Part shown: positions 1 to 64,000 of the stretch, piece by piece
How positions within the stretch are numbered: the stretch's first letter is position 1
Layout of the letters: each line of letters opens with the position of its first letter
DNA from: Mobilicoccus caccae
GTDB lineage: Bacteria > Actinomycetota > Actinomycetes > Actinomycetales > Dermatophilaceae
NCBI RefSeq assembly: GCF_030161635.1
Contig: NZ_BSUO01000001.1
Span: 248,001-312,000, forward strand
Reading direction: 5' to 3'
Length of the DNA: 64,000 nucleotides
Program-made: the position numbers and the translations under genes
Notes under the pieces: generated by a model
Database searches by the model: none
The model's input: the letters and a program-made list of their open reading frames with translations, nothing else
What the model was told of the DNA's origin: nothing

Positions 1-671
1 CGGGCGGGCGCGCGGATGGCCTCGTCCTGGTGCGCCTGGATCGTGGCGACGATGTCGCGCATCCGCGCACTGCGGCTGCGGCCGAGAGCCGCCATGAGCG
101 CACCCTCCCCGAGGACGACCAGATCCTCGGGCGCCTCGGCCACCATGAGGTCGTCCTCCGCGCCGATCACCCGATCGTCACGACACCGCAGGACGCGCCG
201 GCGCAGCACGTTCTGCGGGTCGACAGGCGTGGCCCGGTAGAACGGCGAGGCCGCGGGCGCGCGCCAGTCGACGACCAGCGGTTCGTAGTCGTCGTCCCGG
301 ACGCCGATCCGGCCGATGTAGCGGACCTCCCGGCCGTGGTCGTCCTGCATGTCCAGGCGGCCGAAGACCAGCCCTTCGTGTTGACGTTCGAGGTCGTGTC
401 GGCGTCTGCCGGCGCGGAAGACGAGGGCGTCACGGGCGAACAGGCCCGACATCTCCTCATCACGGATGTCGCCGGTGCGGTCGGTGCGGCCGCGCGACAT
501 CCCCTCGGCCTCGACGAGCGCGGCGCGTTCGTCGGCCTTGCGCAGCTCCTGGTACACCCGGTCGACGTGCTGTTGCTCGACAGCGAGTTCGTGGGCGAGT
601 ACCTGGGCAGGCGACCGCTCGCCGGTCTCGTTCGTGCTCACGCCATCGCTCACTGCATCGCTCATTCTCAT
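1..671 (-). CDS. HelD/HelR-type UvrD-like helicase, N-terminal part (runs off left edge)
   Basis: This partial gene on the minus strand starts at ATG 671 (an in-frame ATG at 665 is an alternative) and stays open to the window edge, giving about 223 residues. The N-terminus is a charged helical arm (HELAVEQQHVDRVYQEL). It is followed by a block with FGRLDM, RYIGRIGVRDDD and LVVDWRAPAASPFYRAT. That pattern is typical of actinobacterial HelD/HelR proteins, SF1-like ATPases that bind RNA polymerase and recycle it or displace rifampicin. The ATPase motifs (Walker A, UvrD C-terminal) would lie beyond the edge and are not seen. The family call is firm; the exact HelD class is not. Confidence 0.85.
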   Translation of the reverse strand, partial: MRMSDAVSDGVSTNETGERSPAQVLAHELAVEQQHVDRVYQELRKADERAALVEAEGMSRGRTDRTGDIRDEEMSGLFARDALVFRAGRRRHDLERQHEGLVFGRLDMQDDHGREVRYIGRIGVRDDDYEPLVVDWRAPAASPFYRATPVDPQNVLRRRVLRCRDDRVIGAEDDLMVAEAPEDLVVLGEGALMAALGRSRSARMRDIVATIQAHQDEAIRAPA

Positions 672-762
672 CGCCGGAGTTCGTCGTCCCACGCGTCCGG
701 CAGGGACGACGCGAGCCATCCACTTTACGGTGGCCGCGAGGTGGGTCGGAGCGCGGTTCGGT

Positions 763-1871
763 TCAGATCCACCCGCGACGGGCGGCCATCACGCCGGCCT
801 GGAAGCGGGTGGCGGCGCCGAGCCTGCTCATGAGGATCCGGACGCGGCGTTCGACGGTGCGTTGGGAGATCCCCGACTGCACGGCCATCGTCGTGTCCGT
901 CGCCCCGGCGGCGAGCATGGACAGGATGAACGCGCTGTCGCGGTCGAGTTCGCCGACGGCCTCCCAGGCCATGGGGGTGCCGAGCGTCCACCAGGTCTCG
1001 GCGAGGCGGCGCAGCGCCAGCACCAGCCGGCGATCGTCGATGAGCAGGGACCCGGCCCCGGAGGTGTCGAACGAGGTGAGGTCGATGACGGCGATCGCGT
1101 CGTCGGCGAGGATCACCGAGAACGGGACCCCGGTGAGGAACCGGTGTTCCTCCCCGCTCTCCGACCTGGCCATGAGCACCTCACCCGCCCGGCCGTGGCG
1201 CATCATCGTGCTGTCGAACGTCGTGCGGCGCCGCAGCGGGGTGCCGTCGGGGGTGATGAGCCGGGCGCGGTGCCACTCCAGGTCGTTGCCGAAGAGGTGG
1301 GCCGTGCAGGGGAGTCGTCGTAGGCGGCCCAGACCTCACTGGTCGCCGTGCCGATGACGAGGGAGATCGCGGCACTGAGCTCCTCGTTGTTGCGCAGGAC
1401 CGTGATCCTCTGGGTCGGTTCGCCCGAGGGCAGCCGGGTCGAGTGGTAGACGTACGCCAGGCTCTCCGCGGAGTCCCGCAGATAGGTGGCCCGCGCCTCG
1501 TACGTCGACGCGAGCGACGGCAGCGCGAGGTCGGGCGGGATGGCCTCCCAGGTGTCCGCCCCGACGGGCCGCAGCAGGCCCTGCTCGCTGAGGAGGTCGA
1601 TGATGGTGTCGAGGTTCTCCTCCGGCAGCCCCGCTGCGATCATGTGCAGTTTGGTGAGGTTGGGATGCCGGATCGCGAGCATGTACAGCCGCGTCGAGTG
1701 ACGATCCAGGGTGTCCGGCGGCAGGATCGACAGCGGCGTGGTGCGGTCCCTCGATCCGGTGTCGACGGTGCCCGAGGCGTCGGCGTGCGCACCGGTGGCC
1801 CCGCCGGTCTCGGTCGGGATGTCGGGCCCGTCGGCCGCCGCGAATCGAGGGTCCTGACCGTCCTCGTCCAC
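763..1871 (-). CDS. TrmB-like/LuxR-type transcriptional regulator, frameshifted as sequenced
   Basis: Two reading frames make one regulator of about 369 residues. The first part (GTG 1871, preceded by GAGGAGG) has a TrmB-like winged-helix region (LYMLAIRHPNLTKLHMI, LLSEQGLLRPVG). The second part ends in a LuxR-type HTH (TTMAVQSGISQRTVERRVR, then GVMAARRGWI). The frame changes at the G4 run 1309-1312. Restoring one base gives continuous sequence (AAYDDSPCTAHLFGNDLEWHR). This architecture is common in actinobacterial regulators of unknown target. The break may be a sequencing error or a real lesion. Transcription points towards the HelD gene, about 90 bp downstream. Confidence 0.75.
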
Positions 1872-2056
1872 ATCGACCTCCTCGGGTCTGCGGTGTCGTC
1901 CACCGCGCCGCGGGATCGCACGAGCAGTCCCGCACTCCCCCAGCACGATAGCGGGACGACCCCCGACGAGCGGTGAGGCCCCTGCTCGGGTGTGACGAGT
2001 CACGCGGCTCCTCGGGCCCGGGTCGAGGCGGCGTTCGACCGCCTAGGCTGGGTCCC

Positions 2057-3358
2057 GTGAAGGTCCTTGTCATCGGTAGTGGTGCCCGCGAACACGCCCT
2101 CGCACTGTCGCTCTCGCGCGACCCGTCCGTCGAGGAGGTGGTCGTCGCTCCCGGCAATCCCGGCATGAGCCAGGTCGCCCGGTGCGAGCATCTCGAGGGC
2201 GGAGGTCTGGACCCCGAGGCCGTCGCCGACCTCGCCGAACGGCAGAGGGCCGACCTCGTGGTCATCGGACCGGAGGCCCCGCTGGTGGCGGGGGCGGTGG
2301 ACGCGGTGGTCCGGCGCGGCATCCCCTGTTTCGGACCGACCGCGCAGGCCGCCCGCCTCGAGGGCAGCAAGGCGTTCGCCAAAGAGGTCATGGCCGCAGC
2401 CGGGGTTCCCACGGCGCGATCGATCGTCTGTCGGCGGGTCGATGAGGTCATGGACGCCTTCGACACCTTCGGTGCGCCGTTCGTGGTCAAGGACGACGGG
2501 CTCGCGGCCGGCAAGGGCGTCGTCGTCACCGAGGTGCGGTCCCAGGCGTTGGCGCACGCGGTGCAGTGCCTCGAGCGCGAGGTCGGCCCCGGCGCGGCTC
2601 CGCCGCAGGTCGTCGTGGAGGAGTACCTCGACGGCCCGGAGATCTCCCTGTTCTGCCTCACCGACGGCGAGGCCGTCGTGCCCCTGGCCCCGGCCCAGGA
2701 CTTCAAGCGGCTCTCCGACGGTGGCCGCGGGCCGAACACCGGTGGCATGGGTGCGTACTCGCCGCTCGACTGGGCGCCCGCCGATCTCGTGGAGGAGGTC
2801 GTGACGACGATCGCGCAGCCCACGGTCGACGAGATGCGTCGCCGCGGCACGCCGTTCGCCGGAGTGCTGTACGTCGGTCTGTCGCTGACCGCACGCGGCC
2901 TGCGGGTGGTCGAGTTCAACGCGCGGTTCGGCGACCCGGAGACCCAGGTCGTCCTCGCCCGGCTCGAGACCGGCCTCGGGGGCGTCCTGCTCGCCGCGGC
3001 GCAGGGACGTCTGGCCGAGGAGCCGCCGCTGGAGTGGTCGCCGGAGCACGCCGTCACGGTGGTCGTCGCCGCTCGCGGGTACCCCGAGGCGCCGCGCAAG
3101 GGCGACCCCGTGGTCGTCGGCGACGTCGGCGACGCCTGGGTCCTGCACGCCGGCACCCGGATGGGCGCCGACGGGCTCGTGACCTCCGGGGGACGTGTGT
3201 TGTGCGTCGTCGCCACCGGTGAGGACCTGCACGTGGCGCGGCGGCGCGCCTACACCGGAGTCGACGCCGTGAACATCCCCGGCTCCCAGCACCGCACCGA
3301 CATCGCGCTCGCCGCGGCGCAGAACCGCATCGCTCTCCCCGTCGAGGAGCTCGCATGA
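2057..3358 (+). CDS. purD: Phosphoribosylamine-glycine ligase (GARS)
   Basis: PurD, 433 residues, catalyses the ATP-dependent joining of 5-phosphoribosylamine and glycine, step 2 of purine synthesis. The GTG at 2057 starts the classic VKVLVIGSGAREHAL N-terminus; earlier in-frame codons have no homologous sequence. The PurD signature GSKAFAKEVM, the ATP-grasp core (VVKDDGLAAGKGVVV) and the metal-binding VVEFNARFGDPETQ are present. Length is normal. The stop overlaps the next start by four bases (ATGA), so purD and purC are translationally coupled. Antisense open frames across it are composition shadows. Confidence 0.97.
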   Translation: MKVLVIGSGAREHALALSLSRDPSVEEVVVAPGNPGMSQVARCEHLEGGGLDPEAVADLAERQRADLVVIGPEAPLVAGAVDAVVRRGIPCFGPTAQAARLEGSKAFAKEVMAAAGVPTARSIVCRRVDEVMDAFDTFGAPFVVKDDGLAAGKGVVVTEVRSQALAHAVQCLEREVGPGAAPPQVVVEEYLDGPEISLFCLTDGEAVVPLAPAQDFKRLSDGGRGPNTGGMGAYSPLDWAPADLVEEVVTTIAQPTVDEMRRRGTPFAGVLYVGLSLTARGLRVVEFNARFGDPETQVVLARLETGLGGVLLAAAQGRLAEEPPLEWSPEHAVTVVVAARGYPEAPRKGDPVVVGDVGDAWVLHAGTRMGADGLVTSGGRVLCVVATGEDLHVARRRAYTGVDAVNIPGSQHRTDIALAAAQNRIALPVEELA

Positions 3359-4257
3359 CGACGACCCCGTCCGACGCGCCGCCGATCCCCGGTCACGCTC
3401 CGATCTACTCCGGCAAGGTCCGTGACCTCTACGCGCCGCTGGATGCGAACGGCGATCCGCGCGAGGACGTCCTGCTGCTCGTGGCCTCCGACCGCATCTC
3501 GGCCTACGACCACGTCCTGGACTCGGTGATCCCCGACAAGGGCCGGGTTCTCACGCAGCTCTCGTTGTGGTGGTTCGAGCAGTTCTCCTCGCTCGTGCCC
3601 AACCACATCGTGTCCACCGACGTGCCGAGCGAGGTCGAGGGGCGGGCCGTGCTCGTGCGCAGGCTGCCGATGCTGCCGGTGGAGTGCATCGCTCGCGCCT
3701 ACCTCACAGGCAGCGGTCTGGCCGAGTATCGCGAGGTGGGCTCGGTGTGCGGGGTGGCGTTGCCCGACGGACTCACGGAGGCCTCGCCGCTACCGGAGAC
3801 GATCTTCACGCCCACGACCAAGGCGCCGATGGGTCAGCACGACCAGCCCATCACCTACGCCCAGGTCGAGGACCTCATCGGGGCCGAACTCGCCTCCAAG
3901 GTGGCCGAGATGACCACCTCGATCCTCGCCCACGGCAACGAGATCGCCGCCGCGCGCGGGATCCTCGTGGCCGACACCAAGGTCGAGTTCGGTGTCGCGG
4001 GCGACGAACTCGTCCTGGCCGACGAGGTGCTCACCCCCGACTCCTCCCGGTTCTGGCGGGCGGAGGACCACGTCGTCGGGGTGCCGCAGAAGTCCTACGA
4101 CAAGCAGTACGTCCGTGACTGGCTCACCTCTGCCGAGTCCGGGTGGGACCGCACGTCCGGTGACGCGCCGCCCGCCCTGCCGGCCGACGTCGTCGCCGCC
4201 ACCCGCGAGACGTATGTCGCCGCGTACGAGGCCATCACCGGCGACACGTTCCGCTGA
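3355..4257 (+). CDS. purC: SAICAR synthetase
   Basis: PurC, 300 residues, condenses CAIR with aspartate to SAICAR in purine synthesis. The N-terminal IYSGKVRDLYAP is the family's nucleotide-binding start, followed by LLVASDRISAYDHVL. SAICAR synthetase signatures are seen in VRRLPMLPVECIARAYLTGSG and in LADEVLTPDSSRFW. Length and order are those of the single-domain actinobacterial form. ATG 3355 overlaps the purD stop. A 54-bp gap separates it from purS. Confidence 0.97.
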   Translation: MTTTPSDAPPIPGHAPIYSGKVRDLYAPLDANGDPREDVLLLVASDRISAYDHVLDSVIPDKGRVLTQLSLWWFEQFSSLVPNHIVSTDVPSEVEGRAVLVRRLPMLPVECIARAYLTGSGLAEYREVGSVCGVALPDGLTEASPLPETIFTPTTKAPMGQHDQPITYAQVEDLIGAELASKVAEMTTSILAHGNEIAAARGILVADTKVEFGVAGDELVLADEVLTPDSSRFWRAEDHVVGVPQKSYDKQYVRDWLTSAESGWDRTSGDAPPALPADVVAATRETYVAAYEAITGDTFR

Positions 4258-4311
4258 GGGTTTCGGCCGATAGGCTTGGTGGACCGGATCGTCCGAGCGA
4301 AGGGGCCCGCC

Positions 4312-4782
4312 GTGGGAAGCGTCGTCGTCGATGTCATGCCGAAGTCCGCACAGCTCGACCCGATGGGACGTGCCGTCACCGGCGCGATGCCCGTCCTGGG
4401 GTTTCCGCAGTTCGTCGACGTGCGTCAGGGCAAGCGGTTCGTGCTCACCGTGGAGGGCGAGGTCACCCGTGAGGTGCTGGCCTCGGCCCGCCTGCTCGCC
4501 GAGAAGACCCTCACGACACCGGGTGTCGAGGAGATCGTCTCGGTGCGCGAGGCCGGTGACGCCACCGATCTGGACGACGACGTCGACGCCGACTGGGAGG
4601 ACATGCCCGAGCACTGGGGCGGCGGCGACACCGTGCCGCCCGAGGTGGGGTCGTACCGTCCGCGCAAGCCCGTCGCGCACCACCGCATCGACGAGTCGAT
4701 GCTCGGCCAGGTGGAGGCGGGCTCGTATTACGGACGCGCCGAGGACGTCAGGAGCGACCGCCTCGGCGGCGAGGAGAGCTAA
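4312..4782 (+). CDS. purS: Phosphoribosylformylglycinamidine synthase PurS subunit, with long C-terminal extension
   Basis: PurS is the small subunit that bridges PurL and PurQ in FGAM synthase. The start is taken as GTG 4312 (VGSVVVDVMPKSAQLDPMG), preceded by AAGGGG; an earlier ATG would add 12 unmatched residues. Residues 1-80 form the PurS fold (LDPMGRAVTGAMPVLGF, QGKRFVLTVEGEV). About 75 more residues follow, acidic then basic, where the usual protein ends near 80-90. purQ and purL, which often follow purS, are absent: the next genes are an XRE-ImmA/PIN module on the other strand. The TAA stop lies inside the 16-bp repeat at 4778-4793. Confidence 0.9.
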   Translation: MGSVVVDVMPKSAQLDPMGRAVTGAMPVLGFPQFVDVRQGKRFVLTVEGEVTREVLASARLLAEKTLTTPGVEEIVSVREAGDATDLDDDVDADWEDMPEHWGGGDTVPPEVGSYRPRKPVAHHRIDESMLGQVEAGSYYGRAEDVRSDRLGGEES

Positions 4783-4793
4783 CGCACCCGCCA
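4778..4793. repeat. 16-bp direct repeat, left copy, flanking the XRE-ImmA/PIN module
   Basis: GCTAACGCACCCGCCA occurs here and again, identical, at 6532-6547. The left copy holds the purS stop codon; the right copy holds the stop of the spermidine-synthase-like gene on the other strand. The pair looks like a duplicated target or attachment core made when the intervening 1.7 kb entered between two convergent genes. No integrase is seen inside. Confidence 0.7.
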
Positions 4794-4816
4794 ATCGCGG
4801 CGTCCTCCCGGCCGAG

Positions 4817-5371
4817 TCACACGCCCGGGAGGGGGTCCTGGCCAGAATCGTGGCGCGAGAGCAGACCCGCCTTGTGTGCCCACGAGGCGAACCCGCCGAG
4901 ACCGAACGGCCAGCGGATGTCGTGCCGCAGCATCTCGTCGCAGAACGCCGAGACCACCCCGACCGTGGCGCGCCCGGCCGCGATCCCCTCCGTCAATGCC
5001 CAGAGGGACCCGTGGGCGGGAAAACCGTGTCGTCCGGCGACGCGTCGTGCGCCCGCATCATCGATGATCGGAACGGCCCTGTGCACTTCACTCCAGGCAA
5101 GTACTGCAGCCTCGCCCCGATGCCGGTCCTCCGTTGCGCCGGTGACGCTGAGCCAGCGTGAGAAGGCTCTGAGCTCTCGGAGGTCGTCACCCAGGGTCAT
5201 GGTGCCGATCCAGACGGGCAAGGTCATGCCGAGCAGTTCCCTGTGGACGATGTCGGGGACCACGTGCCGACACGGCGGTAGCAGCGAGCCGAGGACGTCC
5301 AGGCGATCTGCACGCTCGGCGTGGATCAGCAATGTGGCATCCCAGCAGTACGCCGACCTCTGTTCGGTCAC
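4817..5371 (-). CDS. PIN-domain protein (putative toxin RNase), partner of the ImmA gene
   Basis: The protein has 184 residues. PIN-type acidic positions are visible: Asp11 in CWDATLLIHAE, Glu45 in PDIVHRELL, Glu87 in RHRGEAAVLAW and Asp104/105 in PIIDDAGARRVAG. PIN proteins are Mg-dependent ribonucleases, often VapC-like toxins. The start ATG (5371) overlaps the stop of the XRE-ImmA gene by four bases, so the two are cotranslated. It lies inside the 16-bp direct repeats. A toxin or effector role is inferred from domain and context. It is somewhat longer than a typical VapC (about 130-140 residues). Confidence 0.8.
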   Translation of the reverse strand: MTEQRSAYCWDATLLIHAERADRLDVLGSLLPPCRHVVPDIVHRELLGMTLPVWIGTMTLGDDLRELRAFSRWLSVTGATEDRHRGEAAVLAWSEVHRAVPIIDDAGARRVAGRHGFPAHGSLWALTEGIAAGRATVGVVSAFCDEMLRHDIRWPFGLGGFASWAHKAGLLSRHDSGQDPLPGV

Positions 5372-6465
5372 CAGCTCGCTGCCGCCGGTTCGGGCAGATC
5401 CTGCGGCCCCAGGCTGGGGTCTCGCAAGAGTTCGAGGGCGCGAGGTGCCATCACGAAACCATCCTCGTAGGCCGCCATGACGGCCTGCCGCCAGGTGCTG
5501 CTGGATGTGCCCACCTGAAGATCTTCCGGCACGTCGGCACCCACAACCCGGAGAAAGTCACCCCTCAGCGGCGGATCGGCGATCAGGTCTTGCGCGACGT
5601 CGTCGGGCAATGCGGCGACCCTTTGTAGCCCGCGGACAGAAGCACTCCACGACACGCGGTAGGCAGCGCCGATCCTGATCAGGTGCTTTCGCAGTTCCGG
5701 GATGGAGGCCCCACCCACTGGGACGACCTGCAGCACCGCGGTCGGCAGGAGTAGCTCATGCGCGAAGGCATCGATGAGACGTTCGCGGGCGTCCCTGCTC
5801 GTCGCGACTCCGACATCGGACGCGTACTCGTCGCCGGTGACGTGGTGACCGATCTCGTGGGCAGCGGTCATGCGGCGGCGGCCGGGGCTCGACCGTCCTC
5901 CGACGATCGCGACACCAAATCCTGGTGTCGGCGTGAGGCTGGCGCCATCCATCTCGTCATCCATCACGGTGATGTGCAAACCCAGACCGGCAGCGACGTC
6001 GGCCAACGGCGGCAGCGGTTCATCCTCGAGCCCGAGCCGCGAACGCGCCATCCGAGCCAACTCGGCCGCCGACTCCTGGTCGGTGATGGCGCGCGCCGGA
6101 AACTGAACGGGCTGCAGATACCCACCTGCCTGCAGTTGCTCCACATCTCGCCATGCCTGTTCCAGCGCCACGTCCGCGGTGAACTGCTGGGCCTCGGTCG
6201 GGTTGGCCTGCTCATCGAGTGGTGTGCGCATCGACACCACGGCCGGGAGTGGCTCCTCGAGGAACCACGACATCGGGACGTGCAGACAGTCGGCGATCGA
6301 GAGCAACTCCAAGGCGGTGATCCTTCGATCTCCTGCCTCGACCCTGGTGAGCGCACTGCGGTCCAGCCCTACTCGATCGCCGAGGTCGGCCTGGGACATG
6401 GCTCGTCCGAGCCGGGCCTGCCTGACCCGCCCCCCGATCTGCGTCCACTCCGCCGTCGCCGCCAT
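5368..6465 (-). CDS. XRE-family regulator fused to ImmA/IrrE metallopeptidase
   Basis: The start is taken at ATG 6465 (MAATAEWTQIGGRVRQARL), giving 365 residues. Residues about 8-65 form an XRE HTH (MSQADLGDRVGLDRSALTRVE). Residues about 195-260 carry the zinc-protease motif TAAHEIGHHVTGDE, then FAHELLLPTAVL. Proteins of this type (COG2856 with HTH) usually cleave or release a repressor under stress, or form toxin-antitoxin-like pairs. There is no Shine-Dalgarno sequence. A perfect palindrome (6467-6481) touches the start codon, so the mRNA may be leaderless and autoregulated. Starts further upstream (to 6516) cannot be excluded. Confidence 0.85.
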   Translation of the reverse strand: MAATAEWTQIGGRVRQARLGRAMSQADLGDRVGLDRSALTRVEAGDRRITALELLSIADCLHVPMSWFLEEPLPAVVSMRTPLDEQANPTEAQQFTADVALEQAWRDVEQLQAGGYLQPVQFPARAITDQESAAELARMARSRLGLEDEPLPPLADVAAGLGLHITVMDDEMDGASLTPTPGFGVAIVGGRSSPGRRRMTAAHEIGHHVTGDEYASDVGVATSRDARERLIDAFAHELLLPTAVLQVVPVGGASIPELRKHLIRIGAAYRVSWSASVRGLQRVAALPDDVAQDLIADPPLRGDFLRVVGADVPEDLQVGTSSSTWRQAVMAAYEDGFVMAPRALELLRDPSLGPQDLPEPAAASW

Positions 6466-6466
6466 G

Positions 6467-6481
6467 GTGTGATTTTCACAC
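6467..6481. promoter_or_regulatory. Palindromic operator at the XRE-ImmA start
   Basis: GTGTGA-TTT-TCACAC is a perfect 6-bp inverted repeat with a 3-bp spacer, ending two bases before the ATG at 6465. It is AT-rich compared with its surroundings. The likeliest ligand is the gene's own XRE domain, so I infer autorepression. Confidence 0.55.
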
Positions 6482-6531
6482 GCGATCCCGCTCGGTGGGG
6501 CCCGGGTTGCACGCAAGCCGTGATGTCACGC

Positions 6532-6547
6532 GCTAACGCACCCGCCA
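6532..6547. repeat. 16-bp direct repeat, right copy, flanking the XRE-ImmA/PIN module
   Basis: Identical to 4778-4793. It spans the TAG stop (read on minus) of the spermidine-synthase-like gene, so the insertion left both convergent genes with their stop codons. Confidence 0.7.
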
Positions 6548-7327
6548 GCGTCCGGGGTCGGGGGCCGTGGGGGAGGGCATCGGGTCGTCCCGCGTGAGCA
6601 GCGCTGCGCCGGAAGGGCGGCGGACGATGTCGGTGCGCAGGCCCGTCGGGATGGGCGCACGCCGCAGACGTCGCGTGAGTTCGGCGACGTCGAGTTCCTC
6701 CGCGCTCGCCACGAGGACGAGGTTGCCGCCGCGTCGACCCTTGAGCACGTCGTGCGTGGCCACCACCGCGCGATGCGGCAGGCCGGCCGCCCCGACGGTG
6801 GCGCTCACGCGGGTGACGTAGCGCAGGCCGGGCTCGTCGTAGAGGTTGGCCGCGAAGACCCCGCCGGGTCGCAGCACCGACGCGGCGGGGGTGAGGAACT
6901 CCAGCATCGTCACCTCGGCGGGCACCGTGCCGGCCGTGAACGCGTCGAGGACGAGGGCGTCGGCGGTGCCCGGGCGCAGCGCGGAGACCCCGTCCTCGCC
7001 GGTCGTGGCCCGCACGCGGATCCGATGCCCGCGCGGCAGTGGGGCGGCGGCGCGCACCGCCTCCGTGAGGGCGGCGTCGGGCTCGAGCACGATCTGCGGT
7101 GAGCCGGGCCGGACGTGCTCGACGTAGCGCGGCAGCGTCAACCCGGCTCCGCCGACGTGGGTGACAGCGAGCCTGGCCGGCGGTGAGGGCCGGAGGAGAT
7201 CCAGCACCGCGGCGAGGTGCTGCATGTACTCGAACACGAGAAACCCGGGGTCGTCGGCGATGTGCGACTGAGGATGCCCGTCGGCGAACACGGTGACCCC
7301 GTGCGGATCACGGATGAAGTCGACCAC
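6533..7327 (-). CDS. Spermidine synthase-like (SAM-dependent aminopropyl/methyltransferase fold) protein
   Basis: The protein has 264 residues. It shows a Rossmann methyltransferase-type core: LAVTHVGGAGLTLPRYVEH, then QIVLEPDAALTEAVR (acidic end of strand 2), ADALVLDAFTAGTVPAE and LRPGGVFAANLYD. This matches the actinobacterial fused-membrane or spermidine-synthase-like family. The usual aspartates for polyamine binding are not obvious, so polyamine synthesis is not assured. Translation starts at GTG 7327 without a clear ribosome-binding site. The end meets the 16-bp repeat. Confidence 0.75.
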   Translation of the reverse strand: MVDFIRDPHGVTVFADGHPQSHIADDPGFLVFEYMQHLAAVLDLLRPSPPARLAVTHVGGAGLTLPRYVEHVRPGSPQIVLEPDAALTEAVRAAAPLPRGHRIRVRATTGEDGVSALRPGTADALVLDAFTAGTVPAEVTMLEFLTPAASVLRPGGVFAANLYDEPGLRYVTRVSATVGAAGLPHRAVVATHDVLKGRRGGNLVLVASAEELDVAELTRRLRRAPIPTGLRTDIVRRPSGAALLTRDDPMPSPTAPDPGRWRVR

Positions 7328-7515
7328 CGCTGCACGCTACCGGGCGACGCCCGACTCGACGGCGTCCGGCCTCGCAGGACGGGCACGGAGTTCGACAGAT
7401 GTGACATAGGGGTCCATCTCCGTGAAGCGGAAATGCGAAAGGAAGTGCGGGCGTACTCTTCCCAGGTGACGACGAGCGATCCTCGTCGCGCCGGCACGAA
7501 CGAAAGGTCGCCCAG

Positions 7516-9039
7516 ATGACGCAGCCCACCACCGCCCGGCATTCCGGCGGGTCGTCCACCGATCGAGGGTTCCTCGGCCATCCCGGCGGCCTGGGCACGC
7601 TCTTCTTCGTCGAGTTGTGGGAGCGCTTCTCCTACTACGGGATGCGCGCCATCCTCGTCTACTACCTCTACACGGCCATCGCCGACGGCGGTCTCGGCAT
7701 CCCCGAGGAGAACGCGCAGGCCGTCGTGGCGATCTACGGAGCGTCGGTCTACCTGCTCAGCGTCATCGGCGGGTTCGCGGCCGACCGGATGATCGGTGCC
7801 TACCGGTCGACGTTGTATGGCGGCATGGTCATCATGGCCGGCCACATCAGCCTGGCCCTTCCCGCCGAGGTCGCCTCCTGGACGGGCATCGCCCTGGTGG
7901 CGCTCGGTACCGGCCTGCTCAAGCCCAACATCTCCACGATGGTCGGGCAGCTCTACGACGAGGACGACAAGCGGCGCGACGGCGGCTTCTCGATCTTCTA
8001 CATGTCCATCAACATCGGTGCGTTCTTCTCCCCGTTCATCGTGGCCGAGTTGCGCAACCTGTGGGGTTTCCACGCGGGATTCGCGGCCGCCGCGGTCGGC
8101 ATGGCTCTCGCCCTGGTGCTGTTCGTGTGGGGCCGTGGGCGCCTGAGCCCGCACAGCTTCGAGGTGCCGAACCCGCTGACCTCCCGCGAGCGCACGACGG
8201 TGAGCGTCGGCATCCTCGCCGCGCTGGCCGCGTTCGTCGTCGTGTACTTCCTGGCGGCGATGTGGCGCGACAGCGCGACCGAGCAGGTCGTCGACGCGAT
8301 CTCGATCTTCTGCCTCCTCACCCCGGTGGCGTTCTTCACCATGATGTTCCGCAGCCCCAAGGTGAGCGCCACCGAACGCAGCCACCTGACGGCCTACATC
8401 CCGTTGTGGATCGGGGCCATGTTGTTCTGGATGATCTTCGAGCAGGCCGCCGGCAAGATGGCGACCTTCGCCGAGGTCAACACCGACCTCAGCCTCGGCG
8501 CGCTGGAGGTGCGGCCGGAGTGGTTCCAGTCGATCAACCCGCTCGCGATCATCGCCCTGGCCCCGATCTTCGCCATCGTCTGGACGCGGCGCGCCGGCCG
8601 GTTCCCCTCCCTGCCGATGAAGTTCGCCATCGGAGTGGCGCTCATCGGCCTGTCGGCGTTCGCGATGTCGGCCGCCTACGCCGCGTACCCGCCCGACGGC
8701 CCGGCCCGGGCGGCGGTCTGGGTGCTGGGGTCGATCTTCGTGCTCCAGACGATCGCCGAGCTGTGCCTGTCGCCCGTCGGGTTGTCGGCCACGACCCTGC
8801 TCGCGCCGAAGGCCTTCGCGAGCCAGGCGATGGCCCTGTGGTTCCTCGGCAGCGCCGCCGGTCAGGCCCTCGCGGCGCAGATCATCACCGCCATGGCGGG
8901 GCTGTCCGACGCCGTCTACTACGCGGCCCTGGGCGGCATGACCCTGGCCGTCGCGCTCCTGCTGTTCCTCCTCGTGCCCTGGACCCAGCGCAAGATCGAG
9001 GCCGCCGACACCGGCGAGACCGTCGCGGCCGCTCACTGA
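7516..9039 (+). CDS. POT/PTR2-family proton-coupled peptide transporter
   Basis: The protein has 507 residues and about 14 predicted membrane segments. The POT signature E-x-x-E-R-F-x-Y-Y-G is present (FFVELWERFSYYGMRAIL), as is the PTR2 motif FYMSINIGAFFSPFI. These proteins import di- and tripeptides with protons. Start ATG 7516 follows GAAAGG. It is alone, divergent from the spermidine-synthase-like gene. A 67-bp hairpin follows the stop. The long open frame antisense to it is a shadow: its sequence is low-complexity E/R/G. Confidence 0.93.
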   Translation: MTQPTTARHSGGSSTDRGFLGHPGGLGTLFFVELWERFSYYGMRAILVYYLYTAIADGGLGIPEENAQAVVAIYGASVYLLSVIGGFAADRMIGAYRSTLYGGMVIMAGHISLALPAEVASWTGIALVALGTGLLKPNISTMVGQLYDEDDKRRDGGFSIFYMSINIGAFFSPFIVAELRNLWGFHAGFAAAAVGMALALVLFVWGRGRLSPHSFEVPNPLTSRERTTVSVGILAALAAFVVVYFLAAMWRDSATEQVVDAISIFCLLTPVAFFTMMFRSPKVSATERSHLTAYIPLWIGAMLFWMIFEQAAGKMATFAEVNTDLSLGALEVRPEWFQSINPLAIIALAPIFAIVWTRRAGRFPSLPMKFAIGVALIGLSAFAMSAAYAAYPPDGPARAAVWVLGSIFVLQTIAELCLSPVGLSATTLLAPKAFASQAMALWFLGSAAGQALAAQIITAMAGLSDAVYYAALGGMTLAVALLLFLLVPWTQRKIEAADTGETVAAAH

Positions 9040-9069
9040 GGCCGGCCGAACTCCCGCTCCGAACTCGCC

Positions 9070-9136
9070 TGAGACAGTAAGCGAGGGCGAGACAGCAGCG
9101 CGTGCGGTGCTGTCTCGGACCTCGCTTGCTGTCTCA
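9070..9136. repeat. Long hairpin with doubled GAGACAG motif
   Basis: TGAGACAGTAAGCGAGG...GAGACAGCA pairs with TGCTGTCTCGG...CTTGCTGTCTCA, giving a stem of about 28 bp with few mismatches. It sits between the peptide transporter and the SCP-like gene. Each arm holds the octamer GAGACAG(C/T) twice. A sister element of the same layout is at 55527-55590. It could act as a terminator but looks like a repeat family. Confidence 0.6.
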
Positions 9137-9179
9137 GATGGGGTTGGGTGGAGTTTCGGGTGGGTGGGAGGATGGCCGC

Positions 9180-9554
9180 ATGCCCCGACGAGTACGTCCC
9201 GCTGACGGCGAGTCGGCTCTGGCTGCGTGGTGCACCGACCCGACGGCCCCGCGGGCGGTCATCGCCACCGCCGTCCGCTACACGCTGGAAGAACTCGCCG
9301 AGCGGGCTCCCGGTCATTCGGTGGAGGTGCGGGTCCCGCCGTTCGGGGTGGTCCAGTGCGTCGCCGGGCCGCGGCATCGCCGCGGGACCCCACCTGCGGT
9401 GATCGAGACCGACGCGCGAACGTGGCTCGGCCTCGTCGTCGGTGATCTGACCTGGGAGGACGCCCGTGCGTCGGGGTCGGTTCGCGCCGGTGGCGAGCGC
9501 GCCGACCTGGGCGCCCACCTGCCTCTGATCCCGCGCGCCGCCTCCGCTGGATGA
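9180..9554 (+). CDS. Sterol carrier (SCP2-like) family protein
   Basis: The protein has 124 residues and belongs to the small actinobacterial family with an SCP2-like fold found next to purF (compare Rv0807 beside purF in M. tuberculosis). Visible family sequence: HSVEVRVPPFGVVQCVAGP, then PPAVIETDARTWLGL and GDLTWEDARASGSVRA. ATG 9180 follows GGGAGG at good spacing; upstream in-frame residues belong to the hairpin. The lipid or ligand is unknown. Confidence 0.85.
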   Translation: MPRRVRPADGESALAAWCTDPTAPRAVIATAVRYTLEELAERAPGHSVEVRVPPFGVVQCVAGPRHRRGTPPAVIETDARTWLGLVVGDLTWEDARASGSVRAGGERADLGAHLPLIPRAASAG

Positions 9555-9631
9555 TCCCGGGACGTGGCAGAGCACTCCCGGCGGGTGGTCCCGTCCGCTC
9601 GTCCGGCGCCTCGTGGACTACCGTTGCCGTC

Positions 9632-9880
9632 ATGGCCTCCACCGCACCGAACTCCCACCGCGGGCGGACGACACGAAGCGTGAACTGGGGTGCCTTCCTC
9701 GGCACGGGCGTCGTGCTCGGCGTCGTCGTGGGAGGGCTCGTCCACGTCCTCGGCCCGTACGTCCCGAGCTACACGATGACCACCTCGGTGCTGTTCTTCG
9801 CGGCGTTCGGCGCTCTCGTCGGTGGGCTCCTCGCCGGGCTCATCGGCGTCATCTGCGACATCGTCCTCGCCCGGCGCTGA
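9632..9880 (+). CDS. Small two-helix membrane protein
   Basis: The protein has 82 residues: a short basic N-terminus (about 22 residues), then two hydrophobic segments (GAFLGTGVVLGVVVGGLV and LFFAAFGALVGGLLAGLIG), ending in the basic LARR. ATG 9632 is preferred because it begins a sensible protein. Similar small proteins are often found upstream of purF in actinobacteria. No function can be assigned. Confidence 0.65.
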   Translation: MASTAPNSHRGRTTRSVNWGAFLGTGVVLGVVVGGLVHVLGPYVPSYTMTTSVLFFAAFGALVGGLLAGLIGVICDIVLARR

Positions 9881-9992
9881 TCGGATCGGTCCCGCGAGCC
9901 CGGCGCACGATCGACGCCATGGGTCGGCGGACCGTCGCCGCTGCGAGATCGACCGGACGAGGCGTTCCCCCGACGTGTGGAAGACTGAGCGC

Positions 9993-11553
9993 GTGAGACG
10001 CGGTGACGGTCGGCTGAATCACGACATCCTCCCTGGTGAATCAGGGCCTCAGGACGCCTGCGGTGTCTTCGGGGTCTGGGCGCCCGGCGAGGAGGTCGCC
10101 AAACTCGCCTACTACGGGCTCTACGCGCTGCAGCACCGCGGGCAGGAGTCCGCAGGCATCGCCGCAGGTGATGGTTCGAGAGTCCTCGTCTACAAGGACA
10201 TGGGCCTGGTCAGCCAGGTCTTCGACGAGACCAGCCTCGCCCAGCTCACCGGCCACGTCGCCGTGGGCCATGCGCGCTACTCCACCACCGGTGGCAGCAC
10301 GTGGGAGAACGCGCAGCCGACCCTGGCGGGGGCCGCTCGTCACACCATCGCCCTGGTGCACAACGGCAACCTCATCAACGCCCCCGAGCTGCGTGAAGAG
10401 CTCGGCGAACCGTTGGAGGGGGCTGTGCGGGGCGAACTGCGCCGCGGCAACACCACCGACACCGCCATCGTCACCACGCTGCTGTCGGAGAGCGAGGGCA
10501 AGGACATCGAGGCCCGCGCGCTTGAGGTCCTGCCCTCGGTGCGGGGGCCTTCTGCTTCGTCTTCATGGACGAGAACACCCTGTACGCCGCCCGCGACCCC
10601 CAGGGCATCCGCCCCCTGGTCCTCGGCCGGCTCGAGCGGGGGTGGGTCGTCGCGAGCGAGACGGCGGCGCTCGACATCGTCGGTGCCAGCTTCGTCCGTG
10701 AGATCGAGCCGGGCGAACTCATCGCCATCGACGAGGACGGGCTGCGGTCGCAGCGGTTCGCGGAGGCACGTCCGCGCGGATGCGTCTTCGAGTACGTCTA
10801 CCTCGCCCGACCCGACACCTCGATCAACGACCGGGGGTGTACGAATCCCGCGTCGAGATGGGTCGCGCCCTCGCGCGCGAGCACCCCGCGGACGGCGACC
10901 TGGTCATGCCGACGCCGGACTCCGGCATCCCCTCGGCCATCGGGTACGCCGAGGAGTCGGGCATCCCCTACGGCCAGGGCCTCGTCAAGAACGCCTACGT
11001 GGGCCGCACCTTCATCGCGCCCAGCCAGACCATCCGCCAGCTCGGCATCCGGCTCAAGCTCAACCCGCTGCGGGACGTCATCAAGGGCAAACGCCTGATC
11101 GTCGTCGACGACTCGATCGTCCGCGGCAACACCCAGCGCGCCCTGGTGCGGATGCTCCGCGAGGCGGGGGCCGCCGAGGTGCACGTGCGCATCTCCTCCC
11201 CGCCGGTGAAGTGGCCGTGCTTCTTCGGCATCGACTTCGCCTCGCGCGCGGAGCTCATCGCCACCGGCCTGGGCGTCGAGGAGATCTGTCGCAGCATCGG
11301 CGCGGACAGCCTCGGCTACATCTCGGAGACGGGCATGATCGAGGCCACCCGCCAGCCGCGCGAGCTGCTGTGCACCGCCTGCTTCACCGGCGAATACCCG
11401 ATGGAACTCCCCGAGTCGACCTCCGTCGGCAAGCACGTGCTCGAGCCCGGCGCCGCGCCGCTGTACCCCGGAAACCCCGACGCCTCGCTCATCACCGTGC
11501 CCGCCGAGCAGACACCGCGGCGTTCCGTCGTCACCCAGGAGGACACCCCATGA
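9993..11553 (+). CDS. purF: Amidophosphoribosyltransferase, two frame breaks as sequenced
   Basis: PurF makes phosphoribosylamine from PRPP and glutamine, the first committed purine step. It would have about 520 residues after correction. A propeptide of about 22 residues precedes the catalytic Cys (QDACGVFGVWAP). Glutaminase motifs ALQHRGQESAGI and VGHARYSTTG are present. The PRPP-binding loop is VVDDSIVRGNTQ. Frame breaks lie in two G5 runs, 10543-10547 and 10833-10837. One restored base in each gives GAFCFVFMDENTLYAARDPQ and RGVYESRVEMGRALA. The gene is essential for purine prototrophy and its partner purM is intact, so sequence error is likely. The stop overlaps purM by four bases. Confidence 0.93.
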
Positions 11554-12680
11554 CCGACGCCACCCCTTCGACCTCCGGAGGCATCACCTACGCCTCCGCC
11601 GGCGTCGACGTGGAGGCCGGTGACCGCGCCGTCGAACTCATGAAGGCCTCGGTGGCTCGCGCGCAGCGCCCCGAGGTGCTCGGCGGCCTGGGCGGATTCG
11701 CGGGGATGTTCGACGCCTCGGCGTTGCGCGGGATGCGCCGCCCCGTGCTCGCGACCAGCACCGACGGTGTCGGCACGAAGGTCGCGATCGCGCAGGCGAT
11801 GGACAAGCACGACACCATCGGGTTCGACCTGGTGGGCATGGTGGTCGACGACATCGTGGTCTGCGGGGCCGAACCCCTGTTCATGACCGACTACATCGCC
11901 TGCGGCAAGGTCGTCCCCGAGCGGATCGCGGCCATCGCCTCCGGCATCGCCGCCGCCTGCGAGTCGGCGGGCGTCGCGCTCGTCGGCGGCGAGACGGCCG
12001 AGCATCCGGGGCTGTTGGGTCTCGACGAGTACGACTGCGCCGGCGCCGCCACGGGTGTCGTCGAGTTCGACGACGTGCTCTCACCCGATCGGGTCGTGCC
12101 CGGCGACGTCGTCATCGCCCTGGCCTCCAGCGGTCTGCACTCGAACGGGTACTCCCTCGTGCGGGCCGTGTTCGCTGCAGCCGGCTGGGGATTCGACCGG
12201 CACGTCGAGGAGTTCGGACGCAGCCTGGGGGAGGAGCTGCTCACCCCGACCCGGGTCTACAGCAAGGATCTGCTCGCGCTCATCCGCACCGAGGGCGTCG
12301 ACGTCCATGCCCTCAGCCACGTCACCGGCGGCGGGCTCGCCGCCAACCTCGCCCGGGTACTGCCCTCCGGCGTGCGGGCGGAGGTCGACCGCGGAACGTG
12401 GACCCGCCCGGCGGTCTTCGACGTGGTGCAGGCCGTCGGCCAGGTTCCCACGCCCGACCTCGAACGGACCCTCAACCTGGGCGTCGGATTCGTCGCGGTC
12501 GTCCCCGAGGACCAGGCGGACCGCGCGCTGGCGAGGTGCGCCGAACTCGATCTGCCGGCGTGGGTGGCCGGTCGCGTCAGCGTCGCCGACACCCCGGCAC
12601 GCGACGACGCGGAGATCGTCCAGGGCTCCAAGGGCGTCCAGGGCGGCGCGGTGCAGGTCTTCGGCACGCACCCGCGCTGA
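11550..12680 (+). CDS. purM: Phosphoribosylformylglycinamidine cyclo-ligase
   Basis: AIR synthetase, 376 residues, closes the imidazole ring of FGAM. ATG 11550 has GGAGG eight bases upstream and overlaps the purF stop (ATGA). Family motifs: TSTDGVGTKVAIAQ, GFDLVGMVVDDIVVCGAEPL, ALVGGETAEHPG, and HVTGGGLAANLARVLP. Length is normal. A hairpin at 12735-12764 separates it from the convergent DUF3073 gene. Confidence 0.97.
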   Translation: MTDATPSTSGGITYASAGVDVEAGDRAVELMKASVARAQRPEVLGGLGGFAGMFDASALRGMRRPVLATSTDGVGTKVAIAQAMDKHDTIGFDLVGMVVDDIVVCGAEPLFMTDYIACGKVVPERIAAIASGIAAACESAGVALVGGETAEHPGLLGLDEYDCAGAATGVVEFDDVLSPDRVVPGDVVIALASSGLHSNGYSLVRAVFAAAGWGFDRHVEEFGRSLGEELLTPTRVYSKDLLALIRTEGVDVHALSHVTGGGLAANLARVLPSGVRAEVDRGTWTRPAVFDVVQAVGQVPTPDLERTLNLGVGFVAVVPEDQADRALARCAELDLPAWVAGRVSVADTPARDDAEIVQGSKGVQGGAVQVFGTHPR

Positions 12681-12734
12681 GGTTCGCCGGACTTTTCGAA
12701 CTCACGCCGATCCATACATCGTGCAACGACGAGG

Positions 12735-12764
12735 CCGACGTCCCGGGTGGTCCTGGGATGTCGG
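12735..12764. terminator. Hairpin between convergent purM and DUF3073 gene
   Basis: CCGACGTCCC pairs with GGGATGTCGG around a 10-base loop. Its position after two convergent genes suggests a bidirectional terminator; no strong T-tract is present. Confidence 0.45.
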
Positions 12765-12803
12765 CACACGTCGATGACGGGTACGGGAGGGTGGAGAGGG
12801 GAC

Positions 12804-12995
12804 TCAGCGCTCCGAGGTGCGCCAGTCGTCGTCGTTGCCCCCGTAGCCGTGGTCCTCGGCCTCGACCTCACGGTCGCGATCGGTCGTCGAACCGTGGAGC
12901 TCGCGCTCAAGCGCTCGTAGGTCGGTGTCGGGGCTGAAGTACTTCAGCTCGCGAGCGACCTTGGTCTGCTTGGCTTTAGCTCGGCCGCGCCCCAT
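12804..12995 (-). CDS. DUF3073 protein
   Basis: The protein has 63 residues. The N-terminus MGRGRAKAKQTKVARELKY and then FSPDTDLRALERELHG are diagnostic of DUF3073, a small basic-then-acidic actinobacterial protein. In Mycobacterium (Rv0810c) and Streptomyces it also sits convergent with purM. ATG 12995 is chosen because the family begins exactly there. Function unknown. Confidence 0.88.
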   Translation of the reverse strand: MGRGRAKAKQTKVARELKYFSPDTDLRALERELHGSTTDRDREVEAEDHGYGGNDDDWRTSER

Positions 12996-13295
12996 GGCGT
13001 CGACCCCCTCACGCGTCTGCCGGGGCGGCATCACGACGGCCGGGCACCTCGTCCGACGAGTGCCTGGCCGTCACGGAGCGGCTCCGGGAATGTCGTTTGT
13101 TCGTGGGGTCTACGGTACATGCCCGAGCGAGAATCGGAGAACCGGCGCGGTCGACCGCCAGGGCCCCGTGAGGACGCCCTGCGACGATTCGGCATCGGTG
13201 CCCGGACTGGGCGACGTACGCCCTCGTGTCCGTGGGGCGACGAGAGTAGGCTGGGGGCTTCGTCGACGCGGAGACCAATGCGTGGAAGGCAGCTC

Positions 13296-13550
13296 ATGGC
13301 ACAGCAGGAAAAGACCGACGCTCGAGAAGATCTGATGACACCGGCAGAGGTCGCAGCCCTGTTCCGTGTCGACCCCAAGACCGTGACCCGCTGGGCGGTG
13401 GCCGGTAAGTTGCAGTCGTTGCGCACGTTGGGCGGGCACCGTCGGTATCGGGCCGCGGAGGTCCACGCACTGCTGGCCCAGGCCTCGGGGGCATGCGCCG
13501 ACGCCCCGGTCGAGGGGCCGGGCGCAGGCGCCGCCGACGCGGCCTACTGA
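13296..13550 (+). CDS. bldC: BldC-family MerR-like DNA-binding protein
   Basis: The protein has 84 residues. The helix-turn-helix core LMTPAEVAALFRVDPKTVTRWAVAGKL followed by RTLGGHRRYRAAEVHALL matches BldC, a small actinobacterial MerR-like regulator that binds direct repeats. ATG 13296 is preceded by GGAAGG. About 20 Ala/Gly-rich residues follow the HTH. Linkage to purF/purM/DUF3073 is also seen in Streptomyces. Its targets here are unknown. Confidence 0.88.
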   Translation: MAQQEKTDAREDLMTPAEVAALFRVDPKTVTRWAVAGKLQSLRTLGGHRRYRAAEVHALLAQASGACADAPVEGPGAGAADAAY

Positions 13551-13583
13551 CACCGGCGCCGCCCGGGTGGGCGGCGACGAGAA

Positions 13584-13617
13584 CGGCCGGCCCGTCCCGA
13601 AGGGGACGGACCGGCCG
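13584..13617. terminator. Bidirectional hairpin between bldC and csrA
   Basis: CGGCCGG-CCCGTCCC pairs with GGGGACGG-ACCGGCCG across GAA. A second GC hairpin follows at 13647-13670 (CCCGCCGCC/GGGCGGGCGGG), immediately before the csrA stop. Both serve convergent genes. Confidence 0.6.
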
Positions 13618-13672
13618 AGTCGAGTTCCGTGTTCCTCTGAAGGACCCGCCGCCTGTCTTGGGCGGGCGGGCC

Positions 13673-13942
13673 TTACTTCTGGCGGCGTTCGCCCTCCGCC
13701 TCGTTTTTGTCCTTGCGGGGGGACATGCGCTTGGCGAGCGCGGCCGCGGCTCCAGGACGTGCCGTCGCGGCGTCCTGGTTGGCCTTCTGGAGATCGCGGT
13801 AGATCTCCTCGCGGTGGATGTCGACGTCGGCCGGGGCCGTGATGCCGATACGGACGGTGTCGCCGTTCACCTCGAGAACGGTGACGACCACGTCGTTGCC
13901 GATGAGGAGACTCTGCTGCGGGCGTCGGGACAAGACCAACAC
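13673..13942 (-). CDS. csrA: Carbon storage/flagellin translation regulator CsrA
   Basis: The protein has 89 residues. MLVLSRRPQQSLLIGNDVVV and VLEVNGDTVRIGITAPADVDIHREEIY are textbook CsrA, a dimeric RNA-binding protein that blocks ribosome-binding sites with GGA motifs. A charged tail of about 28 residues (RMSPRKDKNEAEGE) exceeds the usual 60-65 residues. It lies directly downstream of fliW, as in Bacillus, where FliW sequesters CsrA and flagellin titrates FliW. Confidence 0.93.
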   Translation of the reverse strand: MLVLSRRPQQSLLIGNDVVVTVLEVNGDTVRIGITAPADVDIHREEIYRDLQKANQDAATARPGAAAALAKRMSPRKDKNEAEGERRQK

Positions 13943-13999
13943 GGCGGGTTCCTTAAGGGGATGAGAGGGGCGAGGAACTTAGTGCCGCAAGGTTACAGC

Positions 14000-14419
14000 T
14001 CAGTCGAGCTGAAGCGTGGCACGCAACGGCAGGTCCTGGTCGACGAGCACGACCTGGGCCGCCTCCTTCGTGTGCCGGTTGACGACCACGGGCGCGAGCA
14101 GGTTCGCGGCCGGCTGCTCACCGTCGACACCGAGGTTGACGAGCAGCAGCACGAGAGCGTCGTCGACGTTCTCCAGGCCGAGACGGCCCGCGGTGCCCGA
14201 GTCGATCGAGGGTGAGTAGTCCGGGAAGAACGGGCTCGGTGCGATGACGACGAAGCCCATGTCGGGCATGTCGAGGCACTGCATGTCGAACAGGCCGCCC
14301 GGGCTCTCGGTGAGCCGGAAGTTCTGGGCGAGCGGAAACCCGACCAGGCCGTGGGGAAGAGTGAGGTCGACGCTCTCGACCTGCTCGGTGGACGTGCTCG
14401 GAGTGCTCGTGGTGCTCAT
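14000..14419 (-). CDS. fliW: Flagellar assembly factor FliW
   Basis: The protein has 139 residues. The FliW pattern is visible: LTLPHGLVGFPLAQNFRL, FDMQCLDMPDMGFVVIAP, then VDGEQPAANLLAPVVVNRHT and AQVVLVDQDLPLR. FliW binds flagellin and antagonises CsrA. ATG 14419 begins a Ser/Thr-rich N-terminus of about 15 residues that is longer than usual. It sits between flgN and csrA in one minus-strand unit. Confidence 0.92.
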   Translation of the reverse strand: MSTTSTPSTSTEQVESVDLTLPHGLVGFPLAQNFRLTESPGGLFDMQCLDMPDMGFVVIAPSPFFPDYSPSIDSGTAGRLGLENVDDALVLLLVNLGVDGEQPAANLLAPVVVNRHTKEAAQVVLVDQDLPLRATLQLD

Positions 14420-14448
14420 CTGGTAATCCCCCAGGGTGGACGTGAAGG

Positions 14449-14964
14449 TCAGGACTTCTGGTCGAACAGGTGCCGTCCAGATCCCCCGGCGCGTGCACCC
14501 GTGGCGGTGTACGTCGTGGAGTCCTGGGACGTGTGGTTGAACCGGTCGAGGGTCTCCTGAACGGCGCGGTAGCTCGCCTCGAGCATGGCGCTGTTCGACC
14601 GGCTGAGACGGGACAGTTCCTGTGTGGCCTTGGTGAGGGCGTCGCGGTGCTCGTCGAGGACGTCGTCCCACGGCGGCGGCGCCGCCGAGGCGATCTCGGA
14701 CAACGGCGTGTCCTCGGGCAGGCCGAGCAGTTCGCACACCGGTCCCGCGTCGACGGAGCGCATGAGTTCCGCCTCGCGCATCTCGCCGATGACGACTTCG
14801 ATCTCGCGCGTGGAGCGACCCATCCACCGGGTTCTGCCGGTCTCGATCAGGACATGCTGAACCTCCAGCCGGTAGGTGAGGAGTTCCAGGAGTTCCTGGA
14901 TCCGCCACAGGCCGGCTGAGAGGTTGGAGAGTACCGTCGTCGCGGCGTCGGAGGGGCCGGTCAC
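14449..14964 (-). CDS. flgN: FlgN-like flagellar chaperone
   Basis: The protein has 171 residues and is mostly helical: LSNLSAGLWRIQELLELLTY, VQHVLIETGRTRWMGRSTRE, PPWDDVLDEHRDALTKATQE. This matches the actinobacterial FlgN family, the export chaperone for the hook-filament junction proteins FlgK and FlgL. GTG 14964 with GCTGAGG upstream is the best start; other in-frame GTGs are weaker. flgK and flgL, which usually follow, are not in the window. A sigma-28-like promoter lies at 14992-15018. Confidence 0.82.
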   Translation of the reverse strand: MTGPSDAATTVLSNLSAGLWRIQELLELLTYRLEVQHVLIETGRTRWMGRSTREIEVVIGEMREAELMRSVDAGPVCELLGLPEDTPLSEIASAAPPPWDDVLDEHRDALTKATQELSRLSRSNSAMLEASYRAVQETLDRFNHTSQDSTTYTATGARAGGSGRHLFDQKS

Positions 14965-14991
14965 GCGTGCCTCAGCTCGTTCACGAACGTT

Positions 14992-15018
14992 CAATCGGCC
15001 GGTGTCCTCGGCAGGTAA
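14992..15018 (-). promoter_or_regulatory. Probable sigma-28 promoter for flgN-fliW-csrA
   Basis: On the minus strand, TTAC, 15 bases, then GCCGATTG lie about 28 bases upstream of the flgN start. The -10 box and the spacing fit the window-wide FliA motif; the -35 box is a weaker match. Confidence 0.45.
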
Positions 15019-15545
15019 GGGTTTCGAGGACATCCGGGAGAGGTGACGCGAGAAGTGCCGGAGCGGGGCGACCGGCGATATCGGCGGTGATGTCGATGTC
15101 GATCCGGGATGTTGCATCCAGCGGAGGGGCCCTGGGGTTCAGAACGCCGGTGCCGGGTCCGAATAGATGGACGCATCCACCCGCGGTCGGGCCCGCACAC
15201 GCTCGCCCGACGGTCGGGCCGGGAGCGAAGTGCTTGACGGTGAAGCGAATTGGCGTGGCTCCTTTGGAGGAGCGATATGGGATCGATTCTCGTGTGGCTC
15301 TGAAGGATATTCTGGGCAAGCGTTCTGGACATGTACTGGACAATCGATCAATTGCTGCTTCAACATGTTCACAACCCCTCGGAGTTGCATCTAACGAGGC
15401 CCCCTGATCGCTACCTGAGAGTAGGCGAAGGCCCTCTGACCTGCGCCGATGCCCCGAGCATGGGCGATTTGTCGTCCACCCGCACCTCTTCCTAGCGTGT
15501 CGTTGTGACCGCAATTCCCGGTGTCTTGCGAGGTGGGAGAAAACC
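15019..15545. other. Intergenic region with locally low GC
   Basis: About 530 bp without a supported gene. The stretch 15230-15410 is clearly richer in A/T than its surroundings. Only the fliA1 promoter near its right end can be recognised. Short open frames here have no protein-like composition. Confidence 0.5.
15469..15498 (+). promoter_or_regulatory. Housekeeping-type promoter of the first fliA copy
   Basis: TTGTCG, 18 bases, TAGCGT. The -10 and following bases (CTTCCTAGCGT ... GTGACCGC) are conserved upstream of the second copy, although flanking sequence is otherwise unrelated. I infer a shared sigma-A-type control. Confidence 0.45.
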
Positions 15546-16430
15546 GTGACTGAAGTGAAGGTCGACGCCGTCGACATGGATGAGTTGTGTCGTGCGCACT
15601 TGCCGTTGGTGCATTTTGAGGTGCGGGCGATCGGGTCTCGGTTGCCTGGGCATGTGTTCACTGATGATCTGGTGAGTGCTGGGATGGCTGCGTTGGCGAT
15701 GGCTGCGCGGAGTTTTGATGCGTCGTTGGGTGTGCCGTTCGGTCGGTATGCGGTGCGTCGGATTCGTGGGGCGTTGTTGGATGAGTTGCGGTCTGCGGAT
15801 TGGGCGACTCGGTCGTTGCGGGCGAAGGTGCGTCGGCGGGATGCGGTGCATGATTCGTTGGCGGCGTCGTTGGGTCGTCGGCCGTCGCCGGTGGAGGTGG
15901 CTGCCGAGTTGGGGTGTTCGGTGGCGGAGTTGGAGCGTTTGGAGGCTGATCTTCATTCGTCGGTGGTGTTGCGTCTTGATGTGATCACTGATGCTTCTGG
16001 TGGTGGGGGTGCGGCGGATGCGATTTTGCCGTCGACGGATGCGACGCCGGAGATGGTGTTGATGGCGCGGGAGCGTCAGGCGTATCTGCGGGATGCGATC
16101 GAGGCGTTGCCGGATCGGTTGGCGACGGTGGTGCGTGGGTGTTTCTTCGAGGATCGTCCGATGCGGGAGTTGGCGGAGGATCTGGGTGTGACGGAGTCGC
16201 GGATCTCGCAGATGCGTGCTGAGGCGTTGCGGTTGTTGCGCGATGGATTGAATTCGCAGTTGGATCCGGCGATGTTGGCGTCTTCGGGTGATCGTCCGGT
16301 GAATGCCACTGGTGCGGTGGCTCGTCGGAAGGCGGCGTATTACGCGCAGATCGCGGCGCGGTCCTCGTATCGGGACCGGTTGAGCATGCCCACCGCAGGC
16401 GAGGCCGCCGCTGCATCCATGAGTGGGTGA
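15546..16430 (+). CDS. fliA: FliA/sigma-28-type RNA polymerase sigma factor, copy 1
   Basis: The protein has 294 residues. Region 2 is LVSAGMAALAMAARSFDA and FGRYAVRRIRGALLDELRSADW (the FliA-type RSxDW signature). Region 3 is RRPSPVEVAAELGCSVAEL. Region 4 is LPDRLATVVRGCFFEDRPMRELAEDLGVTESRISQMRAEAL. FliA directs late flagellar and chemotaxis genes. Start GTG 15546 follows GAGGTGGGAG. Codons 10-286 are an almost exact copy of the gene at 19234. Third positions are rich in G and T (TTG, CGT, GGT), unlike neighbouring genes, which favour C and G. Confidence 0.92.
   Translation: MTEVKVDAVDMDELCRAHLPLVHFEVRAIGSRLPGHVFTDDLVSAGMAALAMAARSFDASLGVPFGRYAVRRIRGALLDELRSADWATRSLRAKVRRRDAVHDSLAASLGRRPSPVEVAAELGCSVAELERLEADLHSSVVLRLDVITDASGGGGAADAILPSTDATPEMVLMARERQAYLRDAIEALPDRLATVVRGCFFEDRPMRELAEDLGVTESRISQMRAEALRLLRDGLNSQLDPAMLASSGDRPVNATGAVARRKAAYYAQIAARSSYRDRLSMPTAGEAAAASMSG
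15572..16403 (+). repeat. 832-bp direct repeat, copy 1 (core of the sigma gene)
   Basis: Colinear with 19263-20094 without gaps. I count three mismatches (15839 and two near 16232-16239), all synonymous. The repeat covers codons from the conserved DMDELCRAHLP to LSMPTAGE, leaving unique N- and C-termini. Confidence 0.9.
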
Positions 16431-16663
16431 CAGGGGCTTCGCCACTGCCGATACTCGGACCAGGAGCCGGCGTGCTCCACGACAACTGAATCGGCCTCAC
16501 CCGAGGCCCGTGAACTTCCGAGACCTTCGAACTCCGTGCGACAACACGTCGAGCGCGATCCTCGGATTCGGTCGGTCGGCGGCTTTCCCCAGCTGCGACC
16601 GATCGGGTTCGGTGCCATTCCCCCAAGCGGCATCGGACCCCACCGGTTCCCCGGCCGGTGTGG

Positions 16664-16710
16664 AAGGCCCCTGCCGACCGTGCTCCCCAACACGGTCGGG
16701 CAGGGGCCTT
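16664..16710. terminator. Strong bidirectional hairpin terminator
   Basis: AAGGCCCCTGCCGACCGTG pairs with CACGGTCGGGCAGGGGCCTT (one bulge) around an 8-base loop, between fliA copy 1 and the convergent GT/methyltransferase gene. The 16431-16663 stretch to its left shows no gene. Confidence 0.75.
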
Positions 16711-16754
16711 CGTCGTCCCCGGCAGAACCCGTGGGCAGAACCGTCGGCGCTGTC

Positions 16755-18122
16755 CTAGGCGCGTCTGGCCCGCAAGACGTACTCGTAGGCCTCGAGCATC
16801 GTGCGGGCCTCGTCGGAGTCGGTGCCGTAGGAGGCGATGCAGCCCACGAGGGCGTCGAGGTGGGAGGGGTCGTGCAGGGGGATCTCCTCCACGCCGCACG
16901 CCTCGATCCTGCTGAGGCCGAGGCGACGGAACATCGCGACGGCCTCGACCATGGTGAACAGGTGGATGCTGCCCCGGTGCAGCAGGCCGGCGTCGCGGTA
17001 CTCGAACCGGTCGTGGAGCAGCAGCGGCAGCACGACCGACCAGTGCTTGACGTTGGGGATCGCGGCGACGACCACCCCGTCGGGCGCCAGGTAGGGGAGC
17101 AGCGCGGCGAGGCTCGCCTCGGGGTCGACGAGCCGGTCGAGGATGTCGACGGCGACGATCGCGTCGAAGTGGCCGCGTTCCTGATCGAGGTCGGGGAGCC
17201 GGTTGAGATCCGCTGCGACGACGTGATGCAGGGTGCGGCGGGCCTGGTCGAGATGCCCGCCCTCGTGGTCGATCCCGGTGACGACGGCGCCGCGCTCGAC
17301 GGCCAGGCGGTGGGCGAAGACCCCTGTTCCGCAACCGAGCTGCAGGACGCGGCCGGCGGTCGGCGGGACGGCCTGGAGGATGCGCCGGTGCCGGGCCGTG
17401 AACCCGGACTCGGGCGGGGCGGGCGCGGGCAGGGTGCCGAACCGCTCCGGGCGCTCGTGGGTGCCCTCCTCCAGCGCGACGTGGTGTTCGAGGGTGCCGA
17501 GCGTCACCGACCGCGCCCGACGCCCCTGCCAGACCGCCGCCGCCTGCTGGTAGGCCGCGTCGATGTCGTCCGGGTCGGCGTGGCGGGTCAGGGAGATCGG
17601 TTCGACCGAGATGCGCCAGCCCTGCTCGCGGGCGCGGTGGCAGAAGTCGACCTCGAACCCGCTGGGGCCGGTGAAGGCGACGTCGTCGAAGCGCAGCCGG
17701 GCGGCGAGGTCGGGACGCAGCACGATGCAGGCCGAGTCCACGTAGTCCACGGGCGTGCCGGCGTTGTCCGCGGCCCCCGGAGGTGAGCCCGGATGGCTGC
17801 GCGCGGCCGTCTGCCACCAGCGCGGCTCGGAGCCGGCGCCGCTCGCGCCGATGATCGCGAGCTGCGGGTCACGCTCGAAGGCGGCGAGGATCCGGGTGCG
17901 AAAGTGCGGGTCGACGATCTCGACGTCGTCGCGCAGGAGCACCACGGCCTCCACCCCGTCGAGGTCGAGGCTGGCCTCGAGAACGTCGTTGTAGGTGCGG
18001 GCGACGGGCAGGTCCGGTGAGGACATCAGGGTCGCGTCATCGCCGCCGTAGGCCGCGATGGCGGGCAGGCAGTGTCGGTCGAAGCGGTCGGTGGATTCGA
18101 CGCACACGCCGAAGACGAACAT
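16755..18122 (-). CDS. Glycosyltransferase-like domain fused to SAM-dependent methyltransferase
   Basis: The protein has 455 residues. Residues 1-210 resemble a GT2-type domain (DGVEAVVLLRDDVEIVDPHF, DSACIVLRPDLAARLRFDD, GFEVDFCHRAREQGWRISVE). Residues about 245-400 form a class I methyltransferase (GRVLQLGCGTGVFAHRL, VVTGIDHEGGH, FDAIVAVDILDRL, GVVVAAIPNVKHWSV). The fusion could transfer and methylate a sugar. A strong sigma-28-like promoter at 18173-18199 drives it and it lies between the fliA copies, so modification of flagellin is the likely role. Length and domains fit known actinobacterial fusions. Confidence 0.85.
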   Translation of the reverse strand: MFVFGVCVESTDRFDRHCLPAIAAYGGDDATLMSSPDLPVARTYNDVLEASLDLDGVEAVVLLRDDVEIVDPHFRTRILAAFERDPQLAIIGASGAGSEPRWWQTAARSHPGSPPGAADNAGTPVDYVDSACIVLRPDLAARLRFDDVAFTGPSGFEVDFCHRAREQGWRISVEPISLTRHADPDDIDAAYQQAAAVWQGRRARSVTLGTLEHHVALEEGTHERPERFGTLPAPAPPESGFTARHRRILQAVPPTAGRVLQLGCGTGVFAHRLAVERGAVVTGIDHEGGHLDQARRTLHHVVAADLNRLPDLDQERGHFDAIVAVDILDRLVDPEASLAALLPYLAPDGVVVAAIPNVKHWSVVLPLLLHDRFEYRDAGLLHRGSIHLFTMVEAVAMFRRLGLSRIEACGVEEIPLHDPSHLDALVGCIASYGTDSDEARTMLEAYEYVLRARRA

Positions 18123-18172
18123 CGCGAAAGTCCCTTCCGTCGGACGCGCGTCCCGCGACCCGTCCAGGACTC

Positions 18173-18199
18173 TGATCGGCCTTCGACCTCCGTCGCTGA
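18173..18199 (-). promoter_or_regulatory. Sigma-28-like promoter of the GT/methyltransferase gene
   Basis: On the minus strand: TCAG, 15 bases, GCCGATCA, about 50 bases upstream of ATG 18122. Same boxes and spacing as upstream of flagellin, cheA and cheX. Confidence 0.65.
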
Positions 18200-18209
18200 G
18201 GCCATCCGG

Positions 18210-18698
18210 TCAGCGCTCGTGGGCAGGTGCGCCCTGCTCGCAGGCCGCCTTGATCCCCTGGAGGGTCTGCCTCATCCCCGCGCGCATCGTCCTCGTGAAC
18301 GCCTCCGTCCCGCCCATGTACTTCTGGGTCAGTCCGTGGGCGTGGTCGGAGATGCCGTCGGGGGCTTCGCGGCGTTGGACGAGCCGCGTGCCCGGACCGG
18401 GGGTCTCCTCCAGCGTGAATGACCAGACGAGCCAGTTCTCGTCCAGGCGGAACGCCATCGCGCGACAGGGCTCGAAGTGCACGATCTCGCCGTGGGTCGT
18501 CCACGCGAGTGGGCCGCTCTCGTTGTGGTTGACGAATCGGACGCCGACCTCGAGATGGACGGCGCCGTCCAGCAGTGTGGTCTCGCGGACCTGCGGGCTC
18601 CATTCCGGGAGGCGACGGACATCACCGACCATCGACCAGACGATGTGCGGGGGTGCATCGATGAGGACGTCCACCTCGAGGGTCTCCAGGGCGGGCAC
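18210..18698 (-). CDS. SRPBCC (START-like) family protein
   Basis: The protein has 162 residues. VDVLIDAPPHIVWSMVGDV and RRLPEWSPQVRETTLLDG mark the polyketide-cyclase/SRPBCC fold, a hydrophobic-ligand pocket. RLVQRREAPDGISDHAH and the helical end complete it. GTG 18698 follows GGAGA. Its stop lies just upstream of the sigma-28 promoter of the next minus-strand gene. Ligand unknown; no direct link to motility is visible. Confidence 0.75.
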   Translation of the reverse strand: MPALETLEVDVLIDAPPHIVWSMVGDVRRLPEWSPQVRETTLLDGAVHLEVGVRFVNHNESGPLAWTTHGEIVHFEPCRAMAFRLDENWLVWSFTLEETPGPGTRLVQRREAPDGISDHAHGLTQKYMGGTEAFTRTMRAGMRQTLQGIKAACEQGAPAHER

Positions 18699-19233
18699 GG
18701 CATTCTCCGATCGCTCGAGATCGACGCATCGCTCGACGTGTCGAGAGGCCCTGTCCCATTCCAGGGGGCGGCCCGAATCGAGCCTATTCCTGTCTTCGAA
18801 GCGCGGACAGGGATGAAGGCGCACAGGTGCCGGCAGGGGGTGATCGCCTCCACGAAAGCGGCCGTGATGGGGGCGTCTGCGACGTCTTCGACACCTCTGT
18901 CGGGGCAGTGGTGGCGGAGGAGAGGAGGCCTCGGACCTGGGCGGACTGTCAGAAAAGTGACGTTCTCTGATTTTTTGGGCGCATGTCCAATACGTGCGAC
19001 CGACCCTGTTGATCAGGTATCGACAATGGCGTTCTGCTACCGAGTGTTTCAGCATTGCGCAAAGGAATCGTCAGGGCTTCTCATGCATTCATGCGTGCGT
19101 CCATCTTGGCCGGAGCGGGGTATCCTGTGAGTCTGTGACCAGCGGCGTCTCATCAGATGGACGACCTTGGAGCGGCCGGAGAAGGTTCTTAGCGTTCTCT
19201 GAGTGACCGCGTTATTGGGTGGGGTGGAAAAAT
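18699..19233. other. Intergenic region upstream of fliA copy 2
   Basis: About 530 bp without a supported gene. From 18940 to 19150 it is A/T-richer than the genome, like the region before copy 1. It contains the copy 2 promoter at 19167-19195. Confidence 0.5.
19167..19195 (+). promoter_or_regulatory. Housekeeping-type promoter of the second fliA copy
   Basis: TTGGAG, 17 bases, TAGCGT, then GTGACCGC. The TTC(C/T)TAGCGT and GTGACCGC elements match the first copy's upstream region. Confidence 0.45.
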
Positions 19234-20118
19234 ATGGGTCCTGAATCGAAGGCCCCTGCGAACGACATGGATGAGTTGTGTCGTGCGCACTTGCCGTTGG
19301 TGCATTTTGAGGTGCGGGCGATCGGGTCTCGGTTGCCTGGGCATGTGTTCACTGATGATCTGGTGAGTGCTGGGATGGCTGCGTTGGCGATGGCTGCGCG
19401 GAGTTTTGATGCGTCGTTGGGTGTGCCGTTCGGTCGGTATGCGGTGCGTCGGATTCGTGGGGCGTTGTTGGATGAGTTGCGGTCTGCGGATTGGGCGACT
19501 CGGTCGTTGCGGGCGAAGGTGCGTCGGCGTGATGCGGTGCATGATTCGTTGGCGGCGTCGTTGGGTCGTCGGCCGTCGCCGGTGGAGGTGGCTGCCGAGT
19601 TGGGGTGTTCGGTGGCGGAGTTGGAGCGTTTGGAGGCTGATCTTCATTCGTCGGTGGTGTTGCGTCTTGATGTGATCACTGATGCTTCTGGTGGTGGGGG
19701 TGCGGCGGATGCGATTTTGCCGTCGACGGATGCGACGCCGGAGATGGTGTTGATGGCGCGGGAGCGTCAGGCGTATCTGCGGGATGCGATCGAGGCGTTG
19801 CCGGATCGGTTGGCGACGGTGGTGCGTGGGTGTTTCTTCGAGGATCGTCCGATGCGGGAGTTGGCGGAGGATCTGGGTGTGACGGAGTCGCGGATCTCGC
19901 AGATGCGTGCTGAGGCGTTGCGGTTGTTGCGGGATGGGTTGAATTCGCAGTTGGATCCGGCGATGTTGGCGTCTTCGGGTGATCGTCCGGTGAATGCCAC
20001 TGGTGCGGTGGCTCGTCGGAAGGCGGCGTATTACGCGCAGATCGCGGCGCGGTCCTCGTATCGGGACCGGTTGAGCATGCCCACCGCAGGCGAGACGACC
20101 TCCGCGGCCATCGGCTGA
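19234..20118 (+). CDS. fliA: FliA/sigma-28-type RNA polymerase sigma factor, copy 2
   Basis: The protein has 294 residues. The core is identical in protein sequence to the copy at 15546. Only the first residues (MGPESKAPANDMDEL) and the last (AGETTSAAIG) differ. ATG 19234 follows GGTGGGGTGG. It carries the same sigma region 2 RSADW and region 4 HTH and the same unusual G/T-rich third positions. It lies 150 bp upstream of flagellin, which has its own sigma-28 promoter. The two copies probably have the same promoter specificity. Confidence 0.92.
   Translation: MGPESKAPANDMDELCRAHLPLVHFEVRAIGSRLPGHVFTDDLVSAGMAALAMAARSFDASLGVPFGRYAVRRIRGALLDELRSADWATRSLRAKVRRRDAVHDSLAASLGRRPSPVEVAAELGCSVAELERLEADLHSSVVLRLDVITDASGGGGAADAILPSTDATPEMVLMARERQAYLRDAIEALPDRLATVVRGCFFEDRPMRELAEDLGVTESRISQMRAEALRLLRDGLNSQLDPAMLASSGDRPVNATGAVARRKAAYYAQIAARSSYRDRLSMPTAGETTSAAIG
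19263..20094 (+). repeat. 832-bp direct repeat, copy 2 (core of the sigma gene)
   Basis: Colinear with 15572-16403 (offset 3691) with three synonymous mismatches seen. Flanks are unrelated, so the duplication boundaries are inside the coding sequence. Confidence 0.9.
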
Positions 20119-20187
20119 TCGCCGGGCTCCTCGGGCTTCTCCGGCTGCCTCCGCTCTCTGATCTGCACCGGTGGGGGACTGCGGTCC

Positions 20188-20214
20188 TCAGCGAGAGGGA
20201 TCCGCTGCCGATAG
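20188..20214 (+). promoter_or_regulatory. Sigma-28-like promoter of flagellin
   Basis: TCAG, 15 bases, GCCGATAG, with about 50 bases of leader to ATG 20268. The leader includes GGAACCCG and ACGGAGGAG, GGA motifs that CsrA could bind. Confidence 0.65.
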
Positions 20215-20267
20215 GGGGATCGGAACCCGTGCCAGGGACGGCGCGGGCGAGAACTCACGGAGGAGCC

Positions 20268-21331
20268 ATGCGGATCCCGGTCGACCAGGACGCCTTGGCG
20301 CGTATGGTCGCGCGCCACGTGTCAGCCCATCAGGCGGCGTCGGTGACGGCTGCCCGGCGCCTGGCCGACATCACTCCGAACGCCGCCGACGACGCGGCGG
20401 GCGTGGCCATCGCCACCCGCATGCAGGCCCGCGCGGCGAGCGCGGCGGCCGCCTCCCACAACGTGCAGGACGGCATCTCGCTGATGCAGGTCGCCGACGG
20501 CGCCCTGGCGGCGATGACCGCCTATCTCGACAAGGTCAGGGTCGTGGCCGTGCAGGCGGCGACCGACACCTTCGACGACACCCAGCGCAGCGCCCTGCAG
20601 ATCGGCGTCGACTCCCTGCTGCAGGGGTTCGACGACACGTGGCGGTCCATCAGCGAATCGACCCGGTCGATCCAGGTGGGCATCGACGCCGGCGACACGC
20701 TCACTGTCCCGGCCGGTCTCGACGGCGAGCGGTCCTGGGGGTCTCCGTGCAGAGCGCCGACTCCGCACGATCGGCGCTCGACATGCTGGACGAGGCGTTG
20801 CAGGAGCTCTACGCGCAGCGGGCCGCCGTGGGCGCCGCGGAGAACCGGCTGGGTCGGATCCTCGAGTCGCTCGGGGTGCAGGAGTCGCAGGGCGCGCAGA
20901 CCGCCTCGCGGATCACCGACGCCGACCTGGGTCGGGAGGTCATCCAACTCCTTCGTTCGCGCTCGTGGGCGCAGGCCGGCGCGCAGATGCTCGGTGAGGT
21001 CACGGCCGCCGGTCGTCGGGCGATGGAGATCCTTCTGGCGTCGGCGGCGACCGTCTCGGCCGAGGCAGCGGCGGACAGTCCTCCGGCGACCGGGTCCGCG
21101 GCGGCGCCCCCGGCGAGTGCGCCGTCCCCGATGCCCATGCTCATGCGCCCCGCCGTGGACGTCTCCCCGCTGCCTGCGGCTCCTTCGCCCGGTCCTCGGC
21201 TCGCTCCCGCGGGCGTAGAGTCCGCTTCCTCGGAACCTCATCTCACGGCCACGCCTCTGCCCGTGCAGAATTCGACGGCCGAGTTGGCTTCGACGTCGGC
21301 CGGTCCTGCCGATAGGACCTCGACCGTGTAG
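20268..21331 (+). CDS. Flagellin-like protein with C-terminal Pro/Ala-rich tail, frameshifted as sequenced
   Basis: About 354 residues after correction. Residues about 40-130 match the flagellin N-domain (NAADDAAGVAIATRMQAR, SHNVQDGISLMQVADGALA, VAVQAATDTFDD). After a short centre, the C-domain follows (SADSARSALDMLDEALQEL, AAVGAAENRLGRILESL, ITDADLGREVIQLLRSRSW). There is no variable D2/D3 domain. The frame breaks at the G5 run 20737-20741; one base restores it. Unusually, about 90 Pro/Ala/Ser residues follow the D0 helix, where flagellins normally end. The extreme N-terminus is also divergent. It could be the filament protein or a minor flagellin-like component. Confidence 0.8.
21289..21315 (+). 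promoter_or_regulatory. Possible sigma-28 promoter of the glycosyltransferase at 21379
   Basis: TTCG, 15 bases, GCCGATAG, inside the 3' end of the flagellin gene, 64 bases before the next start. The -10 box is perfect; the -35 box is weak. Confidence 0.4.
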
Positions 21332-21378
21332 CTGCGCGCGTCCGACCGCTCATCCGGTGGGACGGGATCGGAGGCGAG

Positions 21379-22449
21379 GTGAGCAGGCTCGCTCTCGTGA
21401 TGGTGACCCGCGACGAGGCAGATCTCGTGGAACGGGCGGTGCGATCCGCGCAACCCTTCGTCGACGAGACGGTGCTGCTCGACGTCGGCTCCGGTGACGC
21501 CGCCCTGGAGCGGTTCGCGCAGCTCGACGTCCGGGTGGTCGACGGCCGGTGGAGCGAGGACGCCGCGAGATGCCGCAACGCCGCTCTCGACGCCGCCGAC
21601 GCCGACTGGAATCTCGTGCTCGACCCGGAGGAATGGCTCGCGGAGGGCGCTGAGGGACTCAGGTCGCTGACCGACGGGCCGGACCAGGTGGGTCTGGTCG
21701 AGGTGCGGCGGGCGCCCGGTGGCGTCCACGAGGCCGACCACCCGCGCCACCTGTCGCCCCGGCTGCTGCCCCGAGGGGTGCGGTTCGAGGGTGCCTACCG
21801 CGAAGAGCCCGTGTTCGATCTGCCGGTCGTGCGCACCGATCTGGTCGTCGCCTCCGACGACACCGAGACCGGACGCTGGCGGGCCGACCGCAGCCGCAAC
21901 GAGGCGATCCTCCTGCAGGCGCTGGCGGTGCGTCCCGGCGACCCGACTCTCCTGACGCAGCTCGCCGACGAGATGCGACTCACCGGCCGGTACTCCGAGG
22001 CCGCGGAGTACTACACGACCGCGATGACGGGTGTCGCCGCCACGGAGGAGTCGCGGCACGCGATGGTCATCGGTGCGCTGGAGTGCTACACCAAGGCCGG
22101 CCTGTTGCGCGACGCCGTGGCGCTCATGGACGAGCAGGGCGCCGCCTGGCAGCACTCACCCGACTTCACGTTCCTGTTGGGCGACCTCTTCTTCGAGATG
22201 ATGCTGACCACGCCCGATCTGGGGCAGGAGTTGGCGCCGCTGGTCGAGACCGCCTGGCGCCGCTGCCTCGAACTGGGGGAGCGGCCGGATCTGGCCGGCG
22301 CGGTGCACGGCCGGGGCAGTTTCCTCGCCGCGCAGAACCTGTACGTGCTCTACCTGGTGCTCGGTCGCAACGACGAGGCGGAGGAGTGGGCGGCCCGCGC
22401 CTCGACGATGCGCATCCCCGCGTCCTCGGTGGGACGCCTGCTCGGCTGA
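21379..22449 (+). CDS. GT2-type glycosyltransferase with TPR-like C-terminus
   Basis: The protein has 356 residues. The N-terminal 200 residues are GT2-like: LALVMVTRDEADLVERAVRS, DETVLLDVGSGDAAL, ARCRNAALDAADADWNLVLD. About 150 helical repeat residues follow (EAILLQALAVRPGDPTLLTQ, YSEAAEYYTTAM, ECYTKAGLLRDAVAL), like TPRs. GTG 21379 has GGAGG upstream. It follows flagellin by 47 bp, so a flagellin glycosyltransferase role is likely. It is related in design to the protein at 28088. Confidence 0.83.
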   Translation: MSRLALVMVTRDEADLVERAVRSAQPFVDETVLLDVGSGDAALERFAQLDVRVVDGRWSEDAARCRNAALDAADADWNLVLDPEEWLAEGAEGLRSLTDGPDQVGLVEVRRAPGGVHEADHPRHLSPRLLPRGVRFEGAYREEPVFDLPVVRTDLVVASDDTETGRWRADRSRNEAILLQALAVRPGDPTLLTQLADEMRLTGRYSEAAEYYTTAMTGVAATEESRHAMVIGALECYTKAGLLRDAVALMDEQGAAWQHSPDFTFLLGDLFFEMMLTTPDLGQELAPLVETAWRRCLELGERPDLAGAVHGRGSFLAAQNLYVLYLVLGRNDEAEEWAARASTMRIPASSVGRLLG

Positions 22450-22490
22450 AGGACCCGGCCTTCTCGCGTGTCAGGCGTGTGCGCGGCTGG

Positions 22491-22709
22491 TCACCAGGAG
22501 ATCTCGATCTCGATCTCGGACTTCTCACCGACCTCGACCTCGACGGACAACTCCACCTGATCGGGAACGCTCACGGTGACGTCCCGCCCGCCCTGCACGA
22601 ACGTGATCTCGTTGTGGCGGGCGAGTTGATCGGCGATCTCGTGCAACCGGGCCGCGGCCTCTTCGCGGCGAAGGGACTCGTTCTTCTCGTGCTCGATGAT
22701 GTCGGCCAT
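22491..22709 (-). CDS. Amphi-Trp domain protein
   Basis: The protein has 72 residues. The start MADIIEHEKNESLRREEAAA and the DQVELSVEVEVGEKSEIEIEISW C-terminus are the amphi-Trp domain, a small conserved bacterial and archaeal domain of unknown function. The terminal Trp is kept. It is convergent with the glycosyltransferase and divergent from the arginase-like gene. Confidence 0.85.
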   Translation of the reverse strand: MADIIEHEKNESLRREEAAARLHEIADQLARHNEITFVQGGRDVTVSVPDQVELSVEVEVGEKSEIEIEISW

Positions 22710-22851
22710 GCCTCAACCCCACCGGGGCCGACGCCGCGTGTCAATGACCGGCGTCACGGGGTCGGGTGGGCGGGAGTGCCGGTGTGAGGCGCAGTGAGAT
22801 CTGTCGCTCCCGCCCGGCCGTCACCGCCCGCGACGTGCCAGGGTGCCGGAC

Positions 22852-23652
22852 ATGGACATTCCCACTGTCGTGACGACCTACCAGGGTCCGGCCGGAGACC
22901 ACGACGATCGGGCGATGGATGCGGTCGTCCGGCTCGGCGAGGCTCTCGGGAGATGGGCGGGGACCGACGTGGTCGAGGTGGGGATGCCGTCGCCGTCCGA
23001 TCCTGGTGACTGGCGCGTCGAACTCGAGCGGTGCCGGACCTCGCTGCACCTCATGGCGGACCGTGTGGACGCGGTGATGTCGGCCGGGCAGCGCCCGATC
23101 AGTGCCATCACCCGGTGCGCCGTCGCGCTGGCGACGCTGCCCGTCGTGCCCCGTCATCGGCCCGACGCGGTCGTGGTGTGGTTCGACGCCCACGCCGACA
23201 TCAACACCCCCGCCGACACCGGCACCGGATACCTGGGCGGGATGGCTCTGTCCGGTCCACTGGGGTGGTGGGACTCCGGCCTGGGCGGTGGCCTGCCCGA
23301 GGACCAGGCGGTGCTGGTCGGCTGCCGCGACATCGACCCGGCCGAGCAGGCCCGCATCGCGGCGGGGTCGCCGGTGCTGGTGGCCCCCGGGGTCGGCGTG
23401 GCCGATCGGCTGGCGAAGGCCGTGCGCGGGCGTCCCGTCTACATCCACCTCGACTGCGACGTGATGGAACCCGGGCTGTTCTCCACCGACTACCGGGTTC
23501 CCGGCGGCCTGACGCTGCCCGACCTCGAGGCCTGCGCCCGGGTGTTGGGCGGGAGTGAGGTGGTCGGGGTCGAGATCGCCGAGTACGAAGGCGACGGTTC
23601 GGCGACGGCGGAGGACCTCGTCGAGAGTTTGAGACCGGTTCTGTTCGCCTGA
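22852..23652 (+). CDS. Arginase/ureohydrolase-fold protein with altered metal site
   Basis: The protein has 266 residues. Two manganese motifs are visible: VVWFDAHADINTP and VYIHLDCDVMEPG. The usual first motif GGDHS, which supplies a metal-binding His, is replaced by SAGQRPISA, and the last Asp of DxDxxDP is Glu. Catalysis may therefore differ from arginase or agmatinase. ATG 22852 has AGGGTG at good spacing; GTG 22843 is an alternative. A 24-bp inverted repeat follows the stop. Confidence 0.8.
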   Translation: MDIPTVVTTYQGPAGDHDDRAMDAVVRLGEALGRWAGTDVVEVGMPSPSDPGDWRVELERCRTSLHLMADRVDAVMSAGQRPISAITRCAVALATLPVVPRHRPDAVVVWFDAHADINTPADTGTGYLGGMALSGPLGWWDSGLGGGLPEDQAVLVGCRDIDPAEQARIAAGSPVLVAPGVGVADRLAKAVRGRPVYIHLDCDVMEPGLFSTDYRVPGGLTLPDLEACARVLGGSEVVGVEIAEYEGDGSATAEDLVESLRPVLFA

Positions 23653-23681
23653 GTCGGCGCGGCCGTGGTCGGCACGTGGAT

Positions 23682-23789
23682 CGAAGAACAACACCGACAA
23701 CATGGCCGCACCGGCGCTGAGGATCACCCCAGGTCAGAGGGGTGCACCCCTGAAACGCAGTCGATCCATGTTGTCGGTGTTGTTCTTCG
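23682..23789. repeat. Perfect 24-bp inverted repeat with nested palindrome
   Basis: The left arm is 23682-23705 and the right arm 23766-23789; each reads as the reverse complement of the other (CGAAGAACAACACCGACAAC...ATGG). The 60-base loop contains the 14-bp palindrome AGGGGTGCACCCCT at 23738-23751. It lies between two convergent genes and could be a terminator, a structured RNA or a 108-bp MITE-like element. No target duplication was found. Confidence 0.75.
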
Positions 23790-23828
23790 CGGCGAGAGAC
23801 CGTCGGCGAATGGTGTGGGAACTGCTGC

Positions 23829-24554
23829 TCACGGGGTGATGGTGCGGGCGAGGCGGAAGCCGAGGTCGTCGAAGGTGGCCCGAGGGTTGGTCTTGCGCCG
23901 GACTCCTGCGCGGCAGGCCCAGTGGGGGTCGCTCCAGCCGCCGCCTCGGATGATGCGGTAGGAGCCGTAGATCTGTGGGTCGTAGAGATCCCAACACCAT
24001 TCCCACACTCCGCCGAGCATGTCGAACAGGCCCCACGCGTTGGGCCTCTTCTCGCCGACGCGGTGCCGGGCGCCGTCGGAGTTGTCGGCGTACCAACCGA
24101 TCTCGTCGAGGTCGCCATAGCGCGCGCCGCTCGTGCCGGCCCGACAGGCGAGTTGCCACTCTGCATCCGTGGGGAGGCGATAGCCGTTCGCCTCGCGGTC
24201 CCAGGCCACGTCCCAGTCGTCGGGGACCGGCTCGTCGTGCGGGGTCCACGTGGATCGCGGCTGCGGCGCGGGATCGAGGACGGTGACGGCGTAAGCAGGA
24301 GCGAGTCCCTCCTGCAGCGACAATTCGTTGCAGAACGCGATCGCCGCCCGCCAACCGACGTCGACCTTGGGGAGGTCCGTCCGGTTCGAGTCGATGTCGA
24401 TGTCGCGCACCGTGTTCCACTGATCGACGGTCACGACCGTCGTGGCGATCTCGAACCGATCGACCTCGACCGTCCACGTCCGCCCGGTCCGGCGATCCAC
24501 CATGGCCTCGGCGACGGGGCCCTGCGGGGGCACCCGCACCATGTCGATGGGCAT
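23829..24554 (-). CDS. SUMF1/formylglycine-generating-enzyme-fold protein
   Basis: The protein has 241 residues. The family fold is shown by EIATTVVTVDQWNTV, NGYRLPTDAEWQLACRAG, NAWGLFDMLGGVWEWCWD, IIRGGGWSDPHWACRAGVRR and DDLGFRLAR. True FGEs bind copper with two cysteines in the last motif; here only one Cys (HWACRAG) is present. Sulfatase maturation is thus doubtful, and an EgtB-like or unknown role is possible. No sulfatase lies nearby. ATG 24554 begins the conserved IDMVRVPPQGP. Confidence 0.8.
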   Translation of the reverse strand: MPIDMVRVPPQGPVAEAMVDRRTGRTWTVEVDRFEIATTVVTVDQWNTVRDIDIDSNRTDLPKVDVGWRAAIAFCNELSLQEGLAPAYAVTVLDPAPQPRSTWTPHDEPVPDDWDVAWDREANGYRLPTDAEWQLACRAGTSGARYGDLDEIGWYADNSDGARHRVGEKRPNAWGLFDMLGGVWEWCWDLYDPQIYGSYRIIRGGGWSDPHWACRAGVRRKTNPRATFDDLGFRLARTITP

Positions 24555-24683
24555 GTGCGTCCTCTCGGGTGGGGGCGTCCGCGACCGCACGTCGTACTCG
24601 AGCGGCGTGATCCGCGACCACCGTAGACGGGTGGGGTGTCGGGGTGTGAGTGAGCGTGAGCTCACGGGTGGAGCGGGCTTGGG

Positions 24684-24701
24684 CTATAGCAATGGACGCT
24701 A
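24684..24701 (+). promoter_or_regulatory. Possible operator/promoter of the HTH gene
   Basis: ATAGC and GCTAT form an inverted repeat eleven bases before GTG 24712 and overlap TATGGT, a possible -10. It would suit self-regulation by the HTH protein. Confidence 0.3.
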
Positions 24702-24857
24702 TGGTCTGAGCGTGAGTGAGCGGAAGGAGATCCTGGCGCTCGTGATGCGTGCGACCAGCACCAGTCAGAGCGAGTTGTCCAGGTTGAGCGGGTGCACCAG
24801 CCCAGCATCAGTCAGTTCCTGTCCGTGAGGTTCCCCCGGACCGTAGAGGCATCGACA

Positions 24858-25160
24858 ATGAGGATCGAGATGCCAGAGAAGCGGAAGAAGTACGACCGGG
24901 AGTTCCGTGAGGGAGCTGTCCGGATCGTCGAAGAGACCGGGAAGCCGATCGCCCAGATCGCGCGCGACCTTGGCGTGAACGAGGGCACGTTGGGCAACTG
25001 GGTGAACCGCGCACGCGAGGCTGCCGAGGGCACCAGAGGGTTGTCGAAGGACGACGTCGAGGAGCTCAAGCGGCTGCGTGCCGAGGTCGCCGAGCTCCGG
25101 ATGGAGCGTGATGTCCTCAAGCGATCCGTGGTCCTGTGGGTCAAGGAGGCGACGAAGTGA
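24858..25160 (+). CDS. IS3 family OrfA (HTH)
   Basis: The protein has 100 residues. KRKKYDREFREGAVRIVEE, KPIAQIARDLGVNEGTLGNW and RLRAEVAELRMERDVLKRSV give the IS3 OrfA helix-turn-helix plus leucine-zipper helix that binds the terminal repeats. ATG 24858 or the nearby ATG 24870 may start it. The stop overlaps the orfB start (GTGA). Confidence 0.92.
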   Translation: MRIEMPEKRKKYDREFREGAVRIVEETGKPIAQIARDLGVNEGTLGNWVNRAREAAEGTRGLSKDDVEELKRLRAEVAELRMERDVLKRSVVLWVKEATK

Positions 25161-26125
25161 GCGTGGCACGCTTCATCGCCGACCAGAGGACCAACTACCG
25201 GGTGCCACACACCGTGACCTGCCTGCTGCTGGGGGTGTCCCTAGCGTGGTTCTACAAGTGGCTCACCCGTGCCACCGGACCGTCGGCGTCCAGCGGTCTG
25301 CACACCTCTCGGGACCGTCGCCGCGACACCATCGACCGGGCCGTGAAGGTGATGTTCACGAGCAAGCGCGGCCTGCATGGCTCGCCCCGCTTGGTCCATG
25401 ATCTGCGTGACGACGGCTGGCAGGTCAGCGAGAAGACCGTCGCGGACTCGATGCGTCGCCAGGGCCTGGTTGCGCGTCGGATCAAACGTCGCAACGGGCT
25501 GACCAGGCAAGACAAGACCGCGCCGAAGTTCCCTGACCTGCTCAAGCGGGACTTCACCGCCCAGCGGCCCAACGCAAGGTGGGTCGGCGACATGACCGAG
25601 ATCCCGACCGTCGACGAGCACGGCCGGCCGGGCCCGAAGCTGTACCTGGCGACCGTGATCGACCTCTACTCCCGGCGTCTGCTCGGCGCGGCCACCGGGC
25701 TGCATCCCGACGCCGAACTGGCCTGCTCGGCGCTCAAGATGGCCGTCGCGGCCCGTGGCGGCGTGGACGCGGTCAACGGTCCCGACTGGCGCACCGACGA
25801 GACCCAGCGCGTCATCTTCCACACCGACCGAGGCTCGACTTACACGGCGAACTCGTTCACCAGACTGTGCCGTCAACTCGGGGTCCGCCAGTCGATGGGC
25901 CGGGTCGGATCGTGCTTCGACAATGCCGCGGCCGAGGCGTTCTTCTCCTCCCTGGAGTGGGAGGTGCTGTCGCGACACGAGTTCACCAACACCCGCGCCG
26001 CTCGGGCCGTTGTGCTGGACTGGTGCTACGGGTTCTACAACCACGACCGCCGGCACAGCTCGGCGGGCATGATGAGCCCCGTCAGCTACGAGAACACCGC
26101 GGCCCTCGACCGGGAAGCCGCATAG
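25157..26125 (+). CDS. IS3 family OrfB transposase
   Basis: The protein has 322 residues. HTH_21-like and integrase-core regions are visible, with the DDE catalytic triad: Asp in ARWVGDMTEI, Asp in VIFHTDRGSTY and Glu in AEAFFSSLEWE. LHGSPRLVHDLRDDGWQVSE and YGFYNHDRRHSS are typical. The frame is intact, so the element may be active. It starts at GTG 25157, overlapping orfA, instead of needing an obvious slippery site. Confidence 0.94.
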   Translation: MSVARFIADQRTNYRVPHTVTCLLLGVSLAWFYKWLTRATGPSASSGLHTSRDRRRDTIDRAVKVMFTSKRGLHGSPRLVHDLRDDGWQVSEKTVADSMRRQGLVARRIKRRNGLTRQDKTAPKFPDLLKRDFTAQRPNARWVGDMTEIPTVDEHGRPGPKLYLATVIDLYSRRLLGAATGLHPDAELACSALKMAVAARGGVDAVNGPDWRTDETQRVIFHTDRGSTYTANSFTRLCRQLGVRQSMGRVGSCFDNAAAEAFFSSLEWEVLSRHEFTNTRAARAVVLDWCYGFYNHDRRHSSAGMMSPVSYENTAALDREAA

Positions 26126-26606
26126 GGAAGCCCTCCACGATTCGGGGGAACCACACCGGACGCGTCGACCTGAGTGACGAGCAGCTCGACCGGTTGCTGT
26201 GTTGCATGGGTCAACGGCTGGAGGTCGCCCGCAGGGCGGTCGAGCCTGAACTGACTCGCTCGGAGCGTCGGTCGTGGCTGCTTCACCGGCGGATCTCCGC
26301 GCACCTGACGCGTGAGACGTGGGGCGCCTCGGAGCCGATCGTCCAGAGCAACCTGCGGAGGCTGCGTCGGGGCGTTTCGGGGGAGCCTCACAAGCGCAAC
26401 CTGGCCCGCTGGCAGGTGCTCGTCGACTCGGGCGACATCTCCGGGCTCAAGCGCGTGCTGACGGGCCTCGACCGACACTCGATCGAGATGCGGGAGGTCT
26501 CCCCCATGCGCGGCCTGATCTCCCAGGAGGAACGCTCCGCGGTCATGGCGCAGGGGCGTTGATGCGCCGAACCCCGCTGGACAGGGGTTCTCCGCATACT
26601 GAACTC

Positions 26607-26957
26607 GTGCGCGTCATTCGCATCATTCCCGACCTCGAGGTCGAGGACATCGCCGCCGCCGACGACTTCTACGGCGGCTACCTGGGCCTGCAGAAGCAGG
26701 ACCTCGGGCTCGACTGGGTCACCCGGTACCTCGCGCCCGCCGGCGCCGACGTGCAACTGGTGACGACCGACGCCACCGCGAGCACCACGCCCGTGCTGTC
26801 GGTCGCCGTGGACGACGTCGACGCGGCCCACGCCGAAGCGGTCCGGCGCGGGTACGAGATCGTGCACCCCCTCACCACGGAGAGCTGGGGAGTGCGACGG
26901 TTCCTCGTGCGCACGCCCGACGGGCACGTCGTCAACATCCTCCGCCACCGCGAGTGA
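26607..26957 (+). CDS. Glyoxalase/bleomycin-resistance-fold (VOC) protein
   Basis: The protein has 116 residues with two VOC repeats: DIAAADDFYGGYLGLQKQDL, VQLVTTDATAS, then VDDVDAAHAEAVRRGYEIVH and FLVRTPDGHVVNILRH. These proteins bind metal and small molecules; the substrate is unknown. GTG 26607 lies seven bases after CATACT (26595-26600), so a leaderless transcript is likely. Confidence 0.8.
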   Translation: MRVIRIIPDLEVEDIAAADDFYGGYLGLQKQDLGLDWVTRYLAPAGADVQLVTTDATASTTPVLSVAVDDVDAAHAEAVRRGYEIVHPLTTESWGVRRFLVRTPDGHVVNILRHRE

Positions 26958-27039
26958 CGATCCCGCACGCCTGCACACGCCAGAATCGGACAGTTCGCCC
27001 GCACCAGAAGCAGATCCGAGACCAGGCAGACTCGGGGAC

Positions 27040-27951
27040 ATGACCTCCGAACCCCGCGCAGGCGACGTCCGAGTCGGTCTCGAGCCCGACACCGGACGCC
27101 CCGCCCGACGCTTCCACCCCGCCGCGCGTGTCGTGCTGGCCGCGCTGGCGATGCTGGTGTCCGCGCTGTCGCCGCTACCGTTGCTCCTCATCCCCGGGGC
27201 GCAGGCGTACCTCAACGCGGCGACCCCCGAGGTCGCGGGTGCGTTCATCATCGGGATGAGTGTGCTGCCCTTCCTCGCGGCCATCGGGCTGGTCTGGCTG
27301 CTCATGAAGTACGTGGATCGTCGCCCGATGCGCGAGAGCGGCGTCGTGTGGACCCGGCGGTCGCTCCCCATCTTCCTCGGGTCGATCGCCGCGGTCGTCG
27401 CGCTCGTCGTGGCCTGCGGGTTGGCCGTGGAGGCGACAGGGCTGCTGCGCGAGGGCGGGTCGCTGGGCGGCGGTGCGTTGTGGATGGTGATCCTGGTGGC
27501 CCTCGCGCAGGCCTTCCTGCTCCAGGGCATCCCCGAGGAGTTCATCTGGCGCGGCTACATGCTGCAGACCCTCTCGGTGCGGCCCTGGGTCGCCGTCCTC
27601 ATCTCGGCGGCGGGGTTCGCCTCGCTGCACATCATCTCCCAGGGCGGGCAGCAGAACGCCCTCGAACGCGTGCTGTACCTGGCCGTCCCCTTCGGGTTCG
27701 GGCTGCTCGCCGGCGCCCTCGTGGTGCAGACCGGATCGGTGTGGGCGGCGGCCGGCGTCCACGGCGGGTTCCACACCGGACTGCTCATCTGCTCCCTGCT
27801 GGGAGTCGGCAACGGCCCGGCGTTCTGGCTGGCCTCCGGCGGACTCCTCGGCATCATCGGCGTCGTCCTCCTCTGGCTGCCCGAGAGGCGAACCAGGCAG
27901 GCCCAGGCATCGGTCGACGACGCCCGGACGTCCCTCCCCAGGACCGACTGA
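27040..27951 (+). CDS. CPBP-family intramembrane metalloprotease
   Basis: The protein has 303 residues and about eight membrane segments. CPBP motifs: IPEEFIWRGYML (E-E-x-x-x-R), FASLHIISQGG (His) and AAAGVHGGFHTG (His). The family includes CAAX-type and bacteriocin-immunity proteases. It stands alone; substrate unknown. Confidence 0.88.
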   Translation: MTSEPRAGDVRVGLEPDTGRPARRFHPAARVVLAALAMLVSALSPLPLLLIPGAQAYLNAATPEVAGAFIIGMSVLPFLAAIGLVWLLMKYVDRRPMRESGVVWTRRSLPIFLGSIAAVVALVVACGLAVEATGLLREGGSLGGGALWMVILVALAQAFLLQGIPEEFIWRGYMLQTLSVRPWVAVLISAAGFASLHIISQGGQQNALERVLYLAVPFGFGLLAGALVVQTGSVWAAAGVHGGFHTGLLICSLLGVGNGPAFWLASGGLLGIIGVVLLWLPERRTRQAQASVDDARTSLPRTD

Positions 27952-28053
27952 GGCCCTGATCAGGCGCCGCATCGCGGCCCCGATCCGCGCTCCGGAACAC
28001 ACCGACCGCACCGACATTTTCCAATTGCTTTACCGTCCACAGTGTTTCGGTGC

Positions 28054-28080
28054 TTGAATCCGGGCCGCGGGTGCCGATGG
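28054..28080 (+). promoter_or_regulatory. Sigma-28-like promoter of the TPR glycosyltransferase
   Basis: TTGA, 15 bases, GCCGATGG, eight bases before ATG 28088. The transcript would start almost at the start codon. The GGAGGG just before the ATG partly overlaps the -10 box. Confidence 0.65.
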
Positions 28081-28087
28081 AGGGAGC

Positions 28088-29359
28088 ATGGAGACGCCCA
28101 CGCTCGCCTGCTGCTTCGTCGTCGGTGACGACGCCCGCGACCTGCACGCCGCCCTGGCCTCCCTCGCCTCGCTCGAGGACCTGCTCAAGGGCACGGTCGT
28201 CATGGGCATGGGCGCCTCGGAGCGCACACTCGAGTTCGCCCGTCGTGCCGGAGCCCAGGTCTTCTCCCGCCCCGACGACGGAGACCTCGCCGCCGCCCGC
28301 AACGAGGCCGCCGCCGCAGCCGAGTCGACGTGGATCTTCACCCTCGAGGGCGACGACCGCGTCACCGCCGACCCGGAGTTGCTCGGCAAGCTGCTCGTCT
28401 CCCAGCCCGGCGAGGTCGTCCGGCCGGACGCGCTGCAGATCGAGGTGCAGCAGGGCGCCGACGCGCCGGCGACGCGCGAGGTCCGCCTCTACCGCACCGA
28501 CGGCTGCCACTACATCGGCGGCATCCGCCCCCGGCTCGTGGCCATCGAGGCCGGCCGCACCCTGCGTCCGCTCAACCCCGGCTCCGACGTCGTGCGCGTG
28601 AGCAGCGCGCTCGGCTCCGACCCCGCGGGTGAACGCGCCCGACTCCTGCGCCGCGAGGCTCGCGCGACCCGCATCATCGACGTCCTCGACGCCGACGGCA
28701 CCGGCGGCGACGAACTGGTCTCCGCGCTCGTCGAACGTGCCCGTGCCCGCCGCAAACTCGGTGACGGCAACGGCGCGCTGGCCGACCTCAACCGCGCCCG
28801 GGCACTGCCCGCGGGCGACCGCTACCGCGACACCGCACGCGAAGAACTCGTCGGCCTCCTCGTCGAGCACCGCCACCTGGCCGGCGCCCGCACCCTCATC
28901 TCCCAGCTGCGCGAGGGCGGCGCCGACACCGGGTACAGCGACTGGCTCGAAGCGCAGGTCAGCGCGGCCGAAGGGCAGGCCGAACAGGCACTGGCCATCG
29001 TCGACCGGCTGCGTGAGCGCGGCCTGCTCACCCGCGCCGACGGCGGCGTCGTCGCACCCCCGGAGATCCTCAACGAGACGATGATCCTCGCCGCGCGGGT
29101 GCACGACTACGACAAGGCGTTCGAGTGCTGCCTCGAACTCGTCTCCCGCCACGGCCAGGCGCGGCGCTTCGGACGTCTGCTGCTCAAGCTCTGGGGCGCC
29201 CGCTCGCCCGAGGGACTCGCGGCGCGTCTCAAGGCCGCCGGTGCGCCGATCGACCCCGTCGCGACCGCGCTGCGCGGTCTCCCGGGCGCCGGGCCGGCGG
29301 TCGCCGAGGCACTCGAGGCGACCCGTCCGGAGCTCACCGAGGTCGCCGCCGCACTGTGA
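28088..29359 (+). CDS. GT2-type glycosyltransferase with TPR-like C-terminus
   Basis: The protein has 423 residues. The N-terminal domain is METPTLACCFVVGDDARDL, ARRAGAQVFSRPDDGDLAAA, RNEAAAAAESTWIFTLEGDD, then EVRLYRTDGCHYIGGIRP. From about residue 215 TPR-like helices run to the end. Together with its sigma-28 promoter, this suggests glycosylation of a flagellar or chemotaxis-linked surface protein. The stop overlaps the next start (GTGA), so it is coupled to the BadF-like gene. Confidence 0.82.
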   Translation: METPTLACCFVVGDDARDLHAALASLASLEDLLKGTVVMGMGASERTLEFARRAGAQVFSRPDDGDLAAARNEAAAAAESTWIFTLEGDDRVTADPELLGKLLVSQPGEVVRPDALQIEVQQGADAPATREVRLYRTDGCHYIGGIRPRLVAIEAGRTLRPLNPGSDVVRVSSALGSDPAGERARLLRREARATRIIDVLDADGTGGDELVSALVERARARRKLGDGNGALADLNRARALPAGDRYRDTAREELVGLLVEHRHLAGARTLISQLREGGADTGYSDWLEAQVSAAEGQAEQALAIVDRLRERGLLTRADGGVVAPPEILNETMILAARVHDYDKAFECCLELVSRHGQARRFGRLLLKLWGARSPEGLAARLKAAGAPIDPVATALRGLPGAGPAVAEALEATRPELTEVAAAL

Positions 29360-30366
29360 CGGCGACCCCCGACCTCGACGGCATCGTGATCCCGGCGGAG
29401 GACGATGCCGCTGCGCCCGACCGCGCGCACGGCGACTTCCTCGCCGTCGACATCGGCCCGCACGGCCTGCGTGCGCGCCGGACCGGGACGGACCCCGAGA
29501 CCCGACTCGACATCCCCGAGATCGAGGGCGTCCCCTCGGTCGGCGACCTCCTCGGAGCCGTCGGCGGACTCATGATCGGCCGGCCTCCGTCGGTGACCGT
29601 GTGGTCCCTCGGTGGGGCCGCGGCACGTGTCGACCCGGCCGAACTCGTGGCCGCCTCGCCCCCCACCACCAGGACCGTGGTCGTCGACGCGGCGACCGCC
29701 ACCCTCGTCGGGGCGCTCGGCGGCGTCGAACCCGGCATCGTGCTCGAGATGACCTCCGGCGTGCGCACGATCGTCACCGACTTCGACCTCGTGTGGCGGC
29801 GCATCGACGGGTGGGGACCGATCCTCGGCGACCGCGGGTCGGGTGCGTGGCTGGGGGCCCAGGGTCTCGCCGCCGGACTCCGGGCCGCCGATGGCGTTCC
29901 GGGCGGATCGGAGGAACTGCTCCGGGCCGGACGCCACGCGTTCGGCGACGAGTTCACCTGGCGGGAGATGCTGGAGAACCTGCCGGTCGCCGAGGTCCTC
30001 GCCGACTTCGCGCCGGTGGTCGGCGACGTCGCCCGCCGTGATCCGGTGGCCGAGGGGCTGTGCCGGTTGGCCGGTGAACACCTCGCCGACGCGATCTGCG
30101 CCGGCGCCGAGATCCTCCCCGGGCGGCCCATCACGGCCACCGGCGGACTCCTGCTCATCGAGGCCGTCAAGGTGTCCTTCGCCTCGGCCCTGGGCAAGCG
30201 GTACAAGGTGCTCGTGCCGGCGCTGGGCGACACCCTCGCCGGTGCCCGCACCATCGCCGAACACGTACTCGCCGGCGGCCGGTTGCCGCACCGCCCGCCG
30301 TACGTCTTCGTCCAGGGCCAGTACGCCCTCACCGGCGCCACCGCCGACAGGAACCACGAGGTCTGA
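29356..30366 (+). CDS. BadF/BadG-type ATPase or N-acetylglucosamine kinase-like protein
   Basis: The protein has 336 residues with an actin/ASKHA fold. The phosphate-binding start is FLAVDIGPHGLRARR. A second element is GIVLEMTSGVRTIVTDF. The DGWGPILGDRGSGAWLGAQG motif is typical of the BadF/NagK group, sugar kinases. It is probably cotranscribed with the glycosyltransferase under sigma-28, so it might supply an activated sugar. Substrate not known. GTG 29356 overlaps the upstream stop. Confidence 0.78.
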   Translation: MTATPDLDGIVIPAEDDAAAPDRAHGDFLAVDIGPHGLRARRTGTDPETRLDIPEIEGVPSVGDLLGAVGGLMIGRPPSVTVWSLGGAAARVDPAELVAASPPTTRTVVVDAATATLVGALGGVEPGIVLEMTSGVRTIVTDFDLVWRRIDGWGPILGDRGSGAWLGAQGLAAGLRAADGVPGGSEELLRAGRHAFGDEFTWREMLENLPVAEVLADFAPVVGDVARRDPVAEGLCRLAGEHLADAICAGAEILPGRPITATGGLLLIEAVKVSFASALGKRYKVLVPALGDTLAGARTIAEHVLAGGRLPHRPPYVFVQGQYALTGATADRNHEV

Positions 30367-30378
30367 GACCTCACCACG

Positions 30379-30414
30379 CGCCGAGACCGCCGCCTATAGG
30401 CGGCGGTCTCGGCG
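30379..30414. repeat. GAGACCGCC hairpin, copy 1
   Basis: CGCCGAGACCGCCG-CCTATAGG-CGGCGGTCTCGGCG forms a near-perfect 36-nt palindrome. The same arms recur at 62693-62728. It follows the BadF-like gene and could terminate it. Confidence 0.65.
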
Positions 30415-30436
30415 TCTGCAGGGGTGCGCACATGCG

Positions 30437-30466
30437 AGAAGCGGGCCCCCGGTGGGAGCCCGCTTC
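30437..30466 (-). terminator. Terminator hairpin of tRNA-Ser
   Basis: GAAGCGGGC and GCCCGCTTC pair across a GC loop just beyond the tRNA 3' end (minus-strand direction). Confidence 0.6.
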
Positions 30467-30469
30467 GTC

Positions 30470-30558
30470 TGGCGGAGGATAGGGGATTTGAACCCCTGAG
30501 GGTGATTAACCCAACACGATTTCCAATCGTGCGCACTAGGCCACTATGCGAATCCTCC
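30470..30558 (-). tRNA. tRNA-Ser(GGA), CCA encoded
   Basis: The acceptor stem GGAGGAT pairs with ATCCTCC. The anticodon loop is TGGAAAT with anticodon GGA in the stem ACGAT/..CGT. A long variable arm is present, as in class II tRNAs, and the T-loop is GGGGTTCAAATCCCC. The 3' CCA is encoded (30470-30472). Confidence 0.96.
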
Positions 30559-30638
30559 ATCGGCGAGGGTACCCGAACGTACCCCTGACGAGCCAATTCG
30601 CCCCCAGAGCACTAACTGGTCGACCAGGGGCTCGCCGG

Positions 30639-31123
30639 TCAGAAGGGGATGACGATGCCCAGGGCCCCCGTGCCGTACCCGTCGACGTCGAGGGAGAAGT
30701 CCTCCCGCCGACCCAGGCCGCGCATCTGCATGGCCGCCTCCCGGGGAGGATCATGCCCGGCTGATACACGGTCTTGAGCTTGAGGTTGGCGCCCGTCTCG
30801 TCGTCGAAGAACAGCGACGAGAAGATGTTGAGCACCTCGTAGAAGTTGTCATACAGCGCCGCGGGGAGCTCCTTGTTCTCGATCGCCGAGTCGGCCCCGG
30901 TGGAGGGGACCAGCCCCAACGCCGCCCCCGCACGGGCCGACAGTTCGAGGTCGGCGGCCACGAGGGCCTGCGTCTCTCCGTCGTGGTCCATGTAGGTGCC
31001 CACGCAGCACGCGCGGCGGGCGGTGGGGACGACCTTCTCCGACTGCGTCGCGATCGTGACGTCACGCCCCAGCAGGCTCTCGAAGAGGTCCTTGATGGGC
31101 TTGTGATCGGGAATCTTGGCCAT
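30639..31123 (-). CDS. CheX-like chemotaxis protein, frameshifted as sequenced
   Basis: About 161 residues after correction. The sequence has a CheC/CheX-like layout: LFESLLGRDVTIATQSEKV, RACCVGTYMDHDGETQALVA, the helix PAALYDNFYEVLNIFSSLF, then VYQPGMILPG. The frame breaks at the run 30740-30746; one base restores EAAMQMRGLGRREDFSLDVD to a stop at 30639. It is the last gene of a cheX-cheY-cheX-like set on minus. A CheY-P phosphatase or scaffold role is inferred. Confidence 0.65.
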
Positions 31124-31170
31124 CGTCGCGTCGTTCCGCTCGGTCGAATCGGATGGAGGGGCAGGTGGGC

Positions 31171-31533
31171 TCAGCCGAAGACCGGCTTGAGCGCCTCCGC
31201 GAACATGTCGGCGGTGAACGGCTTGGCGATGAGGAACAGCGCGCCGGACTCGTCGGCCTGCGAGCGCATCGTGTCCGAGCCCTCGGAGGTGACGAAACCG
31301 AACGGCACCTGGTTGCCCTCGGCGCGGACGGCCTGGAGGAACTCGATGCCGTTCATGTTCGGCATGTTCCAGTCCGACAGCACCAGGTCGGGGGAGTTGG
31401 CCTTGACCGCGGCCAGGCCCTCGGCGCCGTCCTCGCACTCGATGACCTCGGCGCCGTCGTAACCGGCCTGACGGAGGGTCCTGACGACGATCATGCGCAT
31501 GGCGCGGCTGTCGTCCGCGACTACAACCTTCAC
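31171..31533 (-). CDS. cheY: CheY-like single-domain response regulator
   Basis: The protein has 120 residues. The acidic pocket VVVADDSRAMR, the phosphoacceptor in DLVLSDWNMPNMNG, Thr/Ser in GFVTSEGSD and Lys in LIAKPFT are all present. CheY-P normally binds the motor switch. A second CheY lies at 40033; they may divide motor binding and phosphate sink duties. Confidence 0.9.
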   Translation of the reverse strand: MKVVVADDSRAMRMIVVRTLRQAGYDGAEVIECEDGAEGLAAVKANSPDLVLSDWNMPNMNGIEFLQAVRAEGNQVPFGFVTSEGSDTMRSQADESGALFLIAKPFTADMFAEALKPVFG

Positions 31534-31596
31534 GGGAATCTCACTTTCGGGGGAGTTCGGGTTAGGGCGACCGGCTCCGGTGGGAGCCGGGCGGGA

Positions 31597-32055
31597 TCAG
31601 GACTGGTTCAGTCGGTTCCAGACCGTGACGATGATGAGGTGGTCGCCGCAGGCGTAGACGGAGTCGAGCAGCTTCTTCGCCGACGGCACCTTGAGGGTCG
31701 GGCTCGTGCCCTGCGCGACGACGGGCAGTGACAGCGAACTCGGCTCCGGCAGGAGGGACTTGATGTTTCCGCCGACCATGTTCGTCAGCTCGCCGATGGC
31801 GTCGGAGATGTCGTCCTCGGACGCCTCGTCCTCGGCCAGACCGAACATCGTCGCCCCGAAGAGGCGCGCCGCGTCCGAAGCCATCTCGACACAGATCAGG
31901 CAGTCGGTGGCGCCGCTGACCCCGACCGAACCGGACACCGCAGGCCCGGCGATCTTCGGGCGCTCCTCGAGCTCGAGGGGGTCAACCGGAAGGCCGAGCA
32001 TGGAGCTCCAGACCTCGTTGACGATCGCTGCGACATCGTCGTTTGACAGGTGCAT
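31597..32055 (-). CDS. cheX: CheX-family chemotaxis phosphatase
   Basis: The protein has 152 residues. MHLSNDDVAAIVNEVWSSML, GATDCLICVEMASDAARLF and DISDAIGELTNMVGGNIKSL show the CheX/CheC E-x-x-N phosphatase helix (GELTNMVGGN). It would dephosphorylate CheY-P. ATG 32055 follows GAAGGA. A sigma-28-like promoter at 32180-32206 serves it and the two downstream genes. Confidence 0.85.
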   Translation of the reverse strand: MHLSNDDVAAIVNEVWSSMLGLPVDPLELEERPKIAGPAVSGSVGVSGATDCLICVEMASDAARLFGATMFGLAEDEASEDDISDAIGELTNMVGGNIKSLLPEPSSLSLPVVAQGTSPTLKVPSAKKLLDSVYACGDHLIIVTVWNRLNQS

Positions 32056-32179
32056 GCTCGGTCCTTCGATGGCGACCACGGTGGTCTGCTGAGACTCGAT
32101 GACCCCCTCGGATCGGGGCACACCGCTGGTGCGGCGAAACCTCATCCGGGACAGGGTCATCCGTAAACGGACAACCTCT

Positions 32180-32206
32180 CTATCGGCGTCCACCACCTTG
32201 ATCTGA
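32180..32206 (-). promoter_or_regulatory. Sigma-28-like promoter of cheX-cheY-cheX-like
   Basis: On the minus strand: TCAG, 15 bases, GCCGATAG, 125 bases upstream of cheX. It is divergent from the cheA promoter. Confidence 0.65.
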
Positions 32207-32427
32207 GCAACCCATTTCGGCGAGTGCCGTTGTCTCTCAGTGCAGAACCGGTGGTCGTGTCGTTGTGGCCGGCGAAGACGACGTCGTCGGCGTCCGGATG
32301 TCTCATCGGCATGGTCGCGGCGAACCTGACCCACGCGCGCGCGTGAGTGAGATGGAGGACGGCGAGCCGGGAAACCGGGCGATCCGGACGCTGGGGACCG
32401 CCCGCGTCGAGGTGGCCGAACTCTCGC

Positions 32428-32454
32428 TCAGGTCACCATCGCTGCCGCCGATTG
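32428..32454 (+). promoter_or_regulatory. Sigma-28-like promoter of cheA
   Basis: TCAG, 15 bases, GCCGATTG, 74 bases before ATG 32528. Confidence 0.65.
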
Positions 32455-32527
32455 GTGGCCTGAGCAAGATCAGTGCGTCAACAAAGGCCGACCGCGACGG
32501 CGCCGACGCCAGACCAGGAAGGTGCCC

Positions 32528-35019
32528 ATGGACGGCATGGAGGAGATCGTTCAGGAATTCCTCGTGGAAAGTCACGAGAACCTGGACCAACTCGACCAGG
32601 ACCTGCTCGCTCTCGAGCGGGAACCCGAGTCGAGGGAGCTGCTCTCGAGCATCTTCCGGACCTTGCACACGATCAAGGGCACCAGTGGGTTCCTTGCGTT
32701 GCACACGCTCGAGCGGGTGGCCCACGCGGGCGAGTCGCTCCTGTCGAAGCTGCGCGACGGTGAGATGGTCCTCAACCCGGAGATGGCGACCGCCCTCCTG
32801 GAGATGGTGGACGCCGTGCGTTCGCTCCTCGGCCACATCGAGGAGGACGGGAACGAGGGCACCGAGGAGTACCACGAACTCACCGCCAAGCTCCACCTCC
32901 TGCTCGAGGGACGCTCGCCGAAGGCCGAGGCCGCCGCCGGCAACCTGGTGCTCGCCGAGAGCGCCGCTCCTGCAGCGGAGGCCACCGAGACCACCGATGC
33001 GGCCGACGCTGCCGAGCCCGTGGTCGAGATCTACGAGGAGAGCGTCACCACCGCCACCGACGGGGACGTGACGACGACGATCTCGACGTTCGAGGAGTCC
33101 GTCACGGCGGCCGACGGCACGACCGTCTCGGTCACCACCGTCGCCACCGAGCAGCGGCCGGTCGGCGGGGAGCCCCCGCCTCCGAGCAGCCGGCGGAGAC
33201 CCCCGCGGAGCAGGCAGACGCCAAGGCCGACACGCGCGACGCCGTCAAAGCCGCCGCGAACGCCCAGGCCAGCGCCGCCCAGACCGCGCAGGCCGGCGAC
33301 GGCGACAAGAAGCAGCAGCGCTCCGTCGCCGACTCCAGCATCCGCGTCGACGTCGACCTGCTCGACTCGCTGATGAACCTCGTCGGTGAGCTCGTCCTGT
33401 CGCGCAACCAGCTCGTGCAGCGCGCCGCCGCCAGCGACGACCAGGAGCTCCAGCGCTCCATGCACCGCCTGTCCCTCGTGGCCAGTGAGCTGCAGGAAGG
33501 CGTCATGAAGACGCGCATGCAGCCCATCGAGAACGTGTGGAACAAGATCCCCCGCGTCGTGCGCGACCTGTCCAACCAGATGGGCCGGCAGATCCGCGTC
33601 GAGATGGAGGGCAAGGAGACCGAGCTCGACAAGACGATCCTCGAGGCCATCAAGGACCCGCTGACCCACCTCGTGCGCAACAGCTGCGACCACGGCATCG
33701 AGCCGCCGGAGCAGCGCGTCGCCAAGGGCAAGCCCGCCGAGGGAGTCCTGCTCATGCGCGCCTTCCACGAGGGCGGGCAGGTCAACATCGAGATCATCGA
33801 CGACGGCGCCGGCATCAACGCGGACAAGGTCCGCGAGAAGGCCGTCGAGAAGGGTGTCATCACCCGCGAAGAGGCCGACCGGATGTCGGACCGCGACGCC
33901 CAGCACCTCATCTTCAAGGCCGGGTTCTCCACCGCCGCAGCCGTGACCAACGTGTCCGGCCGTGGTGTCGGCATGGACGTCGTCAAGACGAACATCGAGA
34001 AGATCGGCGGCGTCATCGACGTCACCTCGGTGTACGGCGAGGGCACGACGACCCGCATCAAGATCCCGCTGACGCTCGCGATCATCCCCGCGCTGCTCGT
34101 GCGCGGCAAGGACAACATGTTCGCGATCCCGCAGGTCAACCTGCTCGAGCTCGTGCGCCTCGACAAGGAGCAGGCGGCCGAGCGGCTGGAGACCATCCAG
34201 GGGACGCCCGTCTACCGCCTGCGCGGCCAGCTCCTGCCGCTGGTCGACCTGCGCGATCAGCTCGGCGTGGAGAAGGAGGAGCACGAGACGACGTTCATCG
34301 CCGTGCTCCGCGCCGACCAGCGCCAGTTCGGCCTCGTCGTCGACGACATCGAGGACACCGAGGAGATCGTCGTCAAGCCGCTCGGCAAGCAGCTCCGCGG
34401 CATCGACCTGTACGCGGGAGCCACCCTCATGGGTGACGGCCGCGTGGCCCTCATCCTCGACGCCAACGCGTTGGCCGCACACGCCGGCATGGTCAACGAG
34501 AGCGCCGAGGCAGCCCGCCGCGCCGAGGAGGCCATCCTCTCCAGCAAGGACTCGACCTCGCTGCTCGTCGTCAAGCTCAGCAACGGTCGCCGCGTGGCCC
34601 TGCCGCTCGCGTGCGTCGAACGGCTCGAGGAGTTCTCCATGTCACGCGTGGAGACCGTCGGGCAGAACCAGGTCGTGCAGTACCGCGGCGTCATCCTGCC
34701 GCTGCTGCGCCTCGCCGACGACTACGGCAGCTACACCGAGATGGATCAGCCGGACACCTCCGTGCAGGTCGTCGTCTGCCACCACCAGGGACAGCTCTTC
34801 GGCTTCGTCGTCTCCCAGGTGCTCGACATCGTCGAGGACGAACTCGCCATCCGCACCCACCTCGACACCGGCGGCAACCTCGGGTCGGCCGTCGTCAACG
34901 AGCACGTCACCGAACTGCTCAACATCGACGCGACCCTCGCCGCCCTCATGCCCCCGGACTCCGGGGACTTCGCCGACGCATCCCAGTACTCCGGAGCCTT
35001 CTCCGGTCACGGCTACTGA
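32528..35019 (+). CDS. cheA: Chemotaxis histidine kinase CheA with two CheW-like domains, frameshifted as sequenced
   Basis: About 830 residues. The Hpt domain carries phosphorylated His47 (SIFRTLHTIKGTSGF). An acidic Pro/Ala linker follows (about 130-275). P3 dimerisation begins at LDSLMNLVGELVLSRNQL. The kinase domain shows HLVRNSCDHGIEPP, IIDDGAGIN and GRGVGMDVVKTNI. Then come two CheW-like domains, FAIPQVNLLELVRL... and VALPLACVERLEEF..., instead of one. The frame breaks inside the linker at the C5 run 33173-33177; one base joins the halves. ATG 32528 follows GGAAGG. Confidence 0.93.
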
Positions 35020-35077
35020 GCCGACCTGCCACACCTGAGGGCGACGCCCGCGGGTCGAACACCGAGGAGAATGACCC

Positions 35078-36739
35078 ATGCCCGCGACCGTCTCGTCGAC
35101 GCCCGGCGGCACCACCAGCGCTGAACCGGGGCGCGGCTCCCGCCTCGGTGTGCGCGGAGAATTCCTGCTCGTCGGCCTGGCGGGCGCGATCGCGGCGGCT
35201 CTCGTCGCGGGCATCGCGCTCGTCAACGTCGGCCACATGCGCTCCCTCACCGAGGAGATGCGCCGGATCGAGATCGCGCAGGCGCAGATCCAGGACATCC
35301 GCTTCGCCAACGGCGACGTCAGCGGGTGGCAGCTCGGCGCCGCGTGGACCGCGAACGCCTCCGGTGGGGCTGTGGGGGCCGACCCGGAGAACAAGTACCG
35401 CAAGAACTTCCTCGCGTACGGCAAGGAGCTGCAGCAGAAGATCGCCGGGTTCCCGACCGCCGACCTCAACGAGGGCGAACGCGCTCAGCTGACCAAGCTC
35501 AACGACCTGTGGACGCGCTACCTGGCGTTCGACGGGCCGATCGCGGCGGAGTGGGCCAAGAACAACGACGCCGGCGTGGCCGCGGGCGATGAGATCCTGC
35601 GCTCGCAGGCACTGCCCATGTACGGGGAGATCCTCGACGCCACCGACGCCCTGGCCAAGTCCGTCGACGCGCGCAGCGCCCAGGCGGCTCAGGCCGCCGC
35701 CGACGCCGCGGCGCTCGCCCGCCTGCTCATCGTGGTCACCAGCCTGCTGGCCCTCGTGGCCATCGCGGCCCTCGCCCTGTGGATCTCGCGGCGGTTCATC
35801 ACCGCGCTGCGCTCGGTCCGCGAGAGCCTGCTCGCCATGGGCGACGGGGACCTGACGGTGCCGGCCGAGGCGACCACGAACGACGAGGTGGGCGAGATGG
35901 CCACCGCCGCCGAGCAGACGCGCGTCTCCATGAACAAGGTCATCGGCGAGGTGGCCACGGCCGCCTCCGGTGTGGCGTCCGCCTCGGAGGAGCTCCGGGC
36001 GTCCTCGGACTCGCTGCAGTCGGCCTCCCAGTCCTCGGTGCGACAGGCGCAGGACGCGCAGAAGTCGGCCGAGGAGGTCTCGCGCAACGTCGACACCGTC
36101 GCGGCCGGGACCGAGGAGATGACCGCGTCCATCCGCGAGATCAGCAAGTCGGCGAACGACGCCGCCGGGGTCGCCTCCCAGGCGGTCTCGGTGGCCGACC
36201 GCACGACCGACACCGTGGGCAAGCTCGGCGAGTCGAGCATCGAGATCGGCAACGTCATCAAGACGATCACGTCCATCGCCGAGCAGACCAACCTCCTCGC
36301 CCTCAACGCGACCATCGAGGCCGCGCGTGCCGGTGAGGCGGGCAAGGGCTTCGCGGTCGTCGCCAACGAGGTCAAAGACCTCGCTCAGGAGACCTCCAAG
36401 GCCACCGAGGACATCGGCCGGCGCGTGGAGGCGATCCAGCTCGACACCGAGGCGGCCGTCGCGGCCATCAGCGAGATCAGCGCGATCATCGCCCAGATCA
36501 ACGACACCCAGTCGACGATCGCGTCCGCCGTGGAGGAGCAGACCGCCACGACGAACGAGATGGGCCGCAACGTGCAGGACGCCGCCAGCGGCTCCTCCGA
36601 GATCGCCCGCAGCCTGGTCGGCGTGTCCCAGGCCGCCGGAGGTGCCACGACGACCGTCGAGCACACCAACCGCTCGGCGGGCGACCTCGCCCAGCGAGCC
36701 AGTGAACTGCAAGCACTCGTGGGGCGCTTCCGCTACTGA
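35078..36739 (+). CDS. Methyl-accepting chemotaxis protein 1
   Basis: The protein has 553 residues. TM1 is at about 28-50 ([20 protein letters not shown]) and TM2 at about 208-230 ([19 protein letters not shown]), with about 150 helical, four-helix-bundle-like residues outside. HAMP follows, then the signalling domain with the hairpin tip [20 protein letters not shown] and [18 protein letters not shown]. The ligand is unknown. It follows cheA by 58 bp in the same unit. Confidence 0.93.
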
Positions 36740-36759
36740 GGTCCGTGCACCGGAGTCCC

Positions 36760-36786
36760 TTGAGAGCAGGGGGCTCCCGCCGATGG
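36760..36786 (+). promoter_or_regulatory. Sigma-28-like promoter of cheW
   Basis: TTGA, 15 bases, GCCGATGG, 56 bases before the cheW ATG. Confidence 0.65.
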
Positions 36787-36841
36787 GACAGACAGCCCAT
36801 CGACGAGCGCGGAATGGGCCCCACGCATCGAAGGGAACATC

Positions 36842-37273
36842 ATGGCAACGCAGTACTGCACCTTCCGCCTCGGCGGGCACCTGTTCGGTGTCCCCGTCGA
36901 GACCGTGCAGGAGGTGCTCCGGGAACAGGCACTGACCAAGGTGCCGCTGTCCTCCTCGGAGGTCTCCGGACTCATCAACCTCCGCGGCCAGATCGTCATC
37001 ACGATCGACCTCCGCGAGCGCATCGGCCTGCCTCCGCGTGAGGAGGGCCAGGAGGTCACCAACGTCGTCGTCCGCACCGCGGACTCGGTGACGAGCCTGC
37101 TCGTCGACGAGATCGGTGACGTCCTGGAGCCGGACCTCGACCGCTTCGAGTCCCCGCCCGACACGGTTCCGCCGCGCGTGCGCGACCTCGTGACGCGGGT
37201 GTGCAAGCTCGACCGTCAGCTGATGCTCGTGCTCGACACGGACAAGGCGGTCGACGTCGAGGCGGCAGCCTGA
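36842..37273 (+). CDS. cheW: CheW chemotaxis coupling protein
   Basis: The protein has 143 residues. FRLGGHLFGVPVETVQEVLR, VSGLINLRGQIVITIDLRER and VDEIGDVLEPDLDRFE are typical CheW, which links CheA to MCPs. It has its own sigma-28-like promoter in addition to read-through from the MCP. A strong hairpin follows. Confidence 0.94.
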   Translation: MATQYCTFRLGGHLFGVPVETVQEVLREQALTKVPLSSSEVSGLINLRGQIVITIDLRERIGLPPREEGQEVTNVVVRTADSVTSLLVDEIGDVLEPDLDRFESPPDTVPPRVRDLVTRVCKLDRQLMLVLDTDKAVDVEAAA

Positions 37274-37292
37274 TGCCAGCCGTCTGCGCTCG

Positions 37293-37348
37293 AAAGGCGC
37301 CGCTCTGCCCGGCCCGGGATTCGGGTGTCGGGGCGGAGCGGCGCCTTT
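37293..37348. terminator. Bidirectional terminator between cheW and rpiB
   Basis: AAAGGCGCCGCTCTGCCC pairs with GGGCGGAGCGGCGCCTTT. The flanking A and T runs suit both directions. Confidence 0.75.
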
Positions 37349-37368
37349 CCGGTCGAGGGTCGGCTCTC

Positions 37369-37818
37369 TTAGAGTTCCCGGCCCTCGTCGAGGTCGGTGA
37401 TCTGGTCGACGCGGCCCGCGTGCCGGCCTCCGTCGAAGGAGGCCTCGAGGAAGGCGTCGACGATCGCCATCGCCAGGCCCTCACCGGTGACACGCTCGCC
37501 CAGGGCCAGCATGTTCGCGTCGTTGTGACGTCGGGTCATGTGCGCCGACCAGGGGTCGGTGCAGGTGGCGCACCGGGCACCGGGGACCTTGTTGGCCGCG
37601 ATGCCGATGCCGATACCGGAGCCGCACACGACGATCCCGAGCTCGGCCTCGCCGCCGGTCACGAGTCGCGCGGCCCGCGAACCCCAGATGGGGTAGTCGG
37701 TGCGGTCGGGGGAGTCGGTGCCGACGTCGAGGACCTCGTGTCCGAGGTCGTCCAGGTGCTTCTTGACAGCGTTCTTCAGGGTGAATCCGGCGTGGTCGGC
37801 GCCCAGAGCGATCTTCAC
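37369..37818 (-). CDS. rpiB: Ribose-5-phosphate isomerase B
   Basis: The protein has 149 residues. KIALGADHAGFTLKNAVKKH, GIVVCGSGIGIGIAANKV and HNDANMLALGERV are RpiB motifs. It interconverts ribose 5-phosphate and ribulose 5-phosphate in the pentose phosphate pathway. GTG 37818 follows GAGGAACC. It is a housekeeping gene set between two motility genes. Confidence 0.95.
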   Translation of the reverse strand: MKIALGADHAGFTLKNAVKKHLDDLGHEVLDVGTDSPDRTDYPIWGSRAARLVTGGEAELGIVVCGSGIGIGIAANKVPGARCATCTDPWSAHMTRRHNDANMLALGERVTGEGLAMAIVDAFLEASFDGGRHAGRVDQITDLDEGREL

Positions 37819-37992
37819 GGGTGGTTCCTCTCGGACGGAAACGGACGGAGGCTGACGGACGGGGCCGGCCGAGCGCCGGCTGCCTCGATTCTCCCATCCA
37901 CCGCTGCGGCGCCAGGCGTCGCACTCGCGACCGCGGGGGCCCGAGAGCAGCGGCGGACTCGGGCAGGCGACCACGACCTCGGTTCAGTCACC

Positions 37993-38019
37993 TTGAAAAG
38001 CAGGCGGATTCGCCGATGG
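37993..38019 (+). promoter_or_regulatory. Sigma-28-like promoter of MCP 2
   Basis: TTGA, 15 bases, GCCGATGG, 39 bases before GTG 38058. Confidence 0.65.
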
Positions 38020-38057
38020 GCACCACGTCAGGCTGCGCCGTCCCCTCAGGAGTCCAC

Positions 38058-39682
38058 GTGTCGACCAGCACACCCGCCCCGTCGCCGTCGTTCCTCTCCC
38101 GGGTGCCCCTGGCGACCAAGATCGTCTCGATCGGCGTGGTCGGCGTGCTCGGCCTGGTGCTGCTCGCGGTGTCGATGTGGGCCGGATCCTCGGCGATGTC
38201 CTCGGCCGCCGAGCGACGTGAGGCCCAAGCCACCGTCACCGAGAACGCCGCCCGGCTGGCCACCCTCGACCAGCGCCTGTGGAACACGCAGTTGCTCTAC
38301 GTGCTGGCGGTGAACGGCGGGCGATGGGGTGCGGCGGAGGCGTCCTCCCCACAGCGCTCGGCGTTCCTGGAGGTCCTCAGGCAGAAGCAGGAGACGCTCG
38401 CCGCGTTCCCCGCCCAGCACCTGACGCCGACGCAGTCCGACGCGCTCGTGCGTCTGCGGGAGATCGACGCCGATTTCGCCGCCGCCGAGCAGCGGGGCGC
38501 CCAGTTCTACCTCGCCCGCAACCGGGAGTCGGGTGCCCGGGAGATCGACGCCTCGCGGGCCGTGCTGGGGGAGGGTGAGGCGGTACTCACGGCACTCACC
38601 GACGCGGCCCGCGCCGAGGCGCAGGCCGCGGACGCCGAGATCGCGGCGGCGAAGGACCGCCAGCGGATCATCGGGCTGGTCACCGTGGCCGTGATCGGCA
38701 CGCTCCTCGCCCTTCTCGCGATCCTGCTGGCGCGCTCCGTCGCCGGCCGGATGCGCCGCGTGCAGGACACCCTCACGGGCATGGCGGGCGGCGACCTCAC
38801 CCACGCCACGGGGCTCGCGCCCGGTGACGAGATCGGCGACATGGCCGCGGCGGCGGACGCCTCGCGGGAGGCCATGCGCAGGACGCTCACCGAGGTCGGT
38901 TCGGCCACGGAGGAGGTGGCGGCGGCCTCGACGCGGCTCGCGGCGAACGCCGACGAACTCGACCAGGGCGCGAGCAGCGCGACCGCCGACCTCGAGCGGG
39001 TGGTGGGCTCCTCGAGTGACATGTCGCGCAACGTGTCGACGGTCGCGGCGGGCACCGAGGAGATGACGGCCTCGATCCGCGAGATCGCCAAGAGCGCCAC
39101 CGATGCGGCCGGGGTCGCGGCCACCGCGGTGACGGTCGCCGACCGCACCAACGCGACGATCGCCAAGCTGGGGGCCAGCTCCGCCGAGATCGGGGAGGTC
39201 ATCAAGGCCATCACCTCGATCGCGGAGCAGACCAACCTGCTGGCCCTCAACGCCACGATCGAGGCGGCGCGCGCGGGGAGGCGGGCAAGGGGTTCGCGGT
39301 CGTCGCGAACGAGGTCAAAGATCTGGCGCAGGAGACCGCCAAGGCCACCGAGGACATCGGTCACCGCATCGAGGCGATCCAGCTCGACACCGAGGCGGCC
39401 GTGGCCGCCATCACCGAGATCAGCGCGATCATCGCCCAGATCAACGACACCCAGGCCACCATCGCCTCGGCCGTGGAGGAGCAGACCGCCACCACCGACG
39501 AGATGGGCCGCAACGTGCAGGACGCCGCCGGCGGTGCAACGACGATCTCCGACAGCGTGGCCCTGGTCAGTCGCACCACCCAGGCCAACATGAGCGCCAC
39601 CCAGGACACCGCCGCGGCGGCACGCGAACTCGGGGAGAAGGCCGAAGGGCTGCGCACCATCCTCGGCCGGATCCGCTACTGA
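38058..39682 (+). CDS. Methyl-accepting chemotaxis protein 2, frameshifted as sequenced
   Basis: About 541 residues. TM1 lies near 20-40 ([20 protein letters not shown]) and TM2 near 205-230 ([20 protein letters not shown]). The outer domain is helical and different from MCP 1. HAMP and signalling domain follow; the tip [20 protein letters not shown] is the same. The frame breaks in the G4 run 39275-39278 inside the tip; one base restores [23 protein letters not shown] 38058 follows AGGAG. Confidence 0.9.
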
Positions 39683-39710
39683 CGTCCGGGGACTCCCCAC
39701 CGGCACGGAA

Positions 39711-39750
39711 CTCCGTCTGTGCTCCTCCGATAGGGGGAGCACAGGCGGAG
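39711..39750 (+). terminator. Hairpin after MCP 2
   Basis: CTCCG..TGTGCTCC pairs with GGAGCACA..CGGAG. The region from here to 40032 holds no gene, only the cheY promoter. Confidence 0.55.
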
Positions 39751-39899
39751 TGTGGTGTGTCTGTCGTGAGTCCAGGTGGATGAAGACCGAAGGCCGATGG
39801 GAGCCTGTCGCTCGCGGATCTGCGGGTCACCGACGGCGACCTCCGACCCGCCGACCGGCCCGAGCGCGGGGGCAGGTCGGCCCAGTTGAGTGGGACCGC

Positions 39900-39926
39900 T
39901 TGAGAACACATCGCCTTCGCCGATGA
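39900..39926 (+). promoter_or_regulatory. Sigma-28-like promoter of cheY-cheB-cheR
   Basis: TTGA, 15 bases, GCCGATGA, 107 bases before ATG 40033. Confidence 0.65.
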
Positions 39927-40032
39927 GTGGGTGTGGGCCCCCGACGTCGTCGAGGGGTCGAAGTTCCCCGGTCGCCGACGTGTCGGCGGCCGTGACCCTC
40001 ACCGGGTCCCTTCCCGAGCAGCGAGGACAACA

Positions 40033-40398
40033 ATGCGTGCACTGGTGATCGACGACTCGCGTGCGATGCGCACGATCCTGACCCGGACGATGGAGAATCT
40101 CGGATTCGAGGTCGAGGCGGTCGTCGATGGACAGCAGGCGGTCGAGGCCGTCCAGCGTGGTCCCCTGCCGGACGTCTGCCTGATCGACTGGAACATGCCC
40201 GTGATGAACGGGTTGGAGTTCATCGTCGAGGTCCGCAAGAACCGCGAGTGGCGCGACATCACGCTGATGATGGTCACGACCGAGGCCGAGCAGGCCAACA
40301 TCGTGCGCGCCCTGGCCGCCGGTGCCCACGAGTACGTCATCAAGCCGTTCACGCCCGAGGTCATCGAGGACAAGCTGGCGATGCTGGGACTGCTCTGA
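40033..40398 (+). CDS. cheY: CheY response regulator
   Basis: The protein has 121 residues. ALVIDDSRAMRTIL, phosphoacceptor Asp in VCLIDWNMPVMNG, Thr in MMVTTEAEQ and Lys in YVIKPFTPE are present. It is the first gene of a tight cheY-cheB-cheR unit: its stop overlaps the cheB start by one base. Confidence 0.94.
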   Translation: MRALVIDDSRAMRTILTRTMENLGFEVEAVVDGQQAVEAVQRGPLPDVCLIDWNMPVMNGLEFIVEVRKNREWRDITLMMVTTEAEQANIVRALAAGAHEYVIKPFTPEVIEDKLAMLGLL

Positions 40399-41528
40399 TG
40401 GCCGGGCAGAAGATCCGCGTCCTCATCTGCGACGACTCCATCGTGATCCGTCGGCTCATCACCGACGTGCTCAAGACCGACGCCGAGATCGAGGTCGTCG
40501 GCACCGCCGTCAACGGCAAGAACGCCCTCGACAAGCTGCCGATGCTCAAGCCGGACGTCATGACGCTCGACGTCGAGATGCCGGTCATGGACGGCCTGCA
40601 GACCCTGGTCGAGGTGCGCAAGCTCAACAAGAAGCTGCCCATCATCATGTTCTCCACGCTGACCGAGCGTGGAGCCGGCGCCACCCTCGACGCCCTCGAG
40701 CGCGGGGCCAGCGACTACGTGACCAAGCCCGCCAACGTCGGCTCGGTGAGCGAGTCGATGGAGGCCGTGCGCAGCCAGCTCATCCCCAAGATCAAGTCGC
40801 TCACCGGACGCGCGCCCATGCCGCCGCGCCGTGCACGTCCGGCCTTCGGTGGCGAACCGCCCGCGGGCGCACCGGCCCCCGGCGGCCCCTCGGGTCCGGT
40901 CACCGCCGGCACCCCCACGGGCAAGGTCGACGTGGTCGCCATCGGGATCTCCACCGGTGGGCCCGACGCGCTGACGACGGTCATCCCGTCGCTGCCGGGC
41001 AACTTTCCCGTGCCGATCGTCATCACTCAGCACATGCCGCCGGTGTTCACGCAACTGTTCGCGCAGCGGCTCGACGGCAAGTCCGCGCTGCACGTGGTCG
41101 AGGCATCCCAGGGCGAACTGCTCACCCCCGGCAAGGTCCTCATCGCGCCCGGCGACTGGCACATGCGCTTCAAGCGCGGCGCCCAGGGAGTCCAGGCCGT
41201 GCTCGACCAAGGACCGCAGGAGAACTACTGCCGCCCGGCCGTGGACCCCATGTTCCGCTCGGTCGCCGAGATCTACGGCGGCAACGTGTTGTCGGTCATC
41301 ATGACCGGAATGGGTCAGGACGGGCACCGCGGTGCCGAACCGATCATTCGCGCCGGCGGGCGACTCATCGTCCAGGACGAGGGGAGCTCCGTCGTGTGGG
41401 GCATGCCGGGGGCCGCGGTCGCCGCAGGCCTGCCGTGCGACCTCATTCCCTTGTCCGGACTGGGTGAGGCCATCACGTCTCGGACCGTCTCGGGCCGGGG
41501 CGCCACTTCGAGGAGCGGGCGAGCATGA
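40398..41528 (+). CDS. cheB: Protein-glutamate methylesterase CheB
   Basis: The protein has 376 residues. The receiver domain has IRVLICDDSIVIRRL and VMTLDVEMPVMDG. After a Pro/Gly linker comes the esterase with Ser in VVAIGISTGGPDAL, His in VITQHMPPVFT and Asp in IMTGMGQDGHRGAEP. It demethylates and deamidates MCPs. The stop overlaps cheR by four bases. Confidence 0.95.
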   Translation: MAGQKIRVLICDDSIVIRRLITDVLKTDAEIEVVGTAVNGKNALDKLPMLKPDVMTLDVEMPVMDGLQTLVEVRKLNKKLPIIMFSTLTERGAGATLDALERGASDYVTKPANVGSVSESMEAVRSQLIPKIKSLTGRAPMPPRRARPAFGGEPPAGAPAPGGPSGPVTAGTPTGKVDVVAIGISTGGPDALTTVIPSLPGNFPVPIVITQHMPPVFTQLFAQRLDGKSALHVVEASQGELLTPGKVLIAPGDWHMRFKRGAQGVQAVLDQGPQENYCRPAVDPMFRSVAEIYGGNVLSVIMTGMGQDGHRGAEPIIRAGGRLIVQDEGSSVVWGMPGAAVAAGLPCDLIPLSGLGEAITSRTVSGRGATSRSGRA

Positions 41529-42343
41529 GCCTTTCCGGATCCGACGTCGACTTCATCAGTCAGGTCGTCCGGGCGCGGTCGGCGATCGTGCTGGACCGGA
41601 GCAAGGAATACCTGATCGAGTCGCGTCTCGTGACCCTCGCCCGCGAGCGCGGCGACGAGTCGGTGACCGACCTGGTGCGTCAGTTGCGGGCCAACCCCAA
41701 CGGGCCGGTCCGTGACGCGGTCGTCGAGGCGATGACCACGAACGAGACGTCCTTCTTCAGGGACGGCCACCCGTTCATGGCCCTGTCGAACACGATCCTG
41801 CCCGACCTGCTGGTGGAGCGCGGCCGTGAGCGGTCGCTCAACATCTGGTGCGCGGCGTGCAGCTCCGGGCAGGAGCCGTACACGATCGCCATGCTCATCC
41901 AGGAGCTCATCGGTGCCGACCCGAGCTGGCGCGTGCGGCTGCTCGCGACCGACATCGACTCCAAGATGCTCAACCGCACCAAGGAGGGCATCTACAACCA
42001 GTTCGAGATCAACCGCGGACTCCCCGCGCCGCTGCTCGTGCGGTACTTCGCCCGGCACGGCATGAACTACCAGGTGGATCCACGACTGCGGTCGATGATC
42101 GAGACGAAGTTCCTCAACCTCGCCGAGCCGTTCCCGCCGATGCCGCCGATGGACATCGTGTTCCTGCGCAACGTCCTCATCTACTTCGACGTGGAGACCA
42201 AGCGCGCGATCCTGAAGCAGGTCAAGAAGGCGCTGCGGCCCGACGGCTACCTCTTCCTCGGCGGCGCCGAGACGACGATGAACGTCGACGAGGGCTGGGA
42301 GCGGCAGACCATCGGCCGGGCGGCGGTGTACCGCCCGCGGTGA
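41525..42343 (+). CDS. cheR: Chemotaxis protein methyltransferase CheR
   Basis: The protein has 272 residues. The helical N-domain is followed by TNETSFFRDGHPF, the SAM-binding LNIWCAACSSGQEPYTIAM, LLATDIDSKMLNR and DIVFLRNVLIYFD. It methylates MCP glutamates using SAM. A GC hairpin follows. Confidence 0.95.
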   Translation: MSLSGSDVDFISQVVRARSAIVLDRSKEYLIESRLVTLARERGDESVTDLVRQLRANPNGPVRDAVVEAMTTNETSFFRDGHPFMALSNTILPDLLVERGRERSLNIWCAACSSGQEPYTIAMLIQELIGADPSWRVRLLATDIDSKMLNRTKEGIYNQFEINRGLPAPLLVRYFARHGMNYQVDPRLRSMIETKFLNLAEPFPPMPPMDIVFLRNVLIYFDVETKRAILKQVKKALRPDGYLFLGGAETTMNVDEGWERQTIGRAAVYRPR

Positions 42344-42369
42344 TGCGCAAAGCCCGCACGTGAATCGTT

Positions 42370-42407
42370 CCGGCACCCCGGGGGACCTCGTCCCACCGGG
42401 GTGCCGG
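42370..42407 (+). terminator. Hairpin after cheR
   Basis: CCGGCACCCCGG pairs with CCGGGGTGCCGG across a 14-base loop. Confidence 0.7.
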
Positions 42408-42532
42408 CGTGAGAGGCGGGGGCGAATCACGGTGCTCGACAAGCCGGTTCAGGCGGTTGACCGATCGTGTTCCACGCCGGCCCCGCTGTTGCATCCATGC
42501 AGGTCAGACGGCTATTCGGCGGCTCCGACCAC

Positions 42533-42559
42533 TCAGGACACCCGCACCGGTGTCGATTG
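42533..42559 (+). promoter_or_regulatory. Sigma-28-like promoter of the flgB operon
   Basis: TCAG, 15 bases, GTCGATTG (one change from GCCGATTG), 95 bases before flgB. Confidence 0.5.
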
Positions 42560-42654
42560 AGTCTGTGGCCATGGAGGGCCGTCGGTCACCACGGAAGAGA
42601 CGACAACGAGGGCGCCTGCCACGTCCTCGACAACGCCATCCCAGGGGGAGCCCA

Positions 42655-43020
42655 ATGAGTTTTCTCATCGGCGACATGACCATTCGCACGCTGAGCGAGG
42701 CCATGACCGGTCTGTCGATGCGTTCGCGCACGATCAGCGACAACCTCGCGAACATCGACACACCCGGCTTCCTCGCCGGCAAGGTCGACTTCGAGTCGGT
42801 CCTGAAGAAGGCGTACGCCGCGGGCACCGACCCGACCGGCATGGACATCGCCACCTCCCGTTCGCTCGAGCCGACGCGGACCAACGGCAGCAACGTCAAC
42901 CTCGACGAGGAAGCGGTGGCGGGTCAGGAGACCCTGCTCACCCAGCAGCTCGTCGCACAGGCGCTGACGAACAAGTACAAGGGCCTGCGCACGGCCATCA
43001 CCGGTAGCGGTCAGGGCTGA
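42655..43020 (+). CDS. flgB: Flagellar basal-body rod protein FlgB
   Basis: The protein has 121 residues. MTGLSMRSRTISDNLANIDT and PGFLAGKVDFESVLKKA are the rod-protein signature. VAGQETLLTQQLVAQALTNK completes the C-terminal helix. It is a proximal rod component and the first gene of the structural operon. ATG 42655 has AGGGGGAG upstream. Confidence 0.93.
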   Translation: MSFLIGDMTIRTLSEAMTGLSMRSRTISDNLANIDTPGFLAGKVDFESVLKKAYAAGTDPTGMDIATSRSLEPTRTNGSNVNLDEEAVAGQETLLTQQLVAQALTNKYKGLRTAITGSGQG

Positions 43021-43030
43021 GGGGGACGTC

Positions 43031-43429
43031 ATGAGCATGTTCGACGCGATGAACATCTCCAACTCCGGTCTCACGACCAACCGCAAGTGGCTCGACGCCA
43101 TCAGCGACAACATCACGAACATGAACAACGTGAGCCGCACGGACGAGGCCGCGTTCCAGGCCCGTTACGTCGTGGCCCGTGCCGCCGACTACGGCAAGCC
43201 CGCCGGTGCCTACGTGGCGGGAAACATGTGGGGCAACCCGGAGGGCCGTGTCGTCGACATGCCCGATCACCCCCTGGCCGACGCGCGCGGGCAGGTGCGC
43301 GTCCCCGACATCAATCTGTCTGACCAGATGGCGCAGCTCATGCAGGCTCAGCGCGCCTATCAGGCCAACCTCGCCGTCGTCGAACGCACGAAGGCGGCCT
43401 ACGAAGCAGCGATCGGAATCGGTAGATGA
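43031..43429 (+). CDS. flgC: Flagellar basal-body rod protein FlgC
   Basis: The protein has 132 residues. FDAMNISNSGLTTNRKWLDA, ISDNITNMNNVSRTDEAAFQ and the C-terminal LMQAQRAYQANLAVVERTKA match FlgC. The stop overlaps fliE (ATGA). Confidence 0.94.
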   Translation: MSMFDAMNISNSGLTTNRKWLDAISDNITNMNNVSRTDEAAFQARYVVARAADYGKPAGAYVAGNMWGNPEGRVVDMPDHPLADARGQVRVPDINLSDQMAQLMQAQRAYQANLAVVERTKAAYEAAIGIGR

Positions 43430-43950
43430 GCATCGCCCCCATCAGCCCCTCGTTCGGATTCGGCGTGACCCCCGGATTCGGCATCAACCCCGCCTACGGC
43501 GTCTCGGCGACCCCGCCGCGCACCCAGCTCGACCTGGGTGGCTCCGGCGGAGGTGTGACGACGTTCGGTCAGGTTCTCGCCGACCGCATCGCCGCCTTCG
43601 GGCCGGCCGCGTCGCCGGCGGCTGCACCGAACGTCACCACTGCCGTCACCGATGCCTCCGGCACCCGCGTGAACAACCTCGGCGGAGTGCAGGCCGTGAC
43701 GGCGCCGGTCAACGCACAGAACGCGGCGAACTCCGGCATGAGCGGGTACGTCTCGGAGAAGCTCGGGCAGTTGTCGGGCCTGCACACGCGCAGCGACAAG
43801 CTGGCGGTGGCCGCCGCGACGGGTGACCTGCGGGACATCCACGAGTACACGATCGCCGCGCAGGAGTCGGGCGTGGCCACGCAGCTCGCCGTCACCGTCC
43901 GTGACAAGGCGGTCCAGGCGTTCAACGAGATCATCCGGATGCAACTGTGA
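43426..43950 (+). CDS. fliE: Flagellar hook-basal body protein FliE, extended N-terminus
   Basis: The protein has 174 residues. The C-terminal 80 residues (LHTRSDKLAVAAATGDLRDI, HEYTIAAQESGVATQLAVTV, AFNEIIRMQL) are FliE, which joins the MS ring to the rod. About 80 Gly/Ala/Pro-rich residues precede it, while FliE is usually about 100 long. The stop overlaps fliF. Confidence 0.9.
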   Translation: MSIAPISPSFGFGVTPGFGINPAYGVSATPPRTQLDLGGSGGGVTTFGQVLADRIAAFGPAASPAAAPNVTTAVTDASGTRVNNLGGVQAVTAPVNAQNAANSGMSGYVSEKLGQLSGLHTRSDKLAVAAATGDLRDIHEYTIAAQESGVATQLAVTVRDKAVQAFNEIIRMQL

Positions 43951-45580
43951 ACAAGAGCAAGATCACCTCCGTCTTCTCCTCCTCGAAGCAGACCTTCGGC
44001 TCGTTCACCCCCGGTCAGCGCGCGGTGACGATCATCGCGCTCGTCGTCGCCCTCGTCGGTGGTTTCGCGTTCATCCAGTGGGCCAGCGCGCCGACGATGA
44101 CGCCGGTGTTCAGCAACCTCTCGGCCACCGACGCCGGTGCGGTCACCGCCAAGCTCGACGAAGTCGGCACCAAGTACGAGCTCGGCGAGGGCGGCACCAC
44201 CGTGCTCGTGCCGGCCGAGCAGGTCGCCAAGACCCGCATCGACCTGGCCGCGGCCGGGCTGCCCAAGAACACCGAGAACAGCCAGGGGTACACGCTCCTG
44301 GACGAGCAGAACTTCGCCTCCTCCGACTTCCAGCAGAAGATGGCCGCCAAGCGCGCCGCCGAGGGTGAGCTGCAGAAGGCCATCGAGAGCATGGACGTCG
44401 TGCAGAAGGCCACCGTGCAGCTCGCGCTGCCCGAGGAGGAGGTCTTCACCGCCGAGCGCACCCCGACCACCGCGTCGGTGCTCGTCTCGCCCAAGCCGCA
44501 GAGCCAGCTCGACGCCGGCCAGGTCGAGGCCATCGTGCACCTGGTCAGCAGCGCCGTGCCGAAGATGACCGCCGGTAACGTCACGGTCACCGACAGCACC
44601 GGAAAGCTGCTGTCGGCCACCGGGACCGGCGGCGCCGCCAGCTCGATCGGCGACCAGCGCGCGGCCCAGGCCCAGACGATGTCGCTCACGGCCCAGCAGA
44701 AGATCCAGGCGATGCTCGACAAGGCCGTCGGCCCGGGCAACTCCTCGGTCACCGTCACGGCCGACCTGAACTTCGACAACACGCGGATCCAGTCCAACGA
44801 GTACATCCCGGCGCAGCCCGGTGCCGTGCCCGTGCAGGAGGACATCGAGACCGAACGCCTGCGCGGCAACGGTCAGACCCCCGTCGGTGGCGTCCTCGGC
44901 CCGGACAACATCACCGTGCCCAACGCCAACGCGGGTCAGACCAACCAGGAGTACGACACCGAGAAGCGCAAGGTGCAGAACCCCGTGGGAACCCGCGTCA
45001 CCGAGACCGAGCAGGCGCCCGGTCGACTGGCCCGGATGACCGTGGCCGTCATGCTCGACTCGGGCAAGTCGGCCGCGATCAACCAGACAGAGATGAACGA
45101 GCTCGTCGCCGCCGCCGCCGGTATCGACGCCGACCGTGGCGACGTCGTCAAGGTCAGCCGCATGCCGTTCGACACCCAGGCCGCCGCCGCCGCCGAGGCC
45201 GCAGCACAGGCCGCCGCCGAGCAGCAGCGTCAGGACGAACTCATCGAGCTCGCCAAGAACATCGGTCTCGCGCTCCTGCTCCTGCTGGCCCTGCTCATCG
45301 GGTTCCGCAAGAGCCGCAAGAAGACCCGCACGGTCGAGATGGGCGACCTCGCCTCCGTCGAGACCGAGAGCATCCTGCCCCCGCAGGGTCTGCCCGAGCT
45401 CCCGCCGCCCCCTCGGAGTACGCGTTGGAGGACGACGAGATGCCGGTCATCGAGGCCACCCCGGTCGACCCGCAGTCCGAGGCGCGCAGCCAGGCTCGCG
45501 CCGAGATCTCGGCACTCGCCTCCGAGAACCCCGACGAGGTCGCGCGGTTGCTGCGCGGCTGGATCGCGGAGAGGAAGTGA
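43947..45580 (+). CDS. fliF: Flagellar MS-ring protein FliF, frameshifted near its end as sequenced
   Basis: About 544 residues. TM1 is at about 25-50 (VTIIALVVALVGGFAFIQWA), then the ring-building domains (ATDAGAVTAKLDEVGTKYEL, GYTLLDEQNFASSDFQQKMA, LPEEEVFTAERTPTTASVLV). TM2 is near 440 (LALLLLLALLIGFRKSRKK). The frame breaks at the C5 run 45408-45412; one base restores the FliG-binding tail (YALEDDEMPVIEATPVDPQS ... RGWIAERK) to the stop at 45578-45580. The structural body is intact. Confidence 0.93.
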
Positions 45581-45657
45581 CGTGAACTCCATGCCCCCTT
45601 CGCCGGCCCGGCGCCCCTGAGGCGTCCTGCGTCCGATGTGCGTGAGAAAGAGATGTC

Positions 45658-46674
45658 ATGAGTACGGTCGCCCCTCACCTCACCGGGCTGCGCAAGGCCG
45701 CCATCCTGCTGGTCCAGCTCGGGCGGGACGCCTCCGCCTCGATCCTCAAGACCCTCCCCGAGCACGAGGTCGAGGCCCTCACGGCCGAGATCGCGCGCCT
45801 GGAGGACGTCGACGTCGAGATCCTGGACGAGGTCCTCGAGGAGTTCCGCCAGGTCGCCAAGGCCCGCCAGTACTACGTGCAGGGCGGTGTCGGGTTCGCC
45901 GAGGAGATCCTCGTCGCGACCATGGGCAAGGAGAAGGCGCAGGAGGTCATGGACCGCCTGACCGCCTCGCTGGTGGAGCTGCCGTTCGAGTTCCTCCGAC
46001 GGGTCGACGCCAAGCTCATCCTCAACTACCTCGCCGACGAGCACCCGCAGACGATCACGCTGGTGCTCGCGCACATGCAGTCCGAGCAGGCCGCGATCAT
46101 CCTCTCGGGTCTGACCCCCGACATGCAGGCCGAGGTCGCGCACCGCCTGGCGATCATGGACCGCACGTCCCCGGAGATCGTCAAGCAGGTCGAGGCGCAC
46201 CTCGAGCGGCGACTGTCCACGCTCGTGCAGGCGTCGGACTCGACCAAGGTCGGCGGCCTGAAGCCGTTGGTCGAGATCATCAACCAGTCCGACCGCACCA
46301 CCGAGCGCCTCATCCTCGAGGGCCTGGAGAAGCGGGATCTCGAACTGGCCGAGCAGGTCCGCGCGCAGATGTTCATGTTCGAGGACATCGTCGGCCTGGA
46401 GGACCGCGCCGTGCAGGTCGTGCTGCGCAAGGTCGACTCCAAGGACCTCGCCGTCGCCCTCAAGGGTGTGCGCGAGGACGTCCGCGAGAAGATCACCCGC
46501 AACATGTCCGAGCGTGCCGCGCTCGCCCTCGCCGACGAGATCAGCATCCTCGGGCCCGTGCGCCTCAAGCAGGTCGAGGAGGCGCAGGCCGTCGTCATCC
46601 GCCAGATCCGGATGCTCGAGGAGGCCGGCGAGATCGTCGTGGCCCGCGGCGGCGGTGACGAGTTCGTTGCCTAG
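45658..46674 (+). CDS. fliG: Flagellar motor switch protein FliG
   Basis: The protein has 338 residues. LRKAAILLVQLGRDASASIL, ANYLADEHPQTI-like LNYLADEHPQTITLVLAHM, the RTTERLILEGLEKRDLELAE region and MFMFEDIVGLEDRAVQVVLR (torque helix region) are diagnostic. It links the MS ring to FliM and the stator. FliM and FliN are not in the window. Confidence 0.96.
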   Translation: MSTVAPHLTGLRKAAILLVQLGRDASASILKTLPEHEVEALTAEIARLEDVDVEILDEVLEEFRQVAKARQYYVQGGVGFAEEILVATMGKEKAQEVMDRLTASLVELPFEFLRRVDAKLILNYLADEHPQTITLVLAHMQSEQAAIILSGLTPDMQAEVAHRLAIMDRTSPEIVKQVEAHLERRLSTLVQASDSTKVGGLKPLVEIINQSDRTTERLILEGLEKRDLELAEQVRAQMFMFEDIVGLEDRAVQVVLRKVDSKDLAVALKGVREDVREKITRNMSERAALALADEISILGPVRLKQVEEAQAVVIRQIRMLEEAGEIVVARGGGDEFVA

Positions 46675-47401
46675 CGCCCGCCGTCAGCACACCCCGGTCC
46701 GCCCGAGCTACGTCATCCGGGCGGTCGAGGACGACGTGTCCCGTCCCGCGCGGATGGGGTCGGACCTGACGACGACCGAGTTCGCGCCGGTCGGTATCGC
46801 CGACCCCCGCCTCGTGGACCCCTATCTCGCGCAGCTCGTCGAGGAGGCACGGGAGGAGGCACGCAAGGAGGGGTACGAGGCCGGGCGTCGGGCCGGGTTC
46901 GAGGTCGGCCGCGCCGAGGGGCTGGAACTCCTGGCGCAGCAGCAGGCCGAGTTCGCCGAGGAGGACGCGCGGGAGCGTGCCTCCCGCAAGGAGCGGCTCG
47001 GTGAGCTGCTCATCGCCGTCGAGACCGCCATCGCCTCCGCGCTGGACTACCAGGCTCCGGCGATCGCCGAGATGCAGGAGGTCATCAGCGGCCTGTCGGC
47101 GGAGATCGCCGCGGCCGTGATCGGCCACCACCTGGCGGTGGGGGACTGCACGGCCCGCGACGCCGTCATGCGTGCGCTGGGGCAGGTGCCGCGGCGCGTG
47201 CGGGTCAGCCTGCGGATGAACCCGGCCGACCTCGCCGAGGTCGAGGCCATCACCGGCGACATCACCGACTGGACCGTCGCGCAGGTCATCCCCGACCCGA
47301 GCGTGGCCCGCGGCGACGCGATCGCCCTGGCCGACAACCTCGAGGTCGAGGCGAGCATCTCCGGCGCCCTCGCGCGCGTCAACGAGGCGCTCGGCCGATG
47401 A
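46655..47401 (+). CDS. fliH: Flagellar export regulator FliH
   Basis: The protein has 248 residues. The N-terminus is variable. Then come an AxxxG-rich helix (EEARKEGYEAGRRAGFEVGR) and a V-ATPase E-subunit-like C-domain (VRVSLRMNPADLAEVEAITG). It holds FliI at the export gate. GTG 46655 overlaps fliG by 20 bases; TTG 46667 is another possible start. The stop overlaps fliI. Confidence 0.85.
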   Translation: MTSSLPSARRQHTPVRPSYVIRAVEDDVSRPARMGSDLTTTEFAPVGIADPRLVDPYLAQLVEEAREEARKEGYEAGRRAGFEVGRAEGLELLAQQQAEFAEEDARERASRKERLGELLIAVETAIASALDYQAPAIAEMQEVISGLSAEIAAAVIGHHLAVGDCTARDAVMRALGQVPRRVRVSLRMNPADLAEVEAITGDITDWTVAQVIPDPSVARGDAIALADNLEVEASISGALARVNEALGR

Positions 47402-48750
47402 CCGTCGACTCGTCCCAACGGGCCGGACGCCACGTCGTGCTCTCCGGAGTCTACGCCGACCTCGCCCGGCAGGTGCGCCAGGCCGCCACGCCGCTGGCCA
47501 AGGGCAAGGTCGTCAGCGCCGTCGGTCTGTCCATCGAGATCGCCGGCCTGGAGCTGGGGATCGGCGAGGCCGTGCGCATCATCGGCGACCACGGCCCGAT
47601 CATGACCGAGGTCGTCGCCCTCCACGACGGGTACGCCTCGTGCATGCCGGTCTCGGACCTGCGCGGCGTGCGCGCCGGCAACCCCGTGCTCTCCACGGGC
47701 GCTCCGCTGCAGGTCCCCGTGGGTGCGGGGCTGCTCGGACGCGTCGTCGACGCCCTCGGACGCCCGATGGACGGCGGCCCACCGCTGACCAACGTCACGT
47801 TGACCAGCTCGGACGGCACGCCGCCCCCGGCGATGGAACGCGAACGCATCACCGACCCGATGCCGCTCGGCGTCCGCGCCATTGACACGCTCGTGCCGGC
47901 CGGGCGCGGCCAGCGCATGGGCATCTTCGCGGGCTCCGGTGTCGGCAAGTCGAGCCTGCTCTCGATGATCGTCCGCGGCACCGAGGCGCCGGTCTCGGTG
48001 CTGGCCCTGGTCGGCGAACGCGGCCGTGAGGTCCGCGAATTCATCGAGGGCGACCTCGGACCCGAGGGCATGAAGCGGTCCGTCGTCGTCGTGGCGACCT
48101 CCGACGAACCCTCCCTGGTGCGTCTGCGGGCGGCGTTCACGGCCACCCGGATCGCGGAGTGGTTCCGCGACCAGGGCCAGGACGTCATCCTCTGCATGGA
48201 CTCGGTCACCCGAGTCGCGATGGCCCAGCGCGAGGTCGGCCTCGCCGCCGGCGAACCGCCCGCCACCCGCGGCTACCCGCCGAGCGTGTTCGGGCTCATG
48301 CCGCGGCTGCTCGAACGGGCCGGCATGTCCAAGGACGGGTCGATCACGGCCCTGTACACGGTCCTCGTCGACGGCGACGACCTCAACGACCCCATCGCCG
48401 ACAACGTGCGGTCGATCCTCGACGGACACATCGTGCTGTCGCGCAAACTCGCCACGCAGGGCCACTTCCCGGCCATCGACGTGCTCGAGTCGATCTCGCG
48501 TGTCAACAACGCCGTGACGACGAGGGACCAGCGCGCCGACGCCACCCTGCTGCGCGGCCTGCTCGCAGCGCGCCGCGACGCCAAGGACCTCATCGACATC
48601 GGCGCCTACGTCGCCGGCAGCAACCCGCAGGTCGACCGGGCCCTCGCGCAGTCGGCCGACATCGACGCGTTCCTGCGCCAGGACATGGAGGACCTCACCC
48701 CCGCACCCCAGGCGTGGGAATCGCTGAACCGCATCGCCGAGTCGGGCTGA
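47398..48750 (+). CDS. fliI: Flagellum-specific ATPase FliI
   Basis: The protein has 450 residues. Walker A is GIFAGSGVGKSSLLSMIVRG, Walker B is ILCMDSVTRVAMAQREVGL, then GEPPATRGYPPSVFGLMPRL, all type III ATPase signatures. It powers or aids export of rod, hook and filament proteins. The ATG overlaps the fliH stop. Confidence 0.96.
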   Translation: MTVDSSQRAGRHVVLSGVYADLARQVRQAATPLAKGKVVSAVGLSIEIAGLELGIGEAVRIIGDHGPIMTEVVALHDGYASCMPVSDLRGVRAGNPVLSTGAPLQVPVGAGLLGRVVDALGRPMDGGPPLTNVTLTSSDGTPPPAMERERITDPMPLGVRAIDTLVPAGRGQRMGIFAGSGVGKSSLLSMIVRGTEAPVSVLALVGERGREVREFIEGDLGPEGMKRSVVVVATSDEPSLVRLRAAFTATRIAEWFRDQGQDVILCMDSVTRVAMAQREVGLAAGEPPATRGYPPSVFGLMPRLLERAGMSKDGSITALYTVLVDGDDLNDPIADNVRSILDGHIVLSRKLATQGHFPAIDVLESISRVNNAVTTRDQRADATLLRGLLAARRDAKDLIDIGAYVAGSNPQVDRALAQSADIDAFLRQDMEDLTPAPQAWESLNRIAESG

Positions 48751-48757
48751 ACCGGCC

Positions 48758-49189
48758 GTGGCGAAGTTCACGACGCCCTACGACACGTTGCTGCGGGTCA
48801 GGCGCATCGAGGAGGACAAGGCGAAGGCCGAGATGGCGAGCGCCTCCCACGCGCAGCGGGCCGCGCAGGCCACGCTCGAGAGCCGCGAGGCGGCCTACCC
48901 CGACCTCGTGCGGCCTCCGGATGCTGAGACGGCACTGAGGGATTTCCGTCGACATCAGGAGTCGGCCGAGGCCGCCGCCGCATCCGTCACCCAGGCGAGG
49001 CAGGCGAACGAATCGGCATACGAACAACTGGAGTCCGCGCGGACGCTGCTCCAGGAGGCCGCGATGCGCACCCAGGGACTCGAGCGGCTCGTCGATCGGG
49101 CCCGTGAAGAGCGGTTTCGCGAAATGCTCGATGCCGACCAGCGGGCGGCCGAAGAGAGTGCGTCGAGGAAAAAGAAAGGACGTCGATGA
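48758..49189 (+). CDS. fliJ: Flagellar protein FliJ
   Basis: The protein has 143 residues, almost entirely coiled-coil (LLRVRRIEEDKAKAEMASAS, VTQARQANESAYEQLESART, LVDRAREERFREMLDADQRA). FliJ is the stalk in the FliI ring. The gene position (fliI-fliJ) supports it. GTG 48758; the stop overlaps the hydrolase gene (ATGA). Confidence 0.85.
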   Translation: MAKFTTPYDTLLRVRRIEEDKAKAEMASASHAQRAAQATLESREAAYPDLVRPPDAETALRDFRRHQESAEAAAASVTQARQANESAYEQLESARTLLQEAAMRTQGLERLVDRAREERFREMLDADQRAAEESASRKKKGRR

Positions 49190-50586
49190 CGATCGAGGCG
49201 AGCGGCCTGGCGGCCGCCCAGTCGAGGGTCGCGCAGATCCAGTCGCTCTTCGGACCGAAGGCCGCCCCTGCGACGGCCACGGCGACGTCGGCGACGGCCA
49301 CGAACGGGTCGTTCGGCGACGCGATGACCCGTGCCCGCAGTCAGTCGGCGACCGCACAGCCCTCCGCCGACGCGGCGACCTCGCACGCGCAGAACGCGCC
49401 CACCGCTGCCGGCCGGTCCAGCGCCGGCGCCGCGGCGACGCGGGCGGAGTCTGCTCCGGCGACGTCCTCCGGCGGGCTCAAGGACGCCGACGCCGTGCTG
49501 GCCACCGCCAAGAAGTACCTCGGCATCCCCTACAAGTGGGGCGGCACCAACCCGAAGGTCGGCCTCGACTGCTCGGGCTTCGTGCAACTCGTGTTCAAGC
49601 AGCACGGGATCTCCCTGCCGCGCGTCTCGCGCGACCAGGCACGCCAGGGCTCGAAGGTGGAATCCCTCGCCCAGGCCAAGCCCGGTGACCTCGTGGCGTT
49701 CAACAGCCCGGTCAGCCACATCGGCATCTACGTGGGCGACGGCAAGATGATCCACGCCCCGCGCACCGGCGACGTCGTCAAGATCAGCAACGTCCACAAG
49801 AACATCACCGCCATCCGCCGGGTCCTGCCCGAGGAGGCCCCGGGCGCGACCGCCCAGCCGGCCTCGACGACGCCCGCGGCCACCTCGCCGCTGCCGGCCC
49901 CCGGCGTCGACACGGCCAAGCTGGCCACGACGCTGCGCAACGCCGCCATGAGCACCGCGGTCAATGGTGCGGACACGGCCACGTGGCAGGAGGCCGTCGC
50001 CGCGGCCGTCTCGCAGAGCCTGGTGGGCTCCGACGTGGAGAACCCGCAGGCCGCAGTGCAGGCGGCCATCGCCGGTCTCGGCTCCTCGGCCGCCGAAGTC
50101 GTGGCCGCCGCGAGCATGGGCCCGACCGCCACGTCGGCCGTCACCCGCCGGGCGGGTGGCCTCGCGCCGGACGCCGTGGGCACCACCGCGCTCAACCAGG
50201 CCCCGTCGCGCTTCCGTGAGCTGTTCGAGGCCGCCGAGCGCAAGTACGGCGTGCCCGCGACGCTGCTCGCAGCCGTCGCCAAGCAGGAGAGCAACTTCAA
50301 GCCCAACGCGGTCAGCCGCGCCGGCGCCCAGGGGCTCATGCAGATCATGCCCGGCACCGCCCGTGGCCTCGGCGTCACGAACGCCTTCGACCCCGCGCAG
50401 GCTGTCGACGGCGCTGCCAAGCTGCTGCGCTCGCACCTGCGGACCTTCGGCTCGACCGAGCTCGCACTGGCCGCCTACAACGCCGGCCCCGGTGCCGTGC
50501 GCAAGTACGACGGCATCCCGCCGTTCCGGGAGACCCAGAACTACGTCCGCAAGATCATGGCCGGACTCCAGGGGATGGCAGCATGA
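49186..50586 (+). CDS. Bifunctional NlpC/P60 peptidase plus lytic transglycosylase (FlgJ-like role)
   Basis: The protein has 466 residues. After an Ala/Thr linker, an NlpC/P60 domain (about 100-205) has Cys129 (GLDCSGFVQLVF), His178 (SHIGIYVGDG) and His190. A second linker (about 215-335) leads to an SLT transglycosylase with Glu368 (AAVAKQESNFKPNAVS), GLMQIMPGTARGLG and LALAAYNAGPGAV. It can cut both peptide and glycan strands of the wall to let the rod through. No signal peptide is seen, so it may use the flagellar export path. It sits between fliJ and fliK. Confidence 0.88.
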   Translation: MTIEASGLAAAQSRVAQIQSLFGPKAAPATATATSATATNGSFGDAMTRARSQSATAQPSADAATSHAQNAPTAAGRSSAGAAATRAESAPATSSGGLKDADAVLATAKKYLGIPYKWGGTNPKVGLDCSGFVQLVFKQHGISLPRVSRDQARQGSKVESLAQAKPGDLVAFNSPVSHIGIYVGDGKMIHAPRTGDVVKISNVHKNITAIRRVLPEEAPGATAQPASTTPAATSPLPAPGVDTAKLATTLRNAAMSTAVNGADTATWQEAVAAAVSQSLVGSDVENPQAAVQAAIAGLGSSAAEVVAAASMGPTATSAVTRRAGGLAPDAVGTTALNQAPSRFRELFEAAERKYGVPATLLAAVAKQESNFKPNAVSRAGAQGLMQIMPGTARGLGVTNAFDPAQAVDGAAKLLRSHLRTFGSTELALAAYNAGPGAVRKYDGIPPFRETQNYVRKIMAGLQGMAA

Positions 50587-52886
50587 CCGAACTCGTTCCC
50601 GACGTCACCCGCACCCGCTACGGGCGCGCCACCGCCGACGGCGGCCGCACCGGAGGCACCCCCGTCGAGGGGTTCTTCGAGGCGATGAACACCGCGTCCA
50701 AGGGCCCGCGCGGCCAGGCCGCCGACACGGCCGGAGCCGGAGTCGGTGGGCAGGGCGGCGGGTCTTCGGCCGGTGGGTCGGGGTCGGGTTCGGGTTCGGC
50801 GTCGATGTCGACCGATTCATCCACGGGAGAGCCGAAGTCGCTCGCCGCGCAGACGGCGTTCGCGCGGCTCACCGAACGTGGCCTGTGGCACCAGGCGCTC
50901 GGCCTCGCCGCCGGTCTGGTCGACGGCGACGTGCGCCGCACGTCCGAGACGCTGCTGGGCCAGGCGGCGGTGCCCGCTGCGAACGCGGCCGCGACAGCAG
51001 GCGACGACGCGCTCGCGGGCACGGATGCCTCGGTGCCCGTGACCGCAGTTCCCTCTGCCGGTGTCGACGAGGCCGCTGACGTGGCCGACGTCGATGCCGC
51101 TGCCGGCGGCACAAGCGACGTCGCGCCGCTGGACCGTGCGCTCAGCTCGGCCGCGATCGTCGCCGCCGAGACCGCCGCGGGAGCCGCGGCCTCCGCGACC
51201 GCTGCCATCGCCGGATCCTCCACCGCGACCGGTGAGGCCGACGCCGACGTGCCGACCGCGGCGCCGGGCGTCTCGGCGGCCGGGGCCCAGGGGCGTTCTA
51301 CGGGTGCCGCGACTGCGACGGTCCCGACCGTGCCGAGTGCGCCCGCCGAGGCCGCTGCCGGGCAGGCGTTCGGACGAGTCGCCGGATCGCAGCCCGCTGC
51401 CGCGCAGAGCGCGCAGGCCGCTCCCGCAGGTGCCTCGGAGACGACCACCGAGGGCGAGGCCGCACTGCGCGGCGCCGCCTTCGGCACGCCTGCCGTGGCT
51501 TCGGCGGCTGCCGGCCGCGACACCTCCACCGTCGCCGACGATGCGACCGTGCGCCCCGCGGCTGTGCCGCAGGGCGTCGCCGAGGCCGCCGGTGGCGCGA
51601 ACCGTGCCGCTGCTGCTGCGGCGGGCTCACGCACCGATGGCGTCGTCGGCCAGGGAGCCGCATCGCCGCAGGTGGGCTCACAGATTCCTGTCTCCGGCGG
51701 TGCTGCGGACGGCACTCCCGACACCGTCACGGCCACGCGCGGACGGAACTCCGCCGACGCCCTCTCCGGTGCGGCGACGCGCACCGCGGCGGGTCTCGAC
51801 CAGGGCGCGGCCGGCCGGGTGCCCGCGGGTGCCCAGGCACCTGTCGCCCCGGGCGTCACGCCGCAGACTGCTGCGCCGTCGGCCGCCGCTGCTCCCGCCG
51901 CGGGCGCTCCGGTGCCCGCCGTGCCCGCGACGCCGACCGTCGCCCAGCCGACTCCGGCCGGCGCCGCTGCCGCTGGTGTGCCGATCCCCGGCGTGGTGGT
52001 CGAGGACGTCCAGGTCGAGGGTCAGGCTGCCGGTCTGCCGGCCGACGCCGCCGAGACCCGTGTTGCCGGGGAGCCCCGTCAGTTCGTGCAGCGACCGGCC
52101 ACCGAGTCTGCTGGTCGCGCCGCCGTGGCCGAGGCGGCCACACCGGCGGCGACCGATGCAGCAGCGGTGTCCGAGTCCCCCGAAGGCATGTCGGAGGTCG
52201 ACCGCGCCGCTGCGACCGGCGACCGCTCGAGCGTGGACCGCACCGACGTGCGTGCCGACCTCGGCGGCGGGCGTGGCGGGGAGTCCCAGCAGGGCTCCGG
52301 CCGCGAGATGCCGCGCCAGGACATGACTCTGGTCGGTGCCGAGCGGGGCTTCACAGCTCCCGCGTCGATGCCGGTCGTCTCGCAGGCGGCCGCACCCGCC
52401 GGGGCGAGCCCTGCCGGTGCACCGCTGCACGCGCAGATCATGCAGGGCCTCGGGCCGCTGCTGCGCCGCGAGGACGGCACCCACCAAATCCAGTTGCAGC
52501 TCGCCCCCGCCCACCTGGGCCGGGTGCGGATCACCCTCGAGATCCGCGGCGGTGAGGTGGCCGTGATGATGCAGGCCGCCGACGGTGCCGCCCGTGAACT
52601 CCTGCGCGACAACGTCGACCAGTTGCGCCAGCAGCTCTCCGATCTGGGCCTGCGACCCGGCTCGGTCGACGTCGACTCCGGCGGTCACGCCGACGGTGGC
52701 GACGGCTGGCAGCAGCTCGTCGACGCCCAGGCCCAGGCCCGTCGCGCCGCGGAACTCGGCGACGGCACCGGATTCCCCGGCGAGCCCGACCTTGCCGCCC
52801 CGAACACCGAGAACCTGGCGTCGTCCCCTGCCGGCGACGCCGCCCCTGCCCAGTCCGATGACGGCGACCTCGATGTCCGTCTTTGA
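50583..52886 (+). CDS. fliK: Flagellar hook-length control protein FliK
   Basis: The protein has 767 residues. The first 570 residues are an Ala/Thr/Val/Gly-rich, low-complexity ruler. The C-terminal substrate-switch domain has HQIQLQLAPAHLGRVRITLE, GGEVAVMMQAADGAARELLR and LRQQLSDLGLRPGSVDVDSG. It is longer than enteric FliK (about 400). It ends 12 bp before flgD. Confidence 0.9.
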   Translation: MTELVPDVTRTRYGRATADGGRTGGTPVEGFFEAMNTASKGPRGQAADTAGAGVGGQGGGSSAGGSGSGSGSASMSTDSSTGEPKSLAAQTAFARLTERGLWHQALGLAAGLVDGDVRRTSETLLGQAAVPAANAAATAGDDALAGTDASVPVTAVPSAGVDEAADVADVDAAAGGTSDVAPLDRALSSAAIVAAETAAGAAASATAAIAGSSTATGEADADVPTAAPGVSAAGAQGRSTGAATATVPTVPSAPAEAAAGQAFGRVAGSQPAAAQSAQAAPAGASETTTEGEAALRGAAFGTPAVASAAAGRDTSTVADDATVRPAAVPQGVAEAAGGANRAAAAAAGSRTDGVVGQGAASPQVGSQIPVSGGAADGTPDTVTATRGRNSADALSGAATRTAAGLDQGAAGRVPAGAQAPVAPGVTPQTAAPSAAAAPAAGAPVPAVPATPTVAQPTPAGAAAAGVPIPGVVVEDVQVEGQAAGLPADAAETRVAGEPRQFVQRPATESAGRAAVAEAATPAATDAAAVSESPEGMSEVDRAAATGDRSSVDRTDVRADLGGGRGGESQQGSGREMPRQDMTLVGAERGFTAPASMPVVSQAAAPAGASPAGAPLHAQIMQGLGPLLRREDGTHQIQLQLAPAHLGRVRITLEIRGGEVAVMMQAADGAARELLRDNVDQLRQQLSDLGLRPGSVDVDSGGHADGGDGWQQLVDAQAQARRAAELGDGTGFPGEPDLAAPNTENLASSPAGDAAPAQSDDGDLDVRL

Positions 52887-52898
52887 GGAGGACACCCC

Positions 52899-53684
52899 AT
52901 GACCACACCTGTCGGTTCGACGACCAACAGCACTCCGCCCCCGCCCCCGGCACCGACCAACACGGTCAAGCAGCCGGACGGGTCGACGTTCGAGCTGCCC
53001 ATCCCCACGGCGACCTGGGACCCGGCGACCAACTCGTGGCGGTCGAACGTCACCGAAGAGGTCACCAAGCAGGCCCAGCAGATCAACCGCAAGTACGGCC
53101 AGGCTCTCGACGCCGACGACTTCATGAAGTTGCTCGTCGCGCAGATGCGCTACCAGGACCCGAGCAAGCCCGCCGACACCACGGCGATGATGCAGCAGAC
53201 CGCCTCGATGGCGATGCTCGAGCGCGTCAACGAGATGACGACCTCGGCCAACGCCATGGCGGAGGCCGCGAAGGACCTCAAGGCCAGCAACAACGAACTC
53301 ATGGCCTACTACGCCGGACAGCGCGTGGAGCAGCGAATGGCCACGGCTGTCGGGATGATCGGCGCCACCATCACCTATGCCGACCCGGCCGATGCGTCCA
53401 AGACGCTCGAAGGACTCGTCGAATCCGTCAAGTTCTCCGACGCCGGGCCGATTCTCTTCGTGAGTGGTACGGACGTTCCGCTCGGATCGGTCAAGTCGGT
53501 GAAGTCACCGGCCACAGCCGCACCGGACGCCACGCCTGCGACCAGCGACACGAACACGGGTTCGGCTCCCTCCACCGCACCCACCACGGACACCACCGGT
53601 GCACCCACCGGCACAGCCACGGACGGCACCCCGGGTAGTGACACCACTGCCGACAGCACCGGAAGCACCGGTACCCCTGCCTAA
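52899..53684 (+). CDS. flgD: Hook-capping protein FlgD
   Basis: The protein has 261 residues. The FlgD signature is DADDFMKLLVAQMRYQDPSK, then MMQQTASMAMLERVNEMTTS and YYAGQRVEQRMATAVGMIGA. The C-terminal 60 residues are a Thr/Ser/Gly/Ala tail. It caps the growing hook. ATG 52899 follows GAGGAGG. Confidence 0.92.
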   Translation: MTTPVGSTTNSTPPPPPAPTNTVKQPDGSTFELPIPTATWDPATNSWRSNVTEEVTKQAQQINRKYGQALDADDFMKLLVAQMRYQDPSKPADTTAMMQQTASMAMLERVNEMTTSANAMAEAAKDLKASNNELMAYYAGQRVEQRMATAVGMIGATITYADPADASKTLEGLVESVKFSDAGPILFVSGTDVPLGSVKSVKSPATAAPDATPATSDTNTGSAPSTAPTTDTTGAPTGTATDGTPGSDTTADSTGSTGTPA

Positions 53685-53723
53685 GACACCTCGGGCCATC
53701 GCCCGAGAAGGAGGACTTCTCTC

Positions 53724-54572
53724 ATGATCCGTTCCATGTGGTCGGCCGTCTCCGGTCTGCGTAACCACCAGATCTACCTCGACGTGACCGGTAACAACAT
53801 CGCGAACGTCAACACCCACGGGTACAAGTACTCCCGCGCCGTCTTCGAGGACAGCCTCAACCAGGTCGTGCGCAACGCGGCAGGGCCGGACACCGCCAAT
53901 GGCTCCGGTGGTCTCAACCCCACCCAGATCGGTCTCGGCGTTCGCCTCGGACAGATCTCCGGCAACTTCACTCAGGGTGGTCTGCAGGTCACCAACGTGC
54001 CGACCGACATCGCCATTCAGGGCGACGGATTCTTCACGGTGCGCAAGGGCGAGACCGAGTACTTCACGCGCAACGGTGCCTTCAGCCTCGACAAGGATGG
54101 CAACCTGACCACGTCCGACGGCAGCTTCGTCCTCGGCATCATGGGCGACGGTGACATCACAGCCGGGGGCGAACCGGATGACCTGGCGCCGATTCAGATC
54201 AGCACGAAGGATTGGCAGAACTTCCAGATCTCGCCCAATGGCAAGATCATGGGTCAGGCAGTCGGGGAGGAAGCGCTCACCCAGATCGGTCAGATCGGTC
54301 TCGTCAAGTTCAACAACCCCGCCGGTCTCGATCGCGTGGGTGGAACGATGTTCCGGCAGACGCTTAACTCCGGTGACCCGCTGGTGTACGCCCCGAACGA
54401 CGCCGACAACGGCATGGGCTTCGTCACCGCCGGCACCCTCGAACTCTCCAACGTCGACCTGGCCGGTGAGTTCACCAACCTGATCATGGCCCAGCGTGGT
54501 TTCCAGGCGAACTCGAAGGTCGTCACGGCCTCCGACGAGGTGCTCAACGACCTCATCAACATGAAGCGCTGA
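53724..54572 (+). CDS. flgE: Flagellar hook/rod protein (FlgE/FlgG family)
   Basis: The protein has 282 residues. MIRSMWSAVSGLRNHQIYLD, VTGNNIANVNTHGYKYSRAV, IQGDGFFTVRKGETEYFTRN and the end LTNLIMAQRGFQANSKVVTA, SDEVLNDLIN are the family N- and C-domains. It follows flgD, the position of the hook protein, but its length and body are closer to FlgG. Strong ribosome-binding site GAAGGAGGA. Confidence 0.82.
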   Translation: MIRSMWSAVSGLRNHQIYLDVTGNNIANVNTHGYKYSRAVFEDSLNQVVRNAAGPDTANGSGGLNPTQIGLGVRLGQISGNFTQGGLQVTNVPTDIAIQGDGFFTVRKGETEYFTRNGAFSLDKDGNLTTSDGSFVLGIMGDGDITAGGEPDDLAPIQISTKDWQNFQISPNGKIMGQAVGEEALTQIGQIGLVKFNNPAGLDRVGGTMFRQTLNSGDPLVYAPNDADNGMGFVTAGTLELSNVDLAGEFTNLIMAQRGFQANSKVVTASDEVLNDLINMKR

Positions 54573-54652
54573 TCCGGCTCTTAGTTCTTCGCCGGTCGCA
54601 TCAGACCCTGTGTCGACGCTGTCACGTCGACTCGACCGCTTCGGTGGTCACC

Positions 54653-54684
54653 GGCCGGCGCGCCTTCTTCCGGGCGCGCCGGCC
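54653..54684 (+). terminator. Perfect 12-bp hairpin between the two hook/rod genes
   Basis: GGCCGGCGCGCC and GGCGCGCCGGCC flank TTCTTCCG. It could act as an attenuator or mRNA end. The 144-bp gap is the longest between structural genes in this operon. Confidence 0.6.
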
Positions 54685-54716
54685 GCTCTCGTCCGTCTCT
54701 GCCATAAGGACCCTGC

Positions 54717-55518
54717 ATGTTCCGTGCCGCCGACTCCGCGATCGCCGGGATGCGTCAGCATCAGATCTTCCTCGACGTCACCGGTAACAACATCGCGAAC
54801 GTCAACACCGACGGGTACAAGGTCAACCGGGCGATGTTCGAGGACACGTTGTCCAAGATCGCCCGGGCCAACGACATGGCGCCGCCGCAGCCGAACGGGG
54901 CCATCAACCCCGCGATGCTCGGTCTGGGTGTCGGGACGCGAGCCATCTACGGCGAGTTCCACCAGGGCGCATTCATCACGACGAACAAGCCGACCGATCT
55001 CGGCATCGGCGGCGCCGGCTACTTCGTCCTCCAGGGGGCGGGGGCGCACCTACACCCGCAACGGCAGCTTCTCGCTCGACCCCACGGGTGTCCTGCGGGC
55101 CGGCGACGGCAAGGCGGTGCTCGGCGTCGACAACCGACCCATCCGCATCCCCGACGCCTCCACCACGCCCGCGAGCTACTCGATCGGTCCGAGCGGCCGG
55201 GTGACCGCGCGGGGTGCGAACGGCGAGGAGGTCGTGCTCGGCACGATCCAGATCGCCCGCTTCACCAACGACGCAGGTCTGTTCCGCATCGGCAACACCG
55301 AGTTCCGCGAGACGGAGGCCTCCGGCGCCCCCATCGCCGGCACGGGCGGCACCGACGGCCGCGGCTCGATCTACTCCGGCGTCGTCGAGGCGAGCAACAC
55401 CGACATGGGCCGCGAACTCACCAACCTCATCCTGGCCCAGCGCGGATTCGCCGCCAGCTCCAAGGTGCTCTCGACGATGGACGAGCTCGCCGACTCGGTG
55501 AACCAGATCCGCCGCTAA
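54717..55518 (+). CDS. flgG: Second flagellar hook/rod protein (FlgG/FlgF-like), frameshifted as sequenced
   Basis: About 266 residues, a paralogue of its upstream neighbour: AGMRQHQIFLDVTGNNIANV, GIGGAGYFVLQ, YTRNGSFSLDPTGVLRAGDG and LTNLILAQRGFAASSKVLST. The frame changes in the G-run at 55034-55044; here an extra base (or two missing) explains it. It ends the flagellar operon in this window. Whether it is FlgG (distal rod) or FlgF is not decided. Confidence 0.8.
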
Positions 55519-55526
55519 ACCCACCT

Positions 55527-55590
55527 GAAACAGCAGGTGAGGTGTGAAACAGTCGCGCACGCGCCGCTGTTTCACCCTCACCTGCTGTCT
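55527..55590. repeat. Long hairpin with doubled GAAACAG motif
   Basis: GAAACAGCAGGTGAGG..GTGAAACAG pairs with CTGTTTCAC..CCTCACCTGCTGTCT. Same layout and similar words as the element at 9070-9136. It lies between convergent flgG-like and rhodanese genes. Confidence 0.6.
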
Positions 55591-55612
55591 GAGGACGCGT
55601 GGGTGCCGGTCG

Positions 55613-56053
55613 TCAGCGCCGGATGTCGGGTGGATCGGTGGTGACGGGGAGCCCGTCCGCGACCCACGCCTCGAATCCACCGATGACGTCTGTGGCTCGG
55701 TGCAGCCCCATCTGCCGCAGGTTCCAGGCGGCCAACGAGGACGAATACCCGTGCCGACACACCAGCACGTATCGGGTGTCCCACCTCCTCGCCTCGGGGA
55801 TGCGGTAGGCGAAGGTCGGGTCCAACCGCCAGGGCAGTACGGTCAGATCGATGACGAGCGCGTCGGGGATCTCGGCGGTCCTCGCCCGCTGCGCGTCCGT
55901 GCGCACGTCGACGATGACGGCTTCCCGTGATCGTTCCTCCCACGCCTGCGCGGGAGTGAGCCGATCCAGCCCGGCCCGTGCCCTCGCCAGCAGACCCATC
56001 GACCCGGACACAGCGGCGGAGTCCTGCACCGACACGACCTCGTGCAGCGCCAT
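55613..56053 (-). CDS. Rhodanese-like sulfurtransferase domain protein
   Basis: The protein has 146 residues. One rhodanese domain with the active-site Cys loop VLVCRHGYSSSLAAWNL, VIVDVRTDAQRARTAEIPDA and DVIGGFEAWVADGLPV. It may move sulfur or act as a regulatory domain. ATG 56053 is chosen; a GTG a little upstream is possible. Confidence 0.85.
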   Translation of the reverse strand: MALHEVVSVQDSAAVSGSMGLLARARAGLDRLTPAQAWEERSREAVIVDVRTDAQRARTAEIPDALVIDLTVLPWRLDPTFAYRIPEARRWDTRYVLVCRHGYSSSLAAWNLRQMGLHRATDVIGGFEAWVADGLPVTTDPPDIRR

Positions 56054-56173
56054 GGGCGCCCTGCGTCGTTCCGTCACAGGCCCGACGATAGGCGCGACGT
56101 CCGCCACCGAGGTCCACGCCTCGCGGACCGCACAGCAGCAGACACCCGTCCCCGAGCGGTGAGTGGGACGACA

Positions 56174-56204
56174 ACGGCTCCTGACCATACTGGTCAGGAG
56201 CCGT
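56174..56204 (-). terminator. Terminator of tRNA-Pro
   Basis: ACGGCTCCTGACCA pairs with TGGTCAGGAGCCGT around TAC, just past the tRNA 3' end. Confidence 0.7.
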
Positions 56205-56212
56205 GTGTCGAT

Positions 56213-56289
<77 letters not shown>

Positions 56290-56337
56290 GTGCTCGCGTG
56301 CGAGCGACCGCCTTACCTTAGCCGACGCGAGGCTCGA

Positions 56338-57287
56338 TCACCGAATCGACTCGGGTGCCGGGCTCGGGCGCGGGACCAGCGTGAGAAGGGTCGCCTCCGG
56401 GCGGCAGCAGAACCGGATCGGCGCGTACGGCGAGGTGCCCAGACCGGCGGAGACGTGCATCCACGCGGCGTCCGGCGGCGCCTGCTCCGAGGGGATGCCG
56501 CCCGCACCCGGCCACCAGCGCGATACACCCTTGACGCGCTTGGTGTCGAGGTCGCAGTTGGTCACCAGTGCACCGTAGAACGGCACCGCGAGCTGCCCGC
56601 CGTGCGTGTGGCCGGCGATGACCAACCCAGCCCCGTCGGTCGTCATCGCATCGAGCGTGCGCGTGTACGGCGCGTGCACGATGCCGACGGTCAGATCGGC
56701 GCTCGGGTCAGCGGGCCCGGCCACGTCCTCGTACCGGTCGTACCCCAGGTGCGGGTCGTCGACGCCCACCAGCTCCAGATCGAGCCCGCCCACGGCCATG
56801 CGGCCACGCGTGTTGGTGAGGTCCGTCCACCCGGCCCCGGACAACTCCGCGACGAGCACGTCGGTCGGCAGCCGCGGCGTCTTCGGCTTGGCCTTCTTGC
56901 GCAGCAGGTAGTCGACCGGGTTCTTGCGCCCCGGAGCGAAGTAGTCGTTCGACCCCAGCACGAACGCCCCCGGCAGGCCCGGAACGGCTCGAGCGCCGTC
57001 ATCAGCGGCTCGATCGACTGCGGGTGGGCGATGTTGTCGCCCGTGTTGACCACGGCGTCGGGCTCGAGCTCGGCGAGAGCGGAGATCCATGCCAGCTTGC
57101 GCTTCTGCGACGGCATGAGGTGGATGTCCGACAGGTGCAGGATGTCGACCGCGCGGCTGCCCTCGGGCAACACCGGCAGCACGAAGCGGCGCAGGGTGAA
57201 GGCGTTGCGTTCGATGAGCGAGCCGTACGCGACGGCCCCCGCACCGGCCAGGCCGGTGCCGAGAACGGCTTTCGTGAGCGTGTTCAT
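56338..57287 (-). CDS. Metallophosphoesterase (Rv3683-like), frameshifted as sequenced
   Basis: About 316 residues. An N-terminal membrane or signal segment (AVLGTGLAGAGAVAYGSLI) precedes ILHLSDIHLMPSQKR (D-x-H), VVNTGDNIAHP (GD), VLGSNDYFAP (variant of GNHD) and LVIAGHTHGGQLAVP (GHxH). The frame breaks at the G3 run near 56983-56986; one base restores it. It follows the PBP gene as in Mycobacterium (ponA2-Rv3683). A cell-envelope phosphoesterase is likely. Confidence 0.87.
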
Positions 57288-57353
57288 CGAGGCCAGTGTT
57301 GCAGAAAGTGCTCGGGCCCCCTCCGAGCGGAGGAGGCCCGACGCATCCAACAC

Positions 57354-59636
57354 TCAGTTCTGACTGCGCCCGCTCGACAAGGTGAGGCGGATCGTCGACC
57401 CCTCGTCGGTCTCCTCACCGGCGCCCGGAGACATCTCGGCGACACGGCCACGCTGGACGTCGGAGGAGGAGACCCGCTCATCGGCGATCTCGACCTCGAA
57501 GCCCGCCTGCTCGAGACGGTTGGTGGCACTCTGGCGCCCACGCCCGACGACGTTGGGCACCCGCACCTGCTTGGCCTCGCTCTGCTCGGAGTCCGAATCG
57601 TCGCCGCCGGTGAGGCGGAACCGCTCGGCCTTCATGCCCTTGCTCGCCTCGCCCATGATGCGGGCGAACAGGGGAGCGGCGACCGTGCCGCCGTAAGCGC
57701 CCACCGACCGCTGCGTGTAGGGGGTGCCGTACCAGACGGCCGTCGACAGCTGCGGCGTGTAGCCCGCGAACCAGGTCTCCGTGCTGTTGTCGGCCGTACC
57801 CGTCTTACCGGCCACCTGACGCCCGGAGAGCGCGGCGCGCTTGCCCGTGCCGTCGGTAACGACGCCCTGCAGGATGCGGGTCGCGTCGTAGGCGACCTTG
57901 GGCTCGATCGCCCGGCGGCACTTGTTCTCGCCGATGGGGAGCTTGGTGCCGTCGAAGGCCTCGACCTTCTCGACCGGTCGCGGCTCGCAGTACATGCCAC
58001 CGGCGGCGAGCGTGGCGTAGGAGGCCGCCAGCGTGAGCGGGGAGGCGTTGTCGGCGCCGAGGATGGTCGCCGCCAGACCGCCCGAGCCGTACTCCTTGCC
58101 GTCGGCACGGGTCATGCCCATCCGGCGCATGACGTCACGCTGCGGGCAGACACCGGTCTCTGTGGCGAGCTGGGCGAACGCGGTGTTGATCGACATGACC
58201 GTGGCCTCGCGCAGCGTGGTCATGCCGTGCTCCTCGCCCTCGGCGTTGTACGGCGAGAACGACCTGTCGGTGTAGCCGCACTGCTCACCCTTGAACGCCG
58301 AGCCGGGGAAGGTGGTGCCGTCGACCGGGGCGTAGAAGCGGGAGCCGGCCGTCATGCCCTGTTCGAGAGCGGTGACGACGGCGAACATCTTGGCGGTCGA
58401 CCCGATCTGGAACCCGGCGGAGGCGCCGTACTTGTTGTCGACGGCCCAGTTGAGGCTCGTCTTGCCCGGGCCGCCCTCCAGCGCCCACTCGGTGTTCTGC
58501 CCGATGGACAGCACCCGGCCGGTGCCCGGCTCGACGACGGCGGCCGCCGCACCCCGCTGGCTCGCGTTGGTCGGAGGCACGCGATCGGCCAGCACCTTGG
58601 TCGTGTACTCCGTCAGCTTGGGGTCGAACGTCGTGTGCACGTTGAGCCCGCCGTAGTAGAGACGCTTGCGGCGCTCTTCGGGGGTGTTGCCGAGCGCCGG
58701 CTGCTCCATCAACCACTTGACGACGTAGTCGCACACGTAGGTGTTGGTGGCGGCGGGGCAGGACGGCTTGGTCTGCGTGACCTTGAGCGAGAGGGCCGAC
58801 TTCTTGGCACCGTTCATGCGCCGCGTGCTGATCATGCCCTGCTGCCGCATGGCGTCGAGCACGTCGTTGCGGCGCTCGATGGCCCGCTCGGGGTTGTTGA
58901 TGGGGTCGGCCGTGCCCGGGTTCTGGGCCAGACCGGCGATGAGCGCCGCCTGGGGCAGCGAGAGCTCGGCTGCGGTGGTGTCGAAGTACCGCCGCGCGGC
59001 AGCCTCGACCCCGTAGGCGTTGGCGCCGTAGTACACGATGTTGAGGTAGCCCTCGAGGATCTGCTCCTTGCTGCGCCGCTGCTCCATCGAGATGGCGTAC
59101 TTCATCTCCTGGATCTTGCGGACGATGCCGGGGATGCCGCTGCGGGCCTGAGCGGCCTCCGCCGCGTCCTCGTTGCCCTTCTGACGAGCCGTCGCGATGA
59201 GCAACTGCCGCACGTACTGCTGGGTGAGCGTCGAGGCGCCCTGGGTCTCACCACCCGCGGTGGACACGAGGGCGCGCACGAGCCCACGACCATCAACGCC
59301 GCCGTGCTCGTAGAACCGGCGGTCCTCGATGGCCACCTGCGCATCGAGCATGACCGGGGCGATCTTGTCGATGGGCACGACCAGGCGGTTCTCGTCGTAC
59401 AGCGTGGCGATGACCGAGCCGTCCTTGGCGAGGATGCGCGACTGCTGCGCCATGGGCGAGGCCGTGAACTGCGCCGGCAGCGCGTCGAACGCCGTGACCA
59501 CCGACTTGGCCGTCATCCCTCCCGCGCCGACGATCGGCATGATCACACCTGCGGCCAATAGCCCGAGCACGGTGGATGCCGCGACGAACGCTCCGAGAAG
59601 TCCAGCGACCGCGGTCGCTCCCTGACGCCGTTCCAT
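57354..59636 (-). CDS. ponA2: Class A penicillin-binding protein with PASTA domain (PonA2-like)
   Basis: The protein has 760 residues. TM at about 10-35. Glycosyltransferase 51 shows AIEDRRFYEHGGVDGRGLVR and GASTLTQQYVRQLL. The transpeptidase has SxxK (IGSTAKMF), SxN (MSINTAFA) and KTG (AGKTGTADNS). A C-terminal PASTA domain begins VRVPNVVGRGRQSATNRLEQ. It polymerises and cross-links peptidoglycan. The PASTA and the whiB4/ArsA neighbourhood match PonA2 of M. tuberculosis. Confidence 0.93.
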   Translation of the reverse strand: MERRQGATAVAGLLGAFVAASTVLGLLAAGVIMPIVGAGGMTAKSVVTAFDALPAQFTASPMAQQSRILAKDGSVIATLYDENRLVVPIDKIAPVMLDAQVAIEDRRFYEHGGVDGRGLVRALVSTAGGETQGASTLTQQYVRQLLIATARQKGNEDAAEAAQARSGIPGIVRKIQEMKYAISMEQRRSKEQILEGYLNIVYYGANAYGVEAAARRYFDTTAAELSLPQAALIAGLAQNPGTADPINNPERAIERRNDVLDAMRQQGMISTRRMNGAKKSALSLKVTQTKPSCPAATNTYVCDYVVKWLMEQPALGNTPEERRKRLYYGGLNVHTTFDPKLTEYTTKVLADRVPPTNASQRGAAAAVVEPGTGRVLSIGQNTEWALEGGPGKTSLNWAVDNKYGASAGFQIGSTAKMFAVVTALEQGMTAGSRFYAPVDGTTFPGSAFKGEQCGYTDRSFSPYNAEGEEHGMTTLREATVMSINTAFAQLATETGVCPQRDVMRRMGMTRADGKEYGSGGLAATILGADNASPLTLAASYATLAAGGMYCEPRPVEKVEAFDGTKLPIGENKCRRAIEPKVAYDATRILQGVVTDGTGKRAALSGRQVAGKTGTADNSTETWFAGYTPQLSTAVWYGTPYTQRSVGAYGGTVAAPLFARIMGEASKGMKAERFRLTGGDDSDSEQSEAKQVRVPNVVGRGRQSATNRLEQAGFEVEIADERVSSSDVQRGRVAEMSPGAGEETDEGSTIRLTLSSGRSQN

Positions 59637-59908
59637 GAGTCCAGCGTAAACGGCATCACTGACAACGGTTCACGGCGCTCGACCCGTGTCGGCCGCGCCT
59701 CAGGCGCGCTCGGGGGTCTGAAGGGCGTCCGAAACCGCAGGTGATCCCACGGGTCTAGTCACTTCGGACTACGTCGAACCATCCTCCCGGGGGATCGCGC
59801 CGGAGCCCCCGGCTTCCTAACGTTGGAGTAACGAGCCATCGCTCGTCAGCCGCTCACGCGGCCACGTGCATGCGCCACACCGTTGGTCGCCGACACAGAG
59901 GACGGGGA

Positions 59909-60226
59909 ATGACGATCACATCAACGCCGATGCGGCGTCGTCAGTCGGACTGGGTGGAGGACTGGACTCCACTCGCGAGTTGCCGGGCCTCCACACCGGA
60001 TGAGCTGTTCGTCCAGGGGGCTGCGCAACAGCAGGCCAAGAAGATCTGCCTACGCTGCCCGGTCGTGGCCGAGTGCCTCGCCGACGCGTTGGACCACCGG
60101 GCCGAGTTCGGCGTCTGGGGTGGCATGACCGAGCGCGAGCGCCGCGCCATCCTGCGTCGGCACCCCGGAGTCACCTCCTGGCGCGACCTCTTCCAGCGCG
60201 CACGCGCCGAGGACGAGACGGACTGA
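59909..60226 (+). CDS. whiB4: WhiB-family iron-sulfur regulator (WhiB4-like)
   Basis: The protein has 105 residues. Four Fe-S cysteines: Cys25 (LASCRAS), Cys47 and Cys50 (ICLRCPV) and Cys56 (AECLADAL). The turn GVWGGMTERERRAILRR follows. Position between ponA2 and the ArsA pair, in opposite orientation, as in M. tuberculosis, supports WhiB4. ATG 59909 follows GACGGGG. It may sense redox or NO. Confidence 0.9.
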   Translation: MTITSTPMRRRQSDWVEDWTPLASCRASTPDELFVQGAAQQQAKKICLRCPVVAECLADALDHRAEFGVWGGMTERERRAILRRHPGVTSWRDLFQRARAEDETD

Positions 60227-60234
60227 CCTGACAC

Positions 60235-60290
60235 AGCCCCGGCGTCCGTAGGCCCGGATCCCATCGATCCGTGCTGCGACGACCGGGGCT
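60235..60290. terminator. Hairpin between convergent whiB4 and ArsA gene
   Basis: AGCCCCGG and CCGGGGCT flank an inner GGATCC-type stem. Confidence 0.4.
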
Positions 60291-61590
60291 CAGTCCTGCC
60301 CCGGAGCGGACGCTCGCGTGACGGAGGCTCGCTCGAGGGCCGCCTGCGCCTCGGCCCGCTCCCGAGACACGCGCGCCAGTTCCGTACCGATGCCGCGGAG
60401 CCCGTCGAGGTCGTGGACGTCGGTGGCGGCGATGGGCACCCGCACCAGAGGAACCGCAGGATGCCGCGCCGCGAAGTCGTTCGTGAGCCGTTCGTGCCTG
60501 CGCGCCTCGGCGGCGATGTCGGCGTGCACGTCCAGGAGTTCGGCGGCCGCCAGCAGGCGATCCCCGTCGTTCGAGGACTCCGCCCGCGCCCGCAGCTCCT
60601 CGGCCGCGGAGGTCGCCGAGTCCACCGACACCGCCGACGTGCGGGTGTGACGCACCCGGTTGACGACCACACCGGCCAGCGGCATCGCCTCGGCCACCAG
60701 CCGGTCGATGAAGTAGCCCGCCTCCCGCAGCGCATCCCGCTCGGGGAGGCCACGACGACGAACGCCGTCTCCGGGCGCTGGAGCAGCGAGAACGTCTGGT
60801 CGGCCCGCTCGCGGAACCCGCCGAACATCGTGTCCAGCGCCGCCACCAGGCCGCGGACGTCCTCCAGGGTGGACGCGCCGAGGAGCTTGGACAACACCCC
60901 CGACGCCATGCCGATGCCGACCCCGACGACCTTGGTGTAGGCGCGGCCGCCGGCCTTGGCGGGGGCCAGCAGCACCCGGATGAACCGGCCGTCGAGGAAG
61001 GAGCCCAGTCGCGTCGGTGAGTCGAGGAAGTCCAACGCCGAGCGCGAGGGCGGCGTGTCGACGACGACGAGATCCCAGCGTGGCCGACCGTCGGGCTCGG
61101 TGAAGGCGTGGAGTTGCCCGAGCTTCTCCATCGCCATGTACTCCTGGGTGCCGGCGAACGAGCTCGACAAGGCCTCGTAGAAGGGGTTGGCGAGGATCTG
61201 CGCCGCCTTCTCCGGGGTGGCGTGCGCCTGGACGACCTCGTCGAACGTGCGCTTCATGTCGAGCATCATGGCGTCGAGCCGGCCTCCGCGGGAGGCGTCG
61301 ATCCCCTCCACGGCGCGGGGGGTGTTGTCGAGTTCGGTCAGGCCGAGGGACTGCGCCAGCCGCCGGGCGGGGTCGATCGTCAGCACGACGACGCTGCGAC
61401 CCTGCTCGGCCGCGCGGACGGCGAGGGCCGCCGCGGTCGTCGTCTTGCCGACACCGCCGGAGCCGCAACAGACGATGATGTGGACGCCCTTGTCGCCGAG
61501 CAGCCCGTCGACCCCGAGCGCCGGCCGCGGCTCGGACTCCGAGAAGTGGGCCGCCTGGCGACGGCGGTGACGTGCGGGGGATTCGGTCAT
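60290..61590 (-). CDS. ArsA/GET3-family anion-transporting ATPase 2 (Rv3680-like), frameshifted as sequenced
   Basis: About 433 residues. Deviant Walker A is CGSGGVGKTTTAAALAVRA. VVLTIDPARRLAQSLGL and DLVVVDTPPSRSALDFLDSP are ArsA/GET3 motifs. The frame breaks at the C4 run (forward 60747-60750); one base restores ERDALREAGYFIDRLVAEAM to the stop at 60290. ATG 61590 overlaps the first ATPase's stop. M. tuberculosis has the pair Rv3679/Rv3680. The substrate is uncertain. Confidence 0.88.
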
Positions 61591-62616
61591 GACCACACCG
61601 CCTGTTCGGCCAGATGTTGGGCGAGGATGCGGATGCCTGCCGGGTCGGTGCCCTCGCCCACCTTGGGCAGGACGAGCAGGGGGACGCCGTGGCGGGCGAG
61701 GACGTCGAGGTGGACGTCCTCGAGCGCGAGGCGGTCGGCGTGATCGCGGGCCTGCTGCAGCAGGGCCGTGACGACCTCGGGCGATCCGTCCACCCGGGAC
61801 TCGGACAGCACACCGCCCAGCGCCGCGACGGACTCCTCGTCCTGCAGCGCCGGAAGGTCGGCGACGGTGGCCTCGGAGAGGATCTCCTCACGTGCCTGGT
61901 TGACGATGATCGCGCCGAGCGGGACCTGGATGCGCGCCAGGTCGGCGACGGCGTCGATCGTCTCCTGCACCGGCATGTCCTCGAGCAAGGTCGTGATGTG
62001 GACGACGCACGTGCCCGAGCGCAGCATGCGGGTGATCGAGTCGGCCTGGCCGCGGATCGGCCCCATCCTCGCCAGCTCCGCCACCTCGTCGTTGACGTTG
62101 AGGAAGTGGGCGACCCGGCCGGTGGGGAGCGTCGAGGACGACCGCGTCGTAGACCCACGGGGAGGTGCCCGCGCGCGTCGGACGCCCGCGCTCGGCCCGC
62201 CGGCGCACCGCCTCGTACACCTTGCCGATGAGCAGCACGTCGCGCACGCCCGGCGCGATGGTCGTGGCGAAGTCGATGGCGCCCATGCGTTCGAGCACGC
62301 CGCCGGCCCGCCCCAATTTGTAGAACATGCTGAGGTATTCGAGGAGCGCGGCCTTGGCGTCGACCGCCAGCCCCCAGATCTCACCACCGCCGGAGACCCG
62401 CAACACGAGCCGTTCGTCGTCCGCCAGGGGAGCGACGTCGAAGGCCTGGCTGATGCCCTGCCGCCCCTCGACCTCGGCGAGCAACACCTTGTGGCCGAGG
62501 CTCGCCAGCGTGAGGGCGAGCGCGGAGGCGACCGTCGTCTTACCGGTGCCGCCCTTGCCGGTGACGACGTGGAGACGCGCGCCCGGCCAGTCGGCGGCGT
62601 GCGGGGAGTCGGACAT
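61587..62616 (-). CDS. ArsA/GET3-family anion-transporting ATPase 1 (Rv3679-like), frameshifted as sequenced
   Basis: About 342 residues. Walker A is VVTGKGGTGKTTVASALALT. Then EGRQGISQAFDVAPL, AVVLDAP and, after a frame change at the C4 run (forward 62121-62124), TGRVAHFLNVNDEVAELA. The later part QETIDAVADLARIQVPLGAI runs to the stop at 61587. The change could be an extra base or two missing: the usual DAPPTGR motif favours two missing. ATG 62616 is divergent from the DUF4177 gene. It pairs with the next ATPase. Confidence 0.88.
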
Positions 62617-62692
62617 GGCTCAACTGTAGGGACGCCACCGCGGCCCGACACCCGGAGGAGGTTCGGGCAGTTCGCGAGGAGTGCTCGGGTTT

Positions 62693-62728
62693 CGCCGAGA
62701 CCGCCCGATATAGCCGGCGGTCTCGGCG
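62693..62728. repeat. GAGACCGCC hairpin, copy 2
   Basis: CGCCGAGACCGCC and GGCGGTCTCGGCG flank CGATATAGCC. The same arms as 30379-30414, here between divergent genes, so it is not simply a terminator. Confidence 0.6.
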
Positions 62729-62786
62729 AGGGGGTGTCCGCGGCGGGTGCCTTCCACCTCGGCGGGTCCGGTCTAGAGTCGGGGGC

Positions 62787-62942
62787 ATGACCACGTGGGA
62801 GTACGTCACCGTTCCGCTGATCGTCCACAACACCAAGGCGATCCTCGACAACTGGGGGTCCGACGGCTGGGAGCTCGTCCAGGTCGTCGTGATGCCCGAG
62901 GGCAACCTCGTCGCCTACCTCAAGCGCCCCCTGCAGTCCTGA
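62787..62942 (+). CDS. DUF4177 protein
   Basis: The protein has 51 residues. TWEYVTVPLIVHNTKAILDN and GWELVQVVVMPEGNLVAYLK match the small DUF4177 family, which lies beside Rv3679 and the RidA gene in actinobacteria. ATG 62787. Function unknown. Confidence 0.85.
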   Translation: MTTWEYVTVPLIVHNTKAILDNWGSDGWELVQVVVMPEGNLVAYLKRPLQS

Positions 62943-63055
62943 GTCCCGGCGCGCTCCCGGGCGTCCACGCGCGACGTCCGGGACCGCCCGGCACCGACCC
63001 GAGATCATCAGCAGACCCCTGAACCCGAGAACACCGCGAGCCGAGGAGAAGAGCC

Positions 63056-63535
63056 GTGAGCACCATCGAAGATCGTCTGGCCGAGATGGGACTGTCCGTC
63101 CCCGAGGTCGTCCCGCCCGTGGCGTCCTACGTCCCCGCGCAGCGGGATGGTCGCCGCATCTACACCTCGGGGCAGCTGCCCATGAAGGACGGTGCGATGC
63201 CGGCCACCGGCAAGGTCGGCGAGGGTGAGGGTCTCGTCAGCCCCGAGCAGGCCAAGGAACTGGCGCAGCTCTGCGCGCTCAACGCGATCGCGGCCGTCAA
63301 GAACGTCGTCGGCGATCTGGATCGCGTGGCGCAGGTCGTCAAGGTCGTCGGGTTCGTCGCCAGCGACCCCTCGTTCACCGGCCAGCCGGGCGTCGTCAAC
63401 GGTGCCAGCGACCTGCTGGGCAAGGCGTTCGGCGATGCCGGGGTGCACGCGCGCAGCGCGGTCGGAGTCAGCGCCCTGCCGCTGGACGCGCCCGTGGAGG
63501 TGGAGATGATCGTCGCCCTCGCCGAGGACGACTGA
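63056..63535 (+). CDS. ridA: RidA-family enamine/imine deaminase
   Basis: The protein has 159 residues. [40 protein letters not shown] and [20 protein letters not shown] are RidA/YjgF family. RidA removes reactive imines from PLP-enzyme reactions. The standard C-terminal Arg-Glu motif is altered ([13 protein letters not shown] keeps the Glu). GTG 63056 follows GAGGAGAAG. The next gene starts four bases after its stop. Confidence 0.9.
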
Positions 63536-63539
63536 GCCC

Positions 63540-64000
63540 ATGGCAGGTCTCAGCGTCGAACGGGTCGTCCGGTACTTTCCGGTGCCGGTCGGCCTGACCT
63601 CGGCCACGGCCGCCGACGACGATGCGCCGGTGCCTGCGCGTCCGGCGTCCACCGTCATGGTGGTTCGCGACGCGGCGACCGGTGAGGGTGGCGTCGAGGT
63701 GTTCATGCTGAGGCGCAGCTCCTCGATGGCCTTCGCCCCCAACCGCCTGGTGTTCCCCGGCGGTGGGGTCGACCCCCGCGACGGCGACGACGACCTGCCC
63801 TGGGCCGGTCCGTCACCGGCCGACTGGGCCGAGCAACTCGGAGCCCACGACGAGGCGGAGGCCCGCGAACTCGTCGTGGCCGCCGCCCGGGAGGTCTTCG
63901 AGGAGTGCGGGGTGCTGCTGGCCGGCCCCGACGACGCGAGTCTCGTCGGCGATGTGTCCGGCGCGGACTGGCACGCCGAACGTGACCGACTGGCCTCCCA
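63540..64000 (+). CDS. NUDIX hydrolase, N-terminal part (runs off right edge)
   Basis: 154 residues seen, open at the edge. [20 protein letters not shown], then [20 protein letters not shown] and [10 protein letters not shown]; the Nudix helix is [16 protein letters not shown] (REVFEECG). NUDIX enzymes cut nucleoside-diphosphate-X compounds; the longer insert before the helix resembles the CoA-type subfamily. Close to RidA, as in Mycobacterium. Confidence 0.88.

Follow-up and report, generated by a model that had tools for sequence, protein, structure and literature searches.

The locus described here raises the question of why one genome should hold two nearly identical genes for a FliA-like sigma factor, alike over most of the coding sequence and different at both ends, and of what keeps them alike. 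The window, i.e. the whole stretch of 64,000 nucleotides of Mobilicoccus caccae DNA that was analysed, carries the following features at this locus:

14449..15117, minus strand: FlgN chaperone gene (FlgN, E 2e-15; synteny), found immediately to the left of copy A in every genome compared.
15493..15549, plus strand: -10-like TAGCGT with GTGACCGC and a GTG at 15505, upstream of copy A; conserved in other genera, with a presumed promoter role.
15546..16430, plus strand: fliA copy A, FliA/WhiG-type sigma factor of 294 aa (Pfam Sigma70_r2, r3 and r4; NCBIfam FliA_WhiG, E 4e-51); the FlgN and FliW genes adjoin.
15572..16403, plus strand: homogenised tract of copy A; third-position G+T 0.95 (aligned codons 25-265).
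16755..18122, minus strand: fused glycosyltransferase/methyltransferase (GT/MT) gene between the fliA copies (Methyltransf_23, E 2e-12; weak Glyco_tranf_2); position conserved.
18210..18750, minus strand: small SRPBCC-like gene between the fliA copies, the name being read from the sequence with no database match behind it.
19190..19244, plus strand: -10-like TAGCGT with GTGACCGC and a GTG at 19203, upstream of copy B; putative promoter.
19234..20118, plus strand: fliA copy B, FliA/WhiG-type sigma factor of 294 aa from ATG 19234 (Pfam and NCBIfam matches as for copy A); a flagellin-like gene lies downstream.
19263..20094, plus strand: homogenised tract of copy B, partner of the copy A tract; third-position G+T 0.96.
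20271..21331, plus strand: flagellin-like gene immediately to the right of copy B (Flagellin_N, E 3e-17); frame broken near 20750.

The two tracts form one direct-repeat pair of 832 bp at 99.64% identity with no gaps (BLAST), and codon comparison agrees with the initial annotation that the mismatches number three and are all synonymous (CGG/CGT, CGC/CGG and GGA/GGG). The differing termini and flanks that it described are likewise present, as the copies part over ~10 codons at either end and in the sequence beyond, and the whole genome contains exactly two fliA copies. Both proteins possess sigma-70 regions 2, 3 and 4 without region 1 (Pfam, all above cut-off); their best NCBIfam match, TIGR02479 (FliA/WhiG), reaches 173.9 bits and falls below the curated cut-off of 189.6, so they are regarded as FliA-like and not formally assigned to that family. 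The gene context is flagellar, with FlgN, FliW and flagellin-like neighbours. Mis-assembly is an unlikely source of the pair because independent assemblies of relatives, including the single-contig G041 and the near-closed G062, show two copies with the same flanks. Frame breaks near the locus are probable indel errors of this genome's own assembly, and the repeat comparison in independent genomes is unaffected by them.

Comparison of copy number among relatives showed two fliA copies with the same flanking genes across Dermatophilaceae (Mobilicoccus, Agilicoccus, Austwickia, Dermatophilus and others), arranged as FliW, FlgN (minus strand), copy A (plus), usually the GT/MT gene (minus), copy B (plus), and flagellin-like and glycosyltransferase genes. 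Outgroups with a single fliA keep the order FliW-FlgN-fliA-flagellin, which places the duplication in an ancestor of these genera. Within-genome identity of the copies is 98.0-99.9% in six two-copy genomes (this genome, M. massiliensis, Agilicoccus, G041, G062 and G091), and identity between species is 72-91% (differences of 9-28%); since the copies are far more alike within a genome than between species, gene conversion has evidently been recurrent. A tree in which all A copies are held as one clade is rejected (AU test, p-AU 4e-67). One Dermatophilus genome (G014, a single contig) carries a single fliA that joins the N-terminus of a copy A to a copy B C-terminus, and the GT/MT gene is absent along with one repeat; this is a recombination deletion between direct repeats, and the pair is therefore recombinationally active. 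The pattern is that of concerted evolution, with paralogues closer within than between species at orthologous loci and recombination between the copies seen directly in G014. The fliA genes are thus almost certainly old duplicates in which repeated gene conversion maintains the likeness of most of the coding sequence, gene conversion being one of the two origins proposed in the initial annotation. Another genome, G103, holds a diverged pair whose copies are 80.6% alike. An apparent loss of copy B in Austwickia G054 proved to be no truncation, the repeat there containing a 100-N assembly gap.

The most unusual feature of the locus, absent from the initial annotation, is a G/T (keto) bias of the fliA coding strand. 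In homogenised copies third-position G+T is 0.94-0.97; in the single-copy Piscicoccus gene, the outgroups and the diverged pair of G103 it is 0.35-0.52. Third-position C falls from about 0.5 to <0.1, A is almost gone, and leucine is encoded by TTG in place of CTG/CTC in most genomes. GC is 0.63 in the fliA tracts versus 0.69 in the flanks, and GC3 is 0.70 in copy A of this genome versus 0.90 in Piscicoccus, so that no GC rise accompanies conversion. Within an 844 kb sample of this genome, the strongest chromosomal keto windows are those of fliA, exceeded only by an 86 kb plasmid-like contig. A pattern scan for runs of third-position keto bases was too loose to serve as a screen, as low-complexity genes read in another codon phase match alongside the fliA tract. 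A 317-aa minus-strand ORF over copy A was considered as a cause of the composition and rejected; it is not conserved, since its length drops to 152 aa over copy B.

Piscicoccus and G103 have ordinary fliA composition though they are nested among the biased genera in the rpoB tree, and the keto state therefore tracks homogenisation and not species. The same relation is seen inside a single gene. In the mosaic pair of Austwickia G084, identical stretches of the two copies mostly have a third-position A+C of 0-0.2 and differing stretches one of 0.4-0.7, and local copy divergence correlates with third-position A+C at a Spearman rho of 0.81, a figure whose p-value is inflated by the overlap of the windows. 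Other genomes show the bias weakening across the final 10-20 codons of the tract, the part in which conversion would be expected to be rarest. Synonymous sites between genera are near saturation and C and A are nonetheless still excluded from fliA, so the bias is maintained and is no relic. A link between the coding-strand keto bias and conversion is very probable.

These observations bear on three other accounts of the composition. G/T-ending codons in fliA might be favoured by selection, whether for codon usage, for mRNA structure or for transcription, with conversion coincidental, and the extreme composition is indeed confined to the coding sequence; against this, those blocks of the gene that have diverged in G084 are ordinary, as are the diverged pair of G103, the single Piscicoccus copy, and rpoB and the single-copy tuf of this genome, and the unrelated gene tuf shows the same signature when duplicated and homogenised (see below), which makes selection a very improbable explanation. 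Mutation linked to transcription or replication, such as C to T on an exposed strand, could account for part of the rise in T, but it would strike the whole gene and its single-copy orthologues; C also goes to G, A is removed and the diverged blocks of G084 are exempt, leaving this account with still slighter prospects. Lastly, the near-identity of the copies could suggest a very recent duplication, the other origin offered by the initial annotation, or the horizontal import of a G/T-rich gene, in either case with no ongoing conversion. A syntenic pair common to several genera, the rejection of the A-copy clade and near-saturated synonymous divergence leave this next to no chance, and foreign origin in particular is ruled out by that divergence together with the persistent bias.

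For the conversion-linked bias itself, a candidate cause is the mismatch repair enzyme of these bacteria. NucS was present in all 13 Dermatophilaceae genomes searched, and MutS in none of them (0/13). The known specificity of NucS/EndoMS is to correct only G.G, G.T and T.T mismatches, which together make up the whole keto.keto set, and NucS also blocks recombination between unlike repeats (PMC11551767, PMC11551744, PMC5290159). In the proposed mechanism, a single strand of one copy would anneal to the other copy and form a heteroduplex, in which each keto/amino difference would give either a keto.keto mismatch, which NucS would revert, or an amino.amino mismatch, which would escape and become fixed. 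If the incoming strand were mostly antisense, only changes to G or T on the coding strand would survive; an antisense strand would be expected if a lagging-strand piece annealed to the coding strand where the gene runs in the direction of replication. In five genomes fliA is co-oriented with the fork, as judged from the position of dnaA, though these represent one inherited arrangement and not five tests.

As a G/T difference offers no target to NucS, the G:T ratio should follow genome GC. At fourfold sites of both fliA and tuf, C and A are both depleted and the G:T ratio follows genome GC; for fliA, G062 is T-rich and Agilicoccus is G-rich. Under the NucS rules, and with incoming strands that are mostly antisense, a two-copy site model arrives at A 0.006, C 0.05, G 0.85 and T 0.09; it matches the composition at an antisense share of about 90-95% among these strands. 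The tuf composition of G235 (A 0.00, C 0.06, G 0.81, T 0.13) is close to this model, and T in fliA is commoner than it predicts. This excess of T counts against the mechanism. So does the single fliA of G014, which is still keto-biased, as is explained only if the deletion is recent, and a 2026 preprint suggests that NucS repair is perhaps reduced during recombination in M. tuberculosis (PMC13061034). The best explanation overall is an ancient fliA pair under recurrent conversion with a strand-specific keto drive set by NucS, to which we assign a probability of roughly 0.55; for NucS as the cause of the keto bias, taken on its own, the odds are about even.

The mechanism predicts keto richness in any other pair that converts in a NucS genome, and duplicated tuf genes were therefore read across the phylum with fusA as an internal control. 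In NucS genomes with two tuf copies, third-position G+T was 0.81 in tuf versus 0.48 in fusA (G201), 0.86 versus 0.43 (G235) and 0.77 versus 0.40 (G370); in G260, which also has NucS and whose two copies are only 96.5% alike, it was 0.57 versus 0.44. Single tuf genes in NucS genomes gave 0.41-0.47, equal to fusA, and the diverged pairs of G327 and G487 gave 0.45 and 0.48. Eight genomes of families f26, f28 and f50, without detectable NucS or MutS and with tuf pairs 98.6-100% alike, ranged over 0.36-0.46 with no rise, and did not exceed fusA in those genomes for which it was read. In MutS genomes tuf reached 0.51, 0.65 and 0.66 versus 0.52-0.53 in fusA; the partial rise in two of these (G261 and G278, 0.65 versus 0.53) occurs through loss of C only, with A rising, and counts against the role given to NucS. 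E. coli tufA stands at 0.51 versus 0.53 for fusA.

Twelve further homogenised tuf pairs (families f20, f32, f34, f48 and f62) showed a rise of 0.26-0.43, NucS being established only for G370 (f32), and no rise was seen in the diverged pairs of f53 (85-87% alike) or in single copies in f20 and f34. In total 19/29 homogenised tuf pairs were keto-rich versus 1/15 others, that one being a 92.7% pair. When relatedness is allowed for, five supported tuf contrasts remain, of which about 3.6 agree and 0 disagree (p 0.125), and NucS status offers only 1 independent contrast in the tuf set. The sub-gene trend is weaker within tuf (rho 0.38 in G260 and 0.26 in G201). That conversion and composition are linked is well supported, with a strong direction and a recurrence at sub-gene scale in fliA, and the link of NucS to the composition of tuf and fliA is suggestive.

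The tuf data also bear on the properties of RecA. TGG repeats give the most stable RecA filaments (PMC3763553), and if filaments and pairing favour GT-rich strands, GT-rich variants would convert more often and their GT-richness would in turn make the pair a recombination hotspot; the coincidence of homogenisation and GT-richness at sub-gene scale in G084 would fit this. RecA is near-universal, however, and no rise is seen in E. coli tufA or in the homogenised tuf pairs of the eight genomes without detectable NucS or MutS, which makes this explanation unlikely, although not far-fetched. Returning to the drive set by NucS, its general form would be that strand-specific, keto-driving conversion arises in Actinobacteria from the specificity of NucS, recodes every frequently converting pair (fliA, tuf and others) in the G+T direction on one strand and records which strand was transferred, a proposal that we consider as apt to fail as to hold.

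What is known of biased gene conversion is chiefly a GC effect, and how it comes about in bacteria is a matter of debate. The process proposed here resembles GC-biased gene conversion in that certain bases are favoured and composition is reshaped where conversion acts; the two differ in that GC-biased conversion raises GC, whereas the GC of fliA falls and the bias lies between keto and amino bases on one strand. Concerted evolution of tufA and tufB is a further parallel, as those paralogues are likewise homogenised by conversion over long times while their flanks differ, but the portion of the survey drawn on here names no sigma factor and mentions no directional, strand-specific shift in composition (PMC6053082). 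GT-rich islands around Chi sites and RecA-preferred pairing sequences are also recombining, GT-rich, coding-strand DNA; in fliA, by comparison, the richness tracks homogenisation within the gene, and it is missing from NucS-free tuf pairs. Concerted evolution and GC-biased conversion are therefore known kinds, and it is keto-biased, strand-specific conversion that is proposed as new. In the open-access literature no description was found of such conversion, or of NucS tied to the composition of converting genes; in the literature searched on NucS/EndoMS no composition drive between paralogues was found, one preprint only raising repair asymmetry in paralogous regions (PMC13061034).

Should NucS be the cause, both the specificity of mismatch repair and the in vivo direction of strand transfer could be read from genome sequence alone. 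Selection would then not necessarily lie behind the extreme codon usage of duplicated genes in actinobacteria, tuf among them, which would affect codon-adaptation indices and arguments for a foreign origin.

The sequence upstream of each copy offers a likely reason why both persist. The motif noted by the initial annotation is real, with TAGCGT at 15493 and 19190 and GTGACCGC at 15505 and 19203; the element is kept upstream of most fliA copies in the family, so that some shared control, as that annotation suggested, is plausible. Before copy A the element opens an upstream ORF of 14 codons, with a TGA that overlaps the GTG of fliA, and before copy B a short upstream ORF overlapping ATG 19234; in other genera it is mostly in frame with fliA. 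The most fitting reading is a -10-like box placed 6-7 bp ahead of what was ancestrally a leaderless GTG start (GTG ACC GCT TC.). A further element, roughly TGACCTGCG..TTCTCA..ATGTGGAC, is found in front of many A and B copies, ~60 bp farther out. Both genes probably persist because they give one protein two putative promoters in different positions, in that selection for both promoters would retain both copies.

The suggestion that the GT/MT gene is driven by sigma-28 is weakly supported. The pattern TCAG-N15-GCCGATC, which we take to be sigma-28-like, occurs upstream of it near 18199 on the minus strand, and no such box was found at this gene in the relatives examined. Consensus-like sigma-28 boxes lie only upstream of the GT/MT gene and a flagellin-like gene. 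The SRPBCC-like gene at 18210..18750 is present in this genome only, among the genomes compared.

Many relatives also carry an element resembling TGACCTGCG..TTCTCA..ATGTGGAC upstream of fliA, and in several genera, as at both fliA copies of the window, it is located approximately 60 bp 5' of the -10-like box (TAGCGT). This conserved element is a possible activator site.

~15405-15450, conserved element upstream of fliA copy A
~19138-19175, conserved element upstream of fliA copy B

No match at all to fliA is seen in G013 and G090, both congeneric with the window genome, and this lack of a match suggests that motility has been lost within the genus. In the window itself, the flagellin-like gene (20271-21331) is divided over two frames, with the break near 20750. 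Frames are broken elsewhere too, for example around 10.5 kb in a purF-like region, and completeness is 89%; taken together, this suggests that the assembly contains indel errors, or else that the gene is a pseudogene. A transposase gene pair follows, downstream of the flagellar genes.

24792-26125, IS3-like transposase genes in two overlapping frames

In the tuf pairs of three genomes with MutS (G231, G261 and G278; stretches L272-L275, L278 and L279), C is lost and A is not. This is the pattern that a model in which MutS is blind to C.C only would predict for the gain of G.

Both copies of the rRNA operon contain a segment, probably the 16S-23S spacer, in which one strand is strongly enriched in keto bases (G+T) (L221:3301-3900 and L134:11901-12500). 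As rRNA operons likewise undergo conversion, this may be the same effect as in converting gene pairs; alternatively, G/T-rich rRNA spacers may simply be ordinary. A strong G/T-rich stretch also adjoins a conjugation-type ATPase gene on an 86 kb plasmid-like contig, C2 (L208:9701-11300).
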